Source: Candidatus Cloacimonadota bacterium
GTDB lineage: Bacteria; Cloacimonadota; Cloacimonadia; Cloacimonadales; TCS61
Direction: 5' to 3'
Length of the DNA stretch: 33,287 nt
Assembly (NCBI GenBank): GCA_018400535.1
Contig: JAGYMQ010000109.1
Location: 1-33,287 of the forward strand
The notes under the pieces were generated by a model. It did not search any database and was not told the origin of the DNA. It worked only from the letters and a program-made list of their open reading frames with translations. A program made the position numbers and the translations under genes. Positions 1 through 33,287 of this stretch are shown here, in pieces (position 1 is the stretch's first letter; every line of letters begins with the position of its first letter).

Positions 1-16
1 GTGACCCTGAAAAAGG

Positions 17-166
17 CTAACACCTTGCAGGATAAGTGTTTTTTGAGGAAATGTGGTAAAGATGGGTTAATAATTTTTTTGTGGGCTTTCGCACAATGGT
101 TAAGGCTATGTGCCGTTTGAATGGCATATAGCCTGTGTTATCGGTTGGATTTTGGAGATCCCTCAT
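17..166 (-). CDS. Possible 49-aa small ORF (doubtful)
   Basis: The minus strand has an ATG at 166 preceded by a purine-rich AAGGAAGGGAA, and stays open for 49 codons to a TAG at 17-19. It begins about 20 bases after the proposed attC end at 186, where a cassette ORF would be expected. The product is basic and resembles nothing I know. A strong hairpin (104-133) lies inside the frame, and a plus-strand frame (1-120) is also open, so coding is unproven. It may simply be non-coding cassette sequence. Confidence 0.25.
   Translation of the reverse strand: MRDLQNPTDNTGYMPFKRHIALTIVRKPTKKLLTHLYHISSKNTYPARC
104..133. repeat. Strong 11-bp inverted repeat (hairpin)
   Basis: GGCTATGTGCC at 104-114 pairs with GGCATATAGCC at 123-133: ten Watson-Crick pairs plus one G.T, with an 8-base loop. 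On the plus strand it is followed by TGTGTTATCGG, which resembles an attC R' end. No T-run follows on either strand, so a rho-independent terminator is unlikely. An attC-like fold or RNA hairpin in the cassette region is the more likely reading. Confidence 0.5.
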
Positions 167-184
167 TTCCCTTCCTTCTTATTT

Positions 185-272
185 ACTAACGACCAAGGTC
201 ACTTGCGCCGCCACAAAAGCCTGCCGCATCAGCGCCGCCGTTCTCGGCGTCAAATGAACCGCCTGGTTTACT
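185..272 (-). other. Candidate attC recombination site (cassette 1)
   Basis: On the minus strand this GC-rich block starts near GTAAACC and ends in TGGTCGTTAG, an R'-like core. The arms GGTTCATTTGACGCCG and CGGCGCAAGTGACC pair with unpaired extra bases on one side, the asymmetry typical of integron attC sites. The block is far richer in G+C than its AT-rich flanks and lies directly 3' of the RadC-like ORF, in the orientation expected of a cassette. The R'' box is imperfect, so it could be a decayed site. Confidence 0.5.
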
Positions 273-292
273 GAGATTCTTTTTTTTTAAAG

Positions 293-985
293 TTAAAATA
301 TTCGTGATAGATGTAAGGACAAGTTACCAAGTTTTGATTTTCCGTTTTGATTTCTAACGACCTCAAGAAATTCAGAAATGGGTAAAAATAAATCTGAGTA
401 TTTTGCAAAATACTGGTGATGTTTGCCACGCTCACAAACAAATTCCAGTAAATTTATACCGCCATTATTCAACTTTGATGCAAATTCGTTAGCGGATTTA
501 ATATCTTGCTGACTTGGTTTGCTACAATCAAAATGATTTGGATTACTATTCGGATGATTATGAAATATCATCACAGAGGCATACGCATCCTTTTTTGCAA
601 TATCGATCAAGTCATTCACAGAAAGGAACGGACTAACGCCAGATCTATCAAAACCCTTGTTCAGCCAACAAAGTGAAATCTTTTTATTTTTCTCAAAAGC
701 AATAATTATCCATTCATGTTTTTTATATTTCAGGAGACCTGCCGCAGTTGACGGGAAATTATATAAATTTTCGTCGAGACGATAGAATTTCCCATTTGCA
801 TGCATTCTTTTTTTAAAATTTTTGTCGACGTTATACTCATGCAGATCAAATGTGAAATATTGGCATATAGTTTTTCCCCTTCTTTTGAAGGATAATCTCT
901 CCATTTCACTTTCACTTAATGGCCGAAGATGTGTAAATACAAAGAGCAACACAACTAAGGCAGAACCTATCAGGAAATATTCCAA
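293..985 (-). CDS. Membrane-anchored RadC/JAB (MPN)-domain-like protein
   Basis: 230 aa. Residues 3-19 are a hydrophobic segment, probably a membrane anchor. The C-terminal half (about 88-200) resembles the RadC/JAB metal-binding fold: HNHP at 142-145, then S158 and D161 forming the family's HxHP...SxxD pattern. In RadC about eight residues separate the second His from the Ser; here the gap is about 14, an insertion. E91 or E98 is a candidate upstream acidic residue. RadC is usually a DNA-repair-associated or antirestriction-like protein without a membrane helix, so this is a divergent relative of unknown role. The start appears to be TTG at 985, preceded by AAGGA; an ATG start further in would lose the helix. 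Flanking attC-like sites suggest an integron cassette gene, so horizontal acquisition is likely. Confidence 0.65.
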   Translation of the reverse strand: MEYFLIGSALVVLLFVFTHLRPLSESEMERLSFKRRGKTICQYFTFDLHEYNVDKNFKKRMHANGKFYRLDENLYNFPSTAAGLLKYKKHEWIIIAFEKNKKISLCWLNKGFDRSGVSPFLSVNDLIDIAKKDAYASVMIFHNHPNSNPNHFDCSKPSQQDIKSANEFASKLNNGGINLLEFVCERGKHHQYFAKYSDLFLPISEFLEVVRNQNGKSKLGNLSLHLSRIF

Positions 986-1027
986 TTTGCTTAATCCTTT
1001 TTTGATGCTGGACTTCTGATATTTATT

Positions 1028-1088
1028 TCAGCGAACGTCTAAGCTAAACGGCTCGGCGCCAGCCGTGTCCGCTGCATGCGCTTGTTAC
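1028..1088 (-). other. Candidate attC recombination site (cassette 2)
   Basis: Read on the minus strand the block begins GTGTAACAAGC and ends GCTTAGACGTTCG. AAC/GTT and AAGC/GCTT form the outer paired boxes, and ACGGCT/AGCCGT make a perfect 6-bp inner stem around a GGCGCC core. The stop codon (TAA) of the upstream 248-aa ORF lies inside the first box, as is common in cassettes. The block is GC-rich against AT-rich flanks. The R boxes depart from RYYYAAC/GTTRRRY, so the site may be degenerate. Confidence 0.55.
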
Positions 1089-1831
1089 ACTGGTCTTACA
1101 ATGTTCCACGATACATCACCATGTCCAGACCAACCTTCACTATGAATAGTTCTTATTGGTGATAATCGTGAATTACTTTGTCTCGGTATTGATGAGCAAA
1201 ATTCAAGAGCGAAGTTGTCACCTGATTGCCAATCATGTTTTCCGTCTGTTATAAAGAGTTCGCAGTTTAATTTTTTCAAGACATTTAGCAACCATACTCC
1301 AGAAGCGTTGCCCCCACCTCCGCAACCGCCTCCATAACGAACATGAATGATGTGGGAAATTGTTGCTTTGTTAGGGACTAATTTATTACAGTAAAAGGTT
1401 TCGTTCTCAGCAAAAGCATAAACAACAGGATAAGAAATACTGCCCAATTTGTCGCTGTCTATTCTTATTTTTAAAAATACAGCTCTGTCAGTTGCTGTAC
1501 TTCCCTCTAAGAAATGAACTAACTCATTGTGAAGTGGAAGATTAAGTCGTGGTAATTCTTCAATATGATCAATATGAACAGTAGTTCTGCTGTCTGAATA
1601 AATTGTCCTATTGTCCATGAATGTTGAATTTCGCCCAGGAAAATAATCGGTGAATAAGAATAAGTCGGGTGGTTGTGGTTCTTGTTCTGATGCTGGATGT
1701 AGTTGAGAAAAATTTGGATGTAAATAAAGTAATGCACGAAAATCCTCTCCAGCTGATGGATACCAGGCAATTCTTGGCTCACCTTTAAAGTCATCTATGA
1801 GCTTCTTTAATTTTCCCCCTTTTATTCCCAT
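1085..1831 (-). CDS. Unrecognised cassette-type protein, 248 aa
   Basis: I do not recognise a family. The protein has no signal peptide or membrane segment. It has an aromatic- and Pro-rich N-terminal half (about 15-75), a glycine-rich loop GGGCGGGGN near residue 167, and a C-terminal region ending WNIVRPV. The stop lies inside the proposed attC at 1028-1088. The ATG at 1831 has no good Shine-Dalgarno, whereas an ATG at 1859 in another frame has AAGGAG just upstream. Removing one G from the five-G run at about 1816-1820 would join MTKKLLTDLNG... from that ATG to this frame, so the true N-terminus may be 9-10 residues longer. The product looks cytosolic; function unknown. Confidence 0.6.
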   Translation of the reverse strand: MGIKGGKLKKLIDDFKGEPRIAWYPSAGEDFRALLYLHPNFSQLHPASEQEPQPPDLFLFTDYFPGRNSTFMDNRTIYSDSRTTVHIDHIEELPRLNLPLHNELVHFLEGSTATDRAVFLKIRIDSDKLGSISYPVVYAFAENETFYCNKLVPNKATISHIIHVRYGGGCGGGGNASGVWLLNVLKKLNCELFITDGKHDWQSGDNFALEFCSSIPRQSNSRLSPIRTIHSEGWSGHGDVSWNIVRPV

Positions 1832-2051
1832 TTAGGTCTGTTAAAAGTTTTTTTGTCATAATACTTCTCCTTATTGTTTAATTATCCTTTTTATTACCGC
1901 CAACGACTATATAACCGTCATACATCATTTATTTCTTCCTTATATCCAGATTATTCTAAGGGACTGATAATTTTATCGCGTTTATTAATTGTTTTGATAA
2001 GATGCAGAAACATTCTTTGCTCTAATATGCTGATCAAGAAATTGCTCAATA
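1832..2051. other. Intergenic region with cassette-boundary-like site
   Basis: A 220-bp AT-rich gap between the 248-aa ORF and the MscS gene. On the minus strand CGTTGGCGG (plus 1897-1905) resembles an attC/attI crossover core, placing a possible cassette edge about 65 bases before the ORF. The ribosome-binding sequence AAGGAGAAG lies at 1864-1872. A weak promoter-like pair, TTGAGC at 2049-2044 and TATTAG at 2027-2022 with a 16-base spacer, could drive the cassettes. No integrase gene or clear terminator is visible. Confidence 0.35.
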
Positions 2052-2948
2052 TCATTTTTTTTCTTTGAAATGATCGTAAAAACGCGTCGTAGGATAAGCG
2101 AGTGCTATATCATCATTTTTAGCAAATTCTACAAGTACATCTTCCCAGATCGTTTGGGCAGAATTGCGCCGACGCCGCGGTTCACAAAGATAGCGCAATG
2201 TGAGTTTGACGCCATGATCCACGACTTCCAAATAAACGATCGGAGTTAATTTGGAATAGTAGATCATAAATTTTCGGGCTGATCTTTGCAATTCACTTTC
2301 CATTTGTTTGGAAATTTTGTCTGGCTGTTTATCGATTATGTTCTGTAATATTTCTTTTGCTTTTTGCCAGTTGCTTTCAAAAGTTATCATTACGGGAATT
2401 TCATTCCAGATATAATGGAAGCCTTGATCAAAATTTGCCAGTTCTTGAGTAAATACTTTTCCATTCGGGATAAAGATCAGCCGTCCTGTGCTTTGATCGG
2501 CAGCTACCCAATTTCCGATTTCCAAAAGCGTGAATTCAAAAGGTCGGATATCGATAACATCTCCCATCTTATTTCCGATCTGAATGCGATCTCCCACTTC
2601 AAAGGGACGACGCGAGATGATAAATACCCAGCCGGCAAAATTTGCGATGATATCTTTGAGTGCAATTGCAATACCAGCAGAAAGCAAGCCAAGATAGGTA
2701 GCCAAAGTTTGCACACCTTTGATCCAGATCCTGCCGACTACAAGCAAGATCAGAAAGAAAATGACGTATTTGACTACTTTGTGCCAGGTATATCGAGTTT
2801 TCAATTTCAATTTGCTGCGGTCGATCAATTTTTGGATTATTATCTTCAAAGCCCAAAGGATCACGATCAGTAGCAAAGATTGAAATATTCTAATCCACAA
2901 AGGGTCTTTGAGATATTCAGATAAGATTGACATCATTTTTTCCAGCAT
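2052..2948 (-). CDS. MscS-family mechanosensitive ion channel
   Basis: 298 aa, about the size of small-conductance MscS channels, which release solutes from the cytoplasm during hypo-osmotic shock. Three hydrophobic segments are visible at about 20-38, 57-76 and 78-112. The third is the Gly/Ala-rich pore helix and runs into RRPFEVGDRI, the conserved MscS step into the beta domain; FIPNGK (159-164) is another family hallmark. The C-terminal half is the soluble vestibule domain. The gene follows nadD by 15 bases and is the last of the long co-directional run. No strong ribosome-binding site precedes the Met at 2948; the Met codons at residues 5-6 are alternative starts. No obvious terminator follows. 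The ligand or gating specificity cannot be read from sequence. Confidence 0.9.
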   Translation of the reverse strand: MLEKMMSILSEYLKDPLWIRIFQSLLLIVILWALKIIIQKLIDRSKLKLKTRYTWHKVVKYVIFFLILLVVGRIWIKGVQTLATYLGLLSAGIAIALKDIIANFAGWVFIISRRPFEVGDRIQIGNKMGDVIDIRPFEFTLLEIGNWVAADQSTGRLIFIPNGKVFTQELANFDQGFHYIWNEIPVMITFESNWQKAKEILQNIIDKQPDKISKQMESELQRSARKFMIYYSKLTPIVYLEVVDHGVKLTLRYLCEPRRRRNSAQTIWEDVLVEFAKNDDIALAYPTTRFYDHFKEKK

Positions 2949-2963
2949 AATACGAAATTGAAT

Positions 2964-3539
2964 CTACTTGTAATAAGAAACAATCAGCTTTTGGATCGTT
3001 TTTGGCACCAAATTTTCGATTGAACGATTTTCTTTTATCCTGCTTCTGATCTCAGTCGAAGAGATGGCAATCGGTTGCATTTGAATGATACAAAAATTGT
3101 CTTTATCAAAAAATTTATCATAATTTTTTTCTTGATTATTAGGACGAGTAAAAATTACGAAATCAACATTTTTGATCAGCCATTTGGAATTGTGCCATTT
3201 AGGAAGTTCTGCCACAATATCTTCGCCGGCAAGAAAGAGGAATTCATTTTCTGGATAGAGATGAAAAAGTTTTTTTATAAGTTGATCGGTGAAATTTGGC
3301 CTGTTTTCTTCAGCATCCAGATAACAAATATCCAGAAAAGGATGATCGCTAATAACGCTTTTGATGAGCTTCACTCTTTTTTCCAGAGAGAGAAGTTTTT
3401 CCTTTGCTTTGAAAGGATGATTTCCAGTGGGAACAAGCCAGATCTTATCCAGAGCTAATTTTTCTTTAGCTTTTTCTGCCAGAGTGAGATGTCCCAGATG
3501 GATCGGATTGAAAGAACCACCCAGCAAACCAATTTTCAT
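2964..3539 (-). CDS. nadD: Nicotinate-nucleotide adenylyltransferase
   Basis: 191 aa, normal length for NadD. It transfers AMP from ATP to nicotinate mononucleotide to form deamido-NAD in cytosolic NAD synthesis. The nucleotidyltransferase signature GGSFNPIHLGH occupies residues 7-17, with the HxGH motif at 14-17, and the second signature ISSTEIRSRI is at 159-168. The start ATG overlaps the stop of the upstream lipoprotein gene (ATGA), implying translational coupling. In many genomes nadD sits near obg, rsfS or proA; here it lies instead between a BamD-like gene and mscS. Confidence 0.93.
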   Translation of the reverse strand: MKIGLLGGSFNPIHLGHLTLAEKAKEKLALDKIWLVPTGNHPFKAKEKLLSLEKRVKLIKSVISDHPFLDICYLDAEENRPNFTDQLIKKLFHLYPENEFLFLAGEDIVAELPKWHNSKWLIKNVDFVIFTRPNNQEKNYDKFFDKDNFCIIQMQPIAISSTEIRSRIKENRSIENLVPKTIQKLIVSYYK

Positions 3540-4282
3540 GGTGCAATTTTCAACAAATTTTGCATTTTTTTTGTTTCTTTGCTGTCGGGATATTTTGCAC
3601 TCAATTTTTCAGTAGTTTGTTTCGCTTTTTGAAAATCTTCTCTTTTGTAGTGAATCAGCGCAGAATAATAAAGCGAAAGTCGATCAAGTTCATCTTTATT
3701 TCCCAACTCGATGATCTCGTCAAAATAGAGTAAAGCAGCACTGTAATCATACATTTTATAATAGGTATAGCCATTATTATATTTTTTTTCGAGTAATTTA
3801 TAATGGCATTCATTGATGTAGTCGATAGCATCTTTTTTTCGCTCATCGAAGGGAAATTTCTCCAGAAAAGTTTCAAAAGCATCGATCGCTTTGCGCGTTT
3901 CTTCTTGCGTGTAATGAGCCGGTAGCGATTCATTGAACCAGCAAACCCCGATCATAAAATATGCTTTGCTGATATTATCATAATCGTCAAAAAGTCTGAT
4001 CATTTCTTGATATTCAAATCGTGCTTCGGCAAATCTATTTTCTTCAAAATAGGAATCTGCCAGTTTCATTTGCGCTTCAGAAGTATAAACTGAATTTTTT
4101 TCAAACACAATATTTTGATAATAGGGAATAGCTTTGTGGTATTTTTCACGGTCAAAAAATTCATTGGCGATCTGCATTTTCTTTTCCACCGGTAGATTTT
4201 TCATCACCGTGCTGCTGCAGGCAGAAATGAGCAGCAGCATAGCAATGAGAATTGATAAAATATGTTTGGGAAAGATCATCAT
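3536..4282 (-). CDS. BamD/YfiO-like TPR lipoprotein
   Basis: 248 aa. A lipoprotein signal sequence is visible: hydrophobic residues 8-19 then ISAC with the lipidated Cys at 22. The rest is TPR-like helical pairs, for example VYTSEAQMKLADSYFEENRF and ISKAYFMIGVCW. Length and architecture match BamD (YfiO/ComL), the outer-membrane lipoprotein that works with BamA in inserting beta-barrel proteins. The protein would face the periplasm. Both ends overlap neighbouring genes by ATGA (aminopeptidase upstream, nadD downstream). Because TPR lipoproteins are numerous, BamD function is inferred from layout rather than from a unique motif; a BamD paralogue or a T9SS-associated TPR lipoprotein is possible. 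Confidence 0.75.
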   Translation of the reverse strand: MMIFPKHILSILIAMLLLISACSSTVMKNLPVEKKMQIANEFFDREKYHKAIPYYQNIVFEKNSVYTSEAQMKLADSYFEENRFAEARFEYQEMIRLFDDYDNISKAYFMIGVCWFNESLPAHYTQEETRKAIDAFETFLEKFPFDERKKDAIDYINECHYKLLEKKYNNGYTYYKMYDYSAALLYFDEIIELGNKDELDRLSLYYSALIHYKREDFQKAKQTTEKLSAKYPDSKETKKMQNLLKIAP

Positions 4283-5697
4283 GCTTTTTCAAAAAAGGCT
4301 TTGTAAGCGCGATATGATGAATAAATATCTGCCTTGCTGGAAAGTTCATAAAGTGCATGCATACCAAGAAGACCAGGGCCACAATCGATGACTTCTGCTC
4401 CGTGTTCTGCCATAAATTTGGCAATAGTGCCACCTCCGCCTTCATCAACTTTTCCCAAAGCTCCAATCTGCCAGTTCACTTTTTCGGAATTGAAAATATT
4501 CACGATCTTGGCATTGAATTCTGCATTGGCATCATTCGAACCACTTTTTCCGCCAGAGCCGGTAAATTTCGTCACACTCACGCCAAAACCAAGATGAACA
4601 GCATTTTCCTTTTCATGAACAGAAGGATAGTTTGGATTGATGGCAGCATTAACATCAGCTGAAAGTATCTGACTTTTCAAAAGTGTTTTACGCAAGGTTT
4701 TGCTGTCAGCTTTTTCTTTGTTGAATTCCAGCAGATCTGCGATGAAATCGATGATAAAGACAGAACGTGCTCCAGTATTGCCTTCGCTTCCGATCTCTTC
4801 TTTATCTGCCAGATAAACAACAGCAGTACGCTCATTATTTTTTGCATCAAAGATCGCTTGTGCAGAAGTGTAAGCACACACACGATCATCCTGACCATAA
4901 CCCAGCACCATACTTTTATCGATGCCGGCATCGCGTGCTTTTCCAGCAGGAACGATTTCCAATTCAGCGCTCAAAAAGTTTTCTTCCAGAATATCATATT
5001 TTTCATTCAAAATCGCCAGAGCATTAAGTTTCACAGCTTCCTTCACCTTATCATTGTCTTGCGGAAAAGGAATAGAATTGAACACGATATTCATTTTGCC
5101 AGCATTTATCGCTTCACCGATCTTTTTTGTATATTGTTCTTTGCGAGCAAGATGCGGTAATAAATCTGGCATCACGAAGACAGGATCATCTTCTTTTTCG
5201 CCGATAGAGAGATGGATTTTCTCGCCATTATTTTTCACAAAAGTTCCGTGTAGAGAAAGCGGTGTGGAAACCCACTGGAATTTTTTTATTCCGCCATAAT
5301 AATGCGTTCTCATCATACCCAGCTGCGTTGTTTTATCTTCATAAAGCGGATTTTGTTTCAGATCGACACGCGGTGCATCAATGTGGGCAACGATCAGATT
5401 AACGCCTTCGGAAACTGGTTTTTTGCCGATCAAGGCTATTGCTGCATTTTTATGACGCGCTAGACGATAGACTTTGTTTCCAGAATTTTCTCTATCGATA
5501 TTTATAAAACCTTTTTTTTCTAAAACTTGTTGATAATAATCGATAGTTTCTCGCTCTGTTTTTGCAGAATTCAGAAAATTTTTGTAACCTTCTGCAAAAG
5601 TGAAAGCAACATCATGTTCTTCGGGATTGGATTCCCAGAAATTTTTTCTTTGATAACCGAGTTTTTCACTTAATTCTTTTGCATTACTCATACTCAA
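4279..5697 (-). CDS. M18-family aminopeptidase
   Basis: 472 aa, typical for family M18 (aspartyl aminopeptidase / ApeA-like), cytosolic dizinc enzymes that remove N-terminal residues from peptides. Metal-site regions are recognisable in order: VAHIDAPR (H105, D107), GYGQDDRV, DKEEIGSEG with the catalytic Glu pair, SADVNAAINPNYP and, near the C-terminus, GMHALYE. The family usually has HPNY where this protein has NPNY. The start at 5697 follows GGAG; a second Met two codons on is an alternative. The stop overlaps the next gene by four bases. In this operon it probably finishes degradation of peptides released by the secreted proteases further upstream. Confidence 0.88.
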   Translation of the reverse strand: MSMSNAKELSEKLGYQRKNFWESNPEEHDVAFTFAEGYKNFLNSAKTERETIDYYQQVLEKKGFINIDRENSGNKVYRLARHKNAAIALIGKKPVSEGVNLIVAHIDAPRVDLKQNPLYEDKTTQLGMMRTHYYGGIKKFQWVSTPLSLHGTFVKNNGEKIHLSIGEKEDDPVFVMPDLLPHLARKEQYTKKIGEAINAGKMNIVFNSIPFPQDNDKVKEAVKLNALAILNEKYDILEENFLSAELEIVPAGKARDAGIDKSMVLGYGQDDRVCAYTSAQAIFDAKNNERTAVVYLADKEEIGSEGNTGARSVFIIDFIADLLEFNKEKADSKTLRKTLLKSQILSADVNAAINPNYPSVHEKENAVHLGFGVSVTKFTGSGGKSGSNDANAEFNAKIVNIFNSEKVNWQIGALGKVDEGGGGTIAKFMAEHGAEVIDCGPGLLGMHALYELSSKADIYSSYRAYKAFFEKA

Positions 5698-5703
5698 ACT
5701 CCT

Positions 5704-6174
5704 CTATTTTATTTCTATTATCTCATATTTTTTATTTCCGATCGGTGCAACGACATTGAATATTTCTCCGATTTTTTTTCCAATTGCAGCTTTGCCGATA
5801 GGAGAAAGGATGGAAGTTCGCTCAAATTCGTCATCGCTTTCGAAAACCTCATCAGCACCCACCAGATGGATTTTTTGCGTTTTCATAGTCGCTTGCGATC
5901 GCAGAGTGACACGGGCACCAAATCGCACGGCATCTTTGGGAATATTAGCAGTATTGATGACCTGAAGTGTTTCCACTTTTTTTTTGATGCGATTATATTC
6001 ATTTTCCAATTCGCGCTGTCTTTCCCGCGCAGCATGATATTCAGCATTTTCACTGAGATCTCCCATTTCTCTCGCTTCCACGACTTGTTTGATGATGGAA
6101 GGTCTTTCTTCGATCAATTGTTGCATTCTTTTTTTTAAACGCGACATACCTTCTTTGGTAATATAATTTGCCAT
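5704..6174 (-). CDS. greA: Transcription elongation factor GreA
   Basis: 156 aa, the normal GreA length. GreA enters the RNA polymerase secondary channel and stimulates cleavage of backtracked transcripts. The N-terminal antiparallel coiled coil (about 1-75) carries the family sequence GDLSENAEYHAARERQ, with the acidic tip residues D and E that position the catalytic Mg ion. The C-terminal FKBP-like domain includes SPIGKAAIGKKIG. It starts 13 bases after the helical protein gene and ends 6 bases before the aminopeptidase gene, so it is part of the long operon. Confidence 0.95.
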   Translation of the reverse strand: MANYITKEGMSRLKKRMQQLIEERPSIIKQVVEAREMGDLSENAEYHAARERQRELENEYNRIKKKVETLQVINTANIPKDAVRFGARVTLRSQATMKTQKIHLVGADEVFESDDEFERTSILSPIGKAAIGKKIGEIFNVVAPIGNKKYEIIEIK

Positions 6175-6187
6175 ATATTTATCCTTA

Positions 6188-6994
6188 TCATTTTTTTCTT
6201 TTCAGGAGCTTTTGCCCGTGTTGTCCCAATTTCTTCAGTTTCACGTTTCCGCTCTGCGCCCAATTATCCACCATTTCCTGAATCGTATCAGAATAGCAAG
6301 TGATCGCATCGCAAAGGATCGCAGCAAAAATGGGATTTCGTGTCGTGCGATAATTTTGATAGACAGCGTGATAGAAATCTTGATCAACATTATAAATTTT
6401 TTTTAATAGATGAATATTCAACTTGATCATTTGCGGAGAAGCATAGAGCCACAAAGTTTCCAACTTTCCAAAGATATATTTTATATGAGAAGGATCATAA
6501 TTGATGAATTTTTTCAGGATTTTTTCCAGACTTTCTGTCAACACTATATTATTCAATTTCAGCCATCCAATTATCTGATCGATATACTTTTTCGGATATT
6601 TTTTCAGAAGTGGATAAAGGCTTTTATTAATGATCAAATTGCTTGATTTTTGATCTTTTGTATGGGTCAATTTTTCTTTGATATAATCCAGAAAGATCTC
6701 TGGTTTTTTTTTAACAGCTCTTGCCATGATATAGGCAAAAATGATTCTGCCATTTTCACCTTTTTCATTAAAAAGATAATCATAAAAATTCAGATAGTTT
6801 TCTGCTTCTTTATAAACTTTGGAGGCAATTGTTTTCCCCACCAGTGAGATCACAGCGTGGGGAATATTATTATCGATCCTTTCAGGATAGGCATTGTAAA
6901 CGATATCGATATCATATTCTTTTTTGGGCAGTTTTCTTTCATAAAAATCAATTGTATCTTTTTTAATTCTTTCTTTCCAATCTAATGAAATCAT
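6188..6994 (-). CDS. Alpha-helical (HEAT-like) protein of unknown function
   Basis: 268 aa, rich in Lys, Ile, Tyr and Asn, with no signal peptide or membrane segment. The sequence appears to be a chain of amphipathic helices, for example VVISLVGKTIASKVYKEAE and LDYIKEKLTHTKDQK, suggesting a HEAT or alkylation-repair-like superhelix. I see no catalytic motif and assign no function. It has a strong ribosome-binding site (GAGGTGAT) and sits 18 bases after the subtilase gene and 13 before greA, so it is co-transcribed with them. Confidence 0.7.
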   Translation of the reverse strand: MISLDWKERIKKDTIDFYERKLPKKEYDIDIVYNAYPERIDNNIPHAVISLVGKTIASKVYKEAENYLNFYDYLFNEKGENGRIIFAYIMARAVKKKPEIFLDYIKEKLTHTKDQKSSNLIINKSLYPLLKKYPKKYIDQIIGWLKLNNIVLTESLEKILKKFINYDPSHIKYIFGKLETLWLYASPQMIKLNIHLLKKIYNVDQDFYHAVYQNYRTTRNPIFAAILCDAITCYSDTIQEMVDNWAQSGNVKLKKLGQHGQKLLKRKK

Positions 6995-7012
6995 AAAATC
7001 ACCTCATGTAAA

Positions 7013-10000
7013 TTAATTTATTATCGCGATCTTTCCACGTTTTATCTCATCATCCATATTAATGATGTAGAAATACATTCCAGAAGAAACTCTCTGTCCC
7101 ACCTCATTCAGGCAATCCCATTTAAAATAATCCAAAGAATTGCGATAGGGGCCAATTTCCTGAGTATAGATCAATTCGGCATTCACATCAAATATTTTGA
7201 TATTTCCCTTTTTGTCTAAAGGGAAATTGATGAAATTCACCACATCATAAGCACTTTTCCTCAAATTCAAAGGATTTGGATAGACTATCAAATGCTGAAG
7301 ATTTTTAATGTCTGTCAAGCTGAAATGAATTTTGTTTCCAATATTAGAAATTTTGTTACCTGCCAGATCATAAATATTTTCTGCTTTCAAAAAATAAGGC
7401 TGATTTGTATATTTCATATTTTCTTGCAATTGGATATTTACATAAGAAGAATCTTCATTGAAATAGGAGATATTGATGATCTCATTTTGAGCATCGATAT
7501 TGGGAAAGATCAATTTATAATTGGTAGTGTCCTCGGCACTAATCTCGGTCAAAGGTTCAGAAAAATAGACACGAACAATATCGGAAACGGGAATATCAAC
7601 GTCGGTCATCTTCGGCGCAACAGTATCTTCCTGATAATCAAACTCGTAATATGTTGAAAGGGGAACTCCGGTAATTCCACTCAAACCAGAAATATAAATC
7701 GTGTATTGATCAAACTCACCAAAAGGATTGGCAAATTTCAGCAACACAATTTTATCCATTCCTAATAAATTGGCAGAGATGGGATTACCCATATCATTGT
7801 TCACAAAATAATGAGGAATTTCGGAAGCGGTTGAACTGATTTCGCGATCAAATTTCAGCCTTAGATCATATTGTGAAATCATTTTCACAGAGATCAAATT
7901 TGGTTTTGGAAGTGGGATCGCCGTCTTCCACGCTGTGGGAAGGCTTTCTGCTGGATCATAACTTTCTTTCACAGCCGTGATCTGATAGCTCACTGTATCG
8001 CCAGAAACAAGCTCGTGATCTTGATAAAAATGATCTGGGATCGTAGCTGCCAAAAAAGTCGAGTCATTTTGCTGTTTGTAAATATTAAAATAGTCATAAA
8101 TATCTGCCCGCCAGCGCATATGAACGGTTGTGGAATCGATAGGCATGAATTCTAAATAGACTGGTGAAGGTGGTCCGGTAAATAATTCACTTTGTTTGAT
8201 CAGGCAAGAAGAGATCTCATTATTTTTTCCCATATTTCCAATAATGTAGGCATCTTCAACTTCCGACTGGGGATTTACTGCCAGGATATTTTGATAGGTT
8301 TTTGCAACATCACCTTTCCAGATTGGCACAAATTCGTCATTTTGATAATCTACAATGTAAATATTGGGTGGAACTGAGATCACGATCTCGTCATCTTCAT
8401 CACCATCCAGATCTGTTGTGGCGATGGAATTTTTTTGCTCATGTTGCGAAAAGCTGATATAATCCAACATATCATAGCTGTTATCTTCGCCATTATTTTT
8501 GTAAAAATTAAAATAGGTAAAAGATTTATTAGGATCAATCGGATCATAGGAATAGCCACCGACGCAAAATTCTATCAGGCCATCACCTGTAAAATCTCCG
8601 ACAGCCAGCTGATACGCTTCACCGATCGGTAGATGATCTGTCCAGACCATTTCAAAAACGGATGCATTTTTTTCAAAAATTATCACGTCTCCATCTGTAT
8701 CTGCTGCTAAAATATCAGGATTTCCGTCATCGTCAAAATCACCACTTCTAACCTTATTCACAAACGTATTTTTCACGCTGGTCGGAGTTTCATTCAAGAT
8801 CGTATATTCCAGTTGAAATTCATCGCCATTACGCTGAAATAATTGCAAAGCTCTTTTTGAAACCTGATCTATTGTGACATTTCTGATCAGCGCCAGTTCA
8901 TCAAATCCATCATTATCATAATCAATGAAATTACCGCCATAAGCATCTTCAGCTGGAAATATTGGTGTGTTTGGATAATCACTATTCACCGTCTCATATA
9001 CGACTGGTTGATCAACCAAGATCCCCAACAATTCCATCCCTTCAGCATTGGTATTTCCCAGATCGTGAGGCCAGATCGATTCTGAAAAATGATGCGTGGT
9101 GACTATCTCGTTATTATGGACTTCGTATGCATTCAGAAAAAATTCTTCTTGAGAAGTATCCAGAGCAATAAATTCGTTTTTCCCGTTATTATTGAAATCA
9201 TAGGTTTTTTGGATGGCAGAAAGTTCACTTCCGAGAATATGCTGTTCATAAGAATGGATATCGATAGGCGTATAATCTGGTTGGAAATCGTAAGCTTCAT
9301 CGACAAAAGTTTCCAATCCTGCCAGATTGATCGCCCGTAAATTGATCGGTTGATTTCCAGCATAATAGACAGGAACTTGACATACGAGGATAGAATCAGC
9401 GATCGGACTAATTAGTTGGTAATTAGAAGAAGGTGGAATGTTAATTTCCAAAAAAACTTTTTCATCAAAAACGGCTTGAAAATAGTATTCAGGGATTTCC
9501 GCCGCATATCTTTTCATAATGACAGCATAATCTTCATTAAATTCAGGTGGAGATTGATCAATGTGGATTGTTCGGATCAGGTCATAACTTTCTGCATCAT
9601 CTGTTTCGATCGTGATCTTTATCTTATAACTTCCAGAGGAAAAATATTGATAAATCGGGAAATAAGCGATCGTATCATTTTGCACTTCATCATAATAAAA
9701 AGTATGAGCTGGGTCAACATCTTGCCAATCTGATAAAGTGGGAACAACAGCATCCGTCCATTTCACATTATAACGCCAAAAATCTGGTGCACAGACTGTG
9801 CCTGTTATAAAAACATCATCACAAATCGCTTGATTATCCTGAGGATAGGTTATGTCGATCTGCGGTGTATTGTTTGTGATCAGAAGTTCTTGAACATCCA
9901 GCAGTCCATACCCAAATATGTCATCCTTTCCTTCCTCGCCCAGATCAATGCAGGAAGATAAGAGCCGACTGCGCACTTGGTCCTGATTTAGATTTGGATC

Positions 10001-11176
10001 GATAGAAAGCAAAAGTGCCGCCGCTGAAGCCACATATGGTGCAGACATCGAAGTTCCCGATTGCACGTTGTAAAGATTGTCTGAACTATTGCTGAAAGTG
10101 CTATAGATCATATAGCCAGGTGCAACAAGATCGATTTCTGTTCCATAGCTGGAAAAAGAAGCCAGACTCAAATTGTCTGTCACTGCTCCCACGCAAAGCG
10201 TCGTGGAAAGCTTTGCTGGATATGTGATCCGATGCTCTGCAGTGCTTCCTTCATTGCCAGCAGAAGCAACAATGATACTTCCTTGATTATAAGCATAATC
10301 ACAAGCATCGGCAATGATCTGAGAATAATTCACATCACCCCAGCTCAGATTGATAATGTCTGCTCCTATATCTGCTGAATAAATTATCCCAGCGGCTGCA
10401 TCATCATCTTGCAGATAACCCAGACCGTCAATAGTTTTAAAACCAGAGCGAACAGCCAATAATTTCACCTGCCAACAAATTCCGCAAATGCCTTCATTAT
10501 TATTTGCATCAGCAGCGATTATCCCTGAAACATGCGTGCCATGATTCAGTTCATCGCTGGCATCATTATCGCGTTCCACATAATCCCCGATTCCAATACT
10601 ATAAAGTTCTGGCGCATCCACAAAATCCCAACCTCGCCAATCATCGATATAGCCATTTCCATCATTATCAATACCGTCGTCAGGTATTTCGTTCTCATTG
10701 ATGAAAATATTATTCTGCAGATCAGGATGGTCGAAATGTATTCCGGAATCAATGACAGAGACGATGATTTCGCTATTTCCTGTTGTATAATTCCAGGCAT
10801 CGGGAATATTGCAATTCTCCAGTTCGATAACTTGCTCATCATAATAAGTATCATTTGGTGTGAGGGAAAAGGTATTTAAATAGTTTGGCTGGAAATGTTC
10901 AATTCCTGGAAACTGCAACGTGGCAATGTTTTCCCAATCAATATCTTCCTCAAACGTAGCAACAAAATAGCGATTATCATTTTTGGAAAAAATAGGTTTG
11001 ATGCGTTTGATCTGACGAGACCTGGAAAAAGCGTCAAAACTTTGTAAGCCTGTTTTTTCTCCCTGTAGGCGAATCACATTTTCCGTTTTGAAAATGAGCT
11101 GGTTAGGAACATATTCCAAAGCAAAAAGGTTGAAACAGCAAAAAATGAAAGATAATGATAAAAAGATTTTTTTCAT
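7013..11176 (-). CDS. Secreted S8 subtilisin-like protease with Por sorting domain
   Basis: 1387 aa. Residues 1-19 are a Sec signal peptide. The S8 domain spans about 115-435 with the intact triad: D143 in VIDSG, H212 in NHGTH, oxyanion N308 in SAGNEG and S376 in GTSMSAP. A calcium-type loop DDGIDNDGNGYIDDW precedes the His. Downstream are Ig/cadherin-like segments, then FG-GAP/VCBS-like repeats with DxDxDG cores (DYDNDGFDE, DFDDDGNPD, DFTGDGLIE, DLDGDEDDE), and a FnIII-like segment. The last ~85 residues (from YPNPLN, ending SSGMYFYIIN...) are a Por/T9SS C-terminal sorting domain, so the enzyme is probably exported and anchored at the cell surface or released. It starts 4 bases after the PorV/PorQ-like gene. 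Confidence 0.93.
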   Translation of the reverse strand: MKKIFLSLSFIFCCFNLFALEYVPNQLIFKTENVIRLQGEKTGLQSFDAFSRSRQIKRIKPIFSKNDNRYFVATFEEDIDWENIATLQFPGIEHFQPNYLNTFSLTPNDTYYDEQVIELENCNIPDAWNYTTGNSEIIVSVIDSGIHFDHPDLQNNIFINENEIPDDGIDNDGNGYIDDWRGWDFVDAPELYSIGIGDYVERDNDASDELNHGTHVSGIIAADANNNEGICGICWQVKLLAVRSGFKTIDGLGYLQDDDAAAGIIYSADIGADIINLSWGDVNYSQIIADACDYAYNQGSIIVASAGNEGSTAEHRITYPAKLSTTLCVGAVTDNLSLASFSSYGTEIDLVAPGYMIYSTFSNSSDNLYNVQSGTSMSAPYVASAAALLLSIDPNLNQDQVRSRLLSSCIDLGEEGKDDIFGYGLLDVQELLITNNTPQIDITYPQDNQAICDDVFITGTVCAPDFWRYNVKWTDAVVPTLSDWQDVDPAHTFYYDEVQNDTIAYFPIYQYFSSGSYKIKITIETDDAESYDLIRTIHIDQSPPEFNEDYAVIMKRYAAEIPEYYFQAVFDEKVFLEINIPPSSNYQLISPIADSILVCQVPVYYAGNQPINLRAINLAGLETFVDEAYDFQPDYTPIDIHSYEQHILGSELSAIQKTYDFNNNGKNEFIALDTSQEEFFLNAYEVHNNEIVTTHHFSESIWPHDLGNTNAEGMELLGILVDQPVVYETVNSDYPNTPIFPAEDAYGGNFIDYDNDGFDELALIRNVTIDQVSKRALQLFQRNGDEFQLEYTILNETPTSVKNTFVNKVRSGDFDDDGNPDILAADTDGDVIIFEKNASVFEMVWTDHLPIGEAYQLAVGDFTGDGLIEFCVGGYSYDPIDPNKSFTYFNFYKNNGEDNSYDMLDYISFSQHEQKNSIATTDLDGDEDDEIVISVPPNIYIVDYQNDEFVPIWKGDVAKTYQNILAVNPQSEVEDAYIIGNMGKNNEISSCLIKQSELFTGPPSPVYLEFMPIDSTTVHMRWRADIYDYFNIYKQQNDSTFLAATIPDHFYQDHELVSGDTVSYQITAVKESYDPAESLPTAWKTAIPLPKPNLISVKMISQYDLRLKFDREISSTASEIPHYFVNNDMGNPISANLLGMDKIVLLKFANPFGEFDQYTIYISGLSGITGVPLSTYYEFDYQEDTVAPKMTDVDIPVSDIVRVYFSEPLTEISAEDTTNYKLIFPNIDAQNEIINISYFNEDSSYVNIQLQENMKYTNQPYFLKAENIYDLAGNKISNIGNKIHFSLTDIKNLQHLIVYPNPLNLRKSAYDVVNFINFPLDKKGNIKIFDVNAELIYTQEIGPYRNSLDYFKWDCLNEVGQRVSSGMYFYIINMDDEIKRGKIAIIN

Positions 11177-11180
11177 AATC

Positions 11181-12080
11181 TTACCTGAATTTATAGGTTA
11201 ATTGAAAAATATGAGTATCTTCAATTCCTTCTTGCAAAGGCAAAAAAGCATAATCAAAAGTGATCTTTTTCAGATTCAGTCCGAAACCAAAACTCACATT
11301 TTCTGCATCATAATTGAATTTGTAGCCCGTTTTCAAAGCAAGGATATTGTTATAAGTAACTTTCAGTCCAGAAGCTGCTTTAATATCCTCGTCATCAATA
11401 TTTTTCGTAAAATCCTGTCCCAATGAAAAATCGAATTTTTGCCACCTTTTTTGATAGGAAAATCCAAAGATGCCCGAAATTGGAAGCTTGATCTTTTCTT
11501 CATTCATTTTAGAAGTGCTGCCCAAATTTTTGAGTGCACCAGAAATAGATAAATTTTTGATCGGAGTTTTGTAGAGATAACCGAGATCAGCAGCAAAACC
11601 TAGACTGGAAGAAGTATCGATCTTTTGATAGAGACCGTGCAAATTGATCGCAAGAAAATGATTTGGCGTCAAACGTAAACCAAAATTAGTCGTCATAATA
11701 AGGTCCATCGGGTGATATTCACCAATGACCATTCCCACATCGTCACGGTTATCAATTTTTCCATAATCGAGGTAACGATAGCTGAAGGCAAAGGAACTTT
11801 TTCCTTTTGGATTAACGTAAGCACCGCTGTTCAATATCGTGTCGAAAATCCAATAATTTTGTGAGATTGAGATGGCTTTGTAAGGCGCAAAAAGTGCTGC
11901 AATTGGATTTTGTAAGAAGGCGAAAGCATCACCAGAATTAACCGTTCCAGCTCCAGCTCTGGCAATTGCATCTGCACCAGAATTTATTTTCAGAATTTGG
12001 AAACCGTATTCCTCGTTCGTATCTGCGAATAGGATCACGATAAAAGTTATCATCAGCCAGAAAATAAATATTTTTTTCAT
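11181..12080 (-). CDS. PorV/PorQ-family outer-membrane beta-barrel protein
   Basis: 299 aa with a Sec signal peptide (residues 1-19). The segment FQILKINSGADAIARAGAGT followed by FLQNPIAAL matches the start of PorV/PorQ-family barrels (usual form: GxGARAxALGGA...NPA). The remainder alternates like amphipathic beta strands and ends in the aromatic LTYKFR expected of an outer-membrane barrel. PorV is the T9SS shuttle that carries sorting-domain cargo to the attachment complex; PorQ has a related role. The gene lies between the M6-like protease (14-base gap) and the S8 protease (4-base gap), both sorting-domain cargoes, supporting a role in their export. PorV versus PorQ cannot be decided from sequence alone. 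Confidence 0.8.
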   Translation of the reverse strand: MKKIFIFWLMITFIVILFADTNEEYGFQILKINSGADAIARAGAGTVNSGDAFAFLQNPIAALFAPYKAISISQNYWIFDTILNSGAYVNPKGKSSFAFSYRYLDYGKIDNRDDVGMVIGEYHPMDLIMTTNFGLRLTPNHFLAINLHGLYQKIDTSSSLGFAADLGYLYKTPIKNLSISGALKNLGSTSKMNEEKIKLPISGIFGFSYQKRWQKFDFSLGQDFTKNIDDEDIKAASGLKVTYNNILALKTGYKFNYDAENVSFGFGLNLKKITFDYAFLPLQEGIEDTHIFQLTYKFR

Positions 12081-12094
12081 TATAACTCCTGATT

Positions 12095-15000
12095 TTATTT
12101 TTCAATGGCAAATTTCATTTTTTTGGTTTCGCCATCTGCATTCAAGATCACAAAATAGACACCTGAAGAAAAGCGTGAGGCGTCAATAGAAATTTTTTCT
12201 GCGACATTTTTTTCACATTGGATATTTTTCTGGAATATACGATTCAAGGCAATATCAAAGATTTTTATCTTTACCTGGCAATCCTGAAAGGTTTCGATCC
12301 GCAAGATCGCTGTCATTTCCGCCAGCTCATTTTGATGATCGATAGCTTTGCTAAAAGTTTTGCTCAAAGGATTGGGATAAATATAAGTATTTGCGGAATT
12401 AAAGACTGCTTCATTTTCTATTGGTGGTTGTTCGATTTCCATCAAGATCGATGCTGTGCGCTGAAGATTGGCATATTCGACATTCCAGATATTTTCTTCG
12501 ATCTGAGCCAGTTCAGGATAGGATATTTTGTAAATTGTGCCGTTATTTGAAGGAATAAATGCGTTGATTCCAATGTCAGAATAATCTGCAATGATAGGGA
12601 AATTCATGCTTCTTTCACCAAAAGTTACCGGATAATTTTGTTTAAGTTCAAAATCATTGTTATTAATATTTTCCCAAATACAGAAACGATTACCCGACAT
12701 ATTTCCAAGAATCTCTAATTGTCCATCATCATCAATGTCATAAGCAATAACTCCAGCAGCAATTTTTATCGAGTCAGGATTGGCCAGCGACTGATTTGGC
12801 TTTTGGATCTTTCCATTGTGAGAGATCACAGCAAAATCATTTTCTCCACCTAAGAGAATTTCCAATTTTCCATTATTATCAAGATCAGCAAAGGAGGGAA
12901 GCGCCAGTGTATTCAATTCAGGATCAATTGGAAAACCTGCTGCCAAATCGCCAGAGATTGCTTCATAACAATAGACCAGCGAATCTGATATCAAGACAAT
13001 ATCTTCATTTTCAGAAATAAAATCCGTGATAAGCGAAGCTGAGCGGATTTGAGGTTTTGGTTCAGAAATTTCCAGATCGATATTTTCCAGATTTTCAGTT
13101 AACAGATCATACTTGACAAGGTTCCAATTTTCTGTGATCAGATACACGATATTTTCTTTCCACATCATATTAGTAGCGATTTTGTTTGGAATGATGATCG
13201 TTGAAGAATCGGTCAAGGCTTCGTTATAAATGATAAGTTCACCATTCGTTTCGGAATTCAGCGCTAGGAAATATTTATTTTGTGTTTCATCGGTCGGATT
13301 GATCATGATCGGTGCTGCCCAGCTCATATTGATATAGAATTCATCGAGAACATCCGGCACAAACAATTTGGCACTATTTGAAACTTTATAGGGTATCAGG
13401 ATTTTGCTATTTTTTTTATCGATCGCATAAAAATTTGCTAATGTATCTATCGTGTGAGTTTCAATCAAAAGACTATCTTTCCAAGTATAAAGATCTCCGT
13501 TTAGCATCGGATAAAAAATCTCATTTTCGTTATCTTCATCACAATCATAAACAGCTGCTGGAAAGGGATTTTCACCGAGATAGCTGGCATTTAACGACCA
13601 TTCAAAATTAACTGAAAAAGTCATCAAAGAATCAGCAGCGCTGATCGAATGAATTTCCAATTGAATTCCACCATAATAGCTTTCGGCGGTGGGATTAACG
13701 AATTCTCCATTATGAATTCTTTTCCCAAAATAATCATTATTCTCTGCCCGATAAGAATCGAAAGGCGAGCCCCAGGCATAAATATTATTATAGGGATGAT
13801 CCAGCTGCTGTGTTCCATCTGCTTCTTCCAGATCGACGCCTTTGTGTTCCGCATCAGCATTGATCTGATTTATCTCAAAATCAGAATCAAATTTGGCATC
13901 GATAATATTTTCATCAATATGCCAGATCAAAATTCCTGAGCCATCAGTATCAGAAGTTCCATATCCCGGAAGATAAAAATCCCATTCACAGCCTTCATAG
14001 GTATTTTCCATAAAATTGAATTTTGGTTGACCGGCATTTGGATGATCCGCAGGATAATAATCTTGTTCACCTTCCGGCAACAATTTGAAAGTGAAAGAAG
14101 CAGTTGTATCTCCTTCAGTATTAACGTAATAGCTGCCATCAGGATTTTGTTGTCTGTTTTCTACCAGAAAATATTCTTTTTCAGAGATAGGAATTTTATA
14201 TAATTTCTTAGTATCAGCATCGTCAGCCTGTGGAAATGTTATTGAAAAATCTGAGCCAGTTGAATTAATTTCGAGCAGATTATCATCTTCCCAACCAAGA
14301 TAATAGCGTGACCAAGCGCAAGGCAAAGGCGGTACATAGCCATTCGCATTCCAAACGCCCGTTCCCATCAGTCCAAATGAGCCGATACCAGCAGAACTTC
14401 CGTTGGAAGAATCATTATCAAACAAAGTGGGAAGCCCAAGCTGATGCCCAAATTGGTGAACGACAATTCCCAATAAGCCATAGATCGTATCATCAGGAGT
14501 GTTATTATCGTGCCATTCTGATTCCGGGCAAATGACAAATTCTTTCAGGAAAATATCATCTTCTGTTTCGATGCCCGGGAAATCGTTATTTTCCGGATCG
14601 ATGCCAGCTTGCAAAGTTCGGCGGGAAACAAATGTTGTCCATAGAGCATCCACGTTTTCTGCTTTCGATTCCTGCCCTGCTCCTGCGTGAAAAATGATGA
14701 TCGCATCAAATTCATTGAAATCGATGATCGGATCAGCGAAGGAAACAACTTCCTGAATAAGTTCGCAAATCCTTTCGGTTGCATTATCATCATCACCATA
14801 ATAGGCCATTGTATTTGGAAGTGTAAAAATGGTATCGGGAAGAAAGAAATCATTTTCTTCCAAAACATAATTACCGTGTGAAACATCTTTGAAATAGGCA
14901 CTCATGTGTTCCATGATCTGCAAAAAATAATCACGATCATGTGCAACAGAATCAGGAAAATCGGGCACCAGATCGAAAGAACGATCCTCAAAATCGGCTA

Positions 15001-15178
15001 AAAGTACCAAAATTTTTTGAGGAAGTTCTATTGTTCGGGAAGATTTTGAAGGTCCGAATATTTCACTGGGAAATTCTACTATCGGATTTTGAGCAAAATC
15101 ATTTCCGGGAGCAGGTGGAACTGCGAAGCTGACTACAGCTGACATCAACAGCATTAGGACGATCGATTCTTTTTTCAT
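12095..15178 (-). CDS. Secreted M6-like metalloprotease homologue with altered HExxH and Por sorting domain
   Basis: 1027 aa. Residues 1-19 form a signal peptide. The M6 (immune inhibitor A-like) domain occupies about 50-530, with IIFHAGAGQE (161-170) and the zinc-motif region VVHQFGHQLGLPTLFD. The zinc ligands H241 and H245 are present, but the general-base Glu is Gln: HQFGH, codon CAA at 14453-14455. GSFGLMGTGVWN downstream is typical of the family. FG-GAP-like DLDNNGKLE and DIDDDGQLE repeats follow, then a Por sorting domain (YPNPLS...SSGVYFVIL). The Gln predicts weak or no peptidase activity unless the family tolerates it; binding or a different chemistry is possible. A strong GAGGTGAT ribosome-binding site precedes the ATG, and a terminator-like hairpin lies 24 bases upstream of the start. 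Confidence 0.85.
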   Translation of the reverse strand: MKKESIVLMLLMSAVVSFAVPPAPGNDFAQNPIVEFPSEIFGPSKSSRTIELPQKILVLLADFEDRSFDLVPDFPDSVAHDRDYFLQIMEHMSAYFKDVSHGNYVLEENDFFLPDTIFTLPNTMAYYGDDDNATERICELIQEVVSFADPIIDFNEFDAIIIFHAGAGQESKAENVDALWTTFVSRRTLQAGIDPENNDFPGIETEDDIFLKEFVICPESEWHDNNTPDDTIYGLLGIVVHQFGHQLGLPTLFDNDSSNGSSAGIGSFGLMGTGVWNANGYVPPLPCAWSRYYLGWEDDNLLEINSTGSDFSITFPQADDADTKKLYKIPISEKEYFLVENRQQNPDGSYYVNTEGDTTASFTFKLLPEGEQDYYPADHPNAGQPKFNFMENTYEGCEWDFYLPGYGTSDTDGSGILIWHIDENIIDAKFDSDFEINQINADAEHKGVDLEEADGTQQLDHPYNNIYAWGSPFDSYRAENNDYFGKRIHNGEFVNPTAESYYGGIQLEIHSISAADSLMTFSVNFEWSLNASYLGENPFPAAVYDCDEDNENEIFYPMLNGDLYTWKDSLLIETHTIDTLANFYAIDKKNSKILIPYKVSNSAKLFVPDVLDEFYINMSWAAPIMINPTDETQNKYFLALNSETNGELIIYNEALTDSSTIIIPNKIATNMMWKENIVYLITENWNLVKYDLLTENLENIDLEISEPKPQIRSASLITDFISENEDIVLISDSLVYCYEAISGDLAAGFPIDPELNTLALPSFADLDNNGKLEILLGGENDFAVISHNGKIQKPNQSLANPDSIKIAAGVIAYDIDDDGQLEILGNMSGNRFCIWENINNNDFELKQNYPVTFGERSMNFPIIADYSDIGINAFIPSNNGTIYKISYPELAQIEENIWNVEYANLQRTASILMEIEQPPIENEAVFNSANTYIYPNPLSKTFSKAIDHQNELAEMTAILRIETFQDCQVKIKIFDIALNRIFQKNIQCEKNVAEKISIDASRFSSGVYFVILNADGETKKMKFAIEK

Positions 15179-15197
15179 ATCACCTCATAATTACAAT

Positions 15198-15228
15198 CAA
15201 AAACCCTCTTATCAGAGGACAAGAGGGT
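15198..15228 (-). terminator. Rho-independent terminator / attenuator hairpin
   Basis: Perfect 8-bp stem: AAGAGGGT (15221-15228) with ACCCTCTT (15203-15210) around a 10-base loop, followed on the minus strand by TTTTT. It fits a terminator for the efp-zinc-ribbon transcript, about 47 bases after that stop. It is also only 24 bases before the protease start, so a promoter for the protease operon would have to overlap it, or the hairpin acts as an attenuator. Confidence 0.75.
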
Positions 15229-15275
15229 AAATATAAAGAAATTGTAAAGTTTTTAAATTCTATTTGCTCAAAAGA

Positions 15276-15482
15276 TTAAACTTTCCCAGAGAGAATATCT
15301 TTTTCGTTACACTTGCAGATATTTACGAATTCATATTTTGGCATCCAGCTACCATTTTTGGATTTCTGGGAACGGATCAATTTGATTTTTTTGATCTCAG
15401 TATTGCATTTTGGGCAAATAACTTTCCCTTCAGAACTGGTTTCATGAGCAAGTTTTGCTGCAAAAGATCTTGATTTCGGCAT
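15276..15482 (-). CDS. Small zinc-ribbon protein, 68 aa
   Basis: A basic 68-aa protein. It has CPKC at 23-26 and CKC at 56-58, enough cysteines for one zinc site, although the second pair is CxC rather than CxxC. The ribosome-binding site AAGGAGTAATA precedes the ATG, 23 bases after the efp stop, so the two form a transcription unit closed by the hairpin at 15198-15228. Small basic zinc ribbons often bind RNA, ribosomes or polymerase, but no specific role can be read here. Codon use and basic composition support it being real. Confidence 0.75.
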   Translation of the reverse strand: MPKSRSFAAKLAHETSSEGKVICPKCNTEIKKIKLIRSQKSKNGSWMPKYEFVNICKCNEKDILSGKV

Positions 15483-15505
15483 TATTACTCCTTACTTAAT
15501 AATTT

Positions 15506-16066
15506 TTAGATTCTTTCGATATATTCGCCGCTACGAGTATCGATCTTGATCTTGTCACCTTTCTCGATAAAAAAAGGAACGGTCAGATCAAGGCCAGTTT
15601 CTGTAGTTGCTGGTTTACCGCTTACTGCGGCGGAATTTCCTTTCACATTTGGTTCGCATTCGACGATTTTTTGGATCACTGTCACTGGCAATTCGATCCC
15701 CAGAATATTCCCATCAGGATCGATTTTCATGGCAATTTCCATATTTTCGATCAGATATTTATCCAGCTCGCCAATAGTTTCTTTTGGCACCTGGGTTTGT
15801 TCGTAGGTCTGCGAATCCATGAAAACATAGAAAGTCCCATCAGAATAGAGATATTCTTTTTTCTGCTTTTCCACTCGCACTTCTTCTAATTTTTCGCTGG
15901 TGCGAAAAGTATTTTCGATCACTTTACCGTTTTCGATGTTTTTCAATTTTGTGCGCACGAAAGCAGCGCCTTTCCCTGGTTTAACGTGTAGGAATTCCAC
16001 GATCTCATAGAGACCATTTTTGAATTTGATGATCATTCCGTTTCTGATATCGGAAGTCGTCGCCAT
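15506..16066 (-). CDS. efp: Translation elongation factor P
   Basis: 186 aa, the normal EF-P length. EF-P binds between the ribosomal P and E sites and relieves stalling at polyproline. The N-terminal KOW-like domain contains the conserved loop VKPGKGAAF with the modifiable Lys at about residue 32, followed by two OB domains; the C-terminus DTRSGEYIERI is typical. The start follows AAGGAGAGCAC. The form of the loop does not show which modification system (EpmA/B, rhamnosylation or 5-aminopentanol type) acts. The 5' region contains a palindrome at 16090-16104. efp heads a two-gene unit with the small zinc-ribbon gene. Confidence 0.96.
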   Translation of the reverse strand: MATTSDIRNGMIIKFKNGLYEIVEFLHVKPGKGAAFVRTKLKNIENGKVIENTFRTSEKLEEVRVEKQKKEYLYSDGTFYVFMDSQTYEQTQVPKETIGELDKYLIENMEIAMKIDPDGNILGIELPVTVIQKIVECEPNVKGNSAAVSGKPATTETGLDLTVPFFIEKGDKIKIDTRSGEYIERI

Positions 16067-16089
16067 GTGCTCTCCTTAAAAAAATAACC

Positions 16090-16104
16090 GTCGTAATTTA
16101 CGAC
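16090..16104. promoter_or_regulatory. Perfect palindrome upstream of efp
   Basis: GTCGTAA and TTACGAC form a 7-bp perfect inverted repeat around one base, 24 bases upstream of the efp start. A related GTCGTT half-site lies 10-20 bases further upstream (about 16125-16130). A promoter-like TTGCCA occurs on the minus strand near 16150-16155, but a clean -10 cannot be assigned. The repeat could be an operator or a 5'-UTR hairpin. Confidence 0.4.
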
Positions 16105-16193
16105 AGATCATTAAATTACGTTTTGTCGTTAAAAATATAATTTCACTTTTTATGGCAAGTAAAAATTTAATTTCGCAAACTTAAAAGAAGCGT

Positions 16194-17006
16194 CTAATCT
16201 TTTTTCTTAATCGATTCTTTAAAATGTTTAAAAGCTTCTTCAATCATGTTAAAACCTTTGTAAGCTTGTCCAACATGGAAATTTGTGGTCACTTCTTCGC
16301 TATTTTCACCTTCTTTCAAAGATTCAATGCCATAAGTATAAAGCATTTCCTGATCGACAAGTAAAGAATTCAATTGCTCTTTTGCGCCGATGTGTTCAGG
16401 ATTTAGCTGCAAAACTTGTTGAAAATGATGTAAGGCCTTTTCAATATTTTTTTGACTGAGATATGCTAAAGCAAGATGGTAATGAGCAGAAACGACTTCA
16501 GGATTTTCTTCCAATATTTTTTCCAGAAGTTGGATGGCTTCTTTGAAACGCCCAGCAGCCCGATAGGAAATCGCTGCTTGATAAAAACCTAAAGTAGATT
16601 TCGGATTTTTGTCGTGTAACGTATTAAAGTGTTTGATCGCCTGCGTCATATTTCCCTTGTGATAGTAAGAAAGCCCGATCCAATAATGCGCCATGTAAAG
16701 ATCAGATTTTAGTGCAATGATCTTATTGAGCGTTTGGATAGCTTTTGTGAAATTGGTTGCGCGAAAATAACAGATCCCAAGCCGATATAAAGCGAGCACC
16801 GATTTAGGACGAAGGCTGAGAGCTTTTTCATAGAATTTTATTGAATCTTCGATCTCGCCAAGCGTGTAATACAATTCTCCCAATTTACAAATTGCATTAA
16901 TATTATTTTCATCTTCTTCCAAAATGCGACGATAAGCTTCTGCAGCTTTTCGCAATTGTCCTTGCACGACATAATTTTGAGCTTCTTCAAATTTTTTCAT
17001 ATTCAT
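16194..17006 (-). CDS. TPR-repeat protein
   Basis: 270 aa without a signal peptide or membrane segment, so probably cytosolic. It contains about six consecutive 34-residue tetratricopeptide repeats between about 5 and 215 (for example AICKLGELYYTLGEIEDSIK and ALYRLGICYFRATNFTKAI), ending in an acidic/Lys-rich tail. TPR domains bind partner proteins, and no partner is evident. It has its own ribosome-binding site (GAGG before ATG at 17006; a second ATG is two codons later). The preceding terminator at 17062-17099 separates it from the metabolic cluster, so it probably starts its own transcript. Confidence 0.85.
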   Translation of the reverse strand: MNMKKFEEAQNYVVQGQLRKAAEAYRRILEEDENNINAICKLGELYYTLGEIEDSIKFYEKALSLRPKSVLALYRLGICYFRATNFTKAIQTLNKIIALKSDLYMAHYWIGLSYYHKGNMTQAIKHFNTLHDKNPKSTLGFYQAAISYRAAGRFKEAIQLLEKILEENPEVVSAHYHLALAYLSQKNIEKALHHFQQVLQLNPEHIGAKEQLNSLLVDQEMLYTYGIESLKEGENSEEVTTNFHVGQAYKGFNMIEEAFKHFKESIKKKD

Positions 17007-17061
17007 TTTTCCTCATCTTTGATCTCTTTCACAAAATTTTTTCGGAATTTTGATGTAAAGG

Positions 17062-17099
17062 AAAAAATACTCGTCCTCAAAAATTGAAAACGAGTATTT
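17062..17099 (-). terminator. Rho-independent terminator after malic enzyme
   Basis: Perfect 10-bp stem: AAATACTCGT (minus, complement of 17090-17099) pairs with ACGAGTATTT (complement of 17065-17074) around a 15-base loop, and the minus strand continues TTTCC after the stem. It lies about 25 bases after the malic enzyme stop and closes the metabolic cluster. Confidence 0.85.
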
Positions 17100-17123
17100 A
17101 CAATTTTGCTTTTTAAAACAAGC

Positions 17124-18578
17124 TTATTTAACCTGTTCTATCGCCCATTTTATCGATTCTTGTAAGATCTCATCTGGTGGATCGGGAATGAAACCTTCTT
17201 TCATTAGCGATTGCGTCATATTGCGTGCATATTCGATATCCTTTTTGGCGATCTCAAAAGCTTCCTGGCGCATCATTTCGATGCGAGCAACACCATCCTT
17301 GATCGCTTGCATAGCCACATCGGCAGCTTCTTCAGGAAATACGGTCGCTTCATCCATTGTGGGTATGATATTTTCAGGAGTGATACCTCGTTTCTCAGCA
17401 TAATTTGCCAATGATCTGGCAGCTGCGATCGCCATGTTGTCAGTCACGCCACGTGCTCTCACCATCAAAGCTCCTTTCAATATTCCTGGAAATCCGAGTG
17501 AATTATTCACTTGATTTGGAAAATCGCCTCTGCCGGTGGCAACGATGAACGCACCAGCATCTTTTGCGGCATAAGGATAAATTTCAGGAACAGGATTAGC
17601 GCAGGTAAAAACGATTGATTTATCTGCCATTGAGCTGATCCATTCAGGTTTCACCGTATCTGGACCTGGCTTGGAAAGCGCGATCATCACATCAGCACCT
17701 TTGCAGGCTTCAGGAAATTCTTTGATTTTATCAGGATTGGTTTTTTGGCAAAGCTCCCATTTGCGATAAAAACGAGGATCAGATTTAATGTCTTCGCGAT
17801 CGTTATGTAATCCACCCTTGCTATCAAAAAGCATCATATTTTTTGGATTACCGCCAGCAGCAATGATCAACCGTGCGATCGTCGTATTGGAAGCACCAGC
17901 ACCCAGCATGACGATCTTCACGTCTTCGATCTTTTTTTCTGCAAGCTTCAAAGCATTGATCAAACCCGCCAAAGTTACACAAGCTGTTCCCTGCGCATCA
18001 TCATGCCATACAGGGATATCACACTCTTCTCGTAATGTATCCAAAACTTTGAAACAATTCGGTTGAGAAATATCTTCCAGATTGATCGCACCAAAACTTG
18101 GCTCAACCATTTTCACAAATTCAATGATCTTGTCAGGATCTTTTTCGCCTTTTTCATTATCACTTTTGACACAGAGAGCAATTGCATCCACACCACCAAG
18201 ATATTTCATTAGAAAGGCTTTCCCTTCCATCACGCCCAAACCGCCGGGCGGCGTACAGTCACCATCACCCAGAACACGTGTAGAATCGCTTACCACAGCC
18301 ACCAGATTTCCACGATTGGAAAGCTCAAAACTGGCATCGTTATTTTCTCGGATCGTTGTCGATATTTTGGAAACACCAGGCGTGTACCAGACATTGAACC
18401 AGTTAAATCCAAAAACGCCTGCTTTTGGCGCTGTTTGGATTTTTCCACCATAATATTTATGGGTTCTTTTTGCTAATTCTTTCAGAAAAAAAGTTTTTGC
18501 TTTTGCGATCTGTTCTTGAGAAAAATCTTCAGGAAAGATCTCATCCAAATTGGAAAGGTCAATTTTCATTTTTTTCAT
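17124..18578 (-). CDS. Malic enzyme (oxaloacetate-decarboxylating malate dehydrogenase)
   Basis: 484 aa from the ATG at 18578, which has AGGAG seven bases upstream; an in-frame upstream ATG at 18623 lacks one and is unlikely. The family catalyses malate + NAD(P) to pyruvate + CO2 + NAD(P)H in the cytosol. The malic N-terminal domain has YTPGVS (65-70), SDSTRVLGDGD (97-107), EGKAFLMKY (118-126), LEDIS (167-171) and WHDDAQGTA (191-199). The NAD-binding domain has a GAGASNTTIARL Rossmann loop (226-237). It is somewhat longer than the ~400-aa short bacterial type. Cofactor preference is not clear. It is the last gene of the central-metabolism run and is followed by a terminator. Confidence 0.92.
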   Translation of the reverse strand: MKKMKIDLSNLDEIFPEDFSQEQIAKAKTFFLKELAKRTHKYYGGKIQTAPKAGVFGFNWFNVWYTPGVSKISTTIRENNDASFELSNRGNLVAVVSDSTRVLGDGDCTPPGGLGVMEGKAFLMKYLGGVDAIALCVKSDNEKGEKDPDKIIEFVKMVEPSFGAINLEDISQPNCFKVLDTLREECDIPVWHDDAQGTACVTLAGLINALKLAEKKIEDVKIVMLGAGASNTTIARLIIAAGGNPKNMMLFDSKGGLHNDREDIKSDPRFYRKWELCQKTNPDKIKEFPEACKGADVMIALSKPGPDTVKPEWISSMADKSIVFTCANPVPEIYPYAAKDAGAFIVATGRGDFPNQVNNSLGFPGILKGALMVRARGVTDNMAIAAARSLANYAEKRGITPENIIPTMDEATVFPEEAADVAMQAIKDGVARIEMMRQEAFEIAKKDIEYARNMTQSLMKEGFIPDPPDEILQESIKWAIEQVK

Positions 18579-18644
18579 TTTACTACTCCTACTTTTTTTG
18601 GAAAAATTCTGATCATCGAACAAATTTTATATCACACACTCAAT

Positions 18645-19832
18645 TTACAGAGAGGCTATGATCGCCTCAGTCATTTGTTTTGTTGAAGCTGCGCCTTGCT
18701 TGAGAACTTCGGGAGATCCTTTCAATTTCAACATATCATAAGCTCTCACTTTTCCTTCGGCCAGAACTTTTGCGATCGCTTTCCTGATTTTTTCTGCTTT
18801 CTCGATCTCGCCAATGTGGTCGAGCATCATGCAGGAAGAAAGGATCATCGCGATGGGATTAACGATGGAAGGCTCATATTCTTCATATTTGGGAGCTGAA
18901 CCGTGTGTCGGTTCAAAGATCGCTACTTCTTCTCCAATATTTGCGCTGCAGGCAAAACCAAGCCCGCCGACCAATCCAGCGAAGCCATCAGAAACAATGT
19001 CACCAAACATATTTCCAGCAATGATGATGCCATAATCTTCTGGATTTTTGGTGAGCCACATCATTTGTGCATCGATATTCGTATAATCAAATCTAATTCC
19101 ATCATATTCTTTTTCCATTTCACGACAGATGGCAAGTAACATTCCAGAAGTTTCGCGGATCACGTTTGGTTTTTCACAAAGTGTGACGCGTTTATAACCA
19201 AATTTTTGGGCATATTCAAAGGCAGCACGGACAATCCTTTCCGAATATTTTTTTGTGAAGATACGAGTGGAAACAGCCACTTCATCTTTTGGTGCCCAGC
19301 CAAAATTCTTTTCAAATTTGGGATGCGTCATCAAGGCTTCGTAAATGTGTTCTGGTGGATCTGTCCATTCGACACCACCATAGAGTCCTTCGGTATTCTG
19401 ACGGAAAACAACGACATCAACTTCTGGCTCTTCTATCGTGCCACCTTTTCCATGTCGAATGAAATTTAGAGGATTACCTTTGAAAGTTTTACACGGGCGC
19501 TGACAGATATCGAGTTTGAAATGCTGGCGCAGTCCCACGATCGGACTGTAATAGACAAAGCCTTTGTCTTTCAATTTGGGATCGATTTCCTTGGCCGCTT
19601 CGCTTTTTGGTTTGGAAGTGATCGCACCAAAAAGCGCGATCTTATGCTTCTCTAAAATATCCAAAGTTCTTTCTGGCAGCGGATTTCCTTCTTTCTTCCA
19701 GAATTCCCAACCGATATCAGCGTGAACATATTCAGCATCGAAACCAACAGCATCGAGCACTTTCAAGGCTTCAGCTAACACAGTTTTTCCAATTCCATCA
19801 CCGGGCATTGTCACAATTGTTCTTTTACTCAT
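18645..19832 (-). CDS. Isocitrate dehydrogenase-family enzyme, probably NADP-type
   Basis: 395 aa. The beta-decarboxylating dehydrogenase family is clear: PGDGIG (10-15), RQNTEGLYGGVEW, GNMFGDIVSDGFAGLVGGLG and EPTHGSAPKYE. The family covers isocitrate, isopropylmalate and homoisocitrate substrates. The Lys-Tyr after THGSAP, a Val in the following IVNP and a Tyr in AYDML match the E. coli Icd residues that select NADP (K344, Y345, V351, Y391), so NADP use is inferred. The substrate loop reads YSPIVGLRQ, where E. coli Icd has RSLNVALRQ: the Ser is kept but the Asn is Ile, so substrate assignment is less certain. It would interconvert isocitrate and 2-oxoglutarate, between citrate lyase and LKR metabolism. 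It has a good AAGGAG ribosome site. Confidence 0.85.
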   Translation of the reverse strand: MSKRTIVTMPGDGIGKTVLAEALKVLDAVGFDAEYVHADIGWEFWKKEGNPLPERTLDILEKHKIALFGAITSKPKSEAAKEIDPKLKDKGFVYYSPIVGLRQHFKLDICQRPCKTFKGNPLNFIRHGKGGTIEEPEVDVVVFRQNTEGLYGGVEWTDPPEHIYEALMTHPKFEKNFGWAPKDEVAVSTRIFTKKYSERIVRAAFEYAQKFGYKRVTLCEKPNVIRETSGMLLAICREMEKEYDGIRFDYTNIDAQMMWLTKNPEDYGIIIAGNMFGDIVSDGFAGLVGGLGFACSANIGEEVAIFEPTHGSAPKYEEYEPSIVNPIAMILSSCMMLDHIGEIEKAEKIRKAIAKVLAEGKVRAYDMLKLKGSPEVLKQGAASTKQMTEAIIASL

Positions 19833-19934
19833 ACTTGTTCTCCTTTTTTTATTTAGTTTTACAATAATCGATAAATCTCAGAAAATCGCTTATAAGATAT
19901 TGCGGCTTATTTATTTTGATCACCATCATTTTTA
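19833..19934. other. Short gap between citF and idh
   Basis: A 102-bp AT-rich gap. Apart from the AAGGAGAAC ribosome-binding site for the downstream dehydrogenase, I see no convincing hairpin, promoter or small gene in it. The citF stop and the dehydrogenase start are on the same strand, so read-through is likely. Confidence 0.5.
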
Positions 19935-21485
19935 TCATATTTTTACCTGGCGGACAACGTCAATAACCGTGCCATCTACCCATTTTATAGCAGCAATGAT
20001 CTTATCTTCAAATTCGGCAACTTTCGGTTTTCCGCAGATCGCTTCTGCTTCCGCTTTCAATTCTTGAATTGTTTTGATGGGAAGCGAAGAATTTTTCATC
20101 TTTTCGATCAAATCTGTTCGTCTCGGATTGATCGCGATTCCACGTTCTGTCACAATGATGTCGATCAATTCACCTGGACCGCAGATCGTGGTTACTTCAT
20201 CGCGGATGACGGGAATTCGATCTCGGAAAAGTGGAATGGGAAGAATGACGTTCTTTCCGAACAAGCAATTTTGCCAGCCACCAATTCCATGCAGCAGATA
20301 GCCATCAGAATGCGTTACGACATTAGCATTGAAATTGACGTCCACTTCTGTAGCACCGAGAATAACGATATCGACCATGCCCGTGAAATTTCCTTTGCCA
20401 TGATAATTGTAACTTGTGAAAGGACTAGTATTCTGATGACGCGGATTATCACGCATCGAGCGCACGCCATCAAGATCGAAAGTTTGTCCATCCAGAATAT
20501 ATTCGACCAAACCTTCTTCCAGCATATTGACGAGATATTTATTGCTGCCACCGCGAGCAAATCGCGCTTTGATCCCTTTCTTTTTCATGATCTCGCCAAA
20601 ATAGACGCCGATAGAAAGTGAAGTTCCACCAGCTCCAGCTTGAAAGGAAAATCCATCTTTGATAAGATCTGCTTCTTCACAAAATTTTGCTGTCAATTCG
20701 GCGATATGTAATCGATCAGGACTTTTTGTGATCCGTGTCGTTCCCGAAACGATCTTTTCAGGAATTCCAATTTGATCAACTTCGACAACGTAATCCACGT
20801 AATTTCCTTGAATTTGCCAGGGAATGCAGGGAAAGGGGATCAGGTTATCAGTAGCGACAATGACCTTGTCAGCATATTGCGAATCCGCGAGGGCAAAACC
20901 GAGAAGACCGCAGGCGGAATTTCCAGTTACACCATTGGCATTTCCGAAGGGATCAGCTGTGGGCGCAGCGATGATTGCAATATCAATTTTCACATCACCA
21001 TCTTGCACAGCTTGATATCTACCGCCATGTGATCTTAAAACGCCAGCACCTTTCATTTTTCCTTCTGATGCAAATTTTCCCAAAGGACCGTTCATACTGC
21101 CTTCGATATGATGAATTGTCCCGTTTTCCAATTGTTCAATGATCGGAGCCTGGCAAGGAAAGGAAGCAGAAGGAAACCAGACAAGGTCTTTGATACCGAG
21201 CTCTTGAGCGATCTTGAAGATTTCGACAGCAAGAATATCGCCATTGCGAAAGTGATGATGTGTGGAAATTGTCATACCGTCTTTGATGCCAGCTTTTAGC
21301 AAAGCTTCTTTCAGATTGGGAACGAGTTTATTTCCATCCAGAGGATAATCGGCACAGGTTGCGATCTTCGGTGCATGTTTTTTGCCTTGCGGTCTAAATT
21401 TGCCGACGCCTTGAAACGACGTCACCAATTTGTCATTTATTTTTTCGGGGATCATTCTTCCGACTGCATTTTTTGTGAAGTTCAC
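19935..21485 (-). CDS. citF: Citrate lyase alpha subunit (citrate:acyl-carrier transferase)
   Basis: 516 aa from a GTG start at 21485, close to the ~510 of CitF. The GTG is preceded by GGAGGG and overlaps the stop of the citDE gene as GTGA, so translation is coupled; the upstream TTG at 21497 is less likely. CitF swaps acetate for citrate on the acyl-carrier thioester, letting the beta subunit cleave citryl-carrier to oxaloacetate. The CoA-transferase-like fold is visible in THHHFRNGD, GSMNGPLGKF, LRSHGGR, FQAGAGGTSL and TVTERGIAINPRR-type sequence (here IVTERGIAINPRR). It is adjacent to a CitD-CitE fusion. The ligase and prosthetic-group genes (citC, citX, citG) are not in the window. Confidence 0.92.
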   Translation of the reverse strand: MNFTKNAVGRMIPEKINDKLVTSFQGVGKFRPQGKKHAPKIATCADYPLDGNKLVPNLKEALLKAGIKDGMTISTHHHFRNGDILAVEIFKIAQELGIKDLVWFPSASFPCQAPIIEQLENGTIHHIEGSMNGPLGKFASEGKMKGAGVLRSHGGRYQAVQDGDVKIDIAIIAAPTADPFGNANGVTGNSACGLLGFALADSQYADKVIVATDNLIPFPCIPWQIQGNYVDYVVEVDQIGIPEKIVSGTTRITKSPDRLHIAELTAKFCEEADLIKDGFSFQAGAGGTSLSIGVYFGEIMKKKGIKARFARGGSNKYLVNMLEEGLVEYILDGQTFDLDGVRSMRDNPRHQNTSPFTSYNYHGKGNFTGMVDIVILGATEVDVNFNANVVTHSDGYLLHGIGGWQNCLFGKNVILPIPLFRDRIPVIRDEVTTICGPGELIDIIVTERGIAINPRRTDLIEKMKNSSLPIKTIQELKAEAEAICGKPKVAEFEDKIIAAIKWVDGTVIDVVRQVKI

Positions 21486-22687
21486 TTTTCCCTCCAATTT
21501 TCCTTTAAAATACCTGTTTCGATCGCCTGTTGAATTATCTTTTCAGCACGTTTCACGACCGGTGGATCAATCATTTTCGAGCCGATCGCCACCACGCCAA
21601 GACCTTTTTTTTCTGCTTCATAAAAAGCATTCATGATTTTTTTTGCTTTCTCGATCTCATCTTCATTTGGAGCAAAATTTTTGTGGATAACAGGGATCTG
21701 ACGTGGATGAATACAGCCCATTCCATCAAAACCGAGTGCTTTTGATTCCTGCACATTTTTTGCTAGAGCTTCCATATCGGAAACATCAGAAAAGACAGAA
21801 TCTATCGGCTGGATGCGCGTAGCGCGTGAGGCATTCACGATCTGACTGCGAGCAAAGAAAGATTCTTTTCCTTTGGCAGTTCGTTGGGTTCCCAGATCGG
21901 CTGTGTAATCTTCCAACCCGATAGCAAGCGCTACCACATTTTTTGCGCCGGCGATCTCGTAGGAATTGATCACGCCTTTTGCACTTTCAATTATTGGCAT
22001 CAGCCAGATGTCATAGTTCAATGCTCTATCTTTTTTTAGCTGATCTATTTTTGTATTCACTTTTTTGATCTGTTCTATCTCTTCAGCTTTTGGGATCAAG
22101 ATAAGATTGACATGATGCGGGATCACACACTCCAGGTCTTCTAATCCCAAAGGCAGTTGATTGATGCGCACCATTCTTTCTGCTTCATAAAAATCGACAG
22201 CTCGCAGTGTGTTACGCACCAGAATTGCCGCTTCTTTCTTTTTGGCTGGAGCGACAGAATCTTCCAGATCAAGAATGATGCCGTCTGGTTTGTGAATTCC
22301 AGCATTAATCGCCAGTTTAGGTGTATTTCCAGGCAGATAGAGACGTGATCGACGATTTTGTTCTTTTGCGGTTTGTGTTTTATTTTGTGATAAGATTTCT
22401 GGTAGAAATTCTTTTTTGGTCTTGATCAATTGTTTCACAGCTGCTTCAATGCGAGCGGCCATAACATATTCCAGCGCACCGCTATCTTCCAGATAGATCT
22501 TCGCATTTTCGATCTCAAAAAAGATCATTACCTTATTCACTAAATCTTCAATTTCCGATCCGAACATTTTTTTTACTTTGCTTTTCAATTCGAGCTGGAT
22601 ACCACCGCTATCAATCAATTCCAACTCAATATAACAATCAGAGCGAATGCGATCTCCCCGATTGCCGGCAATTACTTTTGTTCCCAT
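21482..22687 (-). CDS. Fused citrate lyase gamma (acyl carrier) and beta subunits
   Basis: 401 aa. Residues 1-95 resemble CitD, the acyl-carrier subunit: AGNRGDRIRSDCYIELE near the N-terminus, SGGIQLELKSKVKKMFG, and EDSGALEYVMAARIEAAV. A linker (about 96-109) leads to a full CitE domain (110-401): RRSRLYLPGN, DGIILDLEDSVAP, IESAKGVINSYEI, IGLEDYTADLGT and GCIHPRQI, the HpcH/HpaI aldolase-like site for citryl-carrier cleavage. The carrier loop is three residues longer than in enterobacterial CitD; the attachment Ser is probably S16 in RSDC, but the usual SSD has become RSD. Fusion of carrier and lyase is unlike the separate citD and citE of enterobacteria. A good GAGGAG site precedes the ATG. 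Confidence 0.88.
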   Translation of the reverse strand: MGTKVIAGNRGDRIRSDCYIELELIDSGGIQLELKSKVKKMFGSEIEDLVNKVMIFFEIENAKIYLEDSGALEYVMAARIEAAVKQLIKTKKEFLPEILSQNKTQTAKEQNRRSRLYLPGNTPKLAINAGIHKPDGIILDLEDSVAPAKKKEAAILVRNTLRAVDFYEAERMVRINQLPLGLEDLECVIPHHVNLILIPKAEEIEQIKKVNTKIDQLKKDRALNYDIWLMPIIESAKGVINSYEIAGAKNVVALAIGLEDYTADLGTQRTAKGKESFFARSQIVNASRATRIQPIDSVFSDVSDMEALAKNVQESKALGFDGMGCIHPRQIPVIHKNFAPNEDEIEKAKKIMNAFYEAEKKGLGVVAIGSKMIDPPVVKRAEKIIQQAIETGILKENWREK

Positions 22688-22762
22688 TTTGATCTCCTCG
22701 TTCCTAAGCAGATTTACATCTTTTTTTGATAAGCTTTTGCTTCCAATAATTGGATATACAAT

Positions 22763-24055
22763 TTATTTTTTTGAAGGTAGAAACTCCTGTAAATATCGAA
22801 AATCCTGTTGCAATTTACCTTGATGGGTGATACAAGCGGTTTTTATCTCTTCTGGTAAAGTCATATCAGCCAATTCTTTGGCATAATCAGCATTCAACAT
22901 TTTTGCCAAAAGAGGTGATAGAGCTTCGGAAAAAGTATCGGATGATTCTTTTGCAAATTCACAAGGAAGATTGTCCACAGCACAGACTGCCACGCCTTTT
23001 CCCGTCAGCTCACCTGTAATATTCTGTGTATTTGCGTCAAAAATATAGATCGGTTTATCGGGATAAGTCGTTTTCACTGTTGCCTGCACAGAGCCATTTA
23101 TATCACAAGTTATATCTCCGATGATCAATATTTTTTTCAATTTTGCCAGACTTTCTGTGCTTAAAAATACAGGATAACCAGCTTCCCAATAAATTGCATT
23201 CACATAGACAGAGCAATGATCGAGATATTTTTCCATTTTTGAGACATATTCAGTTCCATTTTGGAAGTAATCAAGAAGATCAAAAGCACCACCATCCATT
23301 CTTTCCACCATATGTTTTTCTTTAAAAATAGAAAGATAGACCTCGTGGTTGGAATAATCATTTTGTTGTGAGGAAAGATTTTCCGGATCAATCATCACGA
23401 TTGGAAGAGTCGAAAGGATTTCTTGCGCACCTTGCGAGACGTGTCCGTAGCCCATCATAAAAATATTTAAGGGTGTGATCTCGCTGGGCAAACCATTGCG
23501 TTCGATCTCTTCTCCGATAATCTGGAAATGATCGATAGCATTTTGCACGGTTTTGTATTCGTAAGCATGTTTCAAGTCGAGAAAAGGTGTTTCGATCCCA
23601 AATTCTTTTTTCAAGCGCTGGCCTAATCCCCACAGAGTTTCGATCATTCCAGCATTTCCAGCAAATTTTCCGAAAAAGACAAGGCGTCTTCCGTGTTCAT
23701 CGACGATCTTCTCATAATCGAACAGCGTTGTTTTTGTATCCAGAAAATGTTGTAAAAGCGGCATATTGTAGTCTTGACCTTTGATCGTGTGCGAGAAAAA
23801 AAGATGAGGAACACCGGAAATGATATTGGGAATGGTAATTTCTTTCACTGCAAGTATAAGATCACATTCAGAAAGATTTTCTGTGATCTCAGCTCCCACT
23901 TCTTGATATTCAACATCTTTATAGATCCTGATCTCTGATGATTGGATCATCACGCGATAGCCCTTTTTCACCAATTTTTTCACAGCTTGCGGATTCAATG
24001 GAGTTCTTCTCTCCCACTTGTTTTTCGTTTCTCTGACAATTCCTAAGGTTTTCAA
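22763..24055 (-). CDS. Lysine-ketoglutarate reductase (saccharopine dehydrogenase, Lys-forming type)
   Basis: 430 aa, similar over its length to the LKR half of eukaryotic bifunctional AASS. It condenses lysine and 2-oxoglutarate into saccharopine with NAD(P)H, or the reverse. The alanine-dehydrogenase-like N-terminal domain shows GIVRETKNKWERRTPL, then AVKE with candidate catalytic K71 and FFSHTIKGQ with H89, spaced as in AASS; FDYEKIVD and FGKFAGNAGMIETLWG follow. The NAD-binding domain includes MGYGHVSQGAQEIL. Translation probably begins at TTG at 24055, after GAGGT. It follows the SDH gene by 114 bases across two hairpins. A close bacterial relative of AASS rather than yeast Lys1 is inferred. 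Confidence 0.88.
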   Translation of the reverse strand: MKTLGIVRETKNKWERRTPLNPQAVKKLVKKGYRVMIQSSEIRIYKDVEYQEVGAEITENLSECDLILAVKEITIPNIISGVPHLFFSHTIKGQDYNMPLLQHFLDTKTTLFDYEKIVDEHGRRLVFFGKFAGNAGMIETLWGLGQRLKKEFGIETPFLDLKHAYEYKTVQNAIDHFQIIGEEIERNGLPSEITPLNIFMMGYGHVSQGAQEILSTLPIVMIDPENLSSQQNDYSNHEVYLSIFKEKHMVERMDGGAFDLLDYFQNGTEYVSKMEKYLDHCSVYVNAIYWEAGYPVFLSTESLAKLKKILIIGDITCDINGSVQATVKTTYPDKPIYIFDANTQNITGELTGKGVAVCAVDNLPCEFAKESSDTFSEALSPLLAKMLNADYAKELADMTLPEEIKTACITHQGKLQQDFRYLQEFLPSKK

Positions 24056-24091
24056 TTTTACCTCACAAATCTAACTTAATCTAAATCATAA

Positions 24092-24158
24092 ATTTTGGGT
24101 CTCTTTTCCCAAAATGAAAATTGGAATCTCGTTCCCAAACTTTATTTGAGAACGAGAT
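24092..24158. repeat. Pair of palindromic elements between SDH and LKR genes
   Basis: Two hairpins. The first pairs ATTTTGGG (24092-24099) with CCCAAAAT (24108-24115). The second pairs ATCTCGTTC (24126-24134) with GAACGAGAT (24150-24158), with CAAA/TTTG (24136-24139, 24145-24148) continuing the stem after one mismatch. On the plus strand the second is followed by GTTTTTTATTTT, terminator-like in the wrong direction for the genes; on the minus strand the T-tract is weak. The CTCGTTCCCAAA core resembles dispersed REP-like palindromes in many bacterial genomes. They may terminate, attenuate or stabilise the LKR-SDH transcript. Confidence 0.65.
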
Positions 24159-24169
24159 GTTTTTTATTT

Positions 24170-25489
24170 TCAATAAAATTTTTCTACAACTTTTATACCA
24201 AGATTATCCAGTTCATTCAAGACAGGATTGTAAATTTCTGGTAAGATCGGCATATGAACACCGGTAAGATTGATCTTTCCTTCCAGGATCATACGAACGC
24301 CGATAGCAGCCGGCAGAGAAACCGTTCTTGCCATTGAAGAATCACCGTTGGGGATCCCATAATCGATCATCGTAGAAGTTATTTTCTGTGTTTTATCGGG
24401 ATATTCTGCTTCAAATTTATGATGTAGCACAAGGAGATCACGCTCACCTTTTTCATAGGACATTTTTTCCAGCATCAAAGCAGTCAAAACATCGATCGCA
24501 CCGCCCTTTTTGACAGGAATCGGCGTATCATCAAAGAAGCCCATCCAGTCAAATTTTTTCAGGATAATACTTTCTTCGTGTAAGCCATATTTCTCCATCA
24601 GAAAAGTTTTCAAGCAACCTTCTTTGTCCTGTTTAAACATTTTGGATAAGATAAATTCTTTAACTGTTCCATTTAAATTATCAAAAATTTCATCTTCCTG
24701 GAAAAATCCCATTTGGGAAAGAATATACCAGGTTTCGCAATGACTGATATTACGGAAAGTTCCACGATACATTGTTTTCAAATGTTTTAGATCATAAAGA
24801 TCAATGTAGCCCATCGAATCACGATTGGGATAAGCTTCCAGAGTTCCCACACCTTCCACATCAACGAGCCAATAAGTTTTGAAAAGATCTTTTCCTGGAA
24901 TTTCATTTATTTTTCCATCTTTGAGGAAACGCGCTCCATTGGAAGCAGCTTTGAGAACACCTTTTGGCGCCCAGGAAAATTTGTATCCCCAGGGATTCGT
25001 GTTTGCTTCGGGAGCTGGCAAGCCACCACAGTAACTCATAAAACTAACTATTTTTCCACCTTCATTTTGCACTTTGTGAAAAATTCTCATGGCACTCATA
25101 TGATCGATTCCAGGATCGACGCCGATCTCGTTCAAAACGATCACTCCAGCATCTTTCGCAGCTTGATCCAGCTTTCGCATTTCTGGACTGATATAGGAAG
25201 TCGTTACCATATTTTTCTTCAATTCGATACACTTTTTTGCCACCATCACGTGATAATTCGCTGGTAAAAGGCTCACAACGAGATCACTTTTTTTCACGAA
25301 ATCTTCCAAAGCAACTTCATCGTCTGTCAGAAATTGGGCAGCATCAGCATTTTTATGTGGCGCTGCCAATTTTTCTGCCTTACTCAAAGTCCTGCTTGCG
25401 ATCGTCACCTCGAAACCATGATCACAAAGATAATCCACCATCGGTTTCACGACCAATCCTGCTCCGAAGATCGTTACTTTTTTTGCCAT
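24170..25489 (-). CDS. Saccharopine dehydrogenase, glutamate-forming type (AASS SDH half)
   Basis: 439 aa from the ATG at 25489, which has GGAGG six bases upstream; an in-frame ATG at 25513 lacks one. It oxidises saccharopine to glutamate and 2-aminoadipate 6-semialdehyde (allysine). The Rossmann fold begins KKVTIFGAGLVVKPM. Sequence landmarks match the SDH half of AASS: SLLPANYH, NEIGVDPGIDHM, SYCGGLPAPE, KFSWAPKGVL, YPNRDSMGY and PAAIGVRMIL. With the LKR gene it forms a split two-enzyme saccharopine pathway. It is the first gene of the metabolic cluster; a consensus TTGACA lies 60 bases upstream but lacks a well-placed -10. Confidence 0.92.
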   Translation of the reverse strand: MAKKVTIFGAGLVVKPMVDYLCDHGFEVTIASRTLSKAEKLAAPHKNADAAQFLTDDEVALEDFVKKSDLVVSLLPANYHVMVAKKCIELKKNMVTTSYISPEMRKLDQAAKDAGVIVLNEIGVDPGIDHMSAMRIFHKVQNEGGKIVSFMSYCGGLPAPEANTNPWGYKFSWAPKGVLKAASNGARFLKDGKINEIPGKDLFKTYWLVDVEGVGTLEAYPNRDSMGYIDLYDLKHLKTMYRGTFRNISHCETWYILSQMGFFQEDEIFDNLNGTVKEFILSKMFKQDKEGCLKTFLMEKYGLHEESIILKKFDWMGFFDDTPIPVKKGGAIDVLTALMLEKMSYEKGERDLLVLHHKFEAEYPDKTQKITSTMIDYGIPNGDSSMARTVSLPAAIGVRMILEGKINLTGVHMPILPEIYNPVLNELDNLGIKVVEKFY

Positions 25490-25601
25490 AAATTTCCTCC
25501 AATTCATTTTCATAATATTTGGGCAAAAGCATTAAATATAGTTTTTGATGTCAACTAATATAAGAGATTTTTCAGAAGTGAGTATTTTCACATAAGATAA
25601 A

Positions 25602-26288
25602 TTACTCGTGCAAAAAATTTTCGAATATCAAAAAATTCTCTGCAATTCTTTCCTCACTTGTTTCTGTTTTTGAAAAAAATTGTTTATCTTTGGGATTTTT
25701 TGCCAGATGTTCGCGCACCATTTCCGTTCCATTCTGCCAATTCATTTCAGGATGGAATTGAGTTCCCCAAACTGGTAGTTCACGATATTGGAAAGCTTGA
25801 ATTTCGCAATTTTCGTTGGTGGCAATTATCTGAAAATCATCAGTCAAATTGCAAACTTCATCATAATGAGATTCCAGAAAAATTGGCTTTTCAATATTTG
25901 CAAACAATTGATTTTTCGATATTTTTACCTGATACCAGCCGAATTCAGGTTTTTTTGTTTTGCGGCAAGCAAGATCACCCAAAATCGCTCTGGCGATCAT
26001 TTGGTGTCCGTAACAAATACCCAAGATCGGTTTCTCTTTTTCCAAAAAAGAACGGATGACACGAAAAATAATTTCATCAAATTCCGATCCTGCCGCTGCT
26101 GAAAGCGATGAACCCGTTATCAACAAATGTGAAAATCGAGAAAGATAATTAAAATTTTTTTCGATTTCATTTTCCAGATGCAGAATTTTATAGGGAAAAC
26201 CTTTCGTGATTTTCTCTATCACGTCCTTATCAAAATCTTTTTTGTATTTCTCCGTCAGGATCGTGTTGAAAGCGAGCAATTTTTTCAT
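25602..26288 (-). CDS. Class-I glutamine amidotransferase-like protein
   Basis: 228 aa. The class-I amidotransferase fold resembles GMP synthase-type domains. The nucleophile is C92 in ILGICYGHQ, with H179 and E181 in TQFHPEM, so the triad is intact. There is no synthetase domain, so it is a stand-alone amidotransferase or a gamma-glutamyl hydrolase-like enzyme; the substrate cannot be told. It is cytosolic, with no signal peptide. It has its own spacing from both neighbours (about 110-130 bases), suggesting a separate transcript. Immediately upstream is a degenerate repeat region. Confidence 0.8.
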   Translation of the reverse strand: MKKLLAFNTILTEKYKKDFDKDVIEKITKGFPYKILHLENEIEKNFNYLSRFSHLLITGSSLSAAAGSEFDEIIFRVIRSFLEKEKPILGICYGHQMIARAILGDLACRKTKKPEFGWYQVKISKNQLFANIEKPIFLESHYDEVCNLTDDFQIIATNENCEIQAFQYRELPVWGTQFHPEMNWQNGTEMVREHLAKNPKDKQFFSKTETSEERIAENFLIFENFLHE

Positions 26289-26312
26289 TTCTCATCTTCT
26301 CCCAAAAAAATA

Positions 26313-26414
26313 GAACACAGATGAGCCGATCTGCGCTGATCAGAAAACAGAATAACATTCAAGGTAAATATTCTGGTCGATACAGATCACTTTTATTCTG
26401 CGTTAGCTGTGTTC
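26313..26414. repeat. Degenerate dispersed-repeat-like inverted sequence
   Basis: GAACACAG (26313-26320) and its exact complement CTGTGTTC (26407-26414) bracket about 86 bases, with ATGAGCCGATCTGCGCTGATCAG on one side and TTCTGCGTTAGCTG on the other. The composition is like the AACACAGATGA/ATCTGCGTTCATCTGTGTTCC repeats scattered through many bacterial genomes. It fills most of the gap between the amidotransferase and transglutaminase-like genes. No transposase is present. Confidence 0.5.
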
Positions 26415-26421
26415 CATTCAT

Positions 26422-28995
26422 TTAATTGTTGAGATTTTTCGTTTTTCGCAGCAATAATTTAGCTATACCCAGGTTGAAACCTTTGCTGGAAAAAAGGATA
26501 TCGTTGTTTTCTGATAATAAAAAAATTACGGGATATTCCATCGAATCGATCATTTCCGTGATCAATTTTTCTCCCGCAAACTTTTTAAAAGCTGGAACTT
26601 TGACATCATCATTACTTCGATTTTCCGAATAAAGCAACAACTTGGTATTGTTTTTCTCAAATTTCTCAGAATTTTCTACCAGACTTTTCAGCATCGAAAC
26701 CTGTGGTTCGCTACTGATCTCACCGCGAATGAAAAGAAGCTTGTTGCTTTTTGGAAAATTTTTGCAAATTTCTTTGATATTTTGCAATGTTACAGTGTTC
26801 CATTTTTCAGAAAGATCGAGATATTCTTTCGGTGTTTTCAAATGAATCTCGATTTTTTTTTGATCTTCTGCGATTGATAAAACGCTGATATTCGCATCGC
26901 CATTTGCATTACGTGTGAAAGCTTCGAGATAATTATTGTCATCAGGTTTGCGGCGATATTCTGCCAAAAACGAAAGTGAATCATTTTCACCATCAAAATA
27001 GGTGTATGTAATGCGGTCATCTTCATCCAATTTCGCCAGCAGGAAATTTGCAAAAGGTTCTGCTTTTTGTTGTTTTCCATCTATGAAAAGCGCAATTTCC
27101 AGTTCAGCTAATTCGTCCTGTTCGTCTTCTTTTTCAATTTTATAAACTGCCAGAAATTCCTTTCCAGCAAAATATTCCAGTCTTCCTTTCCAACGAACAG
27201 GAATTCCCAGAAGTTTGAGCGCACAATTCAAAACTTTGCGTTGATAATATTCAGGAATGTATTTCATATTGAGGATTTCCAGTGGATTCAACGTATTGGA
27301 AAAATATGTCCATACAAAATCTTCATCAATGATAGTTTCTTTTTCCAACCAGTTTTTCACATTTTCCACCGTTTGGGTGAGATCGTCATCCACCAGAATT
27401 TTGATCTTTTCAGAAAAATCTTTCTGCCAGCCATTTTGTGGTGGAGTAGCGCTTTTCCAAGTGAAACCGATCACGTTCTTTTGAAAAAGTGAGTCAGGAA
27501 CGATCTTTTCAAAGCGTTTCTTTCCTTTCCAATAAATTTTAACTACATTTTCGATGGCAACAGAATCAGGAATTTCGCAAAGCTCTTTGATATCCCACTC
27601 TTCAATAATATTGATCAAAATTTTGTTTTGATTATGATTATCTATCTTCTTTAAAACGTGAAGGAAATTTTCCGTATTTCCAGCCAGTTCATCACATTTT
27701 TGCAAGAATATTTCTCGCTCCAGAAAAAATTCTTCATCTCTTTTTTTATCAGGATAGGCAAGATCGAAATATTTCACGAATTGATTGCTTTTTCTTTGCT
27801 TTTGCAAACGATCATCGCGCTGCAGATTTTTGTTTTCCCGCATTAGATCAAAATCTCTGCTCAAAATATCTTGATATTCTTGATCCGGATTTTTTTCTTC
27901 TGCCAGGGGAAAAAGGAAATTGAAATTTTCTTCTAAGATCTTATTTTCCTGTAAAGTTATGGAAATCTTTTGTTTTTCCATAATGGGGAAAACGGTATAT
28001 CCGAATAGTTTTTCTTTTGCGGCGGTAAGCCAAATTGTTCCTTTTCCCAGAGGAATTTTGCAGATCCCGTTTTCATCTGTCTGCAAATCTATCATCGGAA
28101 AAAGACCGCCAAACGAAGCGGCATAGAAAGTAACTTTTGCCGAAGGAACAGGATTTTTTTTCTGATCAAGAACTTCGATCTGGCAATTTTCCGCTTCAGT
28201 GTAATATTCGATCGAACTGATATAGGTTACATTTTTCACCTGTTTGATCGTATTTTTGCTGTCATAATTGCCAAAAGCTTCGGCGGTGATCAGAGAAGCT
28301 CTTTTTGTCGTTTTGGTGAACCAGGCTTTGTTCAGTGTGTTTTCGGGTTCGCCCAGATATTTCCAGCCGGTGGGCGTCCAAACTTCTACCCAGGCGTGAT
28401 TGCTGTCTGTAAAATTCCAATAGGGAACGCTGGCCGGACGGGCAGGAATTCCCACGCTACGCGCCGCTGCAATGTAAATGATCATCATTTCTTCGCAGCG
28501 ACCATAACCTCTTTTGATCGTGGTGAGTGGCGCTTGATCTCTGCCGTGCGTTGGTTTGTAAGTCATTTGTTCTAACGCCCAGAGATTCACTAAGATCGCA
28601 GCTGCTTCGATATTTTCCTCATCTTTTACCAATTCTTTCAATTCAGGATAAAATTCTCTGCGCCAGTTTTCCAGAGGTTCTTGCGAAACACGATAGGGCA
28701 GGACAAAGTGTTGATAGATATTTTCTGGATAATTTGTGTATTTGAATTGTTTTGTTTTTTCAGCCAAGCGAATATTTTCCATTAGAAAATCGGAAGTGAG
28801 CACAGCCAGATCGGTGGAACTACAATTTTCCAGCAGAAATTGCAAAGCGCTCAAAGTATCGCCTGACTGTGTTTTTAATAACGATTTTAGATCATTGGCA
28901 TTTTTTCCAGAATATTTTTCGATCCTTTCTGAAAGCCCTTTTGCTGCTAAATTTAACGCAAAAAAAACTGCGAATAAAATAAAGATCTTTCTCAT
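26422..28995 (-). CDS. Secreted transglutaminase-like multidomain protein
   Basis: 857 aa with a signal peptide (about 1-18). A transglutaminase-like core lies at about 125-230: candidate nucleophile C167 in RGYGRCEEM, H200 in SNHAWVEVW and an acidic residue E216 in LGEPE (Asp in most members). Such domains may act as cysteine proteases or amidases. Residues ~270-340 resemble a carboxypeptidase-regulatory/Ig-like beta domain (NPVPSAKVTFY...DENGICKIPLG). A long charged middle follows, and the last ~110 residues look like a thioredoxin-fold end (KLLFIRGEISS...YPVIFLLSENNDILFSS) without an obvious CxxC. It has no Por sorting domain, so it is probably periplasmic or envelope-attached. AGGAG precedes the ATG. 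The start of the gene faces the divergent region 28996-29346. Confidence 0.82.
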   Translation of the reverse strand: MRKIFILFAVFFALNLAAKGLSERIEKYSGKNANDLKSLLKTQSGDTLSALQFLLENCSSTDLAVLTSDFLMENIRLAEKTKQFKYTNYPENIYQHFVLPYRVSQEPLENWRREFYPELKELVKDEENIEAAAILVNLWALEQMTYKPTHGRDQAPLTTIKRGYGRCEEMMIIYIAAARSVGIPARPASVPYWNFTDSNHAWVEVWTPTGWKYLGEPENTLNKAWFTKTTKRASLITAEAFGNYDSKNTIKQVKNVTYISSIEYYTEAENCQIEVLDQKKNPVPSAKVTFYAASFGGLFPMIDLQTDENGICKIPLGKGTIWLTAAKEKLFGYTVFPIMEKQKISITLQENKILEENFNFLFPLAEEKNPDQEYQDILSRDFDLMRENKNLQRDDRLQKQRKSNQFVKYFDLAYPDKKRDEEFFLEREIFLQKCDELAGNTENFLHVLKKIDNHNQNKILINIIEEWDIKELCEIPDSVAIENVVKIYWKGKKRFEKIVPDSLFQKNVIGFTWKSATPPQNGWQKDFSEKIKILVDDDLTQTVENVKNWLEKETIIDEDFVWTYFSNTLNPLEILNMKYIPEYYQRKVLNCALKLLGIPVRWKGRLEYFAGKEFLAVYKIEKEDEQDELAELEIALFIDGKQQKAEPFANFLLAKLDEDDRITYTYFDGENDSLSFLAEYRRKPDDNNYLEAFTRNANGDANISVLSIAEDQKKIEIHLKTPKEYLDLSEKWNTVTLQNIKEICKNFPKSNKLLFIRGEISSEPQVSMLKSLVENSEKFEKNNTKLLLYSENRSNDDVKVPAFKKFAGEKLITEMIDSMEYPVIFLLSENNDILFSSKGFNLGIAKLLLRKTKNLNN

Positions 28996-29346
28996 TCGTT
29001 TTCTCCTTTTTCACTTTATGTTCTTCGATATTCAGCAAGCTAATTTCATCGGTTATCTTAGTGATTCTTGATCTTCTCATATCTCACAATTCGAATTAAA
29101 AGATCAATTGCAAGATAACATTTGTCAGCTGTTAAGCAATCCAGCAATAGTAAAGTGATCACTCTCTGTTTTTATCATACCCGATACTTTGCAAAACTAA
29201 ATTTATCAATTTCCAAATCAGTCAATGATCTTTTATTTTTTTCACTCGGTTTTTTCATTGACCTTTTTTCATAAAAATCCTTGCATAATAAAAGGTAATT
29301 CTTGAGATAGAAAAAATTTATTAGATTAAAAATGTATGGAGCAGAA
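28996..29346. promoter_or_regulatory. Divergent intergenic region
   Basis: About 350 bp between the leftward transglutaminase-like gene and the rightward 1305-aa gene, with no supported gene. It must hold promoters for both. Features seen are a perfect 10-bp palindrome AGTGATCACT (29154-29163), an inverted pair GTCAATGA (29221-29228) and TCATTGAC (29255-29262), and TTGACC (29258-29263) followed after 20 bases by CATAAT (29284-29289), which is too far for a standard promoter. A GGAG ribosome site at 29338-29341 serves the ATG at 29347. None of the sites is firm. Confidence 0.45.
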
Positions 29347-32300
29347 ATGAAAATATGTATATCTTTTTTATTAGCATTTTTCTTTTTATCTCAATTATAT
29401 GCTGTCCTGGAAGAAACAGCTTCTTTAGAAGATTTCCTCTATGGCGATGCCCCTGCCTGCGAATATGACAATTGGCTCAGTCACGTGGCAGAAGGCGTCG
29501 CAGACCCCGGTTATAATCTTTATGCACCCTATGATCGACAGACAAACGGTTTTGGTGGTTTCGCGATCCCTGACTCAACAGATCTGAATATTTGGGCAAA
29601 TATTATCGATGAATTTTTGCTGGGAAATCTGGACGCAGCTCAAAATCTCATTGATAATGCCGACATTCCCTATCAAGTTGTGATCTTTCACGATATAGAT
29701 TCTCAGCAAACTTTTTATATGCTGCGCGAAATTCCTGATATGAACTATTTTGATGATAACGGTACAGACGATCCTGGCGATGATGAATATGGAGCTTTTA
29801 ATTTCGGCTGGGGACTTTACATCTATTTCCCTGCTGGAAATTATCCACATATCACGACTGCACCACATCCAAATGATGATTATTTCACGGTTCCCATCGC
29901 TCATAAAGTTTTTATTGAGCACGGATCAAAATTTCTATTAATTTCTGGGGTGGGAAGAGAAGTGATCTGGACAAATTCAGGTTATTATAATAATGGCAAA
30001 TCATTATGTGATCCTTCCCGTGTGGAAGCTCATCCTTTCAACGTTTCTTACCAAAAATTCTGTGATCTTATCCGCTTTGAATTTGGCAGACATGAATTCA
30101 GCATTCAAATTCACAGCTATGATTGGGGAGATCGACATTGGGGCTATCCTGATGTGCAGATTTCTGGTGGATATTACATCAGCTCTCCCGATTTGCCGAT
30201 CCGCGATCTTTCTTCTGCTCATCTCGATATTGTTTCTGCCAGCGGCGAAATCATCCACCCAGCAAATTCCGTCGGAATGAATTCAGAAGTGCATTTAAAC
30301 GATTTTTATGGCTTTCACTGTTCGGAATACGAATTCAATTTTTCCAATGCAGATACAACATTTCCCGTGAATACAAACATTGATCTCTGGGGCTACAGTT
30401 CAAATCGGCAAATCCTTTATACCCAAGCTGGAATGAATCATTATGACAACTTTGAGCGTTTTCTTCATCTGGAAATGGACGAGCTTCCCAATCAATATCC
30501 GCAGACAGTGCAAAATCTGCATTGGTTCCACGGCTGGGATCCTGTCAGTTTGCAATGGAATATGAATCAGCGTTTTGAAAACGTATTTGAATATTATTCT
30601 CCCTGGATAGATGCTTTGCAAGAAGTTTTACCAGATATGTATCAAATGAATGACAATCAAATTCCGATTGCACCCACCGAGCTGGAAGTGATCTCTGAGA
30701 ATGCCGATCATATCAGGATTGGTTGGCAAGCCGGAGATTGCTATGATATGGAGACTTACGAAATTCTTTATTCTACTGAACCGATCGGCAACGGAAATTA
30801 TGACATCATCGATAAAAATGATTTCCAGCCTCTTTCCTGCCTTGCACAAAACAGCTATCAATTGAACGGTCTGGTAGCTGGTGAATCCTATTATTTTGCT
30901 GTGCGCATCAAAGACAAACAAGAAAATTTATCAGATTTGAGCAACGAAGTGATGGGTATTGCGGGTCCTGCTCAACTATCTGATCTCTATTGCGTGGGAA
31001 AAGATGAAGAAGTGCAACTGAACTGGCTTTCCACCAGCAATAATATTTTTTCTGGATTCAATATTTATCGTAAATTGGCGGGAGAAGATTTTTCATTACT
31101 TTCCAGCTGGCAAACAAATCCCGATCTGACAGGAATTGAAGGACAGGATATTTCCTATTCTTATCTGGATGAAAACGTCGAAAATGGTGAGATCTATACT
31201 TATAAGCTTGCTTCTGAAAATGCTGATCAGGAATATTTCTTTGGAAATGAAGTGAGCGCTAATCCACAAAAAATTTACGAAATTTATGCTGCTCAAATCG
31301 ATGGCACACTTGCTGATACTTGCTATTTTGGCTTCAATAAATTCGCTTCTAACGGCTATGATCAGCTTTATGATCTTCCTGCAAACGATACTTTGAACAC
31401 AGATTTTCTTTACTGTCAATTTTATGAAGAATATTGGAATAATGTGCCAAATGAGCTATTTCAGGAAATTGACTATATTTTTGACCCGGAAACTCAACTG
31501 CGCAGCTGGGTTTTTCGTTTGCGCACTGATCAGCTCGGACAAACCATCGAGATCGGTTTAAATCATAATTCACGCGATGCAGAACGCGTTTATCTTTACA
31601 ACAACGGAAATTTCACTGATCTGCAAAATGAAACTTTCCTGCTCAATCCCACAAATTCAGATTATTATTATTTCACGCTTTATCTTGGAAATTTGACGCC
31701 AACTGTGGAATTTGATGCTTTTAATAATCGGCTTTTTTATCCTAACGAAACGGCAACTTTTGAATGGTCAGTAAATCTCAATTCAACTATCGATCATATA
31801 AATTGTTATGCAGAGAATGACGAGATGACGATTCCAATTGGTTTGGAATTAAATCCTTTCAGCAATCAGATTGATTGGGACATACCAAATTTGTTATTTC
31901 AAAATTTACAGTTCAAGATTGATCTTATTATGATGGAAGGTGATACGCTGACCTATCTTTCTCCTTATAAATTTGGTATAGTTTCACCTCAGACAAATGT
32001 GCAGATCGCTGCCGGCTGGCAAATGTGCACACATTATCTGGATTCACCGCAAATTCCAACAGAAGATATTTATGGTTTGGATAGCGAATTCTTTCTTTTC
32101 CAAAATGAAAATTTCATCCAGATCAACGAACCTGATTTCCTGCAACCATTCTGGATTTATGCGCCACAGGAAAATTATTGCGCGTTAAATAATGCAAATA
32201 TTTTGCAAAATGCTTTCAGCTTTGAATTGGAGCAAGGTTGGAATCTTATTCCCAATCCGCACAAAGCGAATTATCAAATTCAGCAGCTCATTTTTTCCGT

Positions 32301-33264
32301 GAACAATATTGATCTGGATTATTATCAGGCTGTGCAAAATCGTTTGATCGAATCACAGATCTTTTATTATGATGAGAATTTTTATCCGCAAACTTCCCTG
32401 AATCAGGGTAAAAGCTCTTATCTATTTTCCTATGAAGAAGATGTTGTCATCAAATATATACCCTATCACACACCGCTCTATTTCCCAGAATTTGAGACAG
32501 AATGGGAAGCTGAAGTGATCGCTCGTGATGGAAATGGACGATCTGCTGTGCAGGTGGGAATATCTGCCAGTGCCGATTCACTTTATGACGAAAATTTTGA
32601 TCTAATAAAACCGCTGGCAAAACCCTTTGATTCTAATCTCAATTTTTCGCTTCCGATGCAGATTCCAACTTCGATAACGCCAGTTGCAATGCATCGCTCA
32701 ATCACTTCTCCAAAAGATGAATCACAATCGTTCGTTTATTGCTGGGAAGCAGAATTGGAACTATCTGAACCAGAAACAATAGAATTTTCTTTTTCTGAAA
32801 TTGACTTGCCGCCAGATTATCATGTTTATCTGAAAATTGCGGATGAATATTCCGAATTGCAACCACAAGACTGGATTTCCTACGAAGCTTTTTCTGATCT
32901 GCTCCAATTTCAAATCTTGATCACTGATCAAACTTTTAGCGGTTCATCACAAAGTTTAGTCCCATTAGCTATCCATTTAATGAATTATCCCAATCCTTTC
33001 AATCCTTCTACAACGATCTCGTTTAATCTAACCACGGAAAGCACTGAAAACACAGAGATCGTTATTTATAATTTGAAAGGACAAAGAATACGCACTCTGG
33101 AATGCATCGATTGTGTCGATGCTGCATCATCTCAGACTTTACACTCCATAACCTGGAACGGACGAGATGACAACAATAAACTCGTCAGCAGCGGAGTTTA
33201 TTTCTATCAATTGAAAGTAGATAAGAAACCTGTGGCCAGCAGGAAGATGTTGCTAGTGAAGTGA
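29347..33264 (+). CDS. Large secreted multidomain protein with FnIII and Por sorting domains
   Basis: 1305 aa from the ATG at 29347; GGAG six bases upstream makes this start better than the in-frame ATG at 29332. A signal peptide spans residues 1-19. The N-terminal ~430 residues form an unrecognised domain with clustered His/Asp motifs: HPNDD near 176, RVEAHPF near 227 and IQIHSYDWGDRH near 253. This order resembles metallohydrolases of the N-formylglutamate-amidohydrolase type, but that is an inference. A FnIII domain follows (about 439-540), then a second FnIII-like stretch, beta-rich segments and a Por/T9SS sorting domain from YPNPFNPST (about 1211) to SSGVYFYQL. It is the only plus-strand gene and is transcribed away from the rest. 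Confidence 0.9.
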   Translation: MKICISFLLAFFFLSQLYAVLEETASLEDFLYGDAPACEYDNWLSHVAEGVADPGYNLYAPYDRQTNGFGGFAIPDSTDLNIWANIIDEFLLGNLDAAQNLIDNADIPYQVVIFHDIDSQQTFYMLREIPDMNYFDDNGTDDPGDDEYGAFNFGWGLYIYFPAGNYPHITTAPHPNDDYFTVPIAHKVFIEHGSKFLLISGVGREVIWTNSGYYNNGKSLCDPSRVEAHPFNVSYQKFCDLIRFEFGRHEFSIQIHSYDWGDRHWGYPDVQISGGYYISSPDLPIRDLSSAHLDIVSASGEIIHPANSVGMNSEVHLNDFYGFHCSEYEFNFSNADTTFPVNTNIDLWGYSSNRQILYTQAGMNHYDNFERFLHLEMDELPNQYPQTVQNLHWFHGWDPVSLQWNMNQRFENVFEYYSPWIDALQEVLPDMYQMNDNQIPIAPTELEVISENADHIRIGWQAGDCYDMETYEILYSTEPIGNGNYDIIDKNDFQPLSCLAQNSYQLNGLVAGESYYFAVRIKDKQENLSDLSNEVMGIAGPAQLSDLYCVGKDEEVQLNWLSTSNNIFSGFNIYRKLAGEDFSLLSSWQTNPDLTGIEGQDISYSYLDENVENGEIYTYKLASENADQEYFFGNEVSANPQKIYEIYAAQIDGTLADTCYFGFNKFASNGYDQLYDLPANDTLNTDFLYCQFYEEYWNNVPNELFQEIDYIFDPETQLRSWVFRLRTDQLGQTIEIGLNHNSRDAERVYLYNNGNFTDLQNETFLLNPTNSDYYYFTLYLGNLTPTVEFDAFNNRLFYPNETATFEWSVNLNSTIDHINCYAENDEMTIPIGLELNPFSNQIDWDIPNLLFQNLQFKIDLIMMEGDTLTYLSPYKFGIVSPQTNVQIAAGWQMCTHYLDSPQIPTEDIYGLDSEFFLFQNENFIQINEPDFLQPFWIYAPQENYCALNNANILQNAFSFELEQGWNLIPNPHKANYQIQQLIFSVNNIDLDYYQAVQNRLIESQIFYYDENFYPQTSLNQGKSSYLFSYEEDVVIKYIPYHTPLYFPEFETEWEAEVIARDGNGRSAVQVGISASADSLYDENFDLIKPLAKPFDSNLNFSLPMQIPTSITPVAMHRSITSPKDESQSFVYCWEAELELSEPETIEFSFSEIDLPPDYHVYLKIADEYSELQPQDWISYEAFSDLLQFQILITDQTFSGSSQSLVPLAIHLMNYPNPFNPSTTISFNLTTESTENTEIVIYNLKGQRIRTLECIDCVDAASSQTLHSITWNGRDDNNKLVSSGVYFYQLKVDKKPVASRKMLLVK

Positions 33265-33287
33265 GAAGCGTGATGAGTGATGAGTGA
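33265..33287 (+). repeat. Start of a GTGATGA tandem repeat
   Basis: Just after the stop codon, GTGATGA is repeated twice followed by a partial third copy (GTGA) up to the window edge (33270-33287). It is cut off by the window, so its full length and unit are unknown. Confidence 0.4.

Follow-up and report, generated by a model that had tools for sequence, protein, structure and literature searches.

Integron cassettes are excised and inserted by a tyrosine recombinase that acts on folded single-stranded attC sites. These sites share the core GTTRRRY, with the cut falling between the first and the second base (PMC8876359), and the integrase IntI is distinguished by an extra domain of its own, located around patch III (Messier and Roy, cited in PMC9668308). 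Clusters of attC sites lacking an integron-integrase are termed CALIN (IntegronFinder 2.0, PMC9024848). Orphan arrays of this type are frequent, above all in MAGs, and mobilisation in trans remains possible for their cassettes (PMC9024848, PMC9668308).

The window, i.e. the whole stretch of DNA analysed here, is the complete contig C109 (33,287 bp, GC 38%) of a host genome of 2.62 Mb in 146 contigs that is 95.7% complete. We conclude, with a probability of about 0.83, that the minus strand at approximately 67-1904 is an integrase-less integron-type cassette array (CALIN), composed of two complete cassettes and the start of a third behind mscS.

Anatomy of the array behind mscS

The features of the array and its edges, as we read them, are as follows.

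2052-2948, minus strand: flanking chromosomal gene mscS, also present in relatives, where other genes come after it
1898-1904, minus strand: R'-like boundary GTTGGCG, the 5' edge of cassette 1 (from sequence)
1085-1859, minus strand: cassette 1 gene, DUF7663 protein (Pfam PF24699, E 1e-52, or 2.5e-55 with the N-terminus read in)
1030-1090, minus strand: attC of cassette 1; R'' 1084-1090 GTGTAAC, including the TAA of the gene; R' 1030-1036 GTTCGCT; score 28.2
293-985, minus strand: cassette 2 gene, membrane-anchored RadC-like JAB protein of 230 aa with HNHP...PSQQD (Pfam RadC 22.5 bits, cut-off 22.1)
184-272, minus strand: attC of cassette 2; R'' 266-272 AGTAAAC; R' 184-190 GTTAGTA; score 23.3
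91-143, minus strand: probable third attC-like site; R'' CGATAAC, R' ATTGTGC; score 20.1 with an ATT-type R' permitted
67-97, minus strand: truncated start of a third cassette, TTGTGCGAAAGCCCAC..., common only to C71:1342-1375 of the same genome
1-70, no strand: end of a dispersed insertion-sequence-like repeat and assembly break; copies 93-96% identical at C14, C4 and C114

The genes behind mscS vary among relatives. In the window, the minus strand continues behind mscS with the DUF7663 gene, a GC-rich palindrome, the RadC/JAB-like gene, a second palindrome, a smaller third palindrome and the start of the truncated further unit. The preliminary description had reported this alternation of minus-strand ORFs with palindromes, each at the 3' end of a unit, and our analysis reproduces it, with ORFs at 293-985 and 1085-1831. 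Both main attC sites sit behind a minus-strand gene, and the distance from the R' core to the gene start is about 40-45 nt for each gene, as in cassettes.

The DUF7663 ORF spans 1085-1831 on the minus strand, while its homologs place the true start at the ATG at 1859. The reading frame shifts near the AAAAGGGGGAAAA homopolymer run at 1811-1822; since the homologs and the Pfam profile continue across the frameshift, it reflects either decay of this copy or an assembly error. In the RadC cassette, the R'' at the 3' end (AGTAAAC) pairs with the R' at its own 5' end (GTTCGCT) at five of seven positions plus one wobble, against three pairs and two wobbles with its present neighbour. Better pairing between the two ends of one cassette would be expected had the cassette been captured as a circle; no such preference for its own end is seen in the DUF7663 cassette. 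The first 34 nt of the third unit have their sole other copy on C71, where the similarity begins at the R' core and lies 5' of an isochorismatase-like gene; the same contig also contains an attC (see below).

A boundary-like sequence had been noted at 1897-1905, and it survives in part: GTTGGCG does occur at 1898-1904 on the minus strand, as a bare R'-like sequence behind mscS, with neither hairpin nor attI recognised. Upstream of it, the scorer scan and a hairpin search gave no attC or hairpin att site. A double-hairpin att site at this boundary was ruled out, the hairpin being absent there. Behind the recombinase of a relative (L226), a GACGTTGGCG junction occupies the equivalent position.

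At the opposite edge, the terminal GGTAAAGATGGGTTA of the repeat at 1-70 is found again at the ends of C4, C6, C10, C14, C65, C100, C114 and C122. Because this repeat end is shared with so many other contig ends, C109 stops at an assembly break, and since the break falls at an insertion-sequence end, the cassette array may extend beyond position 1.

Both cassette genes are patchily distributed. The DUF7663 gene occurs in one of the 125 genomes of the phylum and is absent from the other 124; homologs 51-55% identical exist in MAGs labelled Acidobacteriota, Nitrosomonadales and Bacteroidales, where they share the N-terminus that the frameshift separates, and no attC was recognised beside these three distant homologs. 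The RadC-like protein has homologs in few of the 125 genomes, among them G078 (59%), G071 (49%) and G094. In G078, which belongs to another genus, the homolog begins about 33 nt past a clear attC (GTCTAACAAACTGCACACGG...CCGTGTCGCACTCAACCGTTATAT), and that attC stands behind another small gene, giving a two-gene array. The homolog in G071 has no flanking attC. Neither gene has homologs in the viral contigs and plasmids searched, and PADLOC returned no defence match.

Candidate attC sites and their background

Sites were ranked with a custom attC scorer that adds arm complementarity to positional weights over the 24 outermost nucleotides of either arm. It was trained on 20 attC entries, with two of the sites entered in both orientations; they came from plasmids with class 1 integrons and from arrays in related genomes, and none belonged to the window. 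Among non-overlapping matches on the minus strand of the window, 1030-1090 is at the top, 184-272 is second and 91-143 comes next; the ATT option for R' was permitted only once the last of these had been noticed. ATT is the usual core among attC of this phylum. The plus strand yields a single chance-like match (9023-9116) whose score, 24.2, lies between those of the two main minus-strand sites. In the 1.25 Mb scanned of the 2.62-Mb host genome, 1030-1090 ranks 2nd and 184-272 ranks 6th, and just seven matches reach at least 23, both main window sites included.

Dinucleotide shuffles of each 90-125-base region equal the observed score in 0-0.3% of cases with three background compositions, and none of 300 shuffles attains the score of 1030-1090. 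Arm complementarity alone gives p values of 0.006 for 184-272, 0.004 for 91-143 and 0.30, which is not significant, for 1030-1090. The GC content is 58% at 184-272 and 61% at 1030-1090, against 34-39% in the adjoining genes. The asymmetric GC-rich palindromes that had been proposed at 185-272 and 1028-1088 are thereby refined to 184-272 and 1030-1090, the two best minus-strand matches of the scorer. The suggestion that an ORF stop lies within the first attC box is likewise borne out, the TAA at 1085-1087 falling inside R''.

Both main sites contain the AAC and GTT boxes with an imperfect RRRY (GTTCGCT and GTTAGTA), and Watson-Crick pairing between R' and R'' in situ is confined to AAC/GTT. A strict covariance model, for which 16 attC arms and strict R''/R' pairing were used, calls neither site; we read the window attC as real, but for this reason as divergent. 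The same model detects class 1 sites yet fails on several of the long sites on which it was trained. Single-strand MFE folding reveals no unusual stability at the two main sites (z -1.0 and 0.0), and an Rfam search gave nothing near the gathering score. A short ORF across 91-143 offers an alternative reading of that stretch and is without database support. In a BLAST search of the sites against plasmids, a 19-nt match in about 1450 records proved to fall in unrelated sequence next to a cupin gene.

One could suppose instead that two ordinary horizontally acquired genes happen to be accompanied by chance GC-rich palindromes or transcription terminators, and that there are no cassettes at all. 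The silence of the covariance model on both sites and their unremarkable MFE agree with this, as does the existence of chance attC-like matches, a handful of which score at least 23 per 1.25 Mb. However, the two matches lie on the same strand less than 1 kb apart, each at a gene end, at positions that a reader had picked without any score. Moreover, no T-run follows the window hairpins, the same RadC gene stands behind an attC in another genus, and the host genome contains further attC. We consider an explanation without cassettes improbable. The cassette-array interpretation first offered in the preliminary description is instead supported by the two attC, the spacing between genes and sites, the stop codon within R'', the patchy genes and the homologous cassette behind an attC elsewhere.

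Recombinases and ATTA-core sites in the phylum

The preliminary description had placed the integrase outside the window, and indeed the 33-kb contig encodes no recombinase. In the 95.7% complete genome as a whole, a TIGR02249 search returned no integron integrase above the cut-off, two of its matches being XerC/XerD-like; the genome does contain 3' fragments of a recombinase that has no IntI-specific domain and is here called patch-less. The window array is an orphan, not an array beside its own integrase. The alternative that we see the edge of a complete integron, with its integrase gene past position 1 in sequence that failed to assemble, draws on the repeat at the contig end, the incomplete 146-contig assembly and the presence of IntI in relatives, yet it is about as improbable as an array-free locus: no IntI scores above the cut-off in the genome, and the integrase-proximal end of a minus-strand array should be the high-coordinate side, where mscS comes directly. 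Above the cut-off, true IntI occurs in seven of the 125 genomes of the phylum. Some IntI loci (L062, L064) sit in gene blocks unlike cassette arrays.

The recombinase fragments of the host genome are short, frameshifted 3' portions at C43:1-190 (L094), C61:1-175 (L095) and C6:16200-16410 (L096). They resemble the patch-less recombinase most, as exemplified by G076, mostly with 47-81% identity over short stretches. Lone fragments comprising the last 80 or so codons of the patch-less gene also occur in G084:C24, twice (L242), and in G117 (L249). These 3'-end fragments are scattered as if that 3' end, together with its hairpin site, were a repeated unit.

In an alignment with seven IntI, all eight patch-less proteins show a gap of about 40 residues at the IntI-specific domain around patch III. 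In a tree whose branches are long and whose forks are partly unresolved, the patch-less recombinase is separate from IntI. The proteins score 224-239 bits with the NCBIfam integron integrase model, below its cut-off of 265, and 224 with an archaeal XerA-type model (cut-off 220). Larger forms have an extra N-terminal region with a GRRW...WHIP motif. Behind several recombinase copies stand two co-oriented hairpins that terminate in GGGGATACACACATTAG, and a variable gene comes next:

L235 (G119:C141), L068 (G119:C249), L205-L211, L219 and L224-L229: patch-less recombinase, co-oriented double-hairpin site ...GGGGATACACACATTAG and variable genes, with attC in some of the contigs

In G119, an intact recombinase stands at the head of a contig of 9.8 kb on which four attC are co-oriented with it; three of these are of the ATT type (L235). 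A second, frameshifted copy heads an array with three GTT-type attC (L068). Over 114 kb of such loci, 14 attC matches are co-oriented and five opposite, some of these matches being training sites. Behind some copies, no attC is detectable within their short contigs. Related recombinases that share about 50% identity with the query and have a WVMPQ N-terminal motif occur as tandem pairs (L212-L214, L217, L220-L223); these pairs apparently represent another mobile element.

When one 127-nt attC was used as a DNA query, matches were obtained in 40 of the 125 genomes, often many per genome:

L235:4868-4994, L256, L257, L258, L236, L241 and L242, among others: VCR-like attC repeat of about 125 nt with the R' core ATTA

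ATTA replaces the canonical GTT in all 13 classifiable repeat copies among the loci examined. The repeat attC of the phylum departs from the canonical GTTRRRY core; the two main window sites do have GTT. The repeat found no match in plasmids and, as a 20-nt motif, none in viral contigs. An R' limited to GTT had at first concealed the ATT-type attC of the host, which were revealed after retraining on relatives. Applied to the scanned part of the host genome, the ATT-type model, for which seven attC from other genomes were used, picks out exactly four strong sites, compared with one at 26-28 in reversed sequence:

C14:19486-19611, minus strand: host attC, score 50.6
C32:5973-6041, minus strand: host attC, score 43.6
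C71:467-538, plus strand: host attC, score 36.3
C61:3848-3968, plus strand: host attC, score 27.1

On C61, the order is recombinase fragment, hairpin site, genes and attC.

Proposed mechanism and comparison with known systems

Judging from the anatomy, each window cassette would have been captured as a circle through site-specific recombination at a folded attC. The third cassette may later have been cut by an insertion sequence at the contig break, where the repeat end is observed. In the phylum, arrays follow a co-oriented patch-less tyrosine recombinase by way of the double-hairpin site, an order from which a functional connection might be presumed. The commonest attC of these arrays is the repeat of about 125 nt with the core ATTA. 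The window cassettes were most likely moved by the patch-less recombinase or, in trans, by the true IntI of a relative; since the two main attC of the window are of the GTT type, action in trans by a conventional IntI is as possible as action by the patch-less enzyme. Adjacency, co-orientation and the ACATTA common to the hairpin site and attC lead us to infer that the patch-less enzyme may be a cassette recombinase.

We tentatively suggest, at somewhat less than even odds, a phylum-wide integron-like system in which a domain-less recombinase lies upstream and co-oriented, capture takes place at a double-hairpin att and ATTA-core attC, and the window array is a scattered product. A limited literature search found no description of a co-oriented patch-less ATTA-core system. 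Its importance would lie in arrays whose recombinase is without the domain held necessary for integron recombination, and in a changed crossover base, owing to which attC models built on GTT may overlook such sites. If true, integron-like cassette capture would have arisen or survived in the absence of the domain that defines IntI, and the cassette content of such phyla would be undercounted.

Compared with the sedentary chromosomal integrons that carry repeat attC (VCR-type superintegrons), the relatives similarly possess many arrays with similar attC of about 125 nt (40 of 125 genomes), whereas their core is ACATTA instead of GTT, and the arrays are spread over many contigs, some headed by the patch-less recombinase. 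Like IntI (TIGR02249), the latter is a tyrosine recombinase adjoining attC arrays and has a C-terminal SPLD motif; unlike IntI, it has no extra domain, groups apart and scores 224-239 bits against 265. The window array itself is an ordinary orphan cassette cluster of an uncultured lineage, which may be Cloacimonadota-like to judge from gene content. It differs from CALIN as described in that its attC are divergent and escape the strict covariance model, and it resembles them in having two attC on one strand by the custom scorer, genes in between and no integrase.
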